Assembly (NCBI RefSeq): GCF_032393985.1
Contig: NZ_CP135918.1
Span: 372,001 to 436,000, forward strand
Source: Fischerella sp. JS2
GTDB lineage: Bacteria > Cyanobacteriota > Cyanobacteriia > Cyanobacteriales > Nostocaceae
Direction of reading: 5' to 3'
DNA length: 64,000 nt
The translations under genes and the position numbers were made by a program. Of the stretch, positions 1 through 64,000 are shown piece by piece (position 1 is the first letter of the stretch; every line of letters starts with the position of its first letter). Below the pieces are notes generated by a model. The model saw only the letters and a program-made list of their open reading frames with translations. It was not told where the DNA came from and ran no database searches.

Positions 1-1285
1 CTTGTAGATTTTTGAATTTAACCCATCCTGGTACAAACTTAATTTCTCCATTACGATTGCTCACAGTTCGCCTAGATTTCGGTGCTTCAAAACCAGGTGC
101 TTTTAAACCACACGTATCGCGAATATCTTCCCGTAGTTCATCATCAAGACACAACCCGATCGTAGTTCCATTCATTCCACTACCCCAACCCAGTCTCAAA
201 CTATAGGGACATTTTTCTGGTTCGTAAAATTCGCGGATATAATTAAAATCTAAATTTTTACCTGATGCTTGAGGATTGTTCTTAATTTCTTGCCAGTAAT
301 CATGCTCATAGTCCCATTGTTCTTGAGTAAATTCTTGACATATTTGTAAGAGTTCATCCAGGTTACTAAAGGGTAACTTCATCCCCTGTTTATGTGTGAA
401 CCATGAAAGCATTTCTGTATCTAATGTAATGGTGAACTCTGTTTGGACATTTCGCACCATTTCAGCATAGATAGACGCTTTATATTTAGCTAAGTAATCC
501 GAAAATCTGCTAGAAACTACTACCTCAGCTACAACAGGTATGTTAACAGGTATTTCTTGACCTTTCTTAGTTTTGATTGTGCTTTCTAAGAGTGGTGCTG
601 AATCTGTAATTTTGATAGCTCTGAAAAAGTCTGTATTTGGCCCTTTACCAGGAAAGTTTATCGCTTGATATGTGAGGTGGAATTCTGAGAAGAAACTATC
701 CATGAATAGCTCATCATCGAGAAATTTCTGCTGATGTTGATTAAGTTTTCCTAATTTTTCTCTCAATTTTTTCTCGATTTCGCTCACCCGCTTTGACGAA
801 GGTAGTTGAAAACGATCTGCGTGTTTCAATAGATAATATGCGATCGCAGTTCTAATTGCTCCTTTAATCGAAGAACCAGGAATAAATAATTGTCCCATCC
901 CATTCCGAATCATGGGACGCAAATCTGTAATTCTCTCAGATGTCAACTTTTGGCTGACGGCTTCTTTGGGAAAAATTGGACAATCTTCTGCATCTTTAGC
1001 TTTCCACCACTCGGAACCAAAGGCTTGTTTTAAAAGTTTTGTGATATCTTGGCGTTTTTCAATTGCTTGAATATAGTCATCGAAAAATCGTTTTCCTTTT
1101 GCTAATAAACCCTTTGCTAAAGCTTCTAGATTGGGGAGATAGACTTTTTTATCTGTCTGTACATATTCAAAGGGATATAATCTTGATACTGATGAGCCAA
1201 TATGTAAAATTGGACTTGTCATTAGTATCTTTTTTGATTGATAAAAATCAGGTTTCTTGAGAGCAGATTCGAGAGAAACCACCAT
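1..1285 (-). CDS. csm5: Type III-A CRISPR RAMP protein Csm5 (3' end outside window)
   Basis: Csm5 caps the 3' end of the crRNA in the Csm complex. The frame is open from an ATG at 1285 to the left edge (about 428 residues seen, no stop reached). The N-terminal strand ends in SPILHIGSS, the usual RAMP start. IPGSSIKGAIRTAI near residue 130 is the Csm5-type glycine loop, and a late LRLGWGSGMNG (about residue 364) matches the C-terminal RAMP motif. A second ATG at 1222 would remove the first strand, so 1285 is preferred; an AGGA lies upstream of it. The gene follows csm4 after 4 nt, last in the visible operon. Family assignment is by motif and gene order. The C-terminus and any downstream cas genes are not visible. 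Confidence 0.9.
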   Translation of the reverse strand, partial: MVVSLESALKKPDFYQSKKILMTSPILHIGSSVSRLYPFEYVQTDKKVYLPNLEALAKGLLAKGKRFFDDYIQAIEKRQDITKLLKQAFGSEWWKAKDAEDCPIFPKEAVSQKLTSERITDLRPMIRNGMGQLFIPGSSIKGAIRTAIAYYLLKHADRFQLPSSKRVSEIEKKLREKLGKLNQHQQKFLDDELFMDSFFSEFHLTYQAINFPGKGPNTDFFRAIKITDSAPLLESTIKTKKGQEIPVNIPVVAEVVVSSRFSDYLAKYKASIYAEMVRNVQTEFTITLDTEMLSWFTHKQGMKLPFSNLDELLQICQEFTQEQWDYEHDYWQEIKNNPQASGKNLDFNYIREFYEPEKCPYSLRLGWGSGMNGTTIGLCLDDELREDIRDTCGLKAPGFEAPKSRRTVSNRNGEIKFVPGWVKFKNLQ

Positions 1286-1289
1286 AATC

Positions 1290-2342
1290 TTATTTATCCT
1301 GTGCTTTAATTGGCAAACTTAAGCTAATACCACTACGGTAAATTCGATATTTTTTGAAACCGTTGGGTGTAACATCTACTAGCTTTCCTTGTGGTGGTAC
1401 AAGAAAAACCGAACCTTCGCTAAACATGCGCACCATTTTACGTCGGAGTTGATTTTCTGCTATCCAACCACCGCGTTGTTGAATGTCGTAGCTAGCTTGA
1501 TTTAAAAAGTCAGTTGTTATGGGTGTATCCCAAAACAAACTCATCAACGCATGATGATTTCCATCAGAAAAATTTACTACCTTTTTCCAGGTTTCTGGTA
1601 ATTCTAACCACTCAACTTGAAATCTTCCTGCACCACTCGAACGCTCTCCTCCCAGTCCTTCTTCTCCTAATAGATACAAAGCAGCTTTTAGCTTGTCTAC
1701 TAATTTCTCTCCAGAAGGAGAGAATTGCACTAGAAAATATAAACCAGCCGGATTTTTCTCCCACTCAAATTGCACAAAACCAGTATGATAAAAGTTTGTT
1801 GCTCTCGTAACACGGTCTACAGCAATTTTTGGGAATTTTTCAATTTTAAAGGCTTTTTTGTAGTCAAAGGTTCCTGCTTCTTTAAGTTTTTCCTCCGATT
1901 TACCAGTAGTTTGAGCAATTAATTCTTGGCGATCGCTCTCTTGAAACCCTTCCTTTTGATACCATCTTTGCCATATTTCTAAAGGCAAATAATTAAGCTT
2001 TTTGTAGGTTTTGAAAAAAGCTAGATCCTTATCAGGATAGTTGATGGGGAACTTCAGGGGACGGGGAAGATAGTAAATTGTTTCTTGTCCAACTTCTCGG
2101 TAAATAAAGGTGGAACTGATACGGAAAGGGGGAGTTAATTCAGGTTGCTCTTTTGAAGGAAATATCTGCAATAATTCCTCAACTGCATTTTTACCAAATA
2201 ACCGCGCATAGACACTAACCCATGCACTAAATAAAGCATCGGAACGGACGCGATCGCTCGTTTGTTCCATCCCTATTCCCACTTCCCCAAAATGTGCGGG
2301 GCTACAGCCAAAGTTGAGTTTAACTAATTTCCAGACACTCAT
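1290..2342 (-). CDS. csm4: Type III-A CRISPR RAMP protein Csm4
   Basis: Csm4 binds the 5' handle of the crRNA and joins Cas10 to the Csm3 backbone. The 350-residue protein begins with a RAMP strand and PAHFGE near residue 16, followed by SDALFSAW, the common Csm4 'HSDTLFSA' element. The glycine-rich loop LGGERSSGAGRF lies at about residue 232. Length is normal for the family. It is separated from csm3 by 1 nt and from csm5 by 4 nt, so the genes are certainly cotranscribed. No nuclease residues are expected in Csm4. The C-terminal 90 residues are less conserved but contain no visible breaks. Confidence 0.92.
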   Translation of the reverse strand: MSVWKLVKLNFGCSPAHFGEVGIGMEQTSDRVRSDALFSAWVSVYARLFGKNAVEELLQIFPSKEQPELTPPFRISSTFIYREVGQETIYYLPRPLKFPINYPDKDLAFFKTYKKLNYLPLEIWQRWYQKEGFQESDRQELIAQTTGKSEEKLKEAGTFDYKKAFKIEKFPKIAVDRVTRATNFYHTGFVQFEWEKNPAGLYFLVQFSPSGEKLVDKLKAALYLLGEEGLGGERSSGAGRFQVEWLELPETWKKVVNFSDGNHHALMSLFWDTPITTDFLNQASYDIQQRGGWIAENQLRRKMVRMFSEGSVFLVPPQGKLVDVTPNGFKKYRIYRSGISLSLPIKAQDK

Positions 2343-2343
2343 A

Positions 2344-3321
2344 TCAATCTCCTGGCAATAATCGATTTACGTACTCGCTTAAACTTCCAAAGTTATCTAA
2401 GAGTGCTTGGGTGTTGGGAATGGTTTCTAATGGTTGTAAACCTGATGTACCAGGAGGAGTGCTGGTGATTTGGCGATACTGTGCCAAGCTACGATAGGAA
2501 AACTGAAAGTTCTGAAATCTGACTTTCCCATACCCTCTGGAACCATGTCCGCCAAGTGCATCATCTTCTAAAATGGCGAGTGCGATCGCAATATTTTGCA
2601 AATCTTCAATGGCTTGATCTTTATTTTCAACGGTGTAAACTAATTCAAAATGAAATTTTGAGCCAGCAGGTACACGTTCTAGCTGTCTGGGATTTGCTGC
2701 GGCTGTCACTCGGTCAATACCGTTTTCAAATTTCCACTCGGTCATGTATAAACCAGTGTCAACTTGCTTGAGTTTTTCTGCTGATTCTGGTACTAAATGG
2801 CAATCTCGAATAATCAATCGAGCTGGTGCGTTACGTCCGCGATTGATTCTAATACAATTTTGATTGTTGATTGTAGAAGTAGGATTATTTTTATTTTCTT
2901 CATATAATCCTTCTTCCCTAGTAGTTTCAATTGGCATCCAAAATTTGGAACCCCCGGTAGAACCAAATAGACGACTAATTTGACAGGTGTTAGCACCTTC
3001 GTAGGCAATAAATCTACCTGCTTCTACTTCAGTAAAACCATCTTTTAAATCGTCACTTTCGTAGCGCCAAGTACCGCTTCCTCCTGGACGATTTAGGGGT
3101 TTATTTAATAACCTTTCTAAGATAGAACGCAGTTTACCTTTAAGGGAAGAACCAGGTAAGTAAGGATATTTTGTGAGAGGATCGCGAATTACAGGTTTAT
3201 CCAGTCCACCGATATCCAAATTTTCGCCACCACCACCAATATGCAATCCTGTTTCCACACAAATTTGACTGGTGAGGGTTAATTTACCAAGAAGGGGTTT
3301 TTGTGCGTATGATACTGGCAT
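2344..3321 (-). CDS. csm3: Type III-A CRISPR RAMP backbone endoribonuclease Csm3
   Basis: Csm3 forms the repeated backbone of the complex and cuts target RNA at 6-nt intervals. The 325-residue protein has GLHIGGG near residue 25 and IGGLDKPVIRDP near residue 37. Asp41 in this loop corresponds to the catalytic aspartate of the family (by alignment of the loop, not tested). PYLPGSSLKGKLR follows, and a late LGGHGSRGYGKV (about residue 255) is the second glycine-rich RAMP signature. RNA cleavage should therefore be intact. It is longer than compact Csm3 proteins (about 220 residues) because of an insertion around residues 70-150. It starts 2 nt after the csm2 stop. Confidence 0.93.
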   Translation of the reverse strand: MPVSYAQKPLLGKLTLTSQICVETGLHIGGGGENLDIGGLDKPVIRDPLTKYPYLPGSSLKGKLRSILERLLNKPLNRPGGSGTWRYESDDLKDGFTEVEAGRFIAYEGANTCQISRLFGSTGGSKFWMPIETTREEGLYEENKNNPTSTINNQNCIRINRGRNAPARLIIRDCHLVPESAEKLKQVDTGLYMTEWKFENGIDRVTAAANPRQLERVPAGSKFHFELVYTVENKDQAIEDLQNIAIALAILEDDALGGHGSRGYGKVRFQNFQFSYRSLAQYRQITSTPPGTSGLQPLETIPNTQALLDNFGSLSEYVNRLLPGD

Positions 3322-3323
3322 AT

Positions 3324-3803
3324 TTACTTTCCACCTTCAGCTTTGTGATAAGCAATAATTGATTCAAGTAATTGAACTAGCCGTTCAAAATCTTCTTTGC
3401 TGTGAACTTCGTCAATAGCGGCTGACATCACCTCTCCTAATGGTTTTGCTGCTTTTTGTCTAGCTGCGGCATATGCTAATTTTGGTTTCAGCAGAACAAC
3501 TTCTGTTTTAATTTTTGCAAATTCACCTGTTTCCACTAAGTTGGCTTTTAAGCGATTTACAGCATCTAAAAATTTGCGAACTTGGTTCGTTTCTAATCGT
3601 TGCTGCTTGAGATAAGGGCCAAATTCTTCAGCATGTTTAACTAAGTCTCTAATGGGATATGTTTTTAACCCATCAGGTAAGCCGTTAATAGTTTTAACAA
3701 TTTCCTCAACGATATTTTGTGTTTTATTGACGTTAGTTTGAGGAATTGATTGCCTAGAATTTAGAGGTGGAATAGTTACTTTTGATTTAGTTGGTTCTGG
3801 CAT
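3324..3803 (-). CDS. csm2: Type III-A CRISPR small subunit Csm2
   Basis: Csm2 is the helical small subunit that lines the belly of the Csm filament and contacts the crRNA-target duplex. The 159-residue product ends with the family features LLKPKLAYAAARQ (about residue 105), an EDFERLVQLLE helix and a terminal IAYHKAEGGK. The first 30 residues are Ser/Pro/Asn-rich and probably disordered. Position between cas10 (8-nt gap) and csm3 (2-nt gap) is the classical III-A order. Identification rests on the C-terminal motif plus synteny; small subunits diverge quickly, but Cmr5 is less likely given the Csm neighbours. Confidence 0.88.
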   Translation of the reverse strand: MPEPTKSKVTIPPLNSRQSIPQTNVNKTQNIVEEIVKTINGLPDGLKTYPIRDLVKHAEEFGPYLKQQRLETNQVRKFLDAVNRLKANLVETGEFAKIKTEVVLLKPKLAYAAARQKAAKPLGEVMSAAIDEVHSKEDFERLVQLLESIIAYHKAEGGK

Positions 3804-3811
3804 ATAAATTA

Positions 3812-6175
3812 CTAGCGGTTTAAAAGTTCAATCCAAGTAGCGATCGCCCGAAAATAAGGCGCATTATATGGACTTTTTAAGGAAGTCCGAAACTCAGTGT
3901 CATCTAGTACATTTTTGGGTAATCTCGCTAAAGTATAAGCAATCTTGGGTAGATGCAAATAATAGCGAGTTCCTAAAGCCTCCTCTGATTTTTTATTGTC
4001 TTCAAACTTTTCTAATGCTTTTTCTTGTATTTCTGCGGTGATGAGTAAGTTACGCACAAAATTACGGGAATAATTAACTCCTATATCTTGCTGTTCTAAT
4101 CTCTCGACAAATGGTAATATACCTAGTAGCTTTGGTCTAGTTTCTGAATGTAAATATTTTTGAATTTCCGAATCAATAATCTTGTTATCTTCTATTCCCA
4201 GCCATTCATTCCACTTAAATACTTGGCTAAATAGACTTAAACTATCTTTACCATTACCTTTAGCTTTTTCTTCCGCTTCTCCTGATTCCTCAGCTGCTTT
4301 GTAAAGGGGAAATTTAATATCATTAATACTAATACCACCTGATAACGTAATATCTGGATTATTTCCTGTATAAGCACGAAAGCATTGGTAGATATCAAAG
4401 GCAAATTCAACCACTTCATTCCACGTACCACTAACAAATAAATCATCACCACCAGCATAGATAAATAGTAAATTATCTCGCTTTTTTGGAGTTAAAAATT
4501 CTGCTTTTTTATGTAAAATATCTGCAATTAATTTATTTTTATTAAGGAAATTTTCTTGCCTAAATTCAGCTAAACTGTTGAGATAAACTTTAAAAAAATA
4601 ACTCATCTGACGCGAAAGTCCAGCAATTCTTGGCAAAGTTTTATTTTCTCCTAAACCCTCAGCAAAGATTCTCCCCAAATTGTCTACATCCATTCGCAGG
4701 TATCCAAGTCTATTTACACCTTTGGCTTTTTTCGCCATTTCGTTAGCACGGATAATCAAACCTTTTTCTTCACTACTTTCTTGAGCATAGTTTCCCAGCA
4801 GTAAAGGAAAAGATTTCTTAAACTGGGAGAATTTATAATGCTCTATATTCCAGTCATTTACCAACAAAGCCGTGTCATTATCTGGAACTATTTGTTTCCA
4901 CCTGTGAAATAAATGATAGTAAACATTTTTAGCATCACGTTTATCAGTAGCAGGAAGTTCAAAGGTAAGCGTGTCAAACTTATCCTCAAAGTTTTCGCTT
5001 TGCGATCGCACTATCACTTCAACTTTTAATAACTGTCCTCCCAACTCAAACATTCTGCAACAAGTTTCGCAAGCAAGCACCGAATCAGGTTCGTTCTTAT
5101 TAAGTTGCTTTAATTCTGCTGATTCCACATCATCACGATGACAAACTTTACAAGGCTCGTAACTATCACTTTCTTGAAGAAATTTGCTAATATTTTCAGC
5201 AAACTTACGAGACTTGTGTACAGCTAGTTTTTTACTTGTCAGTTCTGACCAATAATCGGCAAATTTTTCAGTGGTAATATCTGTGATGGGGAAGTCTAAA
5301 CAATCAAGTGCGAGAAAATTTTTGCCTTGAAACTCACCCAAAAGCCATTCATTAAATTGTTGACGAACTTCTGCAACATTGATTTTAACTGATTCTATTG
5401 CAGGAGCTAATATATATAAATTACCACCACCTGCATAAATAACATTTGTACGCGGTAATTCTAATGCTTCCAAAAGTTGCTGTACTACTTCTTCTGTGAC
5501 TAGTTCCAAATAAAAGCTGCGCGCACGCAGAGATTTCAGCGCACCATCAGAAGATATAGTGTAAATAAATTTTTGAATACCTGATAAATCACCTGCAATT
5601 AAAGTTAGGTTATTGCTTTCAGGATTATTTGCTAATGCAGCAGCAACCCCAGCAGTACTTCTGGCTATGTCTATTAATGCAACATCCGAATCACCAAAGC
5701 TGATGAAAGAACCATATTTTTCTAGAATCAAAGTCAGCAAAGATAGGTTATTTAAATCTCTATCTCTATCGTCGTCGAGTTTATCTAATTCTTGTTTAAT
5801 TTCATATTTCAGTTTTATGAAATCTTCTAATGAAGGTTCTTTTTCTAGGGGGTAAGGTATTTTAGGATTTCTCTCGGCAATAACATCTGGCTGACAATAA
5901 TGTTGATGCTGATTTTGACTCTTTTTCTCTTTGTCTTTTTCCAAGTTTATCGAGTCAAACAGCAGACGCAAAGCTTTTGGTTCGCCTTTGCTATTCCAAG
6001 AAAGTAATTTCTGTGCTTGTGCAACAGCTTTTTTAATTACATCATCATTATCACCTGCTGCTATTAACCTTGATAATTTCTCTTTTAGTTTCGAGTTTGT
6101 CCAAACCGCTAGAACCCTAATGGCTTCTTGGATGACTTGCAAAGCAGCTTTTTCAGCAACACGTAATTGTTTCAT
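3812..6175 (-). CDS. cas10: Cas10/Csm1, GGDD cyclase subunit without an HD nuclease
   Basis: Cas10 is the large subunit of the type III complex and makes cyclic oligoadenylates from ATP after target RNA binding. The 787-residue protein carries GDLSGIQKFIYTI (about residue 195, first palm), a zinc-finger pair CKVCHRDD and CETCC (about residues 342-372), LRMDVDNLGRIFAEGL and the catalytic AGGDD near residue 574. The N-terminal 165 residues show no HD motif: the expected His-Asp pair of the ssDNA nuclease is absent, and the junction usually written LYDH reads LIDI. So cOA synthesis is expected but ssDNA cutting is not (inference). The ATG overlaps the stop of an upstream small reading frame as ATGA, a sign of coupled translation. 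Confidence 0.95.
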   Translation of the reverse strand: MKQLRVAEKAALQVIQEAIRVLAVWTNSKLKEKLSRLIAAGDNDDVIKKAVAQAQKLLSWNSKGEPKALRLLFDSINLEKDKEKKSQNQHQHYCQPDVIAERNPKIPYPLEKEPSLEDFIKLKYEIKQELDKLDDDRDRDLNNLSLLTLILEKYGSFISFGDSDVALIDIARSTAGVAAALANNPESNNLTLIAGDLSGIQKFIYTISSDGALKSLRARSFYLELVTEEVVQQLLEALELPRTNVIYAGGGNLYILAPAIESVKINVAEVRQQFNEWLLGEFQGKNFLALDCLDFPITDITTEKFADYWSELTSKKLAVHKSRKFAENISKFLQESDSYEPCKVCHRDDVESAELKQLNKNEPDSVLACETCCRMFELGGQLLKVEVIVRSQSENFEDKFDTLTFELPATDKRDAKNVYYHLFHRWKQIVPDNDTALLVNDWNIEHYKFSQFKKSFPLLLGNYAQESSEEKGLIIRANEMAKKAKGVNRLGYLRMDVDNLGRIFAEGLGENKTLPRIAGLSRQMSYFFKVYLNSLAEFRQENFLNKNKLIADILHKKAEFLTPKKRDNLLFIYAGGDDLFVSGTWNEVVEFAFDIYQCFRAYTGNNPDITLSGGISINDIKFPLYKAAEESGEAEEKAKGNGKDSLSLFSQVFKWNEWLGIEDNKIIDSEIQKYLHSETRPKLLGILPFVERLEQQDIGVNYSRNFVRNLLITAEIQEKALEKFEDNKKSEEALGTRYYLHLPKIAYTLARLPKNVLDDTEFRTSLKSPYNAPYFRAIATWIELLNR

Positions 6176-6456
6176 TGTTTACTACCCAACCTTACTAAAA
6201 CTTTTGCCAACATCTGCACCATCTCCCTTCCAGAAACATCCTCTCCTCGCATAAGACGGTGAATTTTACCAGTTAACACAGGCGACTCAAATTCAATCAC
6301 ATCCTCTTTATCCTCAAGATCGCTGTGGATGATTGCAACTATCCGCAACCCCTCTCAACGTGCCGCCGCATCTCGCACTACTTGGTCGCCATTTGCAGGT
6401 TGACCAAACCTGACTTTTAAAACGTCACCTTCAAGGTTGATCTGATATGAAGTCAT
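6172..6456 (-). pseudogene. Decayed csx3-like fragment running into a 58-codon frame coupled to cas10
   Basis: From an ATG at 6456 the frame reads MTSYQINLEGDVLKVRFG and then a stretch matching NDQIVKDAAVRL of the neighbouring Csx3, then stops at TGA (6355-6357). It looks like the first third of a second csx3 copy. The same frame stays open after the stop for about 60 codons, possibly from a TTG at 6348 behind a GAGAGGGG stretch, to a TGA that overlaps the cas10 ATG as ATGA. That second part (beginning LRIVAIIHSDLEDKEDV and ending VLVRLGSKQ) does not resemble Csx3 and I do not recognise it. Either it is a small real gene coupled to cas10 or it is residual open frame. The fragment is probably non-functional as a ring nuclease. 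Confidence 0.6.
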
Positions 6457-6553
6457 AGAAATTAACAGTATTTATACTTAAATTTTTATTAATCAAATAT
6501 CAATCAGTTAAGTCTCCCAAATTATACGTAGGATTATGTGTGATACAAATCAC

Positions 6554-6805
6554 TTATTTTCCTAATTTGGGGTCAAAATAGCCAATTGCACCGTAAAGAT
6601 GACTAATCTTGTGTGCTAAAACAAACGCTACAGGTATTGATACGGAGCCATTAATCTTAAGTAATTGTCCACCTCTGAGTTCACCAGAACCTACCATTGC
6701 TTCTAACCGTACCGCCGCATCTTTCACTATTTGGTCATTTTGGGTGAGTTCACCAAAATTTAGCCGTAAAGTATCTTCGCTTAACTCAACGTTGTAAGTA
6801 GTCAT
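6554..6805 (-). CDS. csx3: Csx3/Crn3 ring nuclease, truncated by an in-frame stop
   Basis: Csx3 (Crn3) cleaves cyclic tetra-adenylate and so turns off type III signalling. The predicted 83-residue product starts MTTYNVELS and contains GGQLLKINGSVSIPVA, LAHKISHLYGA and FDPKLGK. His69 and Asp78 have the spacing of the catalytic His/Asp pair described for the archaeal enzyme (inference from motif). It ends at TAA (6554-6556), but translation past this stop gives VICITHNPTYNLGDLTD, ending at TGA 6500. That is the normal Csx3 C-terminus, so a tyrosine codon has most likely become TAA and the THNP histidine is lost. A longer frame from 6862 adds 19 residues unlike the family, so the ATG at 6805 is preferred. 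Activity is doubtful. Confidence 0.82.
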   Translation of the reverse strand: MTTYNVELSEDTLRLNFGELTQNDQIVKDAAVRLEAMVGSGELRGGQLLKINGSVSIPVAFVLAHKISHLYGAIGYFDPKLGK

Positions 6806-6917
6806 TACCTTGCCTAATTGCATGGATACATCATATATCTTGCTGGAAGAGGCTACTTCCAATAAGCATTAACCTAGAGGTAATCAGGATTTACGCAAGA
6901 TGTGACAGGTTAAAATA

Positions 6918-8321
6918 GTGCTTGAGCAAGTTTTTCAAGATATTCCCAGCGTAGAACTGTTGCAGTGGTTAGCACGCGGTTCTCTTAAACAAAATTTACA
7001 GCGAGCAGTTCGTTTATGGGTGTGGTTGACTTCGCTGTATGGTGAAAACTGCTTGGCTTTAAATGACGCTTTTACCTATGCTCAATGGCGGGATGTGTTT
7101 TTTACTTCCACGCACCCCAAAGGTGAAACTGTTCCCAAACTACACGATAAAAACTGTCCCTGTGCCAGAACTATGGCACAATGGCTATTTGATCCAAGAA
7201 CAGGAATTTCGGAAACTGAGTGGAAGGAATCAGTTGTTTCCCACGCAGGTATAAATAAATCTCAACTAGATGAATTGCTCAAAGCACGTCTGTTTGGTGT
7301 AACTCGCCGTTCCCTCCAAGCTGATTTGGAAACTTTAGCTGAGTTGGGATGGTTAGTATATAAAAACCAACAATATTATCGCGTCGCTGAATTACCGTTA
7401 CGCCCTACAACTATAAATAATGAAGTCAACCTGTCAAAACTTGGTACTTACGAATTAAATTTTCTTCAGGAAGATTTAAGTACGATCGCTGAAAACCATT
7501 CCCAAAAAATCAACGGTGTACAACGCTTTTTCCTGAAACTTGATTACGTCATTCCCCGTAGCACAATTGATTTAGTTGAAGACTGGCAATACGAGTTAAG
7601 GCAACTTTGGACAAAAACTCCAGTTCCACCGATCAAGCTAACCTACAACAGCGCTAAGGTGGGAGATATCGTTGATTGCATCGTTTATCCGGTATGCATC
7701 TACTACGTGCAGAGAGCAGTTTATCTGTGTGCCTACGGTGAAAGTCCCCTACGACAAGGTAATTGGTATAATTTTCGCCTTGATCGCATTCAAAATATGA
7801 TCCCCTTAGACTGGACAAATCCTCAGCTTCCCGATATTTTGCTACAACGTTATCAACAGACATCTTTACCCACTCCAGATGATATTGCAGTCGCAATGAG
7901 CAAAGCCTGGGGTTTTGATTTCTATTTGCCTGCTCAACTGATGCTGTTAAGATTTGAGCGAGAATTTCACGATCGCTACGTTCAAGGTACTGAACGCCAC
8001 GATACTTTTGAGGAAATTACTTACCAGCAAGCACAACATCTAATTCGGCGCGAGGTTAAACAAGCGGAACCACAGCAGGCATTACTAAACATTTTGGCGA
8101 ATCGTTCACCGAATGATGCCTATTATCAAGTAAGTATCCGATACCAAGATTATAAACACAGAGATAATAATGTCATTATGCGCCTGCGAGCCTGGCATCC
8201 TAAATGCGAAGTCCTGCTTCCCTTTGATTTACGACAAAGTATTGCTGCTGAGGTAGCAAAAGAATTCCTGTTTTACCATCAAAATTCCCGTTGTGATGAA
8301 TACATTGAAACTAACAGATAA
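6918..8321 (+). CDS. WYL-domain CRISPR-associated protein (TIGR03985-like), likely transcriptional regulator
   Basis: This 467-residue protein is divergent from the csx3-cas10 operon across about 110 nt. It has an N-terminal helical region, a winged-helix-like stretch with FGVTRRSLQADLETLAELG (about residues 132-150), and a WYL domain around residues 255-300 containing VYLCAYGES and NWYNFRLDRI. WYL domains sense ligands such as nucleotides and often control CRISPR operons. I recall the cyanobacterial CRISPR-linked family TIGR03985 as the match, from memory only. It starts at GTG 6918. A role as repressor or activator of the adjacent operon is inferred from the divergent layout. Its stop lies 23 nt beyond the start of the following pseudogene. 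Confidence 0.82.
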   Translation: MLEQVFQDIPSVELLQWLARGSLKQNLQRAVRLWVWLTSLYGENCLALNDAFTYAQWRDVFFTSTHPKGETVPKLHDKNCPCARTMAQWLFDPRTGISETEWKESVVSHAGINKSQLDELLKARLFGVTRRSLQADLETLAELGWLVYKNQQYYRVAELPLRPTTINNEVNLSKLGTYELNFLQEDLSTIAENHSQKINGVQRFFLKLDYVIPRSTIDLVEDWQYELRQLWTKTPVPPIKLTYNSAKVGDIVDCIVYPVCIYYVQRAVYLCAYGESPLRQGNWYNFRLDRIQNMIPLDWTNPQLPDILLQRYQQTSLPTPDDIAVAMSKAWGFDFYLPAQLMLLRFEREFHDRYVQGTERHDTFEEITYQQAQHLIRREVKQAEPQQALLNILANRSPNDAYYQVSIRYQDYKHRDNNVIMRLRAWHPKCEVLLPFDLRQSIAAEVAKEFLFYHQNSRCDEYIETNR

Positions 8322-8778
8322 ATTTGCAGAGGCACTAGTTTATGCAACCCGTCTCTATGCTAATCAAAGCCACAAAATTAGCGGTGTTCCTTGTGTCACA
8401 CACTTATTAAGTGTCACAGCACTAGTGCTAGAAGCATGAGGGACTGAAGCAGAAGCGATCGCAGCTTTATTACACGATGCGATAGAAGATTAAGATGGAA
8501 GTCAAACCCGTGGAGAAATTTGCCAGAAATTTGGAGATACAGTAGTAGCAATCATTAATGGCTGTACTGAATGCAATATTTACCCAAAACCACTTGGCAA
8601 GAACGCAAAAAAAGATACTTGCATAACTTGCGTCATACTTTACCCTCTATCCGGCCGGTGTCTTTGGCGGATAACTTTGTGGTTTTTCCAAAAACTTTTA
8701 CGAGTTTACCGTGGAAATAGTTCAGACTTGATGACTGAGGAGTTTTCACGGGTGATTGAGGAACTGTGTCAGGTTTGA
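8296..8778 (+). pseudogene. Broken HD-domain (SpoT/MESH1-like) phosphohydrolase gene
   Basis: From ATG 8296, inside the end of the WYL gene, the frame gives DKFAEALVYATRLYANQSHK, then GVPCVTHLLSV and AALLHDAIED. This is the metal-binding HD pattern of (p)ppGpp hydrolases of the SpoT/MESH1 type. Two in-frame stops interrupt it (TGA after LVLEA, TAA after LLHDAIED). A frameshift follows near 8590-8600: the expected WQERKKRYLHNLRH and PVSLADN are found in another frame. The last piece, ending EEFSRVIEELCQV, returns to a third position before TGA 8778. The original protein would have been about 160 residues, likely cotranscribed with the WYL gene. The gene is dead, but recently enough to be readable. 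Confidence 0.85.
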
Positions 8779-9266
8779 GATTCCTGCATTAATTTTGGCG
8801 AACAGCGTGCGATCGCACTCTCAATTATTTCATGCAGTTCCTCTACGGCTGCTTAAGTGATGACAATCTTTGCAGTAAATTCACATAAATCAATCAATCT
8901 GGTTTATGTTAGGGTAAATTTAATAAGATTTGATTGAGCTTAATTGAAACTTTATCGAAGCTTTGTGCGTCTACCTAAGTGGCTCAAACTCACTAGTAAT
9001 AGAGCTTTATACAGCACTGTGTTTCTACCAGCACAATGCGCCTTTCTCGGTACTTACATATAAACTGCTCTACTTATTCTTAATATTTAGTGAGTTTCGT
9101 GATTAGCACAAACAGCAATTTTTAAATACAAGGTGTAAAAAATGACTTATTTTTTCCTTCAGTTGAAAAAAGCCTGGCCAACTTAATGCTGGAAAAATAC
9201 CAAGATCCTGCATATCTGGTTTGAATAAGCCAAATACATTAAGTGTGGTCGTTTGAGGATTCAAGC
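8779..9266. other. Spacer of about 490 nt with no recognised gene
   Basis: AT-rich intergenic DNA between the HD pseudogene and the small conserved gene at 9267. I see one HIP1-like site near 8809 and no open frame with a believable protein. It should contain the promoter of the 9267 gene, but no clear -35/-10 pair could be assigned. Confidence 0.5.
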
Positions 9267-9461
9267 ATGATTAGGATTAGAGATGTTGTGCAAAAGGCTT
9301 TATCAACAGGGTACTTGACTGTAGAAGCTGAAAATCAGCTACGGCAATTACTGAGTACACGCTATGACCTAGAAGATTTTAATGCTTTTATGACTTTACA
9401 AGAAGCTGCCATGACAGGTAGGGTGAAGCAGGAGTCTCGTGAGCGTTGTGGGATCAAGTAG
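9267..9461 (+). CDS. Small conserved cyanobacterial protein of unknown function
   Basis: A 64-residue product beginning MIRIRDVVQKALSTG and containing LRQLLSTRYDLEDFNAF and LQEAAMTGRVKQESRE. I recognise it as a small family common in cyanobacteria without known function. It is soluble, mostly helical and charged. The ATG at 9267 has a GAGG about 8 nt upstream. A GTG at 9243 in the same frame would add eight residues (MWSFEDSS) unlike the family, so it was not chosen. It stands alone, convergent with the LapA-like gene 27 nt away. Confidence 0.72.
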   Translation: MIRIRDVVQKALSTGYLTVEAENQLRQLLSTRYDLEDFNAFMTLQEAAMTGRVKQESRERCGIK

Positions 9462-9488
9462 AGATTTGCTTGATGATGTCTCTATTTA

Positions 9489-10202
9489 TTAACGCTTACG
9501 CTGATCGTCATCCTCAAAATCCTCTAGAAACCCCCAATCATCTTCATCAGCTTGATTCTTTTTCTCGCTTGGATTATCTTCATCAGATAGATCATCGCTC
9601 GGTGGTTGATATGGGGGAATAATTACCCGATAGTCAGCATCATAAACTGATTCAGTTTTTCCGACTCCAGAATTTTTAGGTTCGCGGTAGCTATAGGAAT
9701 ATGAAGAACCTGAACGAAAGCTGTCTGTAGGTTCTTGTCGGCGTTCATAGTTTTTCGAGTCTCTAACTTCCGTATCTTGAGCTTTTGTTGCGTCTGATTT
9801 CTCCTCAAAATCCCATTTTTCACTGTTGTCGATGTCCCAATCATCGTCTGGATTGGATTGAGATGAAGTTTTAGCTGACGATGGTGGAGGGCTGCTGGTA
9901 TAGCTGTCAGCATATTTTTCTTGTGGGGGACGACTACCACTCGCTGAAGTTCTGCGAGACTTGGATGCAGAAGAGGTTGGTTTTTGTGGTGCTGCCAAAG
10001 ACGACAATTGAAATAAGCCAGAGATCAGCAAAGAAGTTGCAGCACCAGCAGCAGTGCTGAACAAAATCCATATTGCCAAAGGCAATGGTTTACTTTGCAT
10101 ACCGAAAAAGACTAATGGGAGGATAGGAGACCAATTTTGCACTAATAACAGCGCTAGTCCTCCCATAATTGCTACTAATAAAATTAATCGGAAAAGAGCC
10201 AT
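9489..10202 (-). CDS. LapA-domain-like membrane protein with acidic disordered tail
   Basis: A 237-residue protein with two N-terminal membrane helices (residues 3-24 and about 38-66). This is the arrangement of the DUF1049/LapA family, with VQNWSPILPLVFFG between them. The remaining 165 residues are Ser/Asp/Glu/Pro-rich, low in hydrophobics and probably disordered, ending in an acidic DEDDWGFLEDFEDDD and a basic KR. The N-terminus anchors it in a membrane; the tail probably faces the cytoplasm. Function is unknown; LapA proteins in other bacteria act in envelope assembly. It is followed by the convergent 9267 gene and preceded by repeat DNA. No operon partners are evident. Confidence 0.7.
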   Translation of the reverse strand: MALFRLILLVAIMGGLALLLVQNWSPILPLVFFGMQSKPLPLAIWILFSTAAGAATSLLISGLFQLSSLAAPQKPTSSASKSRRTSASGSRPPQEKYADSYTSSPPPSSAKTSSQSNPDDDWDIDNSEKWDFEEKSDATKAQDTEVRDSKNYERRQEPTDSFRSGSSYSYSYREPKNSGVGKTESVYDADYRVIIPPYQPPSDDLSDEDNPSEKKNQADEDDWGFLEDFEDDDQRKR

Positions 10203-10399
10203 AGAGATTAGCGACTGGGGACTAGGAACTGGGGATCAGGGCAATAGGAACTGGAGACTGAGAATTGAGAATTAGACATTGAGATATTTAGATAAAGAAT
10301 TAAGAAATTAGTTTTATACTAGCTCTTACCCTCTCACCCCTAGCTTCTATTCTCCAGTCCGTAACCCTAGCCTCTTAATATTATTAACAATCAACTTAT
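10203..10399. repeat. Repeat-rich spacer
   Basis: Contains degenerate tandem copies of short units such as GGGGACTAGGAACTGG and GAGAATTGAGAATTAG. These are low-complexity intergenic repeats of filamentous cyanobacteria; related units occur near 37920. No gene. Confidence 0.6.
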
Positions 10400-11062
10400 C
10401 TAATATTCTCTAATATTCCCTCTGCCTCCTGCCTTCTGCCTTTCTTCAGAACCTTGCCAACGTTGAATAGGAATACAATCAATATCGAATTGATCCAAAG
10501 CACGGGCAACTACAAAATCAACTAAATCCTCAATAGTTTGAGGATTGTGATACCAAGCAGGAATTGCAGGTACGATTCTCACTCCGGTTTCTGCAAGGGT
10601 GGTCAAGTTTCGCAAGTGAATCAGACTAAAAGGAGTTTCACGGGGAACTAGGACTAGCTTTCGACCTTCTTTTAGCTGCACATCTGCTGCCCGTTCTAAC
10701 AAGTCGGAACTTAACCCTGCTGCTAACTTAGCTACCGTACTCATACTACAGGGAATTACAATCATTCCTAGAGTACGAAACGAACCACTAGCGATATTAG
10801 CCCCCACATTTCCCCAAGGATGACAGTGTAGCTTTCCCCTCGTTTCAACTTCTGCTTTTTGTCGCCAAAATTGTTCCTGTTGAACAGGTTCTACGGGCAT
10901 ACGAATATTTTGCTCAGATTGCCAAACCATGTAGGTTGACTTAGAAGCAACTAATTCAATTTCATAGTCGGCCGCCAGCAAATATTTCAAAGCGCGAACT
11001 GCGTAGATTAAACCAGATGCACCAGTAATTCCTAAAATGAGTGGCTTGTTATTGTTTGACAC
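10400..11062 (-). CDS. ubiX: Flavin prenyltransferase UbiX
   Basis: UbiX attaches a dimethylallyl group to reduced FMN, making the prenylated flavin cofactor used by UbiD decarboxylases. The 220-residue protein has LGITGASGLIYAVR at residues 10-23 (FMN-binding Rossmann start), a VIPCSMSTVAKLAAGLSSDL segment near residue 102, and LVLVPRETPFSLIHLRN near residue 137, which is the prenyl-phosphate site signature. Length fits the family, with a short variable tail after residue 200. It sits alone on the minus strand with repeat DNA on both sides, so its operon context says little. The assignment is confident from motifs. Confidence 0.95.
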   Translation of the reverse strand: MSNNNKPLILGITGASGLIYAVRALKYLLAADYEIELVASKSTYMVWQSEQNIRMPVEPVQQEQFWRQKAEVETRGKLHCHPWGNVGANIASGSFRTLGMIVIPCSMSTVAKLAAGLSSDLLERAADVQLKEGRKLVLVPRETPFSLIHLRNLTTLAETGVRIVPAIPAWYHNPQTIEDLVDFVVARALDQFDIDCIPIQRWQGSEERQKAGGRGNIREY

Positions 11063-11077
11063 GTTTCTATTCTTGGA

Positions 11078-11151
11078 GAAGAGTTAGTAGTTAGTAGTTA
11101 GTAGTTAGTGGTTTTTTACTACTAACTACTATCCACTAACCACTAATCAGC
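11078..11151. repeat. Heptameric tandem and inverted repeat
   Basis: Direct GTTAGTA units (about four) are followed, after a T-run, by the complementary ACTAACTACT / CCACTAACCACTAA units. The segment is a tandem repeat that can also fold as a long hairpin. The same heptamers recur near 19500 and 26930. It lies between RNase R and ubiX. Confidence 0.75.
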
Positions 11152-11154
11152 TTT

Positions 11155-13503
11155 TTATTCATCCTCTTCATAGGATTCTAAATCGTCTGGTTCCATGTCA
11201 CCAGGTAAATACATATCTGGTTCTTCACCATTGGCGTTGATATCCTGGCGATAGGGAATACCGTCGCTGCCAACTGTAACTAGATCAATTTGTTGACGGT
11301 AGTAATCGACGCTTTTAACTTGTACGGCGACGCGATCGCCTAATCGATAGGAAGCGCGATTTTTCCGTCCAAACAAGGCTTGTTGTCTGGCGCGATATTC
11401 GTACCAATCGTCTTTGAGGGAACTGACGTGTACTAATCCTTCTACTCGTAAAGGTACGTTATGATCACCAGTTCCATCTTTTGGTGGTACTTCAATTTCG
11501 ACAAAGAACCCGTAGGATTGGACACCTGTAATTACACCATTGAAAACCTCGCCGATGCGCTGTTTCATTAAAGAGGCTCTTTGCAAGCCTTCTAAGTCAG
11601 TTTCGGCTTCTTGGACTTCTTTTTCTCTGTCGTTGATTTGGGTAATTACTCTTGTCAGTTCGCTTTGCAACTCTTGTTGCAATTCTGGTGGTAGGACGTT
11701 CCAGTTAATTTCTCCGTGGCTGGTAGAAGAACGCAAGTTCACACGCTCTTTCACACGAGTGTTGCGGCGATCGCGTCCGTGTTCAAGCAGCGAGTGATAT
11801 ACCCTCTGCATCAGCAAATCTGGGTAACGTCGTAAGGGTGCGGTGAAGTGGACATATTCTGGCAGTGCCAAACCGAAGTGGGGTGCTTTATTGGTGCTGT
11901 AAACTGCTTGTTTGAGGGTATCTTGCAACAGATAAGTCAAAACTTGTTCCGAGGACGACTCGGCAAACACCCTTGTCAATTGTTGATAATCCAGAGGTTG
12001 GATCTCAATATCTGGTTCGAGTGACAATTCAATGCCCAAATTGATCGCCAGTTTCAGCATCTCTTGCACATCTTCGGGATCAGGTGCGCCTTGGACTCGC
12101 CAAATGCTGGGAACACCTAAAGCACTCATGTGATTGGCCATGATTTGATTCACCAGCAACACAAACTCTGTCAGCAGCGATCGCACAGGTGAATCTTTTT
12201 CTACTACGCATCCGAGAATGCCTTCATCATAGAAGGGGTTTTTATTCGTGGGCAGATTTAACTGCAAACTGCCGCGCGCAGTGCGTTGTTGTTTCAGAGC
12301 AATCTGTAACTTTTTCAACTGTTGCAGTATTTCTACTGCTTCGGCAGGCACTTTAGTAACTTTTTTACCCAGAAGAATAGTTTCTGCTTGCTGAGCATTC
12401 ACTGAAGCGTCTACTTTCACTACACTGGGTTGAAGTTCCCACTCCAGTACTTCTTTTGATTTTGGATCAAAGGTAATTAAACAAGAGATACTGAGGCGAT
12501 CGCTTCCCGCTACTAGAGAACAACGATCTACCACATTTTCTGGTAACATTGGTAGAACTAAATCTCCCAGGTACACTGATCTACCCCGTCTGAGTGCTTC
12601 CCGATCAAGTGCTTCATCTGGCTGCACATAGTGCGAAACATCAGGGATGTGAAAGCCTAGCTGCAAATTGCCAGCGCTAGTTGTTTCTAAGGAGAAGGCA
12701 TTTTCTAATGTTTTGGTGTCAACATTATTACCCAGTATCGTAATAGTAAACTTGTTACGTAAATCTAGCCGATCTTTTAAATCTGCCTTTAAAATCCTCT
12801 TTGGTAGTTTGGTGGCTGCTTCTTGAACGTTTTCGCTAAAACTACGGGAAAGGTCATGCTTGCAGGTGACTAAATCTATATCAGCTGCTGCTTCTGCATC
12901 GCTACCAAGGATTTGTACAACTCGCCCTAAGGGGGGATATTGGGCTAGTGGGTAACGTAGAACTTCTACATGGGCGAGATGGTCGATCGCTTCTTGCAAT
13001 TTTAGACCATTGGCGTGCAGTTTCAGTTCAAATAGTAGGCGATCATCTAAAGGAACGGCACGATAGCCCCCTTCTACTTGTTTGATCCGTGCCAACAAGG
13101 TGTGGTTGGAACGTTCTAAAATTAATTTCACCTCTCCTTCTGGAGAACGACGCCGACTACCTTCTTTAAGAACTCTTACCAAAACGCGATCGCCATTCCA
13201 AGCATTACTTAAATGGCTTTCTCGAATGTAAATGTCTTCAGTTCCCTCTACATCTTGAATTGCAAAACAAAAGCCCTTGCTGGAACAACGCAACTTAGCT
13301 TCTATTAATCCTTCTTCAGTAATACGGCGATATTTACCGCGTTCCTTCACTAAAATGCCAATTTTCTCTAATACCTCTAAGATGATGTGAAGTTTCTGTA
13401 AACTATCTTCATCTTCACAACCAAGTTTCTTTTCTAGAAGTTTACGAGCTACCAATTTATCATCAGTGAAATTGGCAAGGAGTGTAGCGATTGAAAATTC
13501 CAT
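11155..13503 (-). CDS. RNB-family 3'-5' exoribonuclease (RNase R/II type)
   Basis: Degrades RNA processively from the 3' end. From the preferred ATG (13503, MEFSIATLLANF) the protein has 782 residues: an N-terminal winged-helix-like region, cold-shock OB folds (SKGFCFAIQDVEGTEDIYI), the RNB catalytic domain with HIPDVSHYVQPDEALD, whose aspartates bind Mg2+, and a C-terminal S1 domain with GEVFNGVITGVQSYGFFVEIE followed by an acidic tail. The frame is open 47 codons further upstream to 13644, but that stretch crosses a repeat-like G/C-run and lacks family similarity, so the later start is chosen. Long leader DNA precedes it. Size is nearer RNase R than classical RNase II. Confidence 0.92.
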   Translation of the reverse strand: MEFSIATLLANFTDDKLVARKLLEKKLGCEDEDSLQKLHIILEVLEKIGILVKERGKYRRITEEGLIEAKLRCSSKGFCFAIQDVEGTEDIYIRESHLSNAWNGDRVLVRVLKEGSRRRSPEGEVKLILERSNHTLLARIKQVEGGYRAVPLDDRLLFELKLHANGLKLQEAIDHLAHVEVLRYPLAQYPPLGRVVQILGSDAEAAADIDLVTCKHDLSRSFSENVQEAATKLPKRILKADLKDRLDLRNKFTITILGNNVDTKTLENAFSLETTSAGNLQLGFHIPDVSHYVQPDEALDREALRRGRSVYLGDLVLPMLPENVVDRCSLVAGSDRLSISCLITFDPKSKEVLEWELQPSVVKVDASVNAQQAETILLGKKVTKVPAEAVEILQQLKKLQIALKQQRTARGSLQLNLPTNKNPFYDEGILGCVVEKDSPVRSLLTEFVLLVNQIMANHMSALGVPSIWRVQGAPDPEDVQEMLKLAINLGIELSLEPDIEIQPLDYQQLTRVFAESSSEQVLTYLLQDTLKQAVYSTNKAPHFGLALPEYVHFTAPLRRYPDLLMQRVYHSLLEHGRDRRNTRVKERVNLRSSTSHGEINWNVLPPELQQELQSELTRVITQINDREKEVQEAETDLEGLQRASLMKQRIGEVFNGVITGVQSYGFFVEIEVPPKDGTGDHNVPLRVEGLVHVSSLKDDWYEYRARQQALFGRKNRASYRLGDRVAVQVKSVDYYRQQIDLVTVGSDGIPYRQDINANGEEPDMYLPGDMEPDDLESYEEDE

Positions 13504-14625
13504 GCAGTGAACCGACCTTTGGTCAAAACATCTTTTTTTGTTGAGAGTTAAGAACATTTGCGTGTGGGGGTTCCCCCCCGCCCTTGCAAAGTGTCCATTG
13601 TTTGAATCTGGTTCTTGGTTGATTACCTCACGACCCACAGACACTAGCGGTAAACGAACTTCCCAACAGGTAGGGCGCTACACAATCATCTTTTGAGTAC
13701 TAGTTCGTTCAAGTCCTTTCACTTAGTCAAGCCGACATACCTTTTCCCAACCAACACCTGCCAAGTTGGGTTGGTGAAGTACTAGGTTTTTAGGCAACGG
13801 GTTTTTGAGAGGCTGTGTTTGGATCGCTCTCAGTAGAACTGCCCGAACGCGCTACGCACCTTAAACCGCAGGTGTTCGATTGCCTAGTTGAAAGGTACTT
13901 TCCGCGATTAGACTCTGATCGTTAACTAGGAGAAACTGCTGAGCAACCTAAATGTTCCATATGTAGAATCAGTAACAAATAGGTTAGCAGCTTAACAAGC
14001 TGTGAGGACGAACCATTACTTCATTATTGTAAATTTAGTCGTACTTCCAGAAAAGATTTCTGGATATTAAATTGGTTAAATAGTATAGCATTACTAGCAA
14101 TAACACTTAAATTTAGTTAGTTGTAACCAATATTTACTCAAAAATCTTAATTTTACAATCAGTGTACTTAAGTTTTAAATAGCATTTTGGTAACTCGGGG
14201 TTTGACTATGATGAGTATAAATAAAACAGAAGTACTCTCCTCAGATGGCACAAGGGCATTCTCACGAATAAATTCAGGGAATTTAATAAAGTTACTAGGG
14301 GTTTATTGATTTTCCATAAATAAATTCGCTTTCTTTAAACTATATAGCAGAGAACAGAGGACTGAATTTTTGTATTAAAATATACTTTCTTTCCTTGTAC
14401 CTTCTGCCCTCTGCCTTTCTTCGGTAAAATAGAGCCATACCCAAAAGTGAATCCACAACATAATCAAACAAAAATGGGTGGGCAATTCAAAAGCAATAAT
14501 TAACAGTTACCAGTTATCAGCTTTATCACTTGGGTAAAATAATCCTGCTGATTACGTATCTTAGCTTCTTTGTTCTTCCCTGCTGCTTGTTTCTTTAATA
14601 ATTCAAACGTAGATTTGGTGAAACT
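13504..14625. other. Intergenic region, about 1.1 kb, with a relatively GC-rich 13.5-14.0 kb part
   Basis: No convincing gene. The part from about 13510 to 14030 is richer in G+C than the rest and contains small inverted repeats: CAGCTT-AAC-AAGCTG at 13988-14002, and CCAACC / GGTTGG around 13748-13773. On the minus strand it would be a roughly 500-nt leader of the RNase gene. The part from 14040 to 14625 is AT-rich and should hold the promoter of the 14626 gene. It also has the dispersed CCTTCTGCCCTCTGCCT motif near 14400. Confidence 0.45.
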
Positions 14626-15498
14626 ATGATGTTAGCTCAACTTCAGAGCTTGTATCCTACAGCTAGTTTAATCTCTGAATTAGTGCAAATTGATCACGGC
14701 AAATATATTGTTCGGGCAAGCGTGCAAATCGAAGGTATCACCCGTGCTACTGGTATGGCAGCAGCCTCAACAGTAGAGGAAGCAGAAGATCAAGCCAGAA
14801 GTAGGGCTTTGATGGTTTTGGGAATCACTACTACGCCACAAGTACAGATGGAAAGTTTGAGTGAGGCGAAGAGTGTGACTGAGGCGAAGACGACTAGAAA
14901 TAGTGATGTGGCTGAGACTGAGGAAAATGTCCCCACATCACTACATCCGCGTGTCTCTGTCTCTGCTTTCACCCCAACTCCCATAGATACCCCCAATCTG
15001 GAAACACAAGCAAGTACACCCATTACACCAACTGTTTCTGCAACGCCCACAATTGATACCAACAGCCAAGAATTTGAGCAGAACTTAGCTGTGAGTGCAA
15101 ACCCACAATTGCACTTGGATATTCAACCAGAAGACTTCGGGGTAATTTCTAGCAGCCAAAGTGAAAATCAACCTTTACCAGAGATTAGTTCTAGTAACGT
15201 CACACCATTTCCCCAACGCAGTCATAATAAAAATACCCCAACCGAAGAAGTTGTAGCGACGCCAGCACCCACAACGAGGAAAAAGAAGAAAAGTGAACCT
15301 GTGGATCAATCAGATGATATCGCCAAAATTGGTGTGGAAATGCAGCGCTTGGGTTGGACAACAGAACAGGGTAGAGACTATTTAATTCAAACCTACGGCA
15401 AGCGATCGCGCCATTTACTCGATTCAGAAGAATTACGTGATTTCCTCAAATATTTAGAATCCCAGCCTACACCTATAGACCCGCTAGCGGGATTTTGA
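14626..15498 (+). CDS. Conserved cyanobacterial protein of unknown function
   Basis: A 290-residue protein in three parts. Residues 1-70 are a folded N-terminus with GKYIVRASVQIEG and EEAEDQARSRALMVLGI, a pattern that recalls Rad52-like single-strand annealing folds (weak inference). Residues 75-225 are a Thr/Pro/Ser/Gln-rich, low-complexity linker with a basic KKKKSE end. Residues 230-290 are helical and contain EMQRLGWTTEQGRDYLIQTYGKRSR and LRDFLKYLE. The tail looks like a small binding module. I recognise the architecture as cyanobacterial but know no function. Two adjacent ATGs (14626, 14629) could start it. It stands alone on the plus strand. Confidence 0.65.
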   Translation: MMLAQLQSLYPTASLISELVQIDHGKYIVRASVQIEGITRATGMAAASTVEEAEDQARSRALMVLGITTTPQVQMESLSEAKSVTEAKTTRNSDVAETEENVPTSLHPRVSVSAFTPTPIDTPNLETQASTPITPTVSATPTIDTNSQEFEQNLAVSANPQLHLDIQPEDFGVISSSQSENQPLPEISSSNVTPFPQRSHNKNTPTEEVVATPAPTTRKKKKSEPVDQSDDIAKIGVEMQRLGWTTEQGRDYLIQTYGKRSRHLLDSEELRDFLKYLESQPTPIDPLAGF

Positions 15499-15913
15499 TT
15501 AGTCAATGGTCAATGATCATTGGTTATTGATTAATAGTTACTAACTATCACAAATGACAAATAACAAACAACTACTTAAAACTGTAACTAAAAATATGGA
15601 ATCTCAGACGAGACTGGTATATAATAAGAAAAATTAATACAATAACCATCCTTAGACTTACCAGTAAAGTAAAGGCTGCGATATCTATAAAGTAATTATC
15701 CCAGTTACATTACTCTTTACTTACTGAAAAGTAGCTGCTGGAATTCTGGTTGCTTAATTGCTTAGAATCCCAGCTTCAAATTCACCAGCCTTCAGGGGCG
15801 TCTAGACTCTTGTAAACAAAAAATAAAAGAGCCTTGTCTGGGGAAAGGGCAAAAGTTAAAGGATAAAGAAATTGTTATTTCCTTTCACTCTTACCTTTTA
15901 CCCTCATTTATGA
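15499..15913. other. Intergenic spacer with a hairpin at 15737-15774
   Basis: No gene seen. Contains an imperfect inverted repeat, GCTGGAATTCT (15737) and AGAATCCCAGC (15764), one mismatch in 11, with a 16-nt loop. It lies between two convergent genes, so a terminator role is possible, although no clear T-tract adjoins it. Confidence 0.45.
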
Positions 15914-16519
15914 CTACACAACCGCCATTGGACGGCTACCAGCTGCATGACGGTCAATCACTTGGTCAATTAAGCCATAGTCTCTGGCTTCTTCTGGTGA
16001 CATAAAGAAGTCTCTTTCTGTGTCTTCAGCGATTTTATCCAAGGGCTGACCTGTATGTTCGGCTAAATATTCGTTTAGCCGTCGCTTGTGGTAAAGAATT
16101 TCGCGGGCTTGGATTTCAATATCAGTTGCTTGCCCACGAGCGCCGCCCAAAGGTTGGTGAATCATGATCCGAGAATGAGGAAGACTCATTCTTTTACCCT
16201 TAGTACCTGCACTAAGGAGAAAAGCACCCATACTTGCTGCTAATCCAGTACAGATGGTACACACATCTGGGCGGATGTGCTTCATAGTATCAAAAATACC
16301 CATTCCTGCTGTTACCGAACCGCCAGGAGAATTGATGTACATATATATGTCTTTCTCTGGGTCTTCGGCATCTAAAAACAGTAGTTGGGCAACAATCAAG
16401 TTAGCAACGTTGTCATCAATCGCTTGTCCTAAAAAGATAATACGCTCACGCAACAGGCGTGAGTAAATATCAAAGGCGCGTTCGCCACGACCTGATTGTT
16501 CAATAACGATAGGAATCAT
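15914..16519 (-). CDS. clpP: ATP-dependent Clp protease proteolytic subunit ClpP
   Basis: ClpP is the barrel-shaped serine protease that degrades proteins unfolded by ClpX or ClpC. The 201-residue product has the nucleophile in [11 protein letters not shown] (about residue 99), the catalytic His in [11 protein letters not shown] (about residue 124) and an Asp in the following helical region, so the triad appears complete. The N-terminus [21 protein letters not shown] is typical of catalytic cyanobacterial ClpP paralogues and not of the inactive ClpR. No clpX lies beside it; cyanobacteria carry several clpP genes, and which paralogue this is cannot be decided here. Length is standard. Confidence 0.96.
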
Positions 16520-16803
16520 GTAGCCAGCTTGTAACTAGTGTAGATACATTCTATCGATTACAAAGGCTGATTGTTTTCCGAAACCATCTTAGCCACTGTG
16601 TAGTCATATAAGGCAGATGGTGCTTACCTATTGACTCGGCAATTTATTGGTATTATTTTTTCGTAATTTTGTAAAAATCCCATAATTTTACTTAGAAAAA
16701 TCCGGATATATCTACCTAATGGGGTAGATCCTTACTACAAGGTGTATCTAGAAGACTTCGATCCCTAATGTAGAAGACATCCACTGAAACAGAGGAAACC
16801 GCC

Positions 16804-16959
16804 ATGCTAGAAAAATTTGTACAAGCCGCTATCATTACCTTCTTACTGCACCTGATCGTCGGACTCAACCCCAACACTAAAATTAGTAGCGAAGTTGTAC
16901 CCCCTTCTGGTACGGTGTCAATACCAGTGGCTAGTTCATTTTTGCGTTCTTTAGAGTAA
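16804..16959 (+). CDS. Putative 51-residue single-span membrane protein
   Basis: A short frame, MLEKFVQAAIITFLLHLIVG at its start, then a polar tail ending SFLRSLE. One membrane helix covers residues 5-20. The ATG is preceded by GAGGA at a spacing of about 7 nt, a better ribosome site than most genes here. A longer frame on the opposite strand (16716-17006) has no such support and is taken as its shadow. Function unknown; not recognised as a named family. Divergent from clpP across about 280 nt. Confidence 0.5.
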   Translation: MLEKFVQAAIITFLLHLIVGLNPNTKISSEVVPPSGTVSIPVASSFLRSLE

Positions 16960-16995
16960 AACATCACTGGTTGCATTAAATTTATGTTAATTTGG

Positions 16996-17232
16996 TTGTT
17001 AGACAATTTTGGATTTTAGATTTTGGATTGATCCTACGGATCAGTTCGCTTTATTGGGAATTTTGAATTTTGGAATACGAATTGATTCCACGGTCTATAC
17101 TGCTTTCTTGTATCTTGTTCAGAATGATTGGTCAGTTATTGGTTGGTGATTGTTGAGAATAAACAACTGTTAACTACCAAAAAATTATTAATTACCATTT
17201 TTTAATCTAAAATCTAAAATCTAAAATCTTTC
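16996..17232. repeat. Heptameric LTRR-type repeats flanking AT-rich spacer
   Basis: ATTTTGGATTTTAGATTTTG units at about 17008-17028 and the complementary AATCTAAAATCTAAAATCT run at 17204-17229. These are the tandem heptamers common in heterocystous cyanobacteria; the two arms are inverted relative to each other. No gene in between. Confidence 0.75.
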
Positions 17233-17273
17233 GAGGTAGACTGAACAAAAAAGGCAAATACTAGTGTCTAATC

Positions 17274-19331
17274 ATGACTAACCGCCTTGCTGAAGCTAAG
17301 AGTCTCTACCTCCGTAAACACGCTGAAAATCCGATTGATTGGTGGCCTTGGTGCGAGGAAGCACTCTCCACTGCGAAAGCACAGAATAAACCTATATTTC
17401 TCTCTATTGGTTACTCGAGCTGCCACTGGTGTACAGTCATGGAAGGAGAAGCATTTTCTGACCCAGGCATTGCCGAGTACATGAATGCCAATTTTATCCC
17501 GATCAAAGTAGACAGGGAAGAAAGACCTGACATCGACAGCATTTACATGCAAGCTTTGCAAATGATGAGTGGTCAAGGGGGTTGGCCTTTAAATGCTTTT
17601 TTATCTCCAGATGATTTAGTACCATTTTACGCAGGTACTTACTTCCCAGTGGAACCACGCTACGGTCGTCCTGGCTTTTTACAAGTTTTACAAGCGATTC
17701 GCCACTACTACGATACAGAAAAACAAGACCTACGCGATCGCAAAGCAGTAATTCTCGAATCACTCCTAACCTCCGCAGTCTTGCAGCAACAAGGTACTAC
17801 CGCAACTCAAGACAACGAGTTATTACGTAAAGGCTGGGAAACTAGCACGGGGATCATTACTCCTAATCAATATGGTAATAGTTTCCCCATGATCCCCTAT
17901 GCAGAATTAGCATTACGCGGAACACGATTTGAAGTGGCATCAAAATATGATGGTAAACAAGTTTGTACCCAACGAGGATTAGACCTAGCATTAGGTGGTA
18001 TTTATGACCATGTAGGCGGAGGCTTCCATCGCTACACAGTTGATCCCACCTGGACAGTACCGCATTTTGAAAAGATGCTCTACGATAATGGTCAAATTGT
18101 GGAGTATCTGGCAAATCTTTGGAGTGCAGATATAGAAGAGCCTGCTTTTAAAAGAGCGATCGCTGGTACTGTTCAATGGCTGAAAAGAGAAATGACCGCA
18201 CCAGAAGGTTATTTCTATGCAGCTCAAGATGCTGATAGTTTCACCTCCCCAGGAGAGTCAGAACCAGAAGAAGGAGCCTTTTACGTCTGGACTTTTAGCG
18301 AACTAGAACAACTGCTGAGTGCTGAAGAACTCACCCAATTACAACAACAATTTACAGTCACCGCTAATGGTAACTTTGAAGGTAGAAATGTCTTACAAAG
18401 ACGCCGTTGTGGGGAACTAAGCGAAACTGTAGAAACAGTCCTCAAAAAATTATTTGTCGTGCGTTACGGTATCATCCCCGAATCACTCGCAACATTTCCT
18501 CCAGCACGTAACAACCAAGAAGCTAAATCTCATCCTTGGCCTGGTCGGATTCCGGCGGTGACAGATACTAAGATGATAGTTGCTTGGAATAGCTTGATGA
18601 TTTCTGGCTTGGCAAGGGCGTATGCTGTTTTCCAAGAACCTGACTATTTGGAACTAGCAACCACAGCCGCAGATTTCATTCTGGATCATCAGTTTGTGGA
18701 TGGACGTTTCCACCGACTGAATTATGAAAATCAACCAACCGTATTAGCTCAATCAGAAGATTACGCCTTTTTTATCAAAGCACTGCTAGATTTGCAAACT
18801 TCCAGCCCTGAACAAAACAAATGGTTAGAAAGAGCGATCGCTCTCCAAGAAGAATTCGACGAATATCTTTGGAGTGTGGAGTTAGGAGGTTACCATAACA
18901 CATCAAGCGATTCAAGTCAAGATTTAATTGTGCGCGAACGTAGTTATGTAGACAATGCTACATCATCAGCAAATGGAGTAGCGATCGCCAATCTTGTACG
19001 TCTTGCCCTGTTTACGGATAACCTACATTATTTAGATTTAGCAGAGCAAGGTTTAAATGCTTTTCGCTCTGTAATGAATAGCAGTCCACAAGCCTGTCCA
19101 AGTTTGTTTACAGCCTTGGATTGGTATCGCAATAGTACTCTGATTCGCACTACAACTGAGCAAATACACTCACTCATGTCTCAGTATCTACCAAGTGTTG
19201 TGTTTGCAGTTGCATCAAAACTACCAGAAGGCAGTGTGGGTTTAGTTTGTCAAGGATTGAAATGCCTACCAGCAGCAGCAAGTGTAGAACAGATGTTACA
19301 ACAAGTCCAGCAGAGTCAGGTCAGAGGGTGA
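17274..19331 (+). CDS. DUF255 thioredoxin-fold protein (YyaL/SPATA20 family)
   Basis: A 685-residue protein with an N-terminal thioredoxin-like domain (residues 1-160) carrying the family signature [14 protein letters not shown] near residue 49, with its CHWC redox-type motif, and [12 protein letters not shown] near residue 100. A long alpha/alpha-barrel domain resembling N-acylglucosamine epimerases follows ([14 protein letters not shown] near residue 242; [14 protein letters not shown] near residue 437). The family is widespread but has no settled function. The start [17 protein letters not shown] matches the usual N-terminus. Cytosolic, no signal peptide. It is upstream of mobA, separated by about 200 nt of repeats, so joint transcription is uncertain. 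Confidence 0.9.
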
Positions 19332-19350
19332 GTTGGAGGTGGGGAGGTGG

Positions 19351-19489
19351 GGAGTGTGTAGACACGCAAGTGGCTTCCCGTAGGGTGGAGTGTGAGGAGT
19401 GTGTAGACGCGTAGCGGCTTCCCGTAGGGTGGAGTAAGTATTAAACAACTAATAACTACTAATGTACAGACGCGATGTTCCTCGCGTCT
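19351..19489. repeat. Two imperfect direct repeats and a perfect hairpin
   Basis: Copies of GGAGTGTGTAGACRCG...GGCTTCCCGTAGGGTGGAG lie at 19351-19390 and 19396-19434. They are followed by AGACGCGA-TGTTCC-TCGCGTCT at 19468-19489, a perfect 8-bp stem. Related TGTAGACG units occur near 40820 and 47440. Heptamers follow up to mobA. Confidence 0.75.
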
Positions 19490-19531
19490 CTACCCACTAA
19501 CCACTAACTACTAACCATTAACCACTGACAA

Positions 19532-20122
19532 ATGACTAATGACCAATTGAGTGCTATCGTCTTAGCGGGTGGTAAAAGTACGCGTATGGGTAGGGATAAA
19601 GCTTTGATCCCGATTGAAGATGTCCCGATGTTGCAACGAATCTGTCAAATTGCTGAGACTTGTACAGAGCAAGTTTACGTAGTAACTCCTTGGCCAGAAC
19701 GTTATCAGCATTTATTACTACCCAAAAGTCAGTTTATTCAAGAATTACCTTTACCAGATGAAACTGGTAATGAACTCAAAACCCACGGGCCACTTGTGGG
19801 TTTTGCCCAAGGACTCACGCAGGTAACAACAGATTGGGTGTTGCTGTTAGCTTGTGATTTACCCAAATTGCGGGTAGAAGTTTTGCAACATTGGATAGCT
19901 GGACTAGAGCAAGTACCAGAAGAAGCGATCGCAGCTCTAGTTTATAGAAATAATAGATGGGAACCATTGTGTGGTTTCTATCGCCGTCGCTGTTTACCAG
20001 AATTAAATAAGTATATTCAGCAGGGTGGGCGATCGTTTCAAGAGTGGCTGAAGCAATATCCCGTGCAAGTATTACCTTTGGTTGATCAGGAGATGCTTTT
20101 TAACTTCAACAGTGTAATTTGA
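19532..20122 (+). CDS. mobA: Molybdenum cofactor guanylyltransferase MobA
   Basis: MobA transfers GMP from GTP to molybdopterin, making the guanine-dinucleotide form of the cofactor. The 196-residue protein begins with the nucleotidyltransferase signature IVLAGGKSTRMGRDKALI (residues 9-26) and has LLLACDLPKL near residue 108, the metal-binding Asp region, and RWEPLCGFYRRRC near residue 146. Length is normal. No other molybdopterin gene is adjacent. The ATG at 19532 follows heptameric repeats directly, so its leader is repeat DNA. MobA is favoured over related sugar-phosphate nucleotidyltransferases by the signature and short length. Confidence 0.92.
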   Translation: MTNDQLSAIVLAGGKSTRMGRDKALIPIEDVPMLQRICQIAETCTEQVYVVTPWPERYQHLLLPKSQFIQELPLPDETGNELKTHGPLVGFAQGLTQVTTDWVLLLACDLPKLRVEVLQHWIAGLEQVPEEAIAALVYRNNRWEPLCGFYRRRCLPELNKYIQQGGRSFQEWLKQYPVQVLPLVDQEMLFNFNSVI

Positions 20123-20194
20123 GAGCAGCCCCACTGGCAAAGCGCCACCTGTTATGAATGGAACCAACAAGGCAAATCTGTCAAATCCTCTTAC

Positions 20195-20252
20195 CTTCTG
20201 CCACGGCGTTCTTTGTTCGCCCGCAGCTTTGCAACCCACGCCTCCTCTGCCT
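20195..20252. repeat. 58-nt dispersed repeat, copy 1
   Basis: A 58-nt segment beginning CTTCTGCCACGGCG and ending CCTCTGCCT. Its exact reverse complement is found at 26552-26609. It lies between mobA and ilvH, inside a longer frame that was rejected as the ilvH start. Confidence 0.9.
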
Positions 20253-20359
20253 TCTGCCCTCTGCCTTATTTCTTGAAAGGAGCATTTAAGTTTAAAATAT
20301 ATGATCCAGGCTTGGCATCTAAAATCTATACAATCCTCTCCCTAGCCTCTCTTGGCGAC

Positions 20360-20881
20360 ATGAAACATACCCTATCAGTACTTGTAGAAGATGAAGCGGG
20401 TGTTCTTTCCCGCATTTCTGGTTTATTTGCCCGTCGTGGCTTTAACATCGAAAGCCTTGCTGTAGGGCCAGCAGAACAGTCAGGAGTTTCTCGAATCACA
20501 ATGGTTGTACCAGGTGATGATCGTGTAATTGAACAACTTACCAAGCAACTATACAAGCTGATCAACGTTCTCAAAGTGCAGGATATTACTGAAACTCCCT
20601 GTGTAGAACGCGAGTTAATGCTACTCAAAGTGAATGCAAACAGCAATACCCGTTCCGAGATAGTCGAGTTAGCCCAAATTTTCCGGGCGCGAGTGGTAGA
20701 TGTCGCCGAAGATTCCCTAACTTTAGAAGTTGTCGGCGATCCAGGTAAAATGGTCGCGATCGTCCAGGTATTACAAAAATTTGGCTTGAAGGAAATTGCC
20801 CGTACTGGCAAAATTTCCTTAACTCGTGAATCGGGAGTGAATACAGAGTTGCTCAAATCTTTGGAAGCCAAGGCTTCATAG
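20360..20881 (+). CDS. ilvH: Acetolactate synthase small (regulatory) subunit
   Basis: IlvH activates the catalytic subunit IlvB and gives valine feedback inhibition in branched-chain amino acid synthesis. The 173-residue product starts [20 protein letters not shown], an ACT domain, with [15 protein letters not shown] and the second domain beginning near residue 77 ([11 protein letters not shown]). The frame is open to 20213, but the extra 49 residues include the 58-nt repeat and have no family match; ATG 20360 gives the standard length. ilvB is not in the window, which is common in cyanobacteria. Confidence 0.95.
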
Positions 20882-20914
20882 CAAGGGGTAGCTATAGCTA
20901 CCAAAATATAATTA

Positions 20915-21300
20915 TTAAGGTGTGGGTGCAGGGGAAGGGTGTTTTCCTGCATAGTACACAACGACTTTCAACTGTTGCTCATCAGGAACGTAAAATACTC
21001 TGTCCCCTTTTGTCACCTCGTATTCCCATGCCCCCTTGTAGAGTTTCCCCTTCAAAGGGAAAACAGGCCTTGGCTATCTAGTGGTTGTGGTTGGTGCAGT
21101 ACATAAATCCTCATAACAGCGAAGAGTGTTTTCTGGATGGCGCTGCATTAAAGCTTCCTAATCCCGATTTACCCGACGATTTTTGCTACTACCAACCAAG
21201 TGCTTTCTATCTCAAATAATGCAGGAGCCGTCAGTTTGACTTCTGGCGGCTCCAATTTCTCCACTATTGGATTTTCTGGAGGATTATCTGACATACTCAT
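20915..21300 (-). pseudogene. Decayed small gene of unknown function
   Basis: The minus strand opens at ATG 21300 (MSMSDNPPENPIVEKLE) and reads about 43 codons to a stop, with further stops downstream. A second open piece in another frame ends GAWEYEVTKGDRVFYVP, VVVYYAGKHPSPAPTP and TAA 20915. The two ends look like one small protein with at least one frameshift and several stops. I do not recognise the family; the C-terminal strands faintly recall RelE/ParE-type toxins. It lies between ilvH and the pterin dehydratase. Confidence 0.5.
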
Positions 21301-21350
21301 AGGGATTAAAACTCGCTTGTGCTGAGTTAGCCTCAATCATAGATAACGTA

Positions 21351-21641
21351 TTACTGCGCTAGCTCATTCATTTTGCGAGCCAGATGTATATCGTTGATCG
21401 TAATTCCGCCTGCATCGTGAGTTATCAAATCAACTGATATACAGTTATATACGTTGCACCACTCTGGATGATGTCCCATTGTTTCTGCCACCAGTGCCAC
21501 ACTGGTTATGAATCCAAAAGCTTCAACAAAGGATGGAAACTGAAACTGACAATGGAGTTTCCCTTGTTCAACACTCCAACCTTTCAGTTCTTGCAAAGCA
21601 ATATCAAGTTCACTTGCGGATAAAACGGATAAGTCGCTCAT
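21351..21641 (-). CDS. 4a-hydroxytetrahydrobiopterin dehydratase (PCD/DCoH family)
   Basis: Removes water from 4a-hydroxytetrahydropterins, restoring the pterin cofactor; in cyanobacteria the substrate is uncertain. The 96-residue product from ATG 21641 (MSDLSVLS) carries the catalytic pattern ETMGHHPEWCNVYN, then a His in LITHDAGG and Asp in TIND, which is the full PCD signature. A TTG at 21662 in the same frame would add seven residues; the ATG gives the typical length. No aromatic hydroxylase gene is adjacent. It is followed, with a gap of 118 nt, by the SDR gene on the same strand. Confidence 0.92.
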   Translation of the reverse strand: MSDLSVLSASELDIALQELKGWSVEQGKLHCQFQFPSFVEAFGFITSVALVAETMGHHPEWCNVYNCISVDLITHDAGGITINDIHLARKMNELAQ

Positions 21642-21759
21642 AGTCTGAGTTGAGGTTATCAAAAGGTGAAATTATCAAAACATCTCTCGTGTTGATGCTG
21701 TCTTTTACACGAATGCCAATTCCAGATTTGGATAGTCACATTCGTGTAAAGAATTGAGT

Positions 21760-22482
21760 TTAAATATTGCCATACACAGGAACAACTGCCCCCCTCATAT
21801 CAAGAGCAGCTTCTGAAGCCAAGAAACAGATGACCTGTGCCAGAGAATCGGGTTTAACCCATTGAGCAACATTCTCTGTATTCATTGCTACTCGATTACT
21901 AGGAGTATCAATCACACTAGGTAAAACGATATTAGCAGTGATGTTTGTTCCTTTCGTTTCATCAGCGATCGCTTGTGTCAATGCTACTAATCCAGCTTTG
22001 GCGGCACAATAGGCTGCTAACTGTCCCCCTGGTTGTACGGCTCCCCGCGAACCTACTGTGACAATTCGTCCATAGCCATGTTCTAACATCCGTCTTAAAC
22101 TATGTTTCAGCACCAGGAAAGCAAGATCCAAATTCAGTTCTAGGTCAGCTTTCCACTTTTCATAAGGATATTCATGAGTTTTTCCTATTGAAAAACCACC
22201 AACGAGATGAATCAGGACATCTACCCGTTCCATCTCGTTGACTAAATTTTCCACAGCCGATTCATCTGTAAGATTGCCTGTAATAAATCTAATGCTATCT
22301 AAATCAGTAACAGACAAAATACTTTTCAATCGCTCAACGTTTCCCGCGTTAGTATAAGGAATTGTTACCAAAGCAGGTTTGTGAGCCAGAACAGTTGGCG
22401 TAACACCAAGCCCTAATCCACCCGTTCCACCAGTTAATAAAACATGATTATCTTGCAAAATTGAAGAAAGTTTATTGCTCAT
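21760..22482 (-). CDS. Short-chain dehydrogenase/reductase
   Basis: A 240-residue classical SDR. The N-terminal VLLTGGTGGLGLGV (residues 14-27) is the NAD(P)-binding Rossmann motif (TGxxxGxG). The active site shows Ser in IVTVGSRGA and YCAAKAGLVALTQ (YxxxK) near residue 159, so it should be catalytic. The substrate cannot be read from the sequence. It lies about 100 nt from the Coq4-like gene on the same strand, with a Crp-family regulator next upstream; the three may form one regulated group (inference). Confidence 0.9.
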   Translation of the reverse strand: MSNKLSSILQDNHVLLTGGTGGLGLGVTPTVLAHKPALVTIPYTNAGNVERLKSILSVTDLDSIRFITGNLTDESAVENLVNEMERVDVLIHLVGGFSIGKTHEYPYEKWKADLELNLDLAFLVLKHSLRRMLEHGYGRIVTVGSRGAVQPGGQLAAYCAAKAGLVALTQAIADETKGTNITANIVLPSVIDTPSNRVAMNTENVAQWVKPDSLAQVICFLASEAALDMRGAVVPVYGNI

Positions 22483-22583
22483 TATATGCCCCTAACATTC
22501 AATCTTTAATTGAGGACACGCTTGATGATGAGGCGTGTCCATCTATGTTGCAAAATTCTCAACTTCAGCTAATTATTGTTAGT

Positions 22584-23363
22584 TCAAACACCAACAAGTT
22601 GAGATTCTTGGGTAATCGAGGGTAATTCAATTGCATTTCGTAAATGAGGACGGCTATACCAACTCCAATGTCCTTCAGTAACAGGCACAATATTCAACTC
22701 TTTACGCCATTCAGCCAAAGGTTGCTCTAGTCCTTCTTCAAACTTCACCGGGAACAGTGGTTGTGCTTGCCGAGCAATTTTTATCCCTTGAGAAATCAGG
22801 TCAAAATCGTATTCTAGAGGGACATCAATACCTTGACGTTGATGCTTGTCTGAGAGGAAACTTAACAGTAATGCGACAATATCAATGAAGGCAAAGCCTG
22901 GATAACCAATTTGACCCACAGTGACAGCAATTACGCCTAATTCGCCATAGTCATCGAAACTAAAACCTGTCAAAATATGATGCAAGTCGTGGGTTTTACG
23001 AACGCGCTGAATGATGTAATCAATATCAGATTTAATCTCCCGTTTGCGATAAAAATCTGGGTCATAATTAAGCGCACTCAAAACTTTTGCATAAGTCCAT
23101 CCTAGAGAATCTTTAGGCATTTGCAACAAGGTATCTAAATCAAATTCTGCTCCCACATAACGCTCTTCTAGCATTTGTGCAGAAGCAGGATGTTGGCGCA
23201 CAACTTGCAAACATTTTTGCATTTGCTCACTATCACGTAGTGCATCTTCAATATCGAAAACATTTTCTGTATCAGTGAGTCCACCAACCACCATATCTAC
23301 CATCGTCAAGAGTTGATTGACGTTTTCTTGAGTTGCCAATTCGCTGATATATTTGAAACCCAT
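22584..23363 (-). CDS. Coq4 family protein
   Basis: A 259-residue helical protein with THDLHHILTGFSFDDYGELG near residue 129. This matches the Coq4 metal-binding pattern HDxxHx(11)E; a following GQIGYPGFAFIDI fits the same fold. Eukaryotic Coq4 acts in ubiquinone biosynthesis as a lipid-binding and C1-decarboxylating factor. Cyanobacteria make plastoquinone, so the role here is open. The C-terminus contains EGHWSWYSRPHLRNAI, not typical of yeast Coq4. It is transcribed toward the SDR gene and preceded by a 260-nt gap from the Crp-type regulator. Confidence 0.82.
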   Translation of the reverse strand: MGFKYISELATQENVNQLLTMVDMVVGGLTDTENVFDIEDALRDSEQMQKCLQVVRQHPASAQMLEERYVGAEFDLDTLLQMPKDSLGWTYAKVLSALNYDPDFYRKREIKSDIDYIIQRVRKTHDLHHILTGFSFDDYGELGVIAVTVGQIGYPGFAFIDIVALLLSFLSDKHQRQGIDVPLEYDFDLISQGIKIARQAQPLFPVKFEEGLEQPLAEWRKELNIVPVTEGHWSWYSRPHLRNAIELPSITQESQLVGV

Positions 23364-23622
23364 GATGACTATCTCCTTGCGTTTGCTTGTCTTTGGTTGA
23401 TAGTTTCATCTTAGGTTGGCTAATTGGGTTAAATCTAGGGTATTTTCTTGATATAAATCAAATTTGACAAATATCAAAAATAGCGGTTATTCAAATTAGA
23501 GTAAATTCTGAAATCATAATGGTTAGCATATCAATCATCAAACTAAGCTAAAAAAATATTCTGAATTAAGACTGCCAGATTCTGAGTAATTATTTATGTT
23601 TTTGCTGATATCTGAGTGAGAA

Positions 23623-24213
23623 TTAATTTCGCCAGCTTTGACGATTACGATATTTGGCACGAATACGGCTTAGTGTTTCTTGAGTTACACCTAAATACGA
23701 TGCTAGATGTCCTAGTTTGACTCGATTGAGAATATCTGGATATTGTTGCAGTAAATGAGCGTAACGCTCTGATGCTGTCTGAGATTGCAATGAAAAGAAA
23801 TGCTCTTCTAATTGAATATAATAACTTTCGATGGACAACCGACCCAGCCTATTCCACACTGAATCTTTGTTATAAAGATATTGTAGACTGTCATAACTAA
23901 TCGTTACTAACTTGCAGTCAGACATTAAAATAATACTTTCTTTACTGGGTTTTCTAGAAATAAAGCTATAAAAAGAATTAATAAAATCACCCTCAAATCT
24001 AAAACCGGAAGTGATTTCTTTGTCATCTTGGTGATAATAATATCTAACTGCCCCTTCGACAAGAAAATGTAGGTGATTACAGATATGCCCTTGTTCTAGT
24101 AATATTGAATCTTTGGGAAGTTCTTGTGGCGTTGTCACCCTTTTGAGGTCTTCACGCTGCTGTTCACTAAGGACAACGAGCCGATCTATCGCTTGAAACA
24201 TTTTTTCGTACAT
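23623..24213 (-). CDS. Crp/Fnr-family transcriptional regulator
   Basis: A 196-residue protein with a cyclic-nucleotide-binding-like beta barrel (residues 20-120: LEQGHICNHLHFLVEGAVRYYY) and a C-terminal helix-turn-helix, KLGHLASYLGVTQETLSRIR (about residues 167-186). This form of the family, with few phosphate-binding residues, often does not bind cAMP. It is upstream of the Coq4 and SDR genes on the same strand and is the likely local regulator. The 260-nt spacer between it and coq4 is AT-rich and contains ATTTGACAAATATCAAAA-type dyads near 23460 that could be its operator (speculative). Confidence 0.88.
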   Translation of the reverse strand: MYEKMFQAIDRLVVLSEQQREDLKRVTTPQELPKDSILLEQGHICNHLHFLVEGAVRYYYHQDDKEITSGFRFEGDFINSFYSFISRKPSKESIILMSDCKLVTISYDSLQYLYNKDSVWNRLGRLSIESYYIQLEEHFFSLQSQTASERYAHLLQQYPDILNRVKLGHLASYLGVTQETLSRIRAKYRNRQSWRN

Positions 24214-24377
24214 TTTGGGACTGGTAGCATCAAAATAGGTGGTGATTTGGAATTATTTTCCCTTTTTCCTGTTGTTTTGCAAAGCAAGAGTAAATAGGGG
24301 AATGCAGCGATCTTTAGCCTCATTATCAACACAATATCAACACAATTGTCTAATTTCTACTTGGGAATCAAATCATT

Positions 24378-24399
24378 GAAACCCGCCTGCGCGGGTTTC
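24378..24399. repeat. Perfect hairpin (9-bp stem)
   Basis: GAAACCCGC-CTGC-GCGGGTTTC. A GC-rich perfect inverted repeat between the amidohydrolase stop and the Crp gene start. No T-tract follows on the minus strand, so it may be a dispersed repeat rather than a terminator. Confidence 0.7.
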
Positions 24400-24435
24400 G
24401 TCTGTGTAACCGCGATGACGAATATCGCCAGGACT

Positions 24436-25671
24436 TCATTGATGCAAAAATCTATCCACACAACGCACAAACATTTCTACACCCATCACCAACGCTGTTT
24501 CATCAAAATCAAAACGGGGATGATGATGAGGATAGGCTAAATTCTTCTCTTGATTAGCAGAACCTAAGAAGAAATAACAACCGGGAACTTCCTGCAAAAA
24601 GTAGGACATATCCTCACCGCCCATTGTTTGACATTCTGGTACGATACCCACGGGCGTTTCTACGACTTCCTCTGCAACCGATCGCACTAATTCCGCTATC
24701 CCTGCATCATTAATTGTAGCTGGGTAAAGTTCCCATTGCTGGAAGTCATAATTAGCACCAAAACTTTGGCAAACTCCGGCAATAATTTGCTCGATTCTTT
24801 GCGAGAAAAAGCCGCGCAATGCTGGATTAAAATACCTAACAGTGCCACTCATCCTCGCTGTATCTGCAATCACATTGCACTTTGTACCAGCATGAAGTTC
24901 ACCGACTGTCACCACTGCTGAATCAATCGGATTGACGTTACGAGCCACTATTGTTTGTAGAGCATTGACGATTTGGGCTGCAACTACTACTGAGTCTACA
25001 GTTTGATGGGGCATAGCGCCGTGTCCGCCTTTACCAAAAATGGTGCAATTAAAGGTTTCTACAGCCGCCATTAAAGCACCTGCACGTACACCCAGGGTTC
25101 CCAAAGGCAAATTATTCCACAGGTGCAAACCGATAATGGCATCGACATCAGGATTTTTCAACACCCCAGCATCAATCATTGGTTTTGCCCCTCCTGGCCC
25201 TTCTTCTGCTGGCTGGAAGATCATTTTCACAGTCCCAGCAAAGTCTTGACGATGCTGCTGAAGATAATAAGCTGTACCAAGAGCGATCGCAGTATGTCCA
25301 TCGTGTCCACAAGCGTGCATGATCCCATCATGCTGAGAACGGTAGGGTACTTCGTTCTGTTCGAGTATTGGTAAAGCATCCATATCCGCCCGAATTGCTA
25401 AGACTTTCGATTTTGGATTGGATGCTTTTGGTTGTTTTTCACCCCGGATAATCGCAACTATACCAGTCTCAGCAATACCAGTTTGATGCTCAATTCCCCA
25501 TGCTTGCAACTTCTGGGAGACAAATTCAGCAGTGAGTTTTTCTTGAAAACCGAGTTCTGGTTTTTGGTGTAACCTGCGTCGCCACTCCACTAATTGCGGT
25601 TGCAATGAGCGAATTGACAGGCGAACACGAGATAAGTCAATATTGGTGGAGTCGGGAAAGGTCGAAACCAT
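24436..25671 (-). CDS. M20-family amidohydrolase (hippurate/IAA-amino acid hydrolase type)
   Basis: A zinc-dependent metallohydrolase of the M20D group that cuts amide bonds of N-acyl amino acids. The 411-residue protein has AIRADMDALPILEQNE (about residue 90), MHACGHDGHTAIALG (about residue 117, with metal-binding Cys and His) and FQPAEEGPGGA (about residue 152, the catalytic Glu pair). A dimerisation domain lies at residues 200-310, and a C-terminal METAL-binding part has CQTMGGEDMSYFL. All key residues are seen. No signal peptide. The start MVSTFPDSTNIDLSRVRL is a good fit. It follows bioD on the same strand by about 50 nt. Confidence 0.93.
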   Translation of the reverse strand: MVSTFPDSTNIDLSRVRLSIRSLQPQLVEWRRRLHQKPELGFQEKLTAEFVSQKLQAWGIEHQTGIAETGIVAIIRGEKQPKASNPKSKVLAIRADMDALPILEQNEVPYRSQHDGIMHACGHDGHTAIALGTAYYLQQHRQDFAGTVKMIFQPAEEGPGGAKPMIDAGVLKNPDVDAIIGLHLWNNLPLGTLGVRAGALMAAVETFNCTIFGKGGHGAMPHQTVDSVVVAAQIVNALQTIVARNVNPIDSAVVTVGELHAGTKCNVIADTARMSGTVRYFNPALRGFFSQRIEQIIAGVCQSFGANYDFQQWELYPATINDAGIAELVRSVAEEVVETPVGIVPECQTMGGEDMSYFLQEVPGCYFFLGSANQEKNLAYPHHHPRFDFDETALVMGVEMFVRCVDRFLHQ

Positions 25672-25724
25672 TTTCTTGAAATTGCTGTCGGTTATTTATA
25701 TTGTGAATCTAACAATTTTGGATT

Positions 25725-26465
25725 TTAGATTTTGGAGCCATTGCGTTGCGGAGGTTCTCTCCGTTGTAGCACGTGGCGTGATTTTGGATTGACTAACAAA
25801 CGCTCTAAATCTAAATCTGAAGCTACTTGTGCAAGTTTGTCTATATCTGCTGGGTTTTCCAAATAAGGCAAACAGCCTAAAACAGGGGTATTTGTCAAAG
25901 ACTGAATTAAATCTGCTGGTGTCCAGTTGGCGATTTCCTCATCTGTGCGGGGTTGGATGCAATTTAGAACAATTCCTACGAGTTGGACTCGTGTTTGTCT
26001 TGCTAATGCTACATTCGCTACAGCTTGAGCGATCGCACCTAATCTGACTGGTACTACTAACACCGTAGGTAAACGCCATTCTCCTGCTAAATCTGCTACT
26101 GTCAATTCCTCTGTTACAGGTGATCCCAACCCACCCAAAGCTTCTACTAAAACAAAATCTCGACGCTGACACAAGGCTGTGTAAGCTTGCCAGACTACTG
26201 CTAAATCTACGTGGCGATTTTCTTTAACTGCGGCAATTGGGGGGGCTAAAGGTGCTTGAAAATACAGTGGAGTGATTTCCTCTGGAGATTGTTCCAAGCT
26301 AAATAGCTGTTGATACCATTCGCGATCGCCCACTCCTGATTGTACGGGTTTCATAATACCCAAACTATGGGTCGAACAATATTTTTGCCAATAGGCTGCT
26401 AATGCTGTGGTTAAAACAGTTTTGCCTGCTTCTGTGTCTGTTCCAGTAATTAGTAGTGCGTTCAA
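25725..26465 (-). CDS. bioD: Dethiobiotin synthetase BioD
   Basis: BioD closes the ureido ring of dethiobiotin using ATP and CO2, the penultimate step in biotin synthesis. The 246-residue protein opens with [20 protein letters not shown], the modified P-loop of the family, and has KPVQSGVGD near residue 40 and [13 protein letters not shown] near residue 108. Other biotin genes are not adjacent. The C-terminal 30 residues (after about residue 215) are basic, and their DNA overlaps AACGGAGAGAACC repeat-like sequence, so the end may be eroded or extended by a repeat. It probably shares a transcript with the amidohydrolase downstream. Confidence 0.93.
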
Positions 26466-26956
26466 TTGTAATAGTTAGTGGATAGTGGTTAGTAGGGGAA
26501 GGTTGAATTTGAATTATTGCTAGCCCTTTATTGAAGAAGGCAGAAGTACGGAGGCAGAGGAGGCGTGGGTTGCAAAGCTGCGGGCGAACAAAGAACGCCG
26601 TGGCAGAAGGGAATTAAAGGGGGATACCTACACCAAGCCGCTTTGCGTCTTGTGACCCCCAGGAACATTGCAGACCAGTAAATCGAAGATTTACTGGGGG
26701 TCTTAAACCTATTTGACAGAGGGTACAGATGTCTCAATCACGAACGAAAACTTTAGATCTTCGCATAGCTGCCATCTGCCATCTGCCCGAAGCCTTTCTT
26801 GATAATGTCAATATACACGATCATTAGATCTCTCCAGAAAATGAGCATTAACCCAGACAGTACAAGGGTTTGATATTAGTTTTCGGAGATGTCTATTAAG
26901 TTGACTTGTCGAATGAACAGTAATTACAAACCAACCACTAACTACTAACCACTAAC
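26466..26956. repeat. Repeat-rich spacer with 58-nt repeat copy 2 and nested hairpins
   Basis: Holds the reverse-complement copy (26552-26609) of the 58-nt repeat at 20195. It also holds a perfect stem CCAGTAAATC-GAA-GATTTACTGG at 26675-26697, and an alternative outer pairing GACCCCCAG (26654) with CTGGGGGTC (26694). Heptameric CACTAACTACTAACC units lie at its right end. A 69-codon frame across it (26528-26737) is made of repeat DNA and is not called. Confidence 0.8.
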
Positions 26957-28717
26957 TTACCTTCTTGGCAAAATGTCTGTGGGATTGACATCTTGGTTAG
27001 ATGTGTCATCAGTAGACTGATTATTTTGATTTTGATCGGGAATAGGTATCAATGGAGTATCGGTGGGTGTCGTTGTTGGGATGTCGGTGGGTGTTTGTGT
27101 TGGGGTTTCAGTAGGTGTTTGTGTTGGTATCTCTGTCGGGATTTCGGTGGGTGTTTCTATTGGTGTTTCTGTGGGGGTTTCAGTAGGTGTCGGCTGAGGT
27201 GGGTTTTCTAATTGGATATTGAGGTTATAGTTGCTTTCGGAAGTTCCTGGAGGTAAAGTTAAATCGATCGCATATTTTCCACTAACAGGTAAAGTGCCTT
27301 GGTAGAAAGTGGTATTCTGAGCAGAAGTTTCTACTGGTTCTTCATTTGGGCCTAAAACTGTTAACACAACACCTCTTTCTTGCGCCAGCACCGCAGTTAA
27401 AGTTTGCCCTTCTTTACCCCGGAAAGTGTAGCGGATAGTTTGATTGCTTGGGATTGTACCCTCAACTTGAGTTGTGCCAGATGCATCTAAACTCAGGGGT
27501 CTACTTATAATTGTCGGCTCGTTGGTGGTGGGTGTAACTGTCGGTGTGGGTGAAGTTGTAGAATTGTCAGGAACTACTGGAGAAGGGAAAGTTTGTGTTG
27601 GGACTTCGGTTGGTTGTGATGATGGTGTACCACGAAGAGTACGTACCAGCGCCCAAGAACCAAATCCTGTTATACTCACTACCGCAATAGTAATTAATCC
27701 AATTGCCAACGGGTTGTCCAAAAATGACCTAGTGCTAGGTTCTGAAATTGTGTGACTTGGTGTACCAGGTGCAGATGGTGATGCTGGTTCAGGACGACGG
27801 CCAACTGGGACTGTTTGTACATTGGATAACCCAGGCTTGGATGCAACTGGGATAGAAGCCGGAACTAGGGGTGTTTGTTGTCCTGGAGAGTCCAATGCTT
27901 GGGCTACTTCTGTTGCGCTTGGGAAGCGATCGCCTGGTCTAAAACTCAACATCCGATTTAAAACTTGGGCAAAGTGTGGACTTACTGTTACCCAACGTTG
28001 CCAATTCCAACTCAGGAGATTTTCATCAAATAATTCCTGAGGTTCTTTGCCAGTTAGCAATACGATTGCGGTAACTGCCAGTGCATATAGGTCACTACTG
28101 GGATAAGCTTGTCCTGTTTGCATTTGCTCACTAGGCGAATAACCCAATTTGCCAACATAGGTTGCTGGTGCTGTCGGATTACCAGCTTGCAATCGTGTCG
28201 CTAGTTCTTTTACTACCCCAAAGTCAATTAAAACTGGCTTATTGTCAAGATCGCGTAAAATAATATTGTCTGGTGAGATATCGCGGTGAATAATGCCTCG
28301 AGTGTGAATATGTTCTAAAACAGGTAATAAAGAGCGCACCAACTGCAATACTTCTTCTTCCGTGAACGCACCACCGACAGCCTTACGTTCATCCAGCAAA
28401 GTACGGTAGGTTTTCCCGGCTACATAGTCTTGCACCAAAAACAATCGCTGATCTTGTTCAAATCTTTCCCGGAACTGGGGTACTTGTGGATGTTGTATTT
28501 GATACAAAATTGCTGCTTCTCGCAGGAAAAGCTCTTGTGCTTTCTGCCAAGCGACAGGGTCTATTGTGTTAGGAATTAATTCTTTGATGGCGCAAAATTC
28601 GTTAAAGCGCCTCTGGTCTTCAGCCAGATAGGTTCTACCGAATCCCCCCTGACCAAGAATTTGAACAATCTTATAACGGTTTTGCAGAACAGTACCAGCT
28701 GAAATTGGTGGTTGCAT
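26957..28717 (-). CDS. Membrane-bound Ser/Thr protein kinase with PPC-like and Thr-Pro tail domains
   Basis: A 586-residue eukaryotic-type kinase. Residues 15-275 form the kinase domain with LGQGGFGRTYLAED (P-loop), CAIKELIP (Lys), IIHRDISPDNIILRD (catalytic loop) and LIDFGVVKEL (DFG), so it should be active. A Pro/Ser linker follows, then one membrane helix (about residues 335-360), another Thr/Pro linker, and a beta domain around residues 405-500 like the bacterial PPC domain (TIPSNQTIRYTFRGKEGQ). The last 80 residues repeat PTETPTETP-type units. The kinase faces the cytoplasm and the PPC-like domain the periplasm. Targets unknown. Cyanobacteria commonly have dozens of such kinases. Confidence 0.93.
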   Translation of the reverse strand: MQPPISAGTVLQNRYKIVQILGQGGFGRTYLAEDQRRFNEFCAIKELIPNTIDPVAWQKAQELFLREAAILYQIQHPQVPQFRERFEQDQRLFLVQDYVAGKTYRTLLDERKAVGGAFTEEEVLQLVRSLLPVLEHIHTRGIIHRDISPDNIILRDLDNKPVLIDFGVVKELATRLQAGNPTAPATYVGKLGYSPSEQMQTGQAYPSSDLYALAVTAIVLLTGKEPQELFDENLLSWNWQRWVTVSPHFAQVLNRMLSFRPGDRFPSATEVAQALDSPGQQTPLVPASIPVASKPGLSNVQTVPVGRRPEPASPSAPGTPSHTISEPSTRSFLDNPLAIGLITIAVVSITGFGSWALVRTLRGTPSSQPTEVPTQTFPSPVVPDNSTTSPTPTVTPTTNEPTIISRPLSLDASGTTQVEGTIPSNQTIRYTFRGKEGQTLTAVLAQERGVVLTVLGPNEEPVETSAQNTTFYQGTLPVSGKYAIDLTLPPGTSESNYNLNIQLENPPQPTPTETPTETPIETPTEIPTEIPTQTPTETPTQTPTDIPTTTPTDTPLIPIPDQNQNNQSTDDTSNQDVNPTDILPRR

Positions 28718-29352
28718 CTTTTAGTTAATTGAGTGTAACGGCACTACTCGGAGGAACTCACCCGCAAAAAATCATACCCAACAGTAGCAGTTTGTCAACT
28801 GCTGTATTTGTACGTAATATTAAAGTAAATTCCTAACAAACTTGCTTATAGTCTATTTTCACACTCATTTTCCAGTACAAAATAGTAAAAAAGATAAAAA
28901 AATTGCTATTTTAGTTCCCGTTGCTTTCTGGACTTGTTGCTCGTTTCTTTTTCCTTGGTAATGGAAAAGTATCCAGCAAGTCTGCTAATGTATTAATTTG
29001 CAGCTAGTATCATAGAAGATTCAGCCTTTCATAATTAATTCATTTATAGGTGTTCTTAACGATTACTAAGTAAACTAGAATAGTCTTCTCTATCTCTGTG
29101 AATAGGGTGCATAAAAGTTAAGTAGTTCATTAAACAAATCTATTAAGACTTGGGGTTTTTTTGAGCCAACTAAAAATCCCGACTACAGGTGTGAGCTAGT
29201 AAGAGTGTGTTTACCACAAAAACAAAAAAATTAGAACCTTGTAGTTTCATGGAGGTATGTATCAAGTTTTTATGAAAGCTTCAATAAAACTCACAGATGT
29301 TTTTTCGGACTATTGCTCTTAAACAATCTAAATATCTGATGATAATATTGCC
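28718..29352. other. Divergent intergenic region upstream of the kinase and prs
   Basis: About 635 nt of AT-rich DNA without a supported gene. It must hold the promoters for both flanking genes, which diverge from it. No repeat family or strong hairpin was recognised; a T-run at 29154-29160 is not preceded by a stem. Confidence 0.5.
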
Positions 29353-30369
29353 ATGAATGCACATCGAGGATCTGCTGTGCTAAGTACCGCAACTTTCAAA
29401 CTGCCATCAACTACAACAGGAATAGCTGAAAACCATCGCCTACGGCTGTTCTCTGGTTCTGCTAATGTACCCCTGTCTCAAGAAGTAGCTCGTTATTTGG
29501 GCATGGACTTGGGACCAATGATCCGTAAACGATTTGCGGATGGAGAGCTTTACATTCAAATTCAGGAATCGATTCGGGGCTGTGATGTTTATTTAATTCA
29601 ACCCTGCTGTCAACCTGTAAACGATCATTTGATGGAATTACTCATAATGATCGATGCCTGTCGTCGAGCATCAGCCCGACAAGTCACAGCAGTAATTCCT
29701 TATTATGGCTATGCCCGTGCTGACAGAAAAACCGCAGGCAGAGAATCAATTACTGCCAAGCTAGTTGCTAACCTGATCACCCAAGCAGGTGCTAACCGCA
29801 TTCTGGCAATGGATTTACATTCAGCCCAAATCCAGGGATATTTTGATATCCCCTTAGATCATGTTTACGGTTCACCAGTAATCCTGGATTATCTAGTTAG
29901 TAAAGAACTGTCTGACATTGTGGTAGTTTCCCCAGATGTTGGTGGTGTGGCAAGAGCAAGAGCATTTGCAAAAAAGCTGAATGATGCTCCCTTGGCCATT
30001 ATTGATAAACGTCGTCAAGCTCACAACGTCGCTGAAGTGTTGAATGTCATCGGTGATGTCAAGGGTAAAACAGCAGTGCTAGTAGATGACATGATTGATA
30101 CTGGCGGCACAATCACAGAAGGAGCCAAGCTACTCCGGGAAGAAGGAGCGCGTCAAGTATACGCCTGTGCTACCCATGCGGTGTTCTCCCCTCCTGCAAT
30201 TGAACGGTTGTCAAGCGGTTTGTTTGAAGAGGTGATTGTCACCAACACAATTCCTATTCCCGAAGGCGATCGCTTCCCGCAATTACAGGTCTTGTCAGTG
30301 GCAAATCTCTTAGGAGAAACGATTTGGCGGATTCATGAAGATAGCTCAGTAAGTAGTATGTTCCGCTAG
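29353..30369 (+). CDS. prs: Ribose-phosphate pyrophosphokinase
   Basis: Makes PRPP from ribose 5-phosphate and ATP for nucleotide, histidine and tryptophan synthesis. The 338-residue class I enzyme has RKRFADGELYIQIQESIRG (about residue 58), DLHSAQIQGYFDIPLDH (about residue 155), the flexible loop DKRRQAHN and the PRPP-binding VLVDDMIDTGGT (about residue 237). All catalytic segments are present. The first 28 residues precede the usual start of the fold (HRLRLFSGSAN) and may be a genus-specific extension. The ATG at 29353 has no strong ribosome site. Monocistronic; a T-loop hairpin follows. Confidence 0.96.
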   Translation: MNAHRGSAVLSTATFKLPSTTTGIAENHRLRLFSGSANVPLSQEVARYLGMDLGPMIRKRFADGELYIQIQESIRGCDVYLIQPCCQPVNDHLMELLIMIDACRRASARQVTAVIPYYGYARADRKTAGRESITAKLVANLITQAGANRILAMDLHSAQIQGYFDIPLDHVYGSPVILDYLVSKELSDIVVVSPDVGGVARARAFAKKLNDAPLAIIDKRRQAHNVAEVLNVIGDVKGKTAVLVDDMIDTGGTITEGAKLLREEGARQVYACATHAVFSPPAIERLSSGLFEEVIVTNTIPIPEGDRFPQLQVLSVANLLGETIWRIHEDSSVSSMFR

Positions 30370-30417
30370 CATCAAAAATACTGTCATCACCGTTACGATT
30401 GTACAGAAGAGAATGCC

Positions 30418-30437
30418 GCAGGCTTTTTTTTGCCTGC
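30418..30437. terminator. Hairpin with T8 loop downstream of prs
   Basis: GCAGGC-T8-GCCTGC, a perfect 6-bp stem 48 nt after the prs stop. It lacks the usual 3' T-tract, so termination is possible but not certain. Confidence 0.45.
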
Positions 30438-30591
30438 ACTAACTGATACCATTTTTGATTTTGGATTGGGAATTCCTTTTTGTGTGTGAATTATGTCAAT
30501 CCATTCACAATCATTTTGTAAATTGGTATGAATTTATATATTTTCAGGGTGTTATCTTTTTTACCAAATTTTGTCGAGAGTGATGGCTTGA

Positions 30592-31458
30592 CTAGAGTAA
30601 GCCCAAATCCTTGAGGCTGCGTCGTGTGATCTCAATCCGCAGAGGTGCGTCTGAAGGTTTACCCATGTCTATTGTCGTTGCAAAAAAATAGACATTTTTG
30701 TTCTGTTCTAGATAACCTACAAACCAGCCTAATTCTGGTTTAGTACTGTTTAGCCATCCTGTTTTACCTCGCAATGTATATTCTGGCGTTTGTTCGCGCA
30801 CCATAATGTCTTTAACTAGATCCATTGTGCGTTGCGAGAAGGGCAGATTGTTTCGATATAATCTTTGTAAAAATTGAATCTGTGCTTTCGGTGAAATTTC
30901 TAATGGCCCCTGCAACCAGAAGCGATCAATATCTTCAGCAGTACCAATCTGACGATTACCATAGCCTACTTGATCAATAAATTTTTGCATCCGTTGATGT
31001 CCGGCTCGACGTGCCAACACTTGATAAAACCAGACAGTAGAATCTTTAAAGGCTTGACGTAAATTTGTATCGTGATTCCATGCCTCAATAGGACGTTTAA
31101 TTCCATCCCAGGTAAAAACAGTTACATCATCCGGAATAACACCTGTTTCTAACGCCACCATTGCATTGAAAATTTTGAACGTCGAACCAGGAAGCATTGC
31201 TGTAGCGTTACGCTGAGGATTGTGTTCATAAGTGCGGTTTTTGTTCAAGTCGTAAATTAAGATTGAGCCTTCTAGCCCTAATTCCTGAAAGTGTCTTCCT
31301 AAATTTGGTGCTTGAGCCGTAACCGTATTTAGATGTTCAGGTGATGTAAAATGATTTTGAGCGAGAACACGAAAACCAAAACTGATCGTCAGCAGTAAGA
31401 CAAAACATCCAATCACAGTAACAAAAACAGAACGCGATCGCCACATATGAAACAACAT
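30592..31458 (-). CDS. Class D beta-lactamase family protein
   Basis: A 288-residue penicillin-recognising serine hydrolase. It has a signal-anchor helix at residues 10-34 and the OXA-type motifs in order and spacing: STFK at 92-95 (nucleophile and carbamylatable Lys), STV at 140-142, YGN at 166-168, WLQG at 181-184 and KTG at 232-234. It is therefore a true class D active site and not a DD-peptidase by motif; hydrolysis of beta-lactams is predicted, not shown. The ATG is preceded by AGGGG at about 6 nt. Exported to the periplasm. No mobile element adjoins it, and base use resembles neighbours, so it looks chromosomal and resident. Confidence 0.93.
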   Translation of the reverse strand: MLFHMWRSRSVFVTVIGCFVLLLTISFGFRVLAQNHFTSPEHLNTVTAQAPNLGRHFQELGLEGSILIYDLNKNRTYEHNPQRNATAMLPGSTFKIFNAMVALETGVIPDDVTVFTWDGIKRPIEAWNHDTNLRQAFKDSTVWFYQVLARRAGHQRMQKFIDQVGYGNRQIGTAEDIDRFWLQGPLEISPKAQIQFLQRLYRNNLPFSQRTMDLVKDIMVREQTPEYTLRGKTGWLNSTKPELGWFVGYLEQNKNVYFFATTIDMGKPSDAPLRIEITRRSLKDLGLL

Positions 31459-31635
31459 TTTTTCCCCTCACAAATTGCGTCTTATCAATGATCACTGTTG
31501 CCACCAAGCCATCTGTACCCAACTCCAGGAATAGGGGTAGGAGATAAGGTTTTTCATGCTTGTTGGTGAAATTTTTTCGTCAGGACTGCCTTTTGACAAA
31601 GATAAATTAAATTTTCTTCACTAAGTAGATGACAA

Positions 31636-32982
31636 TTGCCCCAAAAAGCGACAAAATTTCCTATCTCGTCTTTTACTACGGTAATTAGTATAGTGCAACC
31701 AAAGCAGCGTCAAAGATTAGATCAAACTCAACGTTGGGCATTTTCGCAACTCTTCGGACTCACAAGGCGTAATCCTTTTATGATTTCCCGTTGGGTTTTG
31801 CGTTGGGTATTAGTGGGGATTGTAGGGGGCTTATTTGCTGCGTTGTATTGGAATATTTTAGAACTACTAACTCACGCACTACAAAAATTACCTGGTTGGG
31901 GTGTATTGGTAATCATGCCACTAGCCGGCTTGATTGTCGGTTTAGTGATTCACTTCCTTGGTAATCCCGGAGAAATCGGCGTTATTATCGATAACATTCA
32001 TTTTCGCAGTGGACGTTTGGATATTAACAAAAATCCTGCAATGATTCTTGCTTCTTTAGTCGGAATCTCCGCAGGTGGTAGTGCTGGGCCTGAAGCACCA
32101 TTAGTACAGGTAACAGGTTCGTTTGGCACTTGGGTGAGCGATCGCTTCAAACTTCAAGGTGAAGATGTGCGCAATATGAGTTTAGCGGGGATGGCAGCAG
32201 GTTTTACTGCTTTATTTGGCGCACCTCTTGGCGGCGCGATGTTTGCTTTAGAGATATTGCACCATCAGTATGTGGTGGAGTACTATCAAGCCCTGATGCC
32301 AGCCATTGTTTCTAGTTGTGCTAGCTACTTGGTGTTTGCGCTAATTACACGTTTAGGAATTGCACCGACTTGGTATTTACCTCAATACACTTTAGAAAGT
32401 ATAAATGATATCTGGTTTGCGATCCTCTTTGGGATGATCGGGGCATTGGCAGGATGGATATTTATGGGGATTTTTCACGGATGCGATCGCTTATTTGCCC
32501 GTATTCCCGGTCCAATTTATCTTCGCACAGCCTTAGCAGGACTGGGACTAGGAATCTTAGCATTCTCATTGCCGCTAACTCGTTATTTTGGCCACGATCA
32601 GTTAGCAGTTATCGTTACTAGTAGCTTTTCTGGTGTTTTGCTGGTGGGTTTAGCCTTGGGTAAAATGGCAGCCATTGGCGTCACTGTCACAGGTGGATGG
32701 CCTGGTGGATTTATTATCCCCCTATTTTTTATTGGTGCTTGTCTTGGCAAAGCCATAACAGTTTTTGTTCCTGGAATTAATCCTTCTCTATCAATGATTT
32801 GTGTAATGGCTGCTATTAACGCCGCAGTTACGCGCACACCAATTAGCACAACCTTACTGCTGTCAAAACTCACTAATTTCGCTCCCTTAACACCAATTCT
32901 GTTTGCGAGTTTACTCGGTTTCTTTTTTGCTCCTAAAGTTCCTTTGATTACATCTCAAATCAAGTCTGGGCAAAATACTTAG
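31636..32982 (+). CDS. ClC-type chloride channel/transporter
   Basis: A 448-residue polytopic membrane protein of the voltage-gated ClC family. Residues 55-75 begin the first helix (RWVLVGIVGGLFAALYW). The ion-path segment SAGGSAGPEAPLVQ (about residue 149) corresponds to the GxxGPEGP loop, keeping the gating/proton glutamate. A later GWPGGFIIPLFFIGACLG (about residue 355) matches the third conserved segment. Whether it is a channel or a Cl-/H+ exchanger is not decided here. No C-terminal CBS domains. The TTG at 31636 is an uncertain start: GTG 31693 in frame would also do, and the first 50 residues are poorly conserved. Confidence 0.9.
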   Translation: MPQKATKFPISSFTTVISIVQPKQRQRLDQTQRWAFSQLFGLTRRNPFMISRWVLRWVLVGIVGGLFAALYWNILELLTHALQKLPGWGVLVIMPLAGLIVGLVIHFLGNPGEIGVIIDNIHFRSGRLDINKNPAMILASLVGISAGGSAGPEAPLVQVTGSFGTWVSDRFKLQGEDVRNMSLAGMAAGFTALFGAPLGGAMFALEILHHQYVVEYYQALMPAIVSSCASYLVFALITRLGIAPTWYLPQYTLESINDIWFAILFGMIGALAGWIFMGIFHGCDRLFARIPGPIYLRTALAGLGLGILAFSLPLTRYFGHDQLAVIVTSSFSGVLLVGLALGKMAAIGVTVTGGWPGGFIIPLFFIGACLGKAITVFVPGINPSLSMICVMAAINAAVTRTPISTTLLLSKLTNFAPLTPILFASLLGFFFAPKVPLITSQIKSGQNT

Positions 32983-33108
32983 TGAATGGGAGTAAAGTTA
33001 ACTGCCGTGAATTATTTTAGTGTTTTTTTGTGTCTAATGACAGATGCAGGACTGCTGTAATACATAGTATGTTTCGAGCATAAAAGTTAACAAAATTACT
33101 TAGGCTCT

Positions 33109-33360
33109 ATGTCTGCAATAGAACAACAAAACTCAGTAAAGTTAGTTTGCAAGACAAGAGTAAGCATTGAACTCTCACAGGTTAAGTTTGCAGCTAAGCT
33201 AGGGGTTTCGTTACAGAGCGTCAATAGATGGGAAAATGGACGAACAAAACCTTTAGCAGTTGCGTTAAAACAGATAGAAGAGCTATTGCAGCCAATGGGC
33301 AATCACGGTAAGGATTTGCTCGTTAAATACTTTGGAAAACTAAGGAACAGAGACTTGTGA
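33109..33360 (+). CDS. Small XRE-type helix-turn-helix protein
   Basis: An 83-residue protein with the HTH segment LSQVKFAAKLGVSLQSVNRW followed by ENGRTKP (residues 22-49), then a helical tail ending LLVKYFGKLRNRDL. It is of the antitoxin/phage-repressor size class. Its TGA overlaps the GTG of the giant hybrid kinase (GTGA at 33357), so the two are translationally coupled. It could be the DNA-binding partner or autoregulator of that kinase (inference). No toxin-like gene adjoins it. Confidence 0.82.
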   Translation: MSAIEQQNSVKLVCKTRVSIELSQVKFAAKLGVSLQSVNRWENGRTKPLAVALKQIEELLQPMGNHGKDLLVKYFGKLRNRDL

Positions 33361-36300
33361 CTGAAAAAGGAAGAGCAATTACCACCGAAGAAATTTTTGC
33401 TGGTGGTGGCGAAATGGGAATGCTCATGCGATCGCTCGACTGGTCACAAACACCTTTAGGTGCTGTATCCCAATGGACACAGAGCCTCAAGACTTGTGTG
33501 CGGATTATGTTAACTTCCCGCCAAGCCATGTTTGTCTGGTGGGGTGAAGAGCTAATTAACCTTTATAATGACGCCTATAAGGCGATCGTCGGTGGCAAAC
33601 ATCCAGAAGCCCTTGGACAGCCGGCTTCCCATGTGTGGCGAGAGATTTGGGATCAGGTTGGGCCTCGGGCAGAATCAGCGATGTTGAATAATGAAGGCAC
33701 TTACGACGAAGCCCTTTTACTAATAATGGAGCGCAACGGCTACCCAGAGGAAACTTATTATACATTCTCCTATAGTCCAGTTCCCAATGATCAAGGTGGC
33801 ACAGGTGGTATTATTTGTGCCAACACAGATGACACGCAACGCATGATCAGCGAACGCCAATTGGCGCTGTTGCGGGAACTCGCGGCCAAAACGGCAGATG
33901 CGCGGACATTCGATGAAGCCTGTACGGTGAGTGCAATTTGTCTCGAAACCAATCCTTATGACCTACCTTTTGCGATGATTTATCTGGTCGATCCAGATAA
34001 ACAGCACGTTTTTTTGGCTGGAACATGCGGTATCGAGCGGGATCACGCAGCAGTTCCACAGACAGTCGATATTGATTCTGATTCAGTTTGGCCGTTTGCG
34101 GAAGTGATCAAAACGCAAAAAGCCTGTCTGGTTTCTCATTTGGCAGCAACTTTTAGTAGCCTACCAACAGGCGCTTGGCAACAGCCACCGCATCAGGCAG
34201 TGGCTGTACCAATTGCAGCATCTGGAAATACAGGAAGAGCTGGTATCTTAGTTGCAGGTTTAAATCCATTTAGGCTCTTCGACGACAACTATCAAAGATT
34301 CATTGATTTGGTTGCAGCTCAAATCGCCGCTAGTATTGCCAATGCTCAAGCTTACGAGGAAGAGCGTAAACGTGCTGAAGCTTTAGCAGAAATTGATCGG
34401 GCAAAAACCGTTTTCTTTAGCAACGTCAGCCATGAGTTTCGTACACCACTGACATTGATGCTTGGCCCCTTGGAGGAGACACTGGCTAATCCTTCTGGGC
34501 CCCTGCCTTGCGATCGCGAACAATTGGAGATTGTACATCGCAATAGTCTACGCTTACTTAAACTAGTTAACACTCTGCTGGACTTCTCCCGTATTGAAGC
34601 AGGACGCGTCCAGGCAGCCTATGAGCCAACAGACCTGGCGATGTTAACTACAGACCTAGCGGCTGTGTTTCGCTCAGCCATTGAACGAGCAGGGATGCGC
34701 CTAGTGGTAGACTGTCCCCCATTGCCGGAAAAAGTGTATGTAGACCAGCAGATGTGGGAGAAGATTGTGCTAAACCTGCTCTCCAACGCCTTTAAGTTCA
34801 CCTTTGAGGGAGAAATCGTCGTTGCTCTGCGCTATTGTCGTGATCATATTGAGCTAGAGGTGCAAGATACAGGTACAGGTATTCCAGCAGAGGAGATACC
34901 CCATTTGTTTGAACGGTTTCATCGCGTGCAAGGGGCACGCGGACGAACCTATGAGGGATCGGGGATTGGTCTATCATTAGTTCAAGAACTGGTGCGACTG
35001 CACGGTGGCACTATCGATGTCACTAGTGTTGTTGACCAGGGTACTAGCTTCACAGTATCAATTCCTACTGGCTATGCTCACTTGCCCAGGGAATGCATCA
35101 AAGCTAGCAGTTCATCAGTATTAACAACAATCAGCGCTGCTTCCTACGTTGAAGAAGCCATACGTTGGTTACCAGAAGAAGATGGGGAGATTGGGAGATT
35201 GGGAGATGGGAAGAAAGAAGATGGGGAACTCGGCACCCCCACTCCCCCAAGGGAGTGGGGATTAGGGGCAATGGGGGGATGGGGAACTCGGCACCCCCAC
35301 TTCCCCAAGAGAGTAGGGATTAGGGGCAATGGGGAGAAAGATTTCACCCCACCACCCCACCACCCCACCACCCCACCACAAAAAGCCCATATCCTCTTGG
35401 CTGACGATAACGCTGACATGCGTGACTATGTAAAGCGTTTACTGTTAAGTCAAGGGTATGAAGTAGAGGCAGTGACGGATGGGGTAGCAGCTTTGGCTAC
35501 TGTACATCAGCAGATGCCCGATCTCGTCCTCACTGATATCATGATGCCGAAACTAGATGGTTTGGGCTTGTTGCAGGAGCTACGAGCGAAGCCAAATACC
35601 AGAGAAATCCCCATTATCCTGCTTTCTGCCCGTGCTGGAGAAGAATCTCGCATCGAAGGTCTAGAAACTGGAGCTGACGACTATCTGATCAAGCCATTCT
35701 CGGCCCGAGAACTGTTGGCTCGCGTCGAGGCCAACCTGAAGATGGCTCAAATGCGTCAGGAAGTATTACGGCAAGAACAAGAACTACGAATTCAGACAGA
35801 GGCAGCCCACAACCAAATCAGCAAGATTCTAGAAAGTATTACTGATGCTTTTGTAGCCTTTGATCGCCAATGGCAGTATACCTACGTAAATGAGCAAGCT
35901 ATAAGGCTTTTACACAAAACTCGCGAAGAACTACTTGGAAAGCAAGTCTGGGAGGAAGTATTTCCACAGCAAGTAGGAACTCTGGGATACCAAGAACTTC
36001 ATCGTGCTATTAACGAGCAAGTTTCCGTCATCTTTGAAGAATTTAGTCAGTCTATAGGTAAGTGGTTGGAAGTTCACGCCTACCCTTCCCCGGATGGTAT
36101 TGCTGTTTATTTTCGAGACATTACAGATCGCAAATGCGTCGAGGCGGAACGGGCAAGACTACTTGAGCGTGAGCAGCAACAAACACGGCGTTTACAAAAG
36201 CTGGCTGAGGCATCCCTCACGATTAACTCGACGCTTTCATTAAATGAGAGATTGCAATTGATCACAGAGCTAGCCCGCGATCTCATTGAAGCACACCAAT

Positions 36301-37928
36301 CTGTCACTAGCATGACGGTTGACAACAATTGGGCGCAGGCGATTCATACGGTGTCCCTTTCAGACAAATACGCCCAGTGGCGTAATTATAACGAGAAGCC
36401 AAATGGTTCTGGTATTTATACATTGATTTGCCGTACACAAAGCCCGATACGCATGACCCAGGCAGAACTAGAGGCACATCCCGCTTGGCACAATTTTGGT
36501 AAACAAAAGGATGCACATCCCCCGATGCGTGGTTGGCTAGCTGCACCTCTGACAAGTCGTAACGGCAATAACCTTGGTTTAATTCAGCTTTCTGATAAAT
36601 ACGAGGGAGAGTTTGACACAGAAGACGAAGCCATTTTGGTACAACTGGCTCAGATGGCATCGACAGCTATAGACAATGCTCGACTTTACGAAGAATCTCA
36701 ACGGGCCAATCGGATCAAGGATGAATTTCTGGCGGTATTGTCTCACGAATTGCGATCGCCCCTGAACCCAATTTTGGGCTGGTCTAAGTTACTCCAAACT
36801 CAGAAGGTTGATGCTGCCAAAACCGCTCAAGCCTTGAACGTCATCGAACGCAATGCCAAATTACAGGCTGGGCTAATTGAAGACTTGCTCGATGTTTCTC
36901 GGATTCTGCGGGGCAAGCTCAGCCTTCAGGTCGATCAAGTCGATTTAGCTTCGACAATTCAAGCAGCGATGGAAACAGTACGACTAGCAGCCCAAGCCAA
37001 GTCAATTGATTTGCGTTTAACAGTTTTAGATTTTGAGTTGGGAAATAATCAGAAGGTTTTAGAATCTAACGCAACCTATGAACAATCGAACAATCTTAAA
37101 CTCAAAATCCAAAATCCAAAATTCCAAGTGATGGGTGACTCAAATCGATTGCAGCAAGTGATTTGGAATCTCCTTTCCAACGCTGTCAAGTTCACGCCAC
37201 AAGGGGGACAAGTAGACCTTCGACTAGGACGCCTTGGCTCTCAAGCCCAGATTGTCGTTACTGATACAGGTAAAGGCATTTCCCCTGAGTTCCTCCCTTA
37301 CGTGTTTGATCACTTCCGCCAAGCAGATGCCGCTACAACCAGGAAATTTGGCGGATTAGGGTTAGGGCTGGCGATTGTCCGTCATTTAGTTGAACTACAT
37401 GGCGGGACAGTTCAGGCAGAAAGCCCGGGTGAAGGCCAAGGAGCAACTTTTACAGTCAGACTGCCGCTCATGCTGACTCAAAACACAACGCTTCATGATA
37501 CGCCACCGTCTGGGCAATCCCTAGATTTAAATGGTGTCAAGATTTTAGTAGTCGATGATGATGCAGATACACGGGAATTTATTGCCTTCCTACTAGAGGA
37601 ATATGGAGCAAATGTGACAGCTGTCCCATCAGCCACCGAAGCACTCGTTACTTTTACCCAGTTTCAACCAGATGTGCTATTGAGCGATATTGGCATGCCA
37701 GACGTTGATGGTTATATGTTAATGGAACAGGTGAGAACCCTGCCGCCAGAACAGGGAGGAGAAATTCTGGCGATCGCCCTGACCGCTTATGCCGCAGAAA
37801 TTGACCACCAGCAGGCGCTCAAAGTCGGCTTTCAAAGGCATGTTTCTAAGCCAGTAGATCCAGTCAAACTAATTGAAGTAATTACCAAATTAATTGGTAA
37901 AAATTACTTAGGAATAGGGAACTTTTAA
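33357..37928 (+). CDS. Hybrid sensor histidine kinase with two kinase and two receiver domains
   Basis: A 1523-residue phosphorelay protein. By residue: PAS-like 1-160; GAF 170-330; first HisKA with FFSNVSHEFRTPL (about 355) and HATPase with NLLSNAFKFT and GSGIGLSLVQEL (to about 580); a low-complexity insert (about 608-675); receiver with HILLADDNADMR and LTDIMMP (about 680-800); PAS (about 820-930); GAF (about 950-1110); second HisKA with LAVLSHELRSPLNP (about 1127) and HATPase with NLLSNAVKFTPQGG and LGLGLAIVRHL; C-terminal receiver with ILVVDDDADTREF, LSDIGMP and SKPVDP (about 1395-1515). Both His and both receiver Asp sites are intact. No membrane helices, so it is cytosolic. Signal unknown. 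The first insert is tandem repeat DNA, and a second short repeat insert lies near residues 1226-1258. Confidence 0.95.
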   Translation: MTEKGRAITTEEIFAGGGEMGMLMRSLDWSQTPLGAVSQWTQSLKTCVRIMLTSRQAMFVWWGEELINLYNDAYKAIVGGKHPEALGQPASHVWREIWDQVGPRAESAMLNNEGTYDEALLLIMERNGYPEETYYTFSYSPVPNDQGGTGGIICANTDDTQRMISERQLALLRELAAKTADARTFDEACTVSAICLETNPYDLPFAMIYLVDPDKQHVFLAGTCGIERDHAAVPQTVDIDSDSVWPFAEVIKTQKACLVSHLAATFSSLPTGAWQQPPHQAVAVPIAASGNTGRAGILVAGLNPFRLFDDNYQRFIDLVAAQIAASIANAQAYEEERKRAEALAEIDRAKTVFFSNVSHEFRTPLTLMLGPLEETLANPSGPLPCDREQLEIVHRNSLRLLKLVNTLLDFSRIEAGRVQAAYEPTDLAMLTTDLAAVFRSAIERAGMRLVVDCPPLPEKVYVDQQMWEKIVLNLLSNAFKFTFEGEIVVALRYCRDHIELEVQDTGTGIPAEEIPHLFERFHRVQGARGRTYEGSGIGLSLVQELVRLHGGTIDVTSVVDQGTSFTVSIPTGYAHLPRECIKASSSSVLTTISAASYVEEAIRWLPEEDGEIGRLGDGKKEDGELGTPTPPREWGLGAMGGWGTRHPHFPKRVGIRGNGEKDFTPPPHHPTTPPQKAHILLADDNADMRDYVKRLLLSQGYEVEAVTDGVAALATVHQQMPDLVLTDIMMPKLDGLGLLQELRAKPNTREIPIILLSARAGEESRIEGLETGADDYLIKPFSARELLARVEANLKMAQMRQEVLRQEQELRIQTEAAHNQISKILESITDAFVAFDRQWQYTYVNEQAIRLLHKTREELLGKQVWEEVFPQQVGTLGYQELHRAINEQVSVIFEEFSQSIGKWLEVHAYPSPDGIAVYFRDITDRKCVEAERARLLEREQQQTRRLQKLAEASLTINSTLSLNERLQLITELARDLIEAHQSVTSMTVDNNWAQAIHTVSLSDKYAQWRNYNEKPNGSGIYTLICRTQSPIRMTQAELEAHPAWHNFGKQKDAHPPMRGWLAAPLTSRNGNNLGLIQLSDKYEGEFDTEDEAILVQLAQMASTAIDNARLYEESQRANRIKDEFLAVLSHELRSPLNPILGWSKLLQTQKVDAAKTAQALNVIERNAKLQAGLIEDLLDVSRILRGKLSLQVDQVDLASTIQAAMETVRLAAQAKSIDLRLTVLDFELGNNQKVLESNATYEQSNNLKLKIQNPKFQVMGDSNRLQQVIWNLLSNAVKFTPQGGQVDLRLGRLGSQAQIVVTDTGKGISPEFLPYVFDHFRQADAATTRKFGGLGLGLAIVRHLVELHGGTVQAESPGEGQGATFTVRLPLMLTQNTTLHDTPPSGQSLDLNGVKILVVDDDADTREFIAFLLEEYGANVTAVPSATEALVTFTQFQPDVLLSDIGMPDVDGYMLMEQVRTLPPEQGGEILAIALTAYAAEIDHQQALKVGFQRHVSKPVDPVKLIEVITKLIGKNYLGIGNF
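35221..35336. repeat. 58-nt tandem repeat (two copies) inside the kinase gene
   Basis: Copies at 35221-35278 and 35279-35336 begin ATGGGGAACTCGGC and include CAAGGGAGTGGGGATTAGGGG (second copy slightly diverged). Because 58 is not a multiple of 3, the copies are read in different frames: GELGTPTPPREWG and then GTRHPHFPKRVGI. The frame of the kinase is preserved after the insert. G-rich on this strand. Confidence 0.9.
37078..37126. repeat. LTRR-type heptamer repeat inside the kinase gene
   Basis: Contains AAAATCCAAAATCCAAAATT at 37104-37123, the intergenic heptamer of this genome, inside the second HATPase domain, where it encodes KIQNPKFQ. The frame is preserved. Confidence 0.75.
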
Positions 37929-38075
37929 CTGGGAACGGGGAACAGGATTAACTTTGCAGCAAACTCATAATCAATCGGCGTGCATCGGTGTGCATCTGTG
38001 TTCGTTAGACTTTTTATCCCCTTGCTGTGGGCAATTGCTCGTAAGGGTCTAGTTTAAACATGAGTTTAAAAGTAC

Positions 38076-38096
38076 GGCTGACCTTGCTTGTCAGCC
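38076..38096. promoter_or_regulatory. Hairpin in the gyrA leader/upstream region
   Basis: GGCTGAC-CTTGCTT-GTCAGCC, a perfect 7-bp stem, 124 nt before the gyrA start. It could be in the 5' leader. No T-run on the plus strand, so termination of the kinase transcript is not supported. Function unknown. Confidence 0.4.
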
Positions 38097-38220
38097 AAAA
38101 ATAGACAATATGTGCTAAAATTGTAACAAATTATGGCAATTATTCAAGCTTAGTTTGTAATAATTTTGCTTATTTTCGCTTTAATCGCTAAAACTAGCCA
38201 TTATTGGAGTTTTTTAGGTT

Positions 38221-40803
38221 ATGACAACCTCTCAGGAGAGGATTATCCCCACGGATCTGCGAAACGAAATGTCCAGGTCTTACCTGGAATATGCCATGAG
38301 CGTCATCGTTGGGCGGGCGCTGCCAGATGCCAGGGATGGTCTGAAACCTGTCCATCGGCGTATCCTTTACGCCATGCATGAGTTGGGGTTGACCTCAGAC
38401 CGTCCCTTCCGTAAATGCGCGCGTGTTGTGGGGGAAGTTTTGGGTAAATATCACCCCCACGGCGACACAGCAGTGTATGACGCCTTAGTGCGGATGGCGC
38501 AGGATTTTTCGATGCGATCGCCTTTAATTGAAGGGCATGGTAATTTTGGCTCTGTAGATAACGACCCACCGGCGGCAATGCGTTACACCGAATGCCGCTT
38601 ACAAGCTTTAACCAGCGATGCTCTGCTGCAAGACATCGAATCGGAAACTGTAGATTTTGTCAACAACTTCGACGGTTCTCAGCAAGAACCGACGGTCTTA
38701 CCCGCACGAGTACCGCAGTTGTTATTGAATGGTTCCTCCGGAATCGCTGTAGGGATGGCAACTAACATCCCACCTCATAACTTGGGTGAATTGATTGATG
38801 GGTTAGTAGCACTAATTCATAACCCAGAAATAACTAATACCCATTTAATGCAGTATATCCACGGACCCGACTTTCCGACTGGTGGTCACATTCTTGGTAC
38901 TGCGGCAATTAAAGAAGCCTACACCACCGGACGTGGTTCGATAACGATGCGGGGTGTAGCAAATATTGAAACCATCGAAATGCGGGGGCGACCGGAAAGG
39001 GAAGCGATTATTATTACCGAGTTGCCCTACCAAACCAACAAAGCAGCGTTAATTGAGAAAATCGCTGAGTTGGTAAATGAAAAACGCATTGAGGGAATAG
39101 CTGATATCCGGGATGAAAGCGATCGCGATGGAATGCGAATTGTGATCGAACTCAAGCGCGATGCTTATCCCCGTGTAGTTCTGAACAATCTCTACAAGCA
39201 AACGCCTCTGCAAGCTAATTTTGGGGCAAATATGCTGGCGTTGGTGAACGGAGAACCCCAGATCCTCACCATCAAGCAGTTTTTACAAGTATTTCTGGAT
39301 TTTCGTGTAGAAGCGATCACCAGACGCACCCAATATGAACTGCGCAAAGCAGAAGAACGCGACCATATTTTGCAAGGGTTGTTGATTGCCTTATCTCATC
39401 TAGATGCAATTATTGCTTTAATTCGCCACGCTGCTGATACACCGACAGCAAAAGGAGAGTTAATCACAACTTATGGGTTGTCAGAAGCACAAGCAGATGC
39501 AATTTTACAAATGCAACTGCGGCGATTAACAGCCTTAGAAGCAGATAAAATCCGCCACGAACATGAACAATTGCAAGTCCAAATCGCCGACTTGCAAGAT
39601 ATTCTGGCAAAGCGGGAACGGATACTGCACATTATTGAAACCGAAATTCAGTATCTTAAAAATAAATTCGCTACACCACGGCGTACGATCATTACTCACG
39701 GCGAAGGCGATTTAGAAGATATAGACCTGATCGCCAACGAAAAAGCTGTCATTTTAATCACCGAACAAGGCTATATCAAACGGATGCCCGTCAACACCTT
39801 TGAAGCCCAAAACCGCGCCACTAGAGGTAAAGCTGCTGCCAAAGTCAAAGACGATGATGGTGTCGAACATTTCTTGACTTGCTGTGACCACGATAGCTTG
39901 TTATTCTTTAGCGATCGCGGTGTAGTTTACTGCCTCAAAGCCTACCAAATTCCTGTAGGTTCCCGTACCAGTCGCGGCACACCAATTGTACAGATGCTGC
40001 CCATTCCCAAAGAAGAAAAAATTACTTCCATCGTACCTGTCAGTGAGTTTACCAGCGATGAATATTTGGTCATGCTCACCAAAGGTGGCAATATCAAGAA
40101 AACCGTATTGGAAGCCTTTAGTCATATTCGTGCCAACGGCTTAATAGCCATTACCCTAGAAGAAGGCGATCAACTGCGCTGGGTAAGACGGGCAAAAGTC
40201 GAAGACAGCGTGATCATTGGTTCCCGTCAAGGTATGGCCATTCACTTCCGCTGCGATCATGAACAACTGCGTCCTCTGGGTCGTGCCACCCGTGGCGTGA
40301 AAGCTATGAAACTCAAGAATGGTGATGAATTGGTTGGTATGGATATTCTACCCGCCGCGATTCTAGATAATTTGACCCCAGTCTCAGAGGCAGAAATCGA
40401 AGAGATCGAAACCGAAGATATCGAAATAGAAGAATCCGCAGAAGTACCAGGCAACGGTCATCATGGTCCTTGGGTATTAGTAATTACAATCGGAGGCTAC
40501 GGTAAACGCGTACCCGTTGCTCAGTTCCGCTTGCAAAACCGGGCTGGGCAAGGTTTAATGGCCACCAAATTCAAGAGTCGCAAAATCAAAGACCAACTAG
40601 CCAACTTACACATTGTCAACAACGACGATGAAATTATGATGGTCACAAGTCGCGGTATCATCATTAGACAGGCAGTAAATGCGATTTCCGTCCAGTCTCG
40701 TTCTGCTACAGGCGTCCGTGTACAACGTCTGGACGAAGACGATGTCATTACAGGGGTAGCGATAGTTCCTCCCGATACTGGTGATGCGACAGAAACAGAG
40801 TAA
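38221..40803 (+). CDS. gyrA: DNA gyrase subunit A
   Basis: Gyrase A cuts and rejoins DNA to introduce negative supercoils together with GyrB. The 860-residue protein has the winged-helix core with [36 protein letters not shown] and the catalytic tyrosine in [10 protein letters not shown] (about residue 123). The quinolone-determining loop reads [10 protein letters not shown], i.e. no classical acidic change is lost. A coiled-coil follows (about 430-480), then the C-terminal beta-pinwheel, whose GyrA box is divergent (QNRATRG). An acidic insert, [14 protein letters not shown], lies near residue 725. Some cyanobacteria carry ParC-like paralogues; GyrA is preferred. A GGCTGAC/GTCAGCC stem lies 125 nt upstream. 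Confidence 0.95.
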
Positions 40804-40864
40804 GGATAAAGGATGAAGGGTGTAGACGCGCTTTCTTCGGCTTCAAGGTAGAGTAGGGTGAAGT

Positions 40865-42469
40865 ATGAAGTATCCAAGAAAAAACTTTATCCTTTACAGT
40901 TCCTGTTTATTAAGTGGTATTTTCATGGGGCTTACCGTCGCCCCAGTCAATGCCTGGTTTTTGGCATGGGTAGCCTTAGCACCTCTCTGGTATTTGGTAG
41001 TTAATGCTACATCCAGCCCAAAGCAATCTCCCCCTCTTTTGGCCTTAATCTGGGGTATCGGTTATCACGGTATAGCCCTATCCTGGATTACAGGGATTCA
41101 CCCCATGACATGGATGGGGGTTCCTTGGTTAGCAAGCCTAGCAATAGCTATTTTTTGCTGGATATTTATCACCCTTTGGGGCGCTGCATCCGTAGCGTTG
41201 TGGGCAACAGGGATAAGGATAATTTGTAAGTCTATCCAAAAACCCTACGCTCGTGTTCTGATTGGTACAGCCCTGTGGTGTGGCATCGAGGCTATATGGA
41301 GTTGGGGAGCTTTATTTTGGAGTTCTCTTTCCTACACACAAAGCCCGTATAATCTCGTAATTATCCATCTTGGGCAACTTTCAGGGCCTTATGCCGTAAC
41401 AGCTGCGATCGTCGCCGTCAATGGCTTGATTGCAGAAGCGTGTTTAAACCACAAAGGCGCGAAGGACGCAAAGGGAATTTTCTTCGCGTCCTTCGTGTCT
41501 TCGCGGTTCATTAATAAATATCTCATCACCGCCACAGCATTACTAATCTCCCTACACCTACTCGGTCTTAGCTTATACACCCGCCCCCTAATTCAACCAC
41601 CAGCCACAGCCCTCAAGATTGGAATAATTCAAGGTAATATTCCTAACCACATTAAACTTTATCAAGAAGGCTTACGTCGCGCTTTAGAAGGATACACCAG
41701 TGGGTATCTAAGCTTAGTGACTCAAGGAGTTGATGCAGTACTAACACCGGAAGGGGCTTTACCTTTCTTCCAGCGTCACATTATAAGTAGTTCCTTAGTG
41801 GCAGCAGTGCGTTCCCAAGGAGTTGTGGCTTGGATTGGTGGTTTTGGCGAAAAGGGAAAAAGTTATACAAATAGTTTGCTGACTGTCACAGGTGACGGTG
41901 AGGTTTTTAGTCGTTACGACAAGGTAAAGTTAGTACCGATTGGTGAGTACGTCCCCTTTGAAGAACTTTTAGGGGGTATTATTAGTCGCTTGTCACCTTT
42001 GGATGAACACCAAGTTCCTGGTTCACCAAATCAAATTTTTAACACGCCTTTCGGTCGTGCGATCGCAGGCATTTGTTATGAGTCTGCTTTTCCGGAAGTA
42101 TTTCGCTATCAAGCCCAAGCAGGGGGACAGTTTATCCTCAGCTCATCTAATGATGCTCATTACAGTGCATCCATGCCAGCACAGCATCATGCCCAGGATA
42201 TCATGCGGGCAATTGAAACAGATAGATGGGCAGTACGGGCTACAAATACAGGATATTCAGCTTTTGTAGATCCCCACGGTAGAACAGTATGGATATCGCA
42301 ACATAATACCTACGAGGTTCACGCTGAAACAATTTATCGTCGCCAGACGCAGACTTTATATGTGCGTTGGGGTGATTGGTTAACGCCGTTGTTACTAATA
42401 TCAGCAACAGGAGTATGGCTGTTCAATTTCTTGACTGTCCAACTCTCACGCAAGCAGGGGCTGAACTAG
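40865..42469 (+). CDS. lnt: Apolipoprotein N-acyltransferase Lnt
   Basis: Lnt adds the third acyl chain to the N-terminal cysteine of lipoproteins in the inner membrane. The 534-residue protein has six or so N-terminal membrane helices and a C-terminal nitrilase-fold domain from about residue 250. The catalytic triad is visible: Glu in LTPEGALPFF, Lys in YDKVKLVPIGEYVPFE and Cys in AGICYESAFPE. A final helix follows (about 505-525). Residues about 195-217 (LNHKGAKDAKGIFFASF region) are encoded by an inserted hairpin repeat. The gene follows gyrA by 61 nt including repeat DNA, and its last 47 nt overlap the convergent VirB9-like gene. Confidence 0.94.
   Translation: MKYPRKNFILYSSCLLSGIFMGLTVAPVNAWFLAWVALAPLWYLVVNATSSPKQSPPLLALIWGIGYHGIALSWITGIHPMTWMGVPWLASLAIAIFCWIFITLWGAASVALWATGIRIICKSIQKPYARVLIGTALWCGIEAIWSWGALFWSSLSYTQSPYNLVIIHLGQLSGPYAVTAAIVAVNGLIAEACLNHKGAKDAKGIFFASFVSSRFINKYLITATALLISLHLLGLSLYTRPLIQPPATALKIGIIQGNIPNHIKLYQEGLRRALEGYTSGYLSLVTQGVDAVLTPEGALPFFQRHIISSSLVAAVRSQGVVAWIGGFGEKGKSYTNSLLTVTGDGEVFSRYDKVKLVPIGEYVPFEELLGGIISRLSPLDEHQVPGSPNQIFNTPFGRAIAGICYESAFPEVFRYQAQAGGQFILSSSNDAHYSASMPAQHHAQDIMRAIETDRWAVRATNTGYSAFVDPHGRTVWISQHNTYEVHAETIYRRQTQTLYVRWGDWLTPLLLISATGVWLFNFLTVQLSRKQGLN
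41447..41508. repeat. Hairpin repeat inserted in frame in lnt
   Basis: AACCACAAAGGCGCGAAGG-type sequence with stem arms CGAAGGACGC (41460-41469) and GCGTCCTTCG (41486-41495). It encodes about 20 residues between two membrane helices of Lnt and keeps the frame. The AACCACAAAGGCGCGAAGGACGC motif is a familiar dispersed cyanobacterial repeat (from memory). Confidence 0.85.
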
Positions 42470-43010
42470 GAGAAGGAGGGTCAGGATAAATAGCTAAAGT
42501 ATGATACTCTGGAGACCCTGTATCATAAACAATGTTAAAGGTGTATAGCTTGTTTTTACCGCCTTGTTCAGTAACTACTGTTAAAAGTGTTTTATCAGTG
42601 GTGGGTAGACCAGGAATATTGATTTTTTTAATTCGTCTGAGTTGAATAACATTTGCTGCTGAATTTTTACAATCTCCGACATTATTATTACGGTCTGGGC
42701 CAAACTGCATACACATTGGCCCATCAAAATCCATTGTTACCTGGGATGGGTCGTTTAACCAAACTTTTTTAATTGTTTCTCCCGCCGGAATAAAACTTAA
42801 ATTTGTACCTTGCTGAAACCAGACGTTGATTGTAGGTATTACTCCTCCTAAACCTTGCGCTTGGCAAGAAAACATGGAACGGAGAACAGCATTATTTGCT
42901 AAGGCACGACCTGCTATGATTAAGATTGCACCTGCAAAAATCAAGGAAGTTAGAGTTAGGAGATGAGGGTTATTTGGGGGTTTGAATTGCAGGTTGATGT
43001 TATTTTTCAT
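42423..43010 (-). CDS. VirB9/TraK-like T4SS outer component (putative)
   Basis: From ATG 43010 (MKNNINLQFKPP) a 195-residue protein with a membrane or signal helix at about residues 17-38, then beta-rich sequence. NLSFIPAGETIKKVWLNDPS, RRIKKINIPG and LYTFNIVYDTG resemble the N-terminal domain of VirB9. It would join VirB10 in the periplasmic/outer core of the secretion channel. The ATG overlaps the VirB10-like stop as ATGA (43007-43010), which fixes the start over the upstream GTG/ATG options at 43067. No lipobox. The last 47 nt overlap lnt head-to-tail. The assignment is by fold pattern and position; moderately sure. Confidence 0.6.
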   Translation of the reverse strand: MKNNINLQFKPPNNPHLLTLTSLIFAGAILIIAGRALANNAVLRSMFSCQAQGLGGVIPTINVWFQQGTNLSFIPAGETIKKVWLNDPSQVTMDFDGPMCMQFGPDRNNNVGDCKNSAANVIQLRRIKKINIPGLPTTDKTLLTVVTEQGGKNKLYTFNIVYDTGSPEYHTLAIYPDPPSPSSAPACVRVGQSRN

Positions 43011-44641
43011 AGCTGCATAGTTTGATTGATATATATTTCTACTTCTTTGCCTGCTGGCAAAAACCAAATGTTAGTGCGTTGCATCGCTTGGGAAATTGCC
43101 TGTTGATTACGTTGGGTAATTTGCGGAACCACTGTTCTCACACCACCTTCCAAAATTCCAGCTAAGAGATTGCGTCGGGGATTACTGTTCGTTACAACAG
43201 TACCTGTAGCAGTTGTCGTGACTTGCGATTCTGTACGATTAAACAATTCTGCGGCTTTACCAATACCTCCTAATACGAATTGGCTAGCATCAATCATCGT
43301 GGTGGATGTCCCTCTTTTATATTGGTTGGCAACAAGAGGTTTACCTGCCGAGGCCCGAATTAGTATGGCGTTTTGTGGTAGACTTTGTTCTGTCAAATTG
43401 CCATTATTTTCTCTTACTAATTTGACTACATCTAACTGCACTAAACCTTGGTCAGAAATAGAGTTAACTTGAGTTAATAACTCAGTTTTTGCTGGTAATA
43501 CTACCTCACCATCTATAGATTTTAATGGTTCTTGTAAGCGGACTACAAATACGTTTTTCGCACCATCATCTTGATTATTTCTATTATTAGTTGATCTAGT
43601 AGTTTCTCCAAAAACAGCAGTAGCTAATACTGCTTTCACACTCGTTCCGACTCGTACTGATTTTGGACTTTTTGTTTGTGCTTGGCTAACAACAGAAGTT
43701 GATTGTTCTGGGGTATTATCCTCAGGTTGAGAATTATTTACCCGTGGTGGGATTTTGGGATTATTGACAGCTAAAGGAGTAGGACTTGTATTAGTATTGT
43801 TGGGGGTATTATTGGGTGTGGCAGTCGCTAATACTTGACCATAACTACCCAATTTCGATAGTCTTGCCCATTCCTGCAATGGATCTGGTGTGGGTTCGGG
43901 AGTAAATTGAACTGTTGGTTGTGTTTCTGGTGTGGGAACTACAGGTAAAGGTGAAACTCTTGCTTCTGAGATAGTAGACTTTGGTGGAGTTTGAGGTACT
44001 GTGACGACACGCGTTATTACCCGTGGCGGCATGTAAACTGTTTTTGTAGGTGTAGGTGTTCTTTGCAGGGCTACTCTAAGTCTATTATCTCTTGCAGTCT
44101 CCACCCCAGAAGTTGGTTGTGGCGATTTGACTTTTCCAACTCGTAATTGTTGCTGAGCTAATTTTACAGCTTGTGCTTGTTCAGCTAAAGCTAATTTGGT
44201 TTTTAAAGTCTCTAATTCTCCTTCTAGTTGTTGCAAGCGTGTTTCAGTGGATGTTTGGGGCGTTTTTGGTGCAACTATATTAGTTTTTCTGGGTTTTTGA
44301 TTGCTAGCACTCATCAATTGGGACAAAAAAGCGCCAGCTACTAAAACTAAGGCGAAAGTGGTAGTCCCTACTAAGGCTAACTTCGCAAAAGGATTGGATG
44401 AGAAGGACTGCTTGGTAGAAACTTTCGGTTCTGGAGAAGGTGAAGATGATTGTGGTAAGTTGGCTGTATCTTCTCCTACTTCTGTTTGTGTTTCGGTGAC
44501 TGGAGATTCTTGTTCAAAGCCAACCAATTTTGCCATTCGCAGTTCCCAATCAGATAATCCTAGTTCTGGTTGATAATGATCACTGATGGGAGTTTCTACA
44601 TTTTCTGGATGAGTTTCTGAAGGAATAGAATATCGAGTCAT
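43007..44641 (-). CDS. VirB10/TrbI-like T4SS protein
   Basis: A 544-residue protein that should span from cytoplasm to outer membrane. N-terminal 85 residues are polar. A single membrane helix is at about 88-112 (LALVGTTTFALVLVAGAF), followed by a coiled coil (about 130-170, TRLQQLEGELETLKTKLA) and a long Pro/Thr/Asn-rich linker (195-330). The C-terminal beta barrel (about 335-544) has the VirB10 features SVKAVLATAVF, VVLPAKTELLTQV and a final LPAGKEVEIYINQ. It is the core scaffold connecting ATPases to the channel. Genes for VirB8-like proteins are upstream and the VirB9-like gene is coupled downstream by ATGA. Confidence 0.8.
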   Translation of the reverse strand: MTRYSIPSETHPENVETPISDHYQPELGLSDWELRMAKLVGFEQESPVTETQTEVGEDTANLPQSSSPSPEPKVSTKQSFSSNPFAKLALVGTTTFALVLVAGAFLSQLMSASNQKPRKTNIVAPKTPQTSTETRLQQLEGELETLKTKLALAEQAQAVKLAQQQLRVGKVKSPQPTSGVETARDNRLRVALQRTPTPTKTVYMPPRVITRVVTVPQTPPKSTISEARVSPLPVVPTPETQPTVQFTPEPTPDPLQEWARLSKLGSYGQVLATATPNNTPNNTNTSPTPLAVNNPKIPPRVNNSQPEDNTPEQSTSVVSQAQTKSPKSVRVGTSVKAVLATAVFGETTRSTNNRNNQDDGAKNVFVVRLQEPLKSIDGEVVLPAKTELLTQVNSISDQGLVQLDVVKLVRENNGNLTEQSLPQNAILIRASAGKPLVANQYKRGTSTTMIDASQFVLGGIGKAAELFNRTESQVTTTATGTVVTNSNPRRNLLAGILEGGVRTVVPQITQRNQQAISQAMQRTNIWFLPAGKEVEIYINQTMQL

Positions 44642-44666
44642 AGTTAAGCTTTAGTCTATAGTTTAA

Positions 44667-45344
44667 TCAGGAACATTTGTTATCTTTGATTTCACATATA
44701 TTGTAAATTTCTAGTCTGGCTTCACCGAGGCGGTAAGCTGCTAAATGCCAAGAAAGTGGTACATCAGGTAATGTGATTTTTTGATTATCTATTGCTTGGA
44801 TTAAGATTTGTTTATTAAAGGCGATCGCTCTGCCTAACCTGTCAGAATTGCTAAATATTAATTGATGACCTTGTAACTCCACTTTCCATTTCCCATCAGC
44901 AATTTTTACTGGTTGGGAAATTCTTTGGATGACAAAAACACTTTCAGCACCTCGGTTTTCAAATTGATTAGCTGTATTCGCATTAATAATTTCTGATTGA
45001 AATTTTTGTTTTACATCACTAGTTAACAGTTCCGAACTAATTGCCCATATTGTTTCTGGTGGCTGCTCCTGAGACCAGGTTAACATCAAGGTTATTGTTT
45101 CACCTACAAAGCGCCGGATAGTATCTGGATACCGTTCTAAATTTTGCGTCGGATCTACCGTAATAGCACTACCATCAGCAAGTTGCACTAAACTGCGGGG
45201 TGTTAATTGCTTACTTAGCTGCTGCAACATGGAACCGTGGAACATCAGTATTAATAATGTGAAAATATTTAAACCAAAGGTTACAACAGCAAACAATGGC
45301 AAGATACTACTTTTCTTTTTATTTTCTTGTTTAAGTAACTGCAT
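44667..45344 (-). CDS. VirB8-like T4SS protein, paralogue 2
   Basis: A 225-residue bitopic protein: cytoplasmic start MQLLKQENKKKSS, membrane helix at about 15-37 (PLFAVVTFGLNIFTLLILM), then a periplasmic domain with AITVDPTQNLERYPDTIRRF and RLGRAIAFNKQILIQAID. It matches the neighbouring 45563-46387 product in the same order (membrane helix, LQL-G-ITV, IRRFVGETIT, FNK-LI-AID, LEIY), so the two arose by duplication. VirB8-type proteins assemble the periplasmic arch of the channel; that assignment rests on topology and position only. Gap of 25 nt to the VirB10-like gene. No cysteine-rich or catalytic motif. Confidence 0.55.
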   Translation of the reverse strand: MQLLKQENKKKSSILPLFAVVTFGLNIFTLLILMFHGSMLQQLSKQLTPRSLVQLADGSAITVDPTQNLERYPDTIRRFVGETITLMLTWSQEQPPETIWAISSELLTSDVKQKFQSEIINANTANQFENRGAESVFVIQRISQPVKIADGKWKVELQGHQLIFSNSDRLGRAIAFNKQILIQAIDNQKITLPDVPLSWHLAAYRLGEARLEIYNICEIKDNKCS

Positions 45345-45562
45345 TGATAATTAACTCTATACTGAAGAAAGGCAGAGGGCAGAAGGAAGACAAGATATTT
45401 TTTGTGATCTGGCACAGGTTTTAAAGACATAATTGCCAATTATCTAAGTAAGTCGGTAGGAATAAACATAACGCGAGTTACGAAAAGTAAACATGTACCA
45501 AACCCTCACCAATGACGAATGACAAATGACAGCCCCAACTAGTTAGCTTTATTTGTGCTGAC

Positions 45563-46387
45563 TTACCTCACAAAACTATCAGACGGATTTTGAATTCCAC
45601 ATTGCTGTAACTGCTCCTGACTTAAATTGTTATACTGATCCAACAAACACAAATTCCGAATTTCATAAATTTCTAACTTCTCCGAACGGATACCATAAAT
45701 TGCCTTTTGCAGAACACTAGTAGTATCATCTAACGGATAAGGAAAATAATCGACAGCCCGCACCAATAAATCTTTATTAAAGGGAGTAATAATTTTTCTT
45801 CCATCTGATTTTTTTGTCTGAATCAAATCAGCTACTAAACCCACTCGCCATTTACCTGGTGAAATTTTTTGCGGAGGGTAAACCCGCTTAATAGCTATTT
45901 GTGCGGTTATTGCTTGACTGGAATTATTAGTGAAAACTTCTGGCGGTGTCATCGCTGCTATTTCACGCAAAAAACCTTTGCGAAAGTCTTCTGATATAGC
46001 AAAGCTAGCAATCCAACTGCTAGTGGTAACTTTTTTGCTAATTCCTTGGGATGTGGGAATAAGTATGCCTAAATCTGGTTTGGGTTTTGATACTTCTTCA
46101 ACATTTTGTGCTGGTAGTTTACCAGACCAGTTAAACATTGAGGTCATGCTTTTACTGACAAATTGGCGAATTACCTCAGGATCTCTTGCCAAGTCATCAG
46201 TAACTGTTATCGGTTGACCAGCTATTAATTGTATAAAAGCAGCGGGTTTTCTAAGACTAAGTTGACGAATTTTTAAACCTTGTAATGTCAATAAAAATAG
46301 GGCTAATATCTGCAAACCTAAAGTTGCGATCGCAAATGTCGTTAAAAGATTTACTGTTCTTTGTTTTTTCTCTAATAGGCGTACCAT
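45563..46387 (-). CDS. VirB8-like T4SS protein, paralogue 1
   Basis: A 274-residue bitopic protein: basic start MVRLLEKKQRT, membrane helix at about 13-38, periplasmic domain with GQPITVTDDLARDPEVIRQF, WSGKLPAQ and ITPFNKDLLVRAVD, ending in an NLCLLDQYNN tail. It is a paralogue of the next gene downstream (see paralogue 2), longer by a 45-residue insert after about residue 95. The start codon directly follows the VirB6-like stop, with no gap, so they are translationally coupled. About 220 nt of repeat-containing DNA separate it from paralogue 2. Confidence 0.55.
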   Translation of the reverse strand: MVRLLEKKQRTVNLLTTFAIATLGLQILALFLLTLQGLKIRQLSLRKPAAFIQLIAGQPITVTDDLARDPEVIRQFVSKSMTSMFNWSGKLPAQNVEEVSKPKPDLGILIPTSQGISKKVTTSSWIASFAISEDFRKGFLREIAAMTPPEVFTNNSSQAITAQIAIKRVYPPQKISPGKWRVGLVADLIQTKKSDGRKIITPFNKDLLVRAVDYFPYPLDDTTSVLQKAIYGIRSEKLEIYEIRNLCLLDQYNNLSQEQLQQCGIQNPSDSFVR

Positions 46388-47509
46388 TTATACCCTCTCT
46401 TTTGCCCACGTCGCTGTATTACTAATTGCATTGAATACTGCAAATCCTCCTGCACCAGCTAAAAGCAAAGATACTATCGGTGCTAAGACTCCCAAAAAAA
46501 TCATAAACCACATTAAATCGGGGTCAGCACTAGCATCTTCACCAGGGCCATTGACAATTACCGTGGCGGTTAATATGGCAATAATTGTGAAAGAAATTTT
46601 GGCAATTCCTAACGATAAAAATCCTGTCATCCAAGCAAAAATCGGCTTACCAGCTACAGGTAACAAAGAACCCCCCACAGCTAATGGTCCTAAAGTCGCT
46701 ACTAACAACATCGTAGCTTCGATTAAATTTTGAAATGCGTATTGTAAGGAAATGAGAAAATTTTTAATACTAGTCTGGACTGTGGAACCTAAGAAAGAAT
46801 TAAATGTATTTTCTGGTACGCTATTTGTGCTAAATGCGATCTGATTAATCTTACTTTCTAGGCGATTAATCCAAACTTTATCACCATATAAGTCTCTATA
46901 AGTTTGCCAGAGAATCTCTATTTTTTCTCTGGCTCTTTGAAAACATTGATTTTGTTGTTCGCCTGTTAATGACTGGCAAGGACGCAGCACAGATCCAGCT
47001 ACTTCCTCAGCAACACCCATACTTAATGCTTGCTGATAATTTCTATTAACATCTGCTGTGGTGATTACTTGCTGATTTACTGTGTTGATGAAATTTCTAA
47101 TTCCCAGTGTGAGATTAGATAATACACTACCGCTTCCTGTATTGGTTAATAGTATTACCACTACAAAAGGCCAAATCAAAGCAGAAATTGGACGGGAATA
47201 TTCACTATAGATAACATCTCTGAGCCATTGTATCATGAAAAACAATAGCGTGCCGACTGCGAAAAATACGCCTAGATTTGTTAATGCTCCATATAAATTC
47301 TCGCTAGTATTATTTTGTAATAAGTCTAGCCATTGATTTTCCCAACTTTCTGAAATACTTTTGGCAGTTGTGAAGCCACTGCTGAGAATATCGGGAATAT
47401 CAGGGATATTAGATTGGGCAAAAATTTTTGAAGGATGAAAGATGTAGACGTGTAAGCGGCTTCTCGTAGAGTAGGATGAAAAATGAAGGTGGGAAAAAAT
47501 AATTTTCAT
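46388..47509 (-). CDS. VirB6/TrbL-like polytopic T4SS channel protein
   Basis: A 373-residue inner membrane protein with about six helices: near 78-95 (FFAVGTLLFFMIQWL), 105-122 (ALIWPFVVVILLTNTG), 265-290, 300-325 and 335-365 (IVSLLLAGAGGFAVFNAI). It has a long periplasmic or cytosolic loop between the second and third helices with two cysteines (CQSLTGEQQNQCFQ). VirB6/TrbL proteins form the inner membrane pore. The first 35 codons overlap a dispersed repeat (see 47430-47485), and KIFAQS near residue 29 looks like the end of a former signal peptide. The annotated ATG is therefore uncertain. Confidence 0.7.
   Translation of the reverse strand: MKIIFSHLHFSSYSTRSRLHVYIFHPSKIFAQSNIPDIPDILSSGFTTAKSISESWENQWLDLLQNNTSENLYGALTNLGVFFAVGTLLFFMIQWLRDVIYSEYSRPISALIWPFVVVILLTNTGSGSVLSNLTLGIRNFINTVNQQVITTADVNRNYQQALSMGVAEEVAGSVLRPCQSLTGEQQNQCFQRAREKIEILWQTYRDLYGDKVWINRLESKINQIAFSTNSVPENTFNSFLGSTVQTSIKNFLISLQYAFQNLIEATMLLVATLGPLAVGGSLLPVAGKPIFAWMTGFLSLGIAKISFTIIAILTATVIVNGPGEDASADPDLMWFMIFLGVLAPIVSLLLAGAGGFAVFNAISNTATWAKERV
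47430..47485. repeat. Dispersed TGTAGACG repeat at the 5' end of the VirB6-like gene
   Basis: Contains GATGTAGACGTGTAAGCGGCTTCTCGTAGAG, related to the units at 19351-19434 and near 40820. It supplies the present N-terminal codons of the VirB6-like frame. Confidence 0.7.
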
Positions 47510-47569
47510 TTTTTTACTTTTAATTTATCTCACAGGTGAGATTAAGCTTTGACAAAATTCTGTTTTTAG

Positions 47570-48373
47570 TTATTGCTCAAACTGCCTACCAAATAAATCT
47601 ACTTGTGAAGAATTTCTTAATAATCTAGATGCTTCAGTAGCATTATCTACTCTCCGCGCGCGGTTATTTTCTTCTACTTGTTGGGAAATATTTGCTAAAT
47701 TTAAATTGGAGTATTGTAAAAATTGATTTGTTTGCATTGTTTGCGCTAAATGTTCGCCTGTTATTTTGACTTCTTCCTCTTGCATTTTATTATTTTGTAG
47801 TAAAAAGTTCAGTTGACCAATACCCAAAAGTGAAGTGATATTAGCTAATGCGTTTTGAACAGGATCAGGTATTGCATTTTTAAAACTTTCAAGTTGATTA
47901 TTTATATCTTCTTGAAGTTTTTCATTTTCCTCGTTAAAACCTGCAATTGTTTGGATTGTTTGTTCGGTTGATTCTAGTTTTGTTTTTAACCTCAGTTGTC
48001 CATTTGTACCAAGTAGCCCAGATGCTGCACCACGGGTAATTAAGCGATTAAGTTCATTGCTAACTAAATTTGCTCTCACCGTCGAATTATTATCAAATTT
48101 ATCTGCGGAAGTGTAGTACCAAATTGTCCCATCACGAATGATTTCGACCGCTGCGTTGGGGTTGGGTATGTTTAATTCTCCGGTGGAACTATCAATAGCA
48201 ATTTGAGCTTCTGATTCTATTGGTTGTAGTGTTTCTGTAAGGTTATTTCTCAGGTAGTTTTGTAAATCAGTTGCATAAGATTGAAAGTCTGTCCAAACTT
48301 GACCAAGGTCTGCCATTGCTGGTAGGATTGTTAAGAATGAAAGAGGTATTGCAAGCAAGATTATTTTTTTCAT
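47570..48373 (-). CDS. VirB5/TrbJ-like periplasmic T4SS protein
   Basis: A 267-residue exported protein with a clear signal peptide (residues 1-21, MKKIILLAIPLSFLTILPAMA). The mature part is almost wholly helical: a long helical stretch with LQNYLRNNLTETLQ, a coiled-coil region near 135-165 (TKLESTEQTIQTIAGFNEENEKLQED), and a C-terminus with QFLQYSNLNLANISQQVEENNRARR. The last element, a helical segment before a polar end, is typical of the VirB5/TrbJ group, which forms a minor pilus-tip component. It lies between the VirB4-like and VirB6-like genes, as expected in T4SS operons. Moderate confidence. Confidence 0.7.
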   Translation of the reverse strand: MKKIILLAIPLSFLTILPAMADLGQVWTDFQSYATDLQNYLRNNLTETLQPIESEAQIAIDSSTGELNIPNPNAAVEIIRDGTIWYYTSADKFDNNSTVRANLVSNELNRLITRGAASGLLGTNGQLRLKTKLESTEQTIQTIAGFNEENEKLQEDINNQLESFKNAIPDPVQNALANITSLLGIGQLNFLLQNNKMQEEEVKITGEHLAQTMQTNQFLQYSNLNLANISQQVEENNRARRVDNATEASRLLRNSSQVDLFGRQFEQ

Positions 48374-48521
48374 AATTACTTTGGATAATTTAGGTTTTTT
48401 ATTGGGTGAAGTAGATTTTTTTTAATACGAACACAGATGCACACCGATGGACACAGATGGATTGTCTGTTTGCGTTTAGGTTTGTAGTCAGGGGTTTAGC
48501 TTTTACTACAAATAAGTCCAG

Positions 48522-51266
48522 TTAACCTCGTAGTAATGCTACTAATTGACGTGCAAATACAGAAACCGCTTCATATTTATCTTTGTGGGTCTGCATGGCT
48601 TTTTGACGTGCAGTTTGTTCTTGGGGATTGTTAGCTACTACTGCTAATTGTTCGTAACCTGGGTAATAGCGGCAGAAGGTATAAATCCCGTTATCATCTA
48701 ATAACCATTGGCTATAAATTCCTTCTTTACGAGGGAAAAAGCTTTCAGTTGCGTTGCGGGCAATTATTTCGCGAGGATATTTGAGAATGTTGGTAAAACT
48801 ATCAACAGCGACTGGCTGAATTCGACCTATTAATCGTGTAGTTAGGTTTTGTAAAATTTTGGATGATGCTTTAGATTTGGCAATTGTATCAGGGTCTTGG
48901 GCTGAGAGGATGACTCTAATACCAGCTTTGGCACCGTTGGCACAAATTCTTCCTACTAAATCAGAAATTTGGTCGAATTCAAAAAGAATTGGTGCTTCAT
49001 CGATGAAGAATATGGAAGCAGGACTACTTAAGGCGCGGCGTAATGCTGCGGAATAAGCACTTAAAGATAGCACTGCTGCATCTTCATTATCTGCAAGGTT
49101 CCGCAAGGCGAAAACTAAAAGTTGGGCATCGGTAGGAAAACTAGAAGGTGCGGAAATTGCTTTACCTACGCGACTAGAAAGCCAAAATCGCAGGCGCAGC
49201 TGAATTTGATTTAAGGCGTCTTCAACTCTACCTGCGATCGATTCTAGTTGCAAATGTTCTGGCGAACAAAAATAGAGAAAATCTCTTAATGTTGGGGTTT
49301 TCTGCCAAGCTAAACTGCCAAATCCACCTGCGATCGCTTCTTGATATCGTGCTTTAATACTTTCATTAGTAAAGAAGGCTCCTAATGCTAGGTTTAAGAG
49401 TGATCGCACTGTTTGCGATAGTAGCTGATTCTCGCTAGATGATCCCAAAACCATTGTCATCAAAGCGGATTCGAGGAAAGCGACATAATCTAACATGCGA
49501 TCGCGTTGTTCTTCTGGATTCAACAAGCGCAGATCCGGCTGTTCAAATAAGTTATTTGATTGTTTGGAAATATCAAAATACGCTCCCTTTCCCTCCATAA
49601 AATATGTGTAGTCGGTGAAGGTAGACGTACCATCGGGTTTGGGAAAATCTAATGCTACTACAGGAATTTTATGAGCTAAAGCCTGTGTTAAAATCCCTGA
49701 AACCAATACTGATTTACCAGCACGAGTGGTAGCAAATAGTGCTAAGTTTTTATGTTGGTTGAATAAATCTAAATGAACTGGTGTTCCACCTTCTTCGGCA
49801 ATTAATTCAAAACCTTCGCGATCGCCTGCTTTAGTTAGCACCAAAGGCATTAATCCTGGGACTTCACTTGTTAAATACAACTGACGTCGATTAAAAGGTC
49901 TAGCGAGTAGAGTCTCCCACACAATCGGCAGAGTCTGCAACCAGATTTTCCAAGCATATTCTGTTTCTCTAATTACCCTTGCTGGACGTTGAAAACAGTT
50001 TTCGATATATCTTGTAGCTTCATCCAATCTCTCTACACTCGGACGATGCACTAAAATAGCTATACCTGCATAAATCGGTACTGCTCCCTCGTATAATTGC
50101 TCTTGTGCTGCTACGGATTTTCTTAACTTTAATTGAGCGTTGACATCGATAGTTCTACTTTTTTCCTGTGCTAACAAAGCCGTCATATTTGACTGCTTTA
50201 GTACCCGTTGCAGTGTAGTTTTGACTATTGCTGGATTCGCTGCACTCAACTGACAAAAAATTTCTGTGTCTATGACATTTTCTCTCGCTAAAAATTCCCA
50301 AAGATAACGTAATTGAGCAGTTTTACTCGGCCAACCACCAGGTTTTTCGAGAAAAGTCATGACACCAATATAGTGATTGTTAACATGAACCCAACGGCGA
50401 TCGGCACTAGGTACATCAGACTCAATTAGCAAAGTCGTACTGTGTATATTCTCAATTAGTAATCTAGTACTAGCTAAGTCTGAGTTAGCTTGTTCATGTA
50501 GACCATTTTCATCTAAAGTCAACAATTGGGGAACATCTATTGGTTGGGTATCATTAAATCTTCTCCAAATCTCTCCCCATAATTCTTCTGTATTTAGAGG
50601 TTTGATCTCTAACCCCATTTTGTTCGATAAAAGTTGTTCCCAACGACAAAAACCATTTTTATAAGCGTTAGTAATAATCGTTTCAATGCGTTGGTTTTCT
50701 ACTTCTGCTAAATCACCTTTAAATTTCAACCACCAAGTTTCACCTTTAGCTAATAATTTTTCTATCCAATCATCTGTATTGGCAGCATCTGGTTCAATTG
50801 TATAGGTTACATAAATTCGCAAAAACTTTGGTTTACGGATACCGGAACGAGTTAATTCTTGAACCCTTGCTCTTTCGGAAAGCAATAAATATTTAATATC
50901 TGGCGATGGAGATTTTTTAACAAGAGATGCTAACTCTTTTTGTCGCTGTTTATCTGAACTAAAAGACCCTAAGTGTAAAGTCATTCTTTCACCTTCAGGA
51001 ATATCTTTTAAGCCAGCTTCAATATTATTCAGAATTGTATTGATTTGTTCTGGTCTTAACGTCGTATGAATTCCTTGACAGTCAAAACCAAAAACGAAAC
51101 AAAACCTATCTTTTTGGTTTCCTTTTGTCAAAGTATAAGCACCGATATCGCGTCCCTCAAGCGATATACGCAGCATTGTTGCTAGATGTAAAGCGTCTTC
51201 AAAGGGTGTGAATCGTGTTTCACTTCCGGCGCCGCCGACGCTTTGTTTTCCGATTTTTTGCTTCAT
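48522..51266 (-). CDS. VirB4-family ATPase of a type IV secretion system
   Basis: VirB4 powers pilus assembly and substrate transfer. From ATG 51266 (MKQKIGKQSVGG) the protein has 914 residues: an N-terminal VirB4 domain (1-400), a Walker A ATTRAGKSVLVSG at about 507-519 and Walker B SIFFIDEAPILFE near 752. A conserved QDP (ILSAQDPDTIAKS) and a late helical domain follow. It is full length, so it should be active. The frame is also open 20 codons upstream, into the VirB3-like gene; the 47-nt overlap with that gene from 51266 suggests coupled translation. The gene is the most diagnostic member of this locus. Confidence 0.9.
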   Translation of the reverse strand: MKQKIGKQSVGGAGSETRFTPFEDALHLATMLRISLEGRDIGAYTLTKGNQKDRFCFVFGFDCQGIHTTLRPEQINTILNNIEAGLKDIPEGERMTLHLGSFSSDKQRQKELASLVKKSPSPDIKYLLLSERARVQELTRSGIRKPKFLRIYVTYTIEPDAANTDDWIEKLLAKGETWWLKFKGDLAEVENQRIETIITNAYKNGFCRWEQLLSNKMGLEIKPLNTEELWGEIWRRFNDTQPIDVPQLLTLDENGLHEQANSDLASTRLLIENIHSTTLLIESDVPSADRRWVHVNNHYIGVMTFLEKPGGWPSKTAQLRYLWEFLARENVIDTEIFCQLSAANPAIVKTTLQRVLKQSNMTALLAQEKSRTIDVNAQLKLRKSVAAQEQLYEGAVPIYAGIAILVHRPSVERLDEATRYIENCFQRPARVIRETEYAWKIWLQTLPIVWETLLARPFNRRQLYLTSEVPGLMPLVLTKAGDREGFELIAEEGGTPVHLDLFNQHKNLALFATTRAGKSVLVSGILTQALAHKIPVVALDFPKPDGTSTFTDYTYFMEGKGAYFDISKQSNNLFEQPDLRLLNPEEQRDRMLDYVAFLESALMTMVLGSSSENQLLSQTVRSLLNLALGAFFTNESIKARYQEAIAGGFGSLAWQKTPTLRDFLYFCSPEHLQLESIAGRVEDALNQIQLRLRFWLSSRVGKAISAPSSFPTDAQLLVFALRNLADNEDAAVLSLSAYSAALRRALSSPASIFFIDEAPILFEFDQISDLVGRICANGAKAGIRVILSAQDPDTIAKSKASSKILQNLTTRLIGRIQPVAVDSFTNILKYPREIIARNATESFFPRKEGIYSQWLLDDNGIYTFCRYYPGYEQLAVVANNPQEQTARQKAMQTHKDKYEAVSVFARQLVALLRG

Positions 51267-51591
51267 GGTTAATTTCCAGTAAGCTTTGATAACGAGCAAA
51301 GCCTCTAGTCCAAGTGGGAACCCCAATAAATTTACTTAAAAAGCGCCAACTCCTACCACCAGTTAAGATCCACCAAGTCGCCATTCCCCAAGCAGTAATA
51401 AGCAACGTCCACAACCATTTTTGAAACTCATCTCTAAAGATGCCGCCAAAAATTCCATTGATGATAAAGTAGGAAGTTAAGGCTATTACTGTCCAAGGCA
51501 AGACTTGATCAGCAGGAATTGGACCTAGTGAAGGTTGAGTCCCTAAAATTTGATTTACTGGTCGAAATTCTTTATCTGATTCTTGAGACAT
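51220..51591 (-). CDS. VirB3-like small membrane protein
   Basis: A 123-residue protein with a membrane helix at about 30-50 (PWTVIALTSYFIINGIFGG) and a second at about 58-78 (LWTLLITAWGMATWWILTG), and a strongly basic end KNRKTKRRRRRK. Size, two helices and position just before virB4 are those of VirB3/TrbD, which anchors VirB4 to the membrane. The start is MSQESDKEF at 51591. It overlaps the VirB4-like start by 47 nt. Assignment rests on topology and position; sequence motifs are weak in this family. Confidence 0.7.
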   Translation of the reverse strand: MSQESDKEFRPVNQILGTQPSLGPIPADQVLPWTVIALTSYFIINGIFGGIFRDEFQKWLWTLLITAWGMATWWILTGGRSWRFLSKFIGVPTWTRGFARYQSLLEINHEAKNRKTKRRRRRK

Positions 51592-51626
51592 GGCGAATTT
51601 CTAGATTTGATTCATATTTTCATAAT

Positions 51627-52253
51627 TTATTGATTATTACTGTTTGAATCACCAATAACGAAGCCAGTAAGTACATCAGCAATAGTGACCGCAACAACAA
51701 CTAATAAGGGAGTTCTAGCAACACTTTGCCAGTCTTCATCTTTCCGAACTGCATTAATCACACCAATTAGAGAAACAGCTATATATAGTAAGTAAAGAGC
51801 GCGTAGTACATTAAATACTAGACCAACTGCTGCTTGAGTATTGCTGCCTGTCGTCGCACCTTGGGTTAGGGTATTTTTGAAAAAATCTTCAGCTTTTTTA
51901 AAAAACTGCGCTTGTGCTGGGTCTGCAAAATAGTCTAACCAAAATGCACTGAAAATAATAGCTACCCCTAACATTTGTAACGAGATAATATATCGTTTTG
52001 GTAGATTGACTTGTTGTCCTATTGTATGCATGACAACTGCGATTAAACTACCAAAAACTAAACAAAAAAGCAGAATAGGGCTTTTCAGACTTATTACACT
52101 TAAAAATACAGCACAAGCAATTAAAAAGGGGATAGACTCTAACAATCTCATCCGCCATATTTCCAAAATAGTACCCAATTTATAGAGTATATTTATTACC
52201 CTTTGATCAAAAGCTTTCAAAAATTTTCTCTGATGAGAAATTTGCCTAAACAT
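51627..52253 (-). CDS. VirB2-like membrane protein (putative pilin-type), first gene of T4SS operon
   Basis: From ATG 52253 (MFRQISHQRKF, with GGAAA upstream) a 208-residue protein with about four to five helices: near 37-75 (SIPFLIACAVFLSVISL and ILLFCLVFGSLIAVVMH), 88-105, 145-165 (VFNVLRALYLLYIAVSLIG) and 180-200. The final two-helix unit with a polar amide-rich loop before it (TLTQGATTGSNTQAAVG) resembles VirB2/TrbC pilins, and ADPAQAQFF looks like a processing site. A GTG at 52304 would add 17 residues. Role as the T4SS pilin is inference. It lies upstream of the VirB3-like gene by 35 nt. Confidence 0.55.
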   Translation of the reverse strand: MFRQISHQRKFLKAFDQRVINILYKLGTILEIWRMRLLESIPFLIACAVFLSVISLKSPILLFCLVFGSLIAVVMHTIGQQVNLPKRYIISLQMLGVAIIFSAFWLDYFADPAQAQFFKKAEDFFKNTLTQGATTGSNTQAAVGLVFNVLRALYLLYIAVSLIGVINAVRKDEDWQSVARTPLLVVVAVTIADVLTGFVIGDSNSNNQ

Positions 52254-52935
52254 CTGTAAATTTCCTTTTTGTGCATTACAACAACTTGTTGGCTTCGGTA
52301 TCACAATTTAACATGAATAAACGTTTAACTTAAACTAAATTATTAAAATAATGTAAATTATTATACACGCAATTTCAATTTATAGTAAATAAACACAATT
52401 TTTGTTAATTGATTTTTGCAAACAGACTCAGAACTATCAGGGTTCCACAAAATAGTTTTCTACTTCAGCAATTAATATAGCAATCCTATATGATTTGTGA
52501 TCATTGCAAAGCCCAAATCCCCAACTTCTTTGAGATGTCGGGGATCTTGTCTTTCACGAATAATTTAGCAATACTCATAGCTGGAACTTAGCATTTGAGA
52601 AGTTTAACAGACTTCATATAGAAGTTGGAAAAAGGATAGGGAAAGAAATTCAAGGAAAGAGTTTTTCTTTTTCCCTTTTGCTGTATACCATGCTTGACTA
52701 TCCAAAACTAGGGTATCAGCTAAGTATTTTATCGTTTACAGAGAATTAGGTTGCATTCATGAAGCTAAAGAGCGTGGGGTCTTCATTCATATTGTCGCTT
52801 ATTAATTTTTTTTTAAACTATGTAAATTCTCGCAATGTAAAAATAGTGGGTTATTTAACTATCGCTTCACTTGAATTTAACCAGGGATTGATAGATTTCA
52901 CCTCAAAAGAGTGAAATCACAAGGATTCAGAGCAA
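52254..52935. other. Divergent AT-rich control region between T4SS operon and phoX
   Basis: About 680 nt with no gene. It should carry the T4SS promoter (right of 52253, minus strand) and the phoX promoter. It contains a partly palindromic element at 52516-52546 (ATCCCC...GGGGAT arms, AACTTC/GATGTC inner) that resembles dispersed cyanobacterial hairpins. The PHO box lies at 52854-52883. Confidence 0.55.
52854..52883 (+). promoter_or_regulatory. PHO box upstream of phoX
   Basis: Three tandem 8-mers spaced by 3 nt: TTTAACTA (52854), CTTCACTT (52865), TTTAACCA (52876). They match the cyanobacterial PhoB/SphR consensus PyTTAAPyPy(T/A), the outer two perfectly and the middle one with one mismatch. 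The box ends 52 nt before the phoX start. Phosphate-starvation control is the inferred role. Confidence 0.82.
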
Positions 52936-54375
52936 GTGTCTTTTTCACGACGTAGGTTTCTATCTCTGGCTGGTGTAACTGCTGCTGGTGTGACAGTGGT
53001 TTCTCCCCTAGAAGCTTTCTATGCCAGAGTTGCCCGTGGTCAAGCAAGAACTGGTATCGGTTATGGTACGCTTAAACCCAAGCTGCCTGTAAACTACAGA
53101 GAATTAACCAGTACCGTCATCGGTGATCTCAGTCGGATTCCACTGTTGGAACTCCCTCCAGGGTTTAATTACACTGCGATCTCAATTGTTGGTCAAACCA
53201 TGAGCGATGGTAATCCTGTTCCAGGAGACCATGATGGCATGGCAACTTTTGTTGGCCCCAGAGGAACTACTATCCTGGTTCGGAACCACGAACTAAGTCC
53301 AGATGAGGATAAGTTTGGTAATACCAGTGGAGTGATTGCACCATCTGAGAAGAAATATGACCAAATTAATGCAGGTGGTACTACTACCTTGGTAGTTGGG
53401 CCAGCCCGGCGATTGGTCAGAGATTATGCTTCTTTGGCTGGCACAATTCGTAACTGTGCTGGAGGCCCAACACCTTGGGGAACCTGGATCAGTTGTGAAG
53501 AAACCTTCAACAAAGGTGATGTGGGTGTTGTACGGCATGGTTACAACTTTGAAGTTCCCGCTAATGCAGAAATTGGTTTGGCAGACCCCATACCTCTGAA
53601 AGCTATGGGACGCTTTAGTCATGAAGCTGTGGCTGTAGATCCAGCAACTGGGTATATTTACGAAACAGAAGACCGTGGAGATAGTTGTTTTTATCGTTTC
53701 GTTCCTGCTGTAGGTAAGCCAAATGCACCTGGACAGTTAGTCCAAGGTGGCAAGCTTTATGCCCTAAAAGTTGTAGACAAGCCTACCCTCAACACGACAA
53801 ATAATCCTAATAGTGCCGGTACTATTGGGTTGGTTCCTGTTGGTGTACCACTAAAAGTAGAGTGGGTTCCCATTGAGAATCCTGATCCAGACGTCGAGGA
53901 CAAAGCCCAGGGATTAGGAGTCCGCTACGAAGCCCAATCTAAAGGCGCGGCAATTTTCTACCGTGGTGAGGGAGCCTGGTATGCTAAGGGTTTAATTTAT
54001 TTTGTTGCTACTCAAGGTGGCCCTCCTGCTGTAGATAGTACGGTAGGTAACGGTCAGGTTTGGGTTTATGACCCGAAAGCAGAAACAGTTACATTGCTAG
54101 TCGAAGCTGCACCGAGTGGAGAATTACTTGATGAGCCTGACAACATTACTGTAGCTCCCTTCGGAGACCTTTTCCTTTGCGAAGATGGCGGTGGTGAACA
54201 ATTTGTTGTTGGTGTGGACACCAAGGGAGAACTTTATCAGTTTGCACGTAATGCCTACAACGAAAGCGAATTTGCTGGGGCCTGTTTTTCTCCAGATGGT
54301 CAGACATTGTTTGTCAACATGCAAAATCCTGGCATTACGTATTGTATTTGGGGACCTTGGCTAGGTAAAAGCTAA
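52936..54375 (+). CDS. phoX: PhoX-family alkaline phosphatase
   Basis: PhoX is a calcium/iron-dependent phosphomonoesterase that releases phosphate from organic esters outside the cytoplasm. The 479-residue protein begins with a Tat signal, SFSRRRFLSLAG (RRxFL), from GTG 52936, followed by the DUF839 beta-propeller. Features seen: VRNHELSPDE near residue 116, RFSHEAVAVDPATGYIYETEDRGD near residue 226 (ligand-coordinating acidic residues), and PDNITVAPFGDLFLCEDGGGE near residue 402. Full length. Preceded by a PHO box and followed by phoD, so it is part of the phosphate starvation response. The GTG start is chosen because the Tat motif begins immediately after it. Confidence 0.92.
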   Translation: MSFSRRRFLSLAGVTAAGVTVVSPLEAFYARVARGQARTGIGYGTLKPKLPVNYRELTSTVIGDLSRIPLLELPPGFNYTAISIVGQTMSDGNPVPGDHDGMATFVGPRGTTILVRNHELSPDEDKFGNTSGVIAPSEKKYDQINAGGTTTLVVGPARRLVRDYASLAGTIRNCAGGPTPWGTWISCEETFNKGDVGVVRHGYNFEVPANAEIGLADPIPLKAMGRFSHEAVAVDPATGYIYETEDRGDSCFYRFVPAVGKPNAPGQLVQGGKLYALKVVDKPTLNTTNNPNSAGTIGLVPVGVPLKVEWVPIENPDPDVEDKAQGLGVRYEAQSKGAAIFYRGEGAWYAKGLIYFVATQGGPPAVDSTVGNGQVWVYDPKAETVTLLVEAAPSGELLDEPDNITVAPFGDLFLCEDGGGEQFVVGVDTKGELYQFARNAYNESEFAGACFSPDGQTLFVNMQNPGITYCIWGPWLGKS

Positions 54376-54463
54376 ATTCTTCATACGGTTTTGGGTGCAT
54401 CTGTAAACTGTTTCTTCCTTTTCAAAGTTTGGGCGATCGCATACTTAGCTACTGATTAAAAAT

Positions 54464-56035
54464 ATGAAAACTCGCCTCAGTCGACGTTTATTTTTAGCTT
54501 TCAGTACGATCACTGCCAGTCTCGTTATAGGGTCTAAATGGCTTAAACCAGCTCTGGCAAAATTTACTACTGAGGAAGGCGACACAGTACAATCAGGAGA
54601 TGTAACTGACACCAGTGCGATCATCTGGGCGCGTAACAATGCTGAAACTAATGCTCGTCTTGTGGTGGAAATAACTACATTGCGTAGGTTCCGAAAATTA
54701 GTGCAGACTGTGAAAGGCCCACAAGTAAGCCAGAACACTGACTATACTGGCAAAGTTGACATTTCCCGATTACGTCCTAACCAAACTTACTACTACCGGG
54801 TGCTTTGGGAAGATAGTCAGAACAAAGCCCGACAAGGTGGAGTTGGCGTTTTTCGCACCGCACCTACTCCCGTGCAAACGCGTCCAGTCCGGTTTGTCTG
54901 GCTAGCAGATTTAGCTGGTCAAGGCTGGGGCCGTAACCCCGACTTAGAAATTACTACTACTGAAGGTGATGTCATCAAGGGAGGATATGTCGCCTTTGAG
55001 GTGATGCGTAGGTTTGAGCTAGACTTTGCCGTGTTCCTTGGTGACAACATCTACGCTGATAACGAGATTCCCAGCCAAAAAGGCATCCCTGTGGAAGTTG
55101 GGGGCGGTACTTGGGTGAATAATCCTCCAAAAGATTTTCAAGCAGTCTCTTTGGCAGAATTTCGAGAAAACTGGAAATATAACCTAGAGGACGATAAATT
55201 ACGACGCTTTTTGGCACAAACTCCTATTTATATCCAGTGGGATGACCACGAAGCTGTCAATAACTGGTATCCGGGCGAGATTTTAACAGAAGCACCTTAC
55301 AATGGACTATCTGCTGATGTTCTCGCAGAAAGGGCCAAGCAAGCATTGTTTGAATATAGTCCGATTCGTGGTGACAAGATTTACCGCAAGTATAGATATG
55401 GTAAGCATCTCGAACTGTTTTTGTTAGATGAGCGGTCTTATAGAGGACCCAACACTGAGAACAGTAATCCCAATGGCATAGAGATGCTGGGACAAGAACA
55501 ATTTGAATGGCTGAAAAAAAGTTTAAAGGCTTCCCAAGCAACTTGGAAAGTCATTTCATCAGATGATCCTTTTTCTATTGTCACAGGCTCAACGAGCGAT
55601 CGCGATGCTTGGGGTCAAGGTTCACCAGAAGTTTTAGGTCGGGAAGTCCAACTTAGTCAATTGCTGCAATTTATCAAAAATGAAGGGATCAAAAATGTCG
55701 TTGTGATTACGGCAGATGTACACTATGCAGCAGCTATTTCCTATGAACCAGAACGGGCTGTATTTAAAGACTTTAATCCTTTCTGGGAGTTTGTAGTTGG
55801 TCCAATCCACGCAGGTGCTTTTGGTCAAAATGAACTCGATCCTAGTTTTGGTCCCAAGTATGAATACGTAAGAGCGCCGCAAACCGCAACATCTCAACTT
55901 CCCCAAAATTTACCACCGCCAAACCTGCATTCCTTTGGCTTGGCAGAGGTGAATTCTCAAGGTCAATTACTAGTACGTATTCACGATATTACAGGTAAGG
56001 TTTTGTACGAAAAATTACTAAATCCCCAGAGTTAA
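54464..56035 (+). CDS. phoD: PhoD-family alkaline phosphatase/phosphodiesterase
   Basis: PhoD hydrolyses phosphate mono- and diesters with Ca2+/Fe3+ in the periplasm. The 523-residue protein has a Tat signal (LSRRLFLAF, residues 5-13), a fibronectin-like N-terminal domain (about 40-135) with the PhoD pattern GDVTDTSAIIWARNN, and a catalytic domain with VFLGDNIYADNE (about 188), IQWDDHEAVNNWYP (about 260), and VVVITADVHYAA (about 410). These contain the expected Asp/His/Asn metal ligands. It lies 88 nt behind phoX with no terminator seen between, so cotranscription from the PHO box is likely. A terminator follows. Confidence 0.93.
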   Translation: MKTRLSRRLFLAFSTITASLVIGSKWLKPALAKFTTEEGDTVQSGDVTDTSAIIWARNNAETNARLVVEITTLRRFRKLVQTVKGPQVSQNTDYTGKVDISRLRPNQTYYYRVLWEDSQNKARQGGVGVFRTAPTPVQTRPVRFVWLADLAGQGWGRNPDLEITTTEGDVIKGGYVAFEVMRRFELDFAVFLGDNIYADNEIPSQKGIPVEVGGGTWVNNPPKDFQAVSLAEFRENWKYNLEDDKLRRFLAQTPIYIQWDDHEAVNNWYPGEILTEAPYNGLSADVLAERAKQALFEYSPIRGDKIYRKYRYGKHLELFLLDERSYRGPNTENSNPNGIEMLGQEQFEWLKKSLKASQATWKVISSDDPFSIVTGSTSDRDAWGQGSPEVLGREVQLSQLLQFIKNEGIKNVVVITADVHYAAAISYEPERAVFKDFNPFWEFVVGPIHAGAFGQNELDPSFGPKYEYVRAPQTATSQLPQNLPPPNLHSFGLAEVNSQGQLLVRIHDITGKVLYEKLLNPQS

Positions 56036-56114
56036 TCACAAAGGAAATTTGGTATCACAATTGGGATTTCCAACAAATTAGACTCTACCTTACTCAAAAG
56101 CCTCTACCTCGTTA

Positions 56115-56145
56115 CTGAGAGAATCTATCGATTTTCTCAGTTTTT
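56115..56145 (+). terminator. Rho-independent terminator after phoD
   Basis: Stem CTGAGA-G-AATC with GATT-T-TCTCAG (one G-U), loop TATC, followed by TTTTT. It lies 80 nt after the phoD stop. Confidence 0.75.
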
Positions 56146-56223
56146 CTGTTGGGATACACGTTCTGAATAGGTGGCGATCGCATCATCATTATGATGCGAC
56201 CTTATAAGGTTAGCTGAAATTAT

Positions 56224-57894
56224 TTAGAAACTTAAGGTGGTTCTCACAGCACCAATTACTATATCGTTGTTATTAGAGTTATGATCAGGTGCTGTTAGCC
56301 AGATTATGCCTGGTGTAATCGTGATATTATTTGTCAATTGATACTGATAAAAACCTTCAATGTGATAGGAAGTATCTTGGTCTTCAGGCAATTCACTGAT
56401 GCTGGAACTAGTGACTTTCGGCTCCATACCAAAAATCAATCCTATCAAGTTTCCTTGCTTGCCTAAGTCGGAAATTCCGAGAGTAACAGCATAATTCCAG
56501 GTTTGGAAATCTCCCCGGTCAACTCTACCTCCCAATGTAGATAAGGTACGATTGCTAGTATAGCCAACCCAACCACCCAAGGTAATTTTGGGAGCAACAC
56601 GGAAGGATGCTTCTACACCATAGGAATTGCTAGAGAATGGTACCTCAGTAAAGTTCACTCCTGAAGGAGATTCCACATTCAAATTAGCTGCATTACTCCC
56701 CGTATCTGTTGTTCTTTTGTAAGAATTGATATACGTCAAGCCAATTTCCAAGTTTTCGCTTGGTTCAATTGTTAGCTGCGCTAGCAAACCATAAGGCCCG
56801 TTAAACAAACCATCTCCTGATTCTGGATCATTAGCATCTTCTGCTAAATAGCCTAGACTCAGTTCCAAAGCTTCAGTGAATTTATGGGAGATTCCCACTC
56901 CTGCCCCATTTACCTGATAATAAATTGGGTTGCGAGTGCCAAACCTTGACAAAGCACCAAATGCACCATCTCCATCAAAAAGGTTAATGGTCTCGGTAAT
57001 ATCTTCTGCATCACCCTCATTGGCAATAGCGATCACAGAAGTATTTTCTCCTAAAGGAAATTTGTACCACAAGGAATCAAGTAAGGCATCATTTGTACCT
57101 TCTTCTTCTCCTTCTGTAAAAAAGAATTTTCCTTCTGGTGTGCCAAGTTCCGAATCTTTGATATTAGAAGCTTGAATTCTTGTGAAGAGTGTGTCTTTAC
57201 CAGAAAAGCTAGTTACAAATTCTAAACGCGATCGCGCTCCTAAAGCTGTATTTTTATCTTCAATTTCTTCCCCATTTATTTTATTCCCTGCCAAAACATC
57301 AGTTAAAGCAACAACAACTTGTCCTTGCAGTTTGGTTGTGGTAGAAAATTGATTCGCTTCCAATTCAGCAGTGTGTGCTTCCACTGTATCCACACGACCC
57401 CGCAGAGTTGACAGTTCCGCAGCAAATTCTTCCTGTAACTTTTGTAGGGTTGCTAAATCTTCTTTGGTTATTAAACTTTCCGTATTAGTAGCAATCAATT
57501 CATTGATTCGATCAAGACAAGCATTTAAACCAGCAGCAAATTCATAACGTGTCAACGTATGATTACCGCGATAAGTTCCATTAGGATAGCCAGCAATACA
57601 GCTGTAGCGTTCTACCAAAGATTGCAATGCGCCAAATGCCCAGTCTGTCGGTTGGACATCAGAAAACTGAGAAACTGATGTCACCTGAGCCATCGGGTGA
57701 TTGCCACTATTTTCAAAATTATTCGTGATTTCTAATTTTTGATTAGAAACTAAAGGGAAGTCTTTTTTCTGAATTTCTTCTCTTTGGTTATTTATTTTTA
57801 CTTGCTGAGCTGCTGCAAAAGCTGTATTTGCAGTCATTAAGACTATACCAATAGCAGAGCTAGCGAGTATAAATATCCTCACATTAATTTTCAT
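56224..57894 (-). CDS. SLH-domain outer membrane porin (OprB/iron uptake porin family)
   Basis: A 556-residue outer membrane protein. A signal peptide covers about 1-28 (MKINVRIFILASSAIG... AFA). An SLH domain at about 75-125 (FSDVQPTDWAFGALQSLVERY and GTYRGNHTLTRYEFAAGL) tethers it to the pectin/peptidoglycan layer. A coiled coil (about 128-175) follows, then a beta barrel to the terminal phenylalanine (RTTLSF). The family is often called iron uptake porin in cyanobacteria; the solute here is unknown. Its place between phosphatases suggests phosphate or organophosphate uptake (inference). GAGGAG lies about 12 nt before the ATG. A terminator separates it from the upstream phosphoesterase. Confidence 0.92.
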   Translation of the reverse strand: MKINVRIFILASSAIGIVLMTANTAFAAAQQVKINNQREEIQKKDFPLVSNQKLEITNNFENSGNHPMAQVTSVSQFSDVQPTDWAFGALQSLVERYSCIAGYPNGTYRGNHTLTRYEFAAGLNACLDRINELIATNTESLITKEDLATLQKLQEEFAAELSTLRGRVDTVEAHTAELEANQFSTTTKLQGQVVVALTDVLAGNKINGEEIEDKNTALGARSRLEFVTSFSGKDTLFTRIQASNIKDSELGTPEGKFFFTEGEEEGTNDALLDSLWYKFPLGENTSVIAIANEGDAEDITETINLFDGDGAFGALSRFGTRNPIYYQVNGAGVGISHKFTEALELSLGYLAEDANDPESGDGLFNGPYGLLAQLTIEPSENLEIGLTYINSYKRTTDTGSNAANLNVESPSGVNFTEVPFSSNSYGVEASFRVAPKITLGGWVGYTSNRTLSTLGGRVDRGDFQTWNYAVTLGISDLGKQGNLIGLIFGMEPKVTSSSISELPEDQDTSYHIEGFYQYQLTNNITITPGIIWLTAPDHNSNNNDIVIGAVRTTLSF

Positions 57895-57948
57895 TTATTA
57901 ACTTGATCTCCTCACACTTTTACAACCTGAAGCTATATCAGCATTTAC

Positions 57949-57979
57949 AAAAAAGAAGGATGAAAAATTCATCCTTCTT
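57949..57979 (-). terminator. Rho-independent terminator after the phosphoesterase gene
   Basis: On the minus strand: AAGAAGGATGAA-TTT-TTCATCCTTCTT (12-bp perfect stem, 57953-57979) followed by a T-run. It is 18 nt after the phosphoesterase stop. Confidence 0.85.
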
Positions 57980-57996
57980 ACTTGTTTTCAGAAGAC

Positions 57997-60900
57997 TTAC
58001 TTGTGATTTTCACTTTCACTTAATTGCCAGCGCTTCAAAAGTTGAGCACGGTTTGTCCGCAAGTTTGCACGACTGCGTTCCTCTGGATAGGGAACATCAT
58101 CTCCCTTAATTCCTGTCCAGAGAATTTCGTTGAACTCTTCCGGATCTAGCTTGTCTTCAACTCTAAAATTGAAGTCTTTAGTTTTCTGGGCCCACCACTT
58201 TCGATCACGAAGAATAGGCATGGCTGCTGTCTTCTGTGCATTTGGATCTTTACAAGCTGGTACTAAGTTTGGGTCTACAGGATCAGCACATAAGTTACCT
58301 GGCACAACCGCTACATAAGGAGCAAAATTGGGATTTTTGGTGAAGGCATCTGACATCGGTTCCGCATTGGCATCATTCATACCAAGATAACCAATACCTA
58401 ACAAGTCCTCCATTGTCCGCAACATGCTAACGGTGTTGTAATTAGTGCTAACGAGCGCACCCCGCTTGGTGTAGGGTGAGATAATGTAGGCTAGAGAGCG
58501 GTGAGAATCAACGTGATCAGGACCATTTTGGGAGTCATCTTCAATCACAAAGATGGCTGTTTCTTTCCACTCTGGCATACGGGAAATTTTTTCTACTAGC
58601 AAGCCTACTGCATAGTCATTATCTGCCATTTGCAGTTCTGGAGTATTTAGTCCCGCTACTGCCTTATCAAACTCACCAAAGTGGTCATGAGGCAGACGCA
58701 CTAGCATCAAGTCTGGTAAACCATGCTCTTCAACATCCCTTGCCCATTCGTTATATAGATAGATGTCAGAGTTCTTTTGATCATATCCCCGATAATAAAT
58801 ATCAGTTTTATCTTGCAATACAGCCTTGCCAACTGGAGCTTGGGGAATTTTATCAGCAGCAGGTTTTGCTGAGATGGGAATGTAAGGTGGTTGGTTAGGA
58901 TCGGGGTTAGCAATGGGTTTTGTAGGATCGGTTTGGTCAGTGTTGTAGTAGATACTATCAACAAAGAAACCATAATTGCGTACCTTCTTCCCAGCACGTA
59001 ATGCAGCATCCCAAAGGTAACCACCAATAGCATTAGATTCTAGTTCACCATCGCCTTCTGGAGCATTTACATCTGTGTTTCCAGGCAAGATGGAAGAACT
59101 ACCAGACGGATCTATCACTCCGGTAACGCGGGTAGTTACTGGTGATGGTTGAGGTGAAGTCTGCTCTAAGTTAAGGATGGTATTACGATTAGTTCCTTCG
59201 TAATCGTAAGTTAAACCATTAAATCCAGCGTTACCGTAGAGAACTGACTGGGTTTTTTCAGTATAGTCTGTTGTACGAGCGTAGGTAGACCAGTTCCAAC
59301 CAACACCACTAGATTCACCACTGTCATAAAAATTATCAAAGGTAACAAACTCAAGAGCAAGTTTGTGATGATTGGGCGAAATACGTTGTGGAAATAGGGT
59401 AAGTTCTGGATCACCATTACCAATTGGTAAGTCACCAAGTACTTGGTCGTAGGTACGATTTTCTTTAACTATATAAATGACGTGCTTGATCTTATTCTGA
59501 AGAAAGTTCATCATCGGGTCTGACCGACGATTGTTAAAACCGTTGTTTTTGTATACCTGTACCGAAAGAGTAGCTAAAATTGCCCGATGAGGAATTGGAA
59601 TCACTGAAATACCAGCTTTTTCCAAGGCCCAATTATACTCATTTCTAAAGGTGGTATTACGTGCTTGTCCTGCTGGTGTTGTCCGGCTATTTGAAGGGTT
59701 AGGGCCACTACTACTCTTAGCATTGACAATATAAAGTTTGCCACTATCTTGACTGACGCTCACAGAGTTAGGATACCAGCCAGTGGGAATGCGTCCAATC
59801 ACCCGACCATTTCGCAATTCTACGACAGCAACAGCATTTTCTCCACCTAAGGTAACATAAAGCCTATTTCCATCTCGACTGAGGGCTAGGGAGTTAGGAT
59901 TTGCACCTTTGTATTTGTCACCAGCACGAGATAGGGAGATATTCTTAATAACTTTATTGTTACTGGTATTGATGACAGAAATCGAATCACTGTTGCCGTT
60001 AGCTACGTACAGGCGACTTTGGTCAGGCGAAAGCTGCATTTTATTAGGCTGATCACCTACAGGGATACGGGTAATTGTCCCAGAAGCAATATCAACAGCA
60101 AGTACTTCATTATCGCGTTGGCTGGTGACGAATACCTTAGCAACTGCACCACTTTTCGTATTCTGAAGAGCTACATCAAAAGGAAATTCCCCTGTAGCTT
60201 CTTTACTACCAGGCACAAAAAACTTAATTTCCTGACTTACCTGACGAGTAGTAGTCTCAATAATTGAGATTGAGTCGTTCTCGAAATTAGCAGCTACTAA
60301 AGTTTTACCGTCTTTACTAACAGCAATACCAGCTACAACTGCTCCTGTCGCTATGGATTTTGCTGGTGTATCTTTTAACAGACCACCATCGTATTTAGGA
60401 AAAGGATCATTTTGGTTAGAATTATGACCCAGTAAAATAAAAGGAGCATCTGGTGCGTATTCTTTACCATTGAACGCATAAACATAGATGCGATCGTCTA
60501 TTCCACCTGATACGTAGAAGCGTTTACCGTCTGGGGCCCAAGCTAAACCATTGTATGTATTGGGAATATTGAGTTGCTGTCTTTTTATTAAGCTACCACT
60601 ACTGACGTCATAGACAAACACCCATTCTGCCTTTGGTGTTTTGACAGCAGTTGGTTTCCCTGTTAAGGGGTCTAGCACAGGATAAGTAAAAGTATCACCT
60701 GTTTTTTCATTCTTGAAATTTTGATTGTAACCACTTGTCAGTATCAGTAGAGTTTTACCATCAGGACTGAGGGCAGTGGTTACAGCTTCAGCAGCATCAG
60801 CATTATCATCTGCACGTAATTCTGTGCCTAAAGGAGCAAAAGTTGAACCTGGTGCTGCTGCGGGTGTGATGATCTGGCCTGTAGGTAATAAAGCTGCACC

Positions 60901-61017
60901 ATCTTTTAAGTTACCAACTGGATTGGTAGTCCTAGCACTAGCTGATTGTATATTTGCACTCAAGGCTGTTGCTAGTATCAGACCTAGTAGATATTCTTGA
61001 TTTTTGCTAACTTTCAT
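57997..61017 (-). CDS. YncE-like beta-propeller fused to an alkaline phosphatase-type phosphoesterase
   Basis: A 1006-residue exported protein. A signal peptide is at about 1-28. Residues 50-450 form a YncE/Lvp-like propeller with repeats such as LYVANGNSDSISVINTSNNKV and GVVAG. Residues about 510-1000 form a phosphoesterase-family domain: HVIYIVKENRTYDQVLGD (about 514, the metal-binding start), DNFYDSGESSGVG, PDLMLVRLPHDHFGEFD (about 770), IFVIEDDSQNGPDHVDSHRS (about 824). These hold the Asp/His ligands of phosphatase-superfamily enzymes such as phospholipase C-like acid phosphatases. Exact substrate is unknown. A candidate PHO box is 117 nt upstream, and porin, phoD and phoX are close. Confidence 0.88.
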   Translation of the reverse strand: MKVSKNQEYLLGLILATALSANIQSASARTTNPVGNLKDGAALLPTGQIITPAAAPGSTFAPLGTELRADDNADAAEAVTTALSPDGKTLLILTSGYNQNFKNEKTGDTFTYPVLDPLTGKPTAVKTPKAEWVFVYDVSSGSLIKRQQLNIPNTYNGLAWAPDGKRFYVSGGIDDRIYVYAFNGKEYAPDAPFILLGHNSNQNDPFPKYDGGLLKDTPAKSIATGAVVAGIAVSKDGKTLVAANFENDSISIIETTTRQVSQEIKFFVPGSKEATGEFPFDVALQNTKSGAVAKVFVTSQRDNEVLAVDIASGTITRIPVGDQPNKMQLSPDQSRLYVANGNSDSISVINTSNNKVIKNISLSRAGDKYKGANPNSLALSRDGNRLYVTLGGENAVAVVELRNGRVIGRIPTGWYPNSVSVSQDSGKLYIVNAKSSSGPNPSNSRTTPAGQARNTTFRNEYNWALEKAGISVIPIPHRAILATLSVQVYKNNGFNNRRSDPMMNFLQNKIKHVIYIVKENRTYDQVLGDLPIGNGDPELTLFPQRISPNHHKLALEFVTFDNFYDSGESSGVGWNWSTYARTTDYTEKTQSVLYGNAGFNGLTYDYEGTNRNTILNLEQTSPQPSPVTTRVTGVIDPSGSSSILPGNTDVNAPEGDGELESNAIGGYLWDAALRAGKKVRNYGFFVDSIYYNTDQTDPTKPIANPDPNQPPYIPISAKPAADKIPQAPVGKAVLQDKTDIYYRGYDQKNSDIYLYNEWARDVEEHGLPDLMLVRLPHDHFGEFDKAVAGLNTPELQMADNDYAVGLLVEKISRMPEWKETAIFVIEDDSQNGPDHVDSHRSLAYIISPYTKRGALVSTNYNTVSMLRTMEDLLGIGYLGMNDANAEPMSDAFTKNPNFAPYVAVVPGNLCADPVDPNLVPACKDPNAQKTAAMPILRDRKWWAQKTKDFNFRVEDKLDPEEFNEILWTGIKGDDVPYPEERSRANLRTNRAQLLKRWQLSESENHK

Positions 61018-61354
61018 TGTGTTTAATTATACTTTAAATATTATCGCAATAGTCATCGTAGGTGATCGCTCACCAGTACAAACGGAAATCTCTTTCCAAA
61101 TCAGAATCTATAGATATAGATATTTACAGCTAATGGTTAAACCATAGATATTGTTCGGTTATGTTTTAGTTATAAAAAAAGTTATAAATTAATAAATTAT
61201 AAATTTTATGAATTTAGATTCTAAATATTGTTATTTAGTTGCTGAATGAGTCAATAAATTACTAAAAAAGCTACAAATTTTTGTATTTATTTACATTGAT
61301 TTTGTTCATTTTTAAGCGTTACATAAGTGTGGGCGATCGCTATTTTTATTAACC
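61018..61354. other. AT-rich spacer
   Basis: About 340 nt, very AT-rich (TTATAAATTAATAAATTATAAA near 61180-61205), with no gene. It holds the candidate PHO box and the phosphoesterase promoter. Confidence 0.5.
61134..61163 (-). promoter_or_regulatory. Candidate degenerate PHO box upstream of the phosphoesterase
   Basis: On the minus strand, 8-mers spaced by 3 nt read CATAACCG, AATATCTA, TTTAACCA. The last fits the consensus perfectly, the first has two mismatches, the middle three. It lies 117 nt before the start codon. Confidence 0.4.
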
Positions 61355-62353
61355 TCACTTTCTCTTGGAATTTGGTCTAATCCTTATTTTTATAATCATG
61401 TGGTGGAAGAACCTCCTAAAGGTACTCCATCTTAATAGAGGTAGTTCGTATAGTCCTAATAAAGCTGCTGCAACGATAAAAGGTAAAAAGTAGTAAACCC
61501 CCCTATATGCCAGTAATGACCCCAAAATTGCCGCCGCCGAAACTCGAGAAGAAAGAATCAGTAAAATTACAGTTTCAAATACTCCTAATCCTCCAGGAAC
61601 ATTGCTGATAACACCAGCAAACATCGCCAGTAAATAGATTCCCAAAAAGTCAAGATAGGACAAAGATGTATTTGCAGGCAATAGAATATAAAGAACAGCT
61701 GCTGCAAATACCCAGTCACAACTAGAAACAACTATTTGAGCAAGAGATATTTTAAAACTAGGAAATTTAAACTCATGAGAGTGAATCCTTAAAGGTTGTT
61801 TAATAAACAGACTTCCTAATAAATAAGTGATGATTAATAGCAGAAAAATGATACCAATAGGACGCACGGTAGCAAAAGGTAAATGCAGTTGAGTGGGAAT
61901 AGTTAAAGGATTAGCAAGAAATATAAACCCAGCTAAAGCAAACATTCCCAACCAGAAGGTAAAATTGACAAAAGCAATGATTTGGGCGATCGCTAACGAT
62001 GATATGCCCCAAGTTGAGTAAAAACGATAACGGATTGCACTACCAGTTAGCAGGGCAAAGCCAATTGTATTGCTAAATACAGAACTTATAAAGTTAGTCA
62101 ATGCAATCTTTTTCCAACTCAGGGAAAAGCCAATATATTTAAACCCCAAAATATCGTAGAATGCGATCGCACAATAGCCAAGGGCCGTCAACCCGATACT
62201 CACAACTAAGAGATTTTTTGGAATTGCTGCTAAATTCTTCAATACATCATGGTAGTTATACTCGCGCAGTTCGTTACTAATAGCCCATAGAGAAAGCACA
62301 AGCAGCAACAAGCCAAATAGAGAACTGAGGTTGAGTTTAGGTTTTTTGGACAT
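61355..62353 (-). CDS. MprF/UPF0104-type (lysyl-PG synthase TM domain) membrane protein
   Basis: A 332-residue polytopic protein with about eight helices, of the UPF0104 family, which corresponds to the flippase half of MprF without the aminoacyl-transferase half. Visible features: YYDVL... replaced by EYNYHDVLKNLAAIPKN before the second helix, LTGSAIRYRFYSTWGIS (about 100-116), the conserved 'G-R-Y' loop, and NVPGGLGVFETVILLILS (about 252-269), the most typical family signature. Likely moves or binds lipids in the inner membrane. It stands divergent to the hydrolase at 62531. C-terminus is basic (KIRIRPNSKRK). Confidence 0.88.
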   Translation of the reverse strand: MSKKPKLNLSSLFGLLLLVLSLWAISNELREYNYHDVLKNLAAIPKNLLVVSIGLTALGYCAIAFYDILGFKYIGFSLSWKKIALTNFISSVFSNTIGFALLTGSAIRYRFYSTWGISSLAIAQIIAFVNFTFWLGMFALAGFIFLANPLTIPTQLHLPFATVRPIGIIFLLLIITYLLGSLFIKQPLRIHSHEFKFPSFKISLAQIVVSSCDWVFAAAVLYILLPANTSLSYLDFLGIYLLAMFAGVISNVPGGLGVFETVILLILSSRVSAAAILGSLLAYRGVYYFLPFIVAAALLGLYELPLLRWSTFRRFFHHMIIKIRIRPNSKRK

Positions 62354-62530
62354 AAGTAAAAGAGAGTGAGGAGAAAGACAAGAAAATTAGTGCTTCTATC
62401 TTCTGCCTTTTACCTTACAACCAGTCGCAAATTTTCCATTGCATTGACACGCTATTGACACATCATTTGCGTAAGCTTTGAATTGCAAGAAATATTTACC
62501 AATAAGCAAGTCGTTAGGTTAAGTAGTCTG

Positions 62531-63358
62531 ATGACTATGATTGAAGATGCCTTAGACGGTTCAATAATTCATCTACGCCAATGGGTAAATTTACAAGTCT
62601 GCCATAGTCCAGGTGCAACTCCTGCTGTGGTTTTTATTCACGGAGGTACAGGAAACCGCTTTAATTTCCGTTCTCAATACGAATTTGTCCAGAATCAAGG
62701 TTGGCAAGTTCTAGCTTACGACTTAGCAGGACACGGCCAGTCTAGTCCTTACAGACACTACTCCATAGGGCGGCATTGTCGAGATTTGCAGCGATTATTG
62801 CACTATTTTGACATTGATTCGCCCATACTGTGCTGCCACAGTTATGGAGTTCCGATTGGCTTAGAGTTTACCCAGCACTATCCAGTCAGTGGTCTAATTG
62901 CTATTGCTGGTGGTACTCATGACTTAGCACCTTGGTGGGAAATTCCCTTGATGAAGTTTATGGCGTTTGGGGGAAGGTATCTTTACTATCTGCCTGGTGT
63001 GCAGCAAATAACCAATTTTTTCTCTACCTCTTACCGTAATCACGTCATGGAACTGTTTTTTGCTGAAAATCCAGTTCCTAAAGATTTCAGTTCCTACAAA
63101 GCCTTAGAAATATTTTGGGACTATAACTTTTTTGCCCGTCACCCTTTGCTAAAAAATTTACACATTCCTGTTTTAGTGATTACCGCAGGCAAAGACCCAA
63201 TGTTTACTCGCCAGATGGGAGATGATTTAGCGAGACACTTTGTTAACAGTACTCATTTACACTTTGCGAATGCGGGACATTTAGTGATGGCAGAACAGGC
63301 GGACTTAGTAAATGATGCGATCGCTAAGTGGATGATTTCAATTGCTGATAGACATTAG
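62531..63358 (+). CDS. Alpha/beta hydrolase
   Basis: From ATG 62531 (MTMIEDALDGS) a 275-residue cytosolic hydrolase. The oxyanion loop is in FIHGGTGNRF; the nucleophile is Ser in CCHSYGVPIG (G-like x-S-x-G variant); the acid is in ITAGKDPMF and the His in FANAGHLVMAEQ. So the triad is complete. The fold is that of esterases, epoxide hydrolases and lipases; the substrate is not evident. A TTG at 62483 would extend it by 16 residues. It is followed by an esterase on the same strand after 39 nt, possibly one operon. Confidence 0.88.
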   Translation: MTMIEDALDGSIIHLRQWVNLQVCHSPGATPAVVFIHGGTGNRFNFRSQYEFVQNQGWQVLAYDLAGHGQSSPYRHYSIGRHCRDLQRLLHYFDIDSPILCCHSYGVPIGLEFTQHYPVSGLIAIAGGTHDLAPWWEIPLMKFMAFGGRYLYYLPGVQQITNFFSTSYRNHVMELFFAENPVPKDFSSYKALEIFWDYNFFARHPLLKNLHIPVLVITAGKDPMFTRQMGDDLARHFVNSTHLHFANAGHLVMAEQADLVNDAIAKWMISIADRH

Positions 63359-63397
63359 TTTACAAAATTAAATTTTATTAAAACTCAAACTAGCTTG

Positions 63398-64000
63398 ATG
63401 AAATACTTACGATCGCAAATTCTGCTATTGATTTCGGCCCTAACTTTACTCAGCTGCAATTACTCGCAAAGCGTACAAGCCAAACCGTCGCCAGTTGCAC
63501 CAGTAAAAAATCTCTCTATTTTACCACCACAACCAAGTGCCAGTGATTTGGCTGTTCCCCTCACCTACAAAATTGAAACTTACAACAGCCAGGTGATGGG
63601 AGGAAGTCGCACCTATGGCATATCTTTACCTCTTGGTTATGAAAAAAACTCAAACCAGCGCTATCCCGTAATTTTTCTTCTTCATGGCGGACACGGTAAT
63701 CCTAAGGATTGGTGGTTAGAGCAAAAGGGAAACGCACTTATGACCCTGCAAAAATTATATGCCACAGGCAAACTACCACCTAGTATTGTCATTACACCAG
63801 ACGGTAACGACAAACGTGGTTCTAGTCCCTACTGGGACCCCCAATATATTGATGGTCCTCATGGTAATGTTTCTACTGCGATTGGGTCTGAACTGGTGAA
63901 GATTATCCAAAGACGCTATCGCACGTTACCTAATCCCGATTTTTGGGCAATTGGAGGACTATCTTCTGGTGGATGGGGTGCAATAAATGTAGGATTACAT
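63398..64000 (+). CDS. Lipoprotein esterase of the alpha/beta hydrolase (esterase D) type, 3' end outside window
   Basis: The first 201 codons are visible. A lipoprotein signal (LTLLSC near residue 20) is followed by a linker with Pro and Ser, then SRTYGISLPLGYEK, VIFLLHGGHG (oxyanion region) and GGLSSGGWGA near the right edge, the GxSxG nucleophile elbow. The product is exported and lipid-anchored. Related proteins are feruloyl-esterase-like enterochelin esterase relatives; the substrate cannot be read here. Catalytic Asp and His are beyond the edge. ATG 63398, frame open to base 64000. Confidence 0.85.
   Translation, partial: MKYLRSQILLLISALTLLSCNYSQSVQAKPSPVAPVKNLSILPPQPSASDLAVPLTYKIETYNSQVMGGSRTYGISLPLGYEKNSNQRYPVIFLLHGGHGNPKDWWLEQKGNALMTLQKLYATGKLPPSIVITPDGNDKRGSSPYWDPQYIDGPHGNVSTAIGSELVKIIQRRYRTLPNPDFWAIGGLSSGGWGAINVGLH

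Follow-up and report, generated by a model that had tools for sequence, protein, structure and literature searches.

The question raised by this locus is whether a type III-A CRISPR operon has lost the off-switch for its cyclic oligoadenylate signal. The window analyzed here is a 64,000-nucleotide stretch of the genome of the filamentous cyanobacterium Fischerella sp. JS2 (contig NZ_CP135918.1, positions 372,001 to 436,000). Its minus strand carries a standalone csx3 (Crn3) open reading frame of 83 codons (6805–6554) that terminates at an in-frame TAA in codon 84 (6556–6554). The frame continues past this stop for 17 more codons (6553–6500; VICITHNPTYNLGDLTD) to a TGA at 6502–6500, giving 101 residues when read through with the stop position counted as one residue. 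A first-pass annotation of the sequence had described a cut directly after FDPKLGK by a TAA near 6554, an intact Csx3 C-terminus running to a stop at 6500, and forms of 83 and 101 residues, all of which are borne out by the reading frame and its conserved residues. It had further proposed that loss of this off-switch prolongs signaling. The analysis instead favors, with a probability of roughly 70%, the redundancy-driven decay of a known Csx3 off-switch module rather than a broken alarm.

The identification of the gene as Csx3, also made in the annotation, is supported by matches of the 83-residue product to the PADLOC models Csx3-AAA (E=4.2e-23) and Csx3 (E=2.8e-18). No Pfam or NCBIfam model matches this product at E up to 1, and the TIGR02579 profile has zero matches in the whole genome; recognition by PADLOC but by neither Pfam nor NCBIfam fits a divergent Csx3 branch. 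Homologues of 101 codons that align across the stop position with 66–79% identity are present in many genomes of the family, and the nearest intact one among the matches listed is 79% identical. Because the frame is preserved past the TAA, the change must be a substitution rather than an indel. Codon 84 encodes Tyr (83 loci) or Phe (6 loci) in all 89 other readable loci among the matches listed (3 are unreadable), which shows that truncated forms are not common. Four conserved positions of the tail are unchanged in the window, namely V85 (85/85), H90 (85/85), G97 (84/85) and D101 (83/85), where the counts refer to the intact 101-residue homologues among the matches listed. The PADLOC matches and the alignments across the stop position show that the csx3 reading exceeds chance. 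The sequence AGGA-AAATAA-GTG, which places an AGGA six bases upstream of a GTG lying right after the TAA, could be taken to suggest a restart, with the 17-residue tail complementing the 83-residue part as a split protein. In intact relatives, however, this stretch is normal protein-coding sequence, and there is no hint that a restart has been selected for, which leaves a split protein extremely improbable.

A structural model of the read-through sequence (pLDDT 84.1) predicts the fold of AfCsx3. Hits 1–11 of the Foldseek search are all AfCsx3 (best E=1.2e-3), as are hits 1–5 of VIA-align (best 6yud; Z 7.6–7.1, rmsd 3.2–3.3 over 88–89 residues), although the margin is small, the next VIA-align hits being to Cat1 at Z 6.7 and tied within 1. 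In the model, the TAA cuts the last beta-strand (residues 83–89) and removes the helix at 96–99. A weak alignment to AfCsx3 (E=1) pairs H65 with H57, D78 with D69, K80 with R71 and H90 with H80, while the counterpart of H60 is uncertain (S68 or H69) and the position aligned to R71 is Lys in 85/85 intact 101-residue homologues among the matches listed. According to excerpts of the AfCsx3 study, the H60A and D69A mutants are inactive and the ring nuclease activity of R71A and H80A is highly reduced (PMC7371418). The equivalents of H57, D69 and R71 all precede the stop, and Csx3 forms stacked dimers with shared active sites, so that the 83-residue product might still work, either by itself or by contributing a half-site to a Csx3-AAA protein supplied in trans. 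The same excerpts describe restored activity when two inactive AfCsx3 variants are mixed (PMC7371418). Against this stand the missing strand 83–89 and the missing H80 equivalent, the tail histidine found in every intact 101-residue homologue among the matches listed. The sole other shortened copy among the 93 scored loci (G212) is moreover frameshifted, and an active 83-mer is considered very unlikely. With the last strand and the conserved C-terminal His removed, the 83-residue form most likely has no normal fold or cA4 cleavage and would be inactive or unstable. The open reading frame encodes an incomplete domain, and the gene is disrupted and is not counted as a functional Csx3 member.

The remainder of the csx3 frame shows no sign of long decay. 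Read through, it departs from the consensus at a single position among those at least 95% conserved (P54S), where the 85 other homologues show a mean of 0.78 departures and a maximum of 5. Of its 83 residues before the stop, 62 agree with the consensus, and of the 17 beyond it, 14 do (means 70.5 and 15.4); 11/85 and 23/85 homologues, respectively, show no higher agreement. Among the 86 terminal branches its own is the fourth longest, with a root-to-tip distance near the mean. The nonsense change is thus probably recent, yet the long terminal branch and the below-average consensus match keep this from being proven.

Directly downstream of csx3 is a second Csx3 gene, csx3-AAA (6456–6172, minus strand), which is gutted. 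Compared with the intact copy of a congener, it lacks 640 bp, replaced by a 4-bp filler (GAGA), and the junction (6357–6353) itself creates a TGA at 6357–6355. What is left in place of a single open Csx3 and AAA frame is the first 33 codons (6456–6358), in which the Csx3 domain is cut, and the last ~60 codons (6352–6172), which encode the end of the AAA domain and whose stop overlaps the cas10 start (ATGA). The break in csx3 reported in the first-pass annotation therefore stands, but the loss next door was overlooked and the local damage is larger than stated there. Decayed csx3-AAA genes often retain a 3' relic of 40–88 aligned residues on the cas10 side (L011, L012, L022, L107, L134, L136 and the window at 6352–6172), and in L011 this relic is joined in frame to an apparent cas10. 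Such relics are possibly kept for cas10 translation.

The genus is sampled by three genomes in the collection, including the genome that contains the window. The two congeners (G001 and G002) share the operon with the window, with main aligned blocks at 92–94% DNA identity and some short ones at 88–91%. Both have an intact csx3-AAA, with frames of 307 and 313 codons, and a standalone csx3 whose body is deleted; in these csx3 relics a Tyr codon stands where the window has the TAA. The window genome carries the reverse damage, with the csx3 body present but stopped and csx3-AAA gutted. In L069 and L070, the lost csx3 body is replaced by similar short filler rich in CCAAAATCTAAAATC-like repeats, and this similarity between G001 and G002 points to what is probably one shared deletion event.

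The state of both genes was then scored across the family, where a csx3-domain match with E up to 0.001 occurs in 108 of 217 genomes. All standalone-type csx3 matches listed were taken into the census except G094:C57 (a duplicate of C56), giving 93 scored loci including the window; with G001 and G002 added, the total is 95. These are counts of loci and not of independent events, and they include one distant copy (L147, 46% identical). A csx3 gene is called intact if its frame has at least 97 codons, and csx3-AAA is called full if it has a match and a frame of 280 codons or more; csx3-AAA is scored as not found in L010–L038 on the basis of ~1.8 kb from the csx3 start, and the L011 copy, whose frame is long only through fusion to cas10, is entered as a relic. 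Among the matches listed, 91 of 95 loci have an intact standalone csx3, which answers the possibility raised by the annotation that the truncated form might be common in relatives. A full csx3-AAA is present at 54 of those 91 loci. At 7 it has shrunk to an AAA-only frame of ~200 codons, 12 carry a relic or a broken copy, and at 18 csx3-AAA was not found. The four broken standalone genes are those of G001, G002, G212 (frameshifted) and the window, and the first three are accompanied by a full csx3-AAA. A rule by which every locus keeps one Csx3 gene was considered and dropped: with csx3 broken in 4/95 loci, two of these probably reflecting one event, and csx3-AAA not full or not found in 37/91 others, a single double loss is about what chance would give and the rule has no statistical support.

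The window is nevertheless the only one of the 95 loci with a standalone csx3 or its relic, among the matches listed, that lacks any full-length Csx3 gene. This singularity would fit an assembly error or a culture-only mutation, in which case the natural strain keeps the 101-residue Csx3 and has lost csx3-AAA alone. The change is indeed a single base, and the rest of the frame is free of excess departures at conserved positions. However, the genome is one 7.02 Mb contig with 99.99% completeness, the other operon genes are open, the frame is kept, unlike with homopolymer indel errors, and the standalone csx3 of both congeners is dead as well and that of G212 is frameshifted, so its loss is biologically possible. 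An error or culture artifact is given a small share of the probability.

Several other arrangements of these genes were noted. The AAA-only frames that follow a standalone csx3 in seven loci (L024, L117, L119, L123, L129, L138 and L145) look as if they were fusions minus the Csx3 domain. Metagenome bins labeled Patescibacteria/CPR (L064, L065 and L066) contain a standalone csx3 that is 49–55% identical to that of the window, possibly through transfer or a binning error. Besides G001 and G002, csx3-AAA occurs without a neighboring standalone csx3 at ~22 loci, of which three were inspected: G082 has a full csx3-AAA with a Cmr1-type gene 7 kb away, G014 has a full csx3-AAA followed by only 38 residues of Cas10 match, and G207 has AAA, Cas10 and WYL fragments with no credible Csx3 and is a ruined locus outside the 95. 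The other ~19 are assumed to be III-B-type because they resemble the III-B copy of the window genome.

The operon beyond the two csx3 genes consists, on the minus strand, of cas10/csm1 (6175–3812, 787 aa, identified by the Csm1 profile), csm2 (3803–3324), csm3 (3321–2344) and csm4 (2342–1290), each identified by its profile, and csm5 (1285–1, 429 aa, with the last 5 bases beyond the window). These are followed outside the window by cas6, csx1 and a CARF-only gene (genome C1:369319–371996), and a WYL-domain CRISPR-associated regulator (TIGR03985) is encoded divergently on the plus strand (6918–8321). Bit scores pass the curated cut-offs for Csm1 (600.8 against 170), Csm2 (68.8 against 30.6), Csm3 (223.7 against 90), Csm4 (336.5 against 55) and Csm5 (81.7 against 38.3), and by these profiles the operon is of type III-A. 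Cas10 carries the GGDD cyclase motif, as the annotation had noted, at residue 575, and the HEPN motif of Csx1 is intact (RKSIAH at 379). A direct-repeat search of window positions 1–30000 plus 20 kb past the window's left end finds no CRISPR-like array. The repeat search also records a run with a 12-base period at window positions 27054–27197.

Selection on the operon was assessed by comparing the window genome with G001 and G002. Values of dN/dS are 0.08–0.39 for the WYL gene, cas10, csm2–csm5, cas6 and the CARF-only gene. The CARF-only gene has the smallest values (0.08 and 0.12), the seven others lying at 0.14–0.39. The comparable other genes of the operon are under purifying selection. The csm2 comparison between G002 and the other-genus genome G036 gives a dN/dS >1, from 6 changes only. 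The csx1 gene was left out because it differs in the congeners: in the window genome, the gene lying between cas6 and the CARF-only gene encodes a 420-aa Csx1 (C1:369931–371193; L067:17832–19094), whereas G001 and G036 encode at the same spot a 416-aa CARF-HEPN protein (L070:17211–18461 and L148:1101–2351). The latter two differ from each other by 2 residues and 3 bases and are ~24% identical to the window Csx1, while the flanking cas6 and CARF-only genes are 88–96% identical to those of the window genome. By these identities, the effector between cas6 and the CARF-only gene is exchanged.

The operon thus combines two broken csx3 genes with an intact cyclase motif and an intact HEPN motif in Csx1, and searches of the genome for Crn2 and Csx16 give no match over the cut-off. 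It is on these facts that the III-A arm could be without an off-switch, resulting in prolonged cA4 signaling and a more aggressive abortive defense. The genome, however, retains other possible off-switches, as the annotation had allowed. At 5.80 Mb, a type III-B locus (Cas10b, Cmr3–Cmr6) carries a full 329-aa Csx3-AAA, and the III-A operon ends, outside the window, with the 165-aa CARF-only protein (C1:369319–369816). According to a published survey, some Csx1/Csm6 effectors also cleave their own activator, 39% of cA4 loci (211/536) have an associated ring nuclease and ~4% of ring-nuclease-positive loci (10/242) have more than one (PMC12409355). A deletion of the putative csx3 of Synechocystis left defense against an invader plasmid unaffected, as stated in excerpts of PMC9676260 citing Shah et al. 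2019. The local loss and the intact cyclase proposed by the annotation hold, but the consequence it drew for signaling is weakened by the remaining III-B csx3-AAA and CARF-only genes, the survey figure, the Synechocystis deletion and the Csx3-free operons described below, and prolonged signaling is considered unlikely.

Of the 217 genomes, 28 carry the CARF-only gene, with a total of 32 full-length copies whose open frames are 167–221 codons long. Its full-length PADLOC match is to the CARF1--CARF model, and its predicted structure is a CARF fold with no effector domain. The model matches the CARF domains of Can2 and Csm6 (Z up to 16.2) and ring nucleases at Z 12–15, among them Sis0811 (Z 15.1), Sis0455 (13.7) and Sso2081 (13.3), with the effectors Can2 and Csm6 matching as well as or better than the ring nucleases. 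CARF domains can also act as plain sensors. The protein may be a ring nuclease, a candidate assignment that amounts to a guess. The idea that it is a truncated CARF-HEPN protein was rejected on its near-constant size in the 32 copies, although related CARF-HEPN frames of 312–471 codons exist. Of eighteen loci around CARF-only genes of other genera, 11 show a csm operon with cas10 and 7 show none in the stretch examined. Those 11 operons have no Csx3 match (E up to 1e-4) in 5 cases, an AAA relic in 1 and a full, divergent csx3-AAA in 5. An exclusion of Csx3 by the CARF-only gene is thereby rejected; this type of operon occurs without Csx3, yet the two can coexist.

The favored explanation is that a tandem module of csx3 (101 aa) and csx3-AAA (~310 aa), located upstream in the III-A operon, is in decay. 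The standalone gene has been hit, probably recently, by the nonsense change at codon 84, and the neighboring csx3-AAA is destroyed by an internal deletion. This loss is probably tolerated because the genome still has alternative off-switches: the CARF-only protein that closes the operon, as a presumed ring nuclease, the III-B Csx3-AAA presumably acting in trans and perhaps self-limiting cleavage by Csx1. A more specific proposal, given a fairly low probability, is that the CARF-only protein is an uncharacterized ring nuclease that took over cA4 removal, freeing csx3 and csx3-AAA to decay by separate routes within the genus. Separate routes are observed, with deletion of the csx3 body in two genomes and a nonsense change plus csx3-AAA deletion in the third. 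Retention of csx3-AAA in 5/11 operons with the CARF-only gene indicates that this gene alone does not make Csx3 dispensable.

The event is ordinary in kind and useful as a natural experiment, since the same operon exists in two module states across three genomes. If the decay reading is correct, one cyanobacterial genus tests the need for a dedicated Csx3 off-switch in type III signaling, and the conserved CARF-only protein becomes a possible Csx3 replacement. Among the papers searched, none describes the tandem csx3/csx3-AAA module or its decay.

The locus can finally be compared with four known systems. Like Crn3/Csx3 (AfCsx3; PDB 3WZI, 6VJG and 6YUD), the csx3 gene has a matching predicted fold, lies within a type III locus and, when read through, has the His/Asp/His residues; it differs in that its frame is terminated at codon 84, which leaves the last strand and H80 equivalent unencoded. 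The Csx3-AAA fusion, called Csx3' and described in excerpts of PMC7371418 as common in cyanobacteria, is matched by the window relic, which over its last 58 residues shares 91% identity with a congener's intact copy but has 640 bp deleted and a stop at the junction. The CARF-only protein resembles the Crn1 ring nucleases (Sso2081) in its CARF fold, similar size and lack of an effector domain, yet scores 15.5 bits against the NCBIfam Crn1 model (NF040581; cut-off 125) and is not classed as Crn1. With type III-A (Csm) operons, the window operon shares cas10/csm1, csm2, csm3, csm4, csm5, cas6 and a CARF-HEPN Csx1, and it differs from them in a Cas10 with no HD motif in its first 150 residues.
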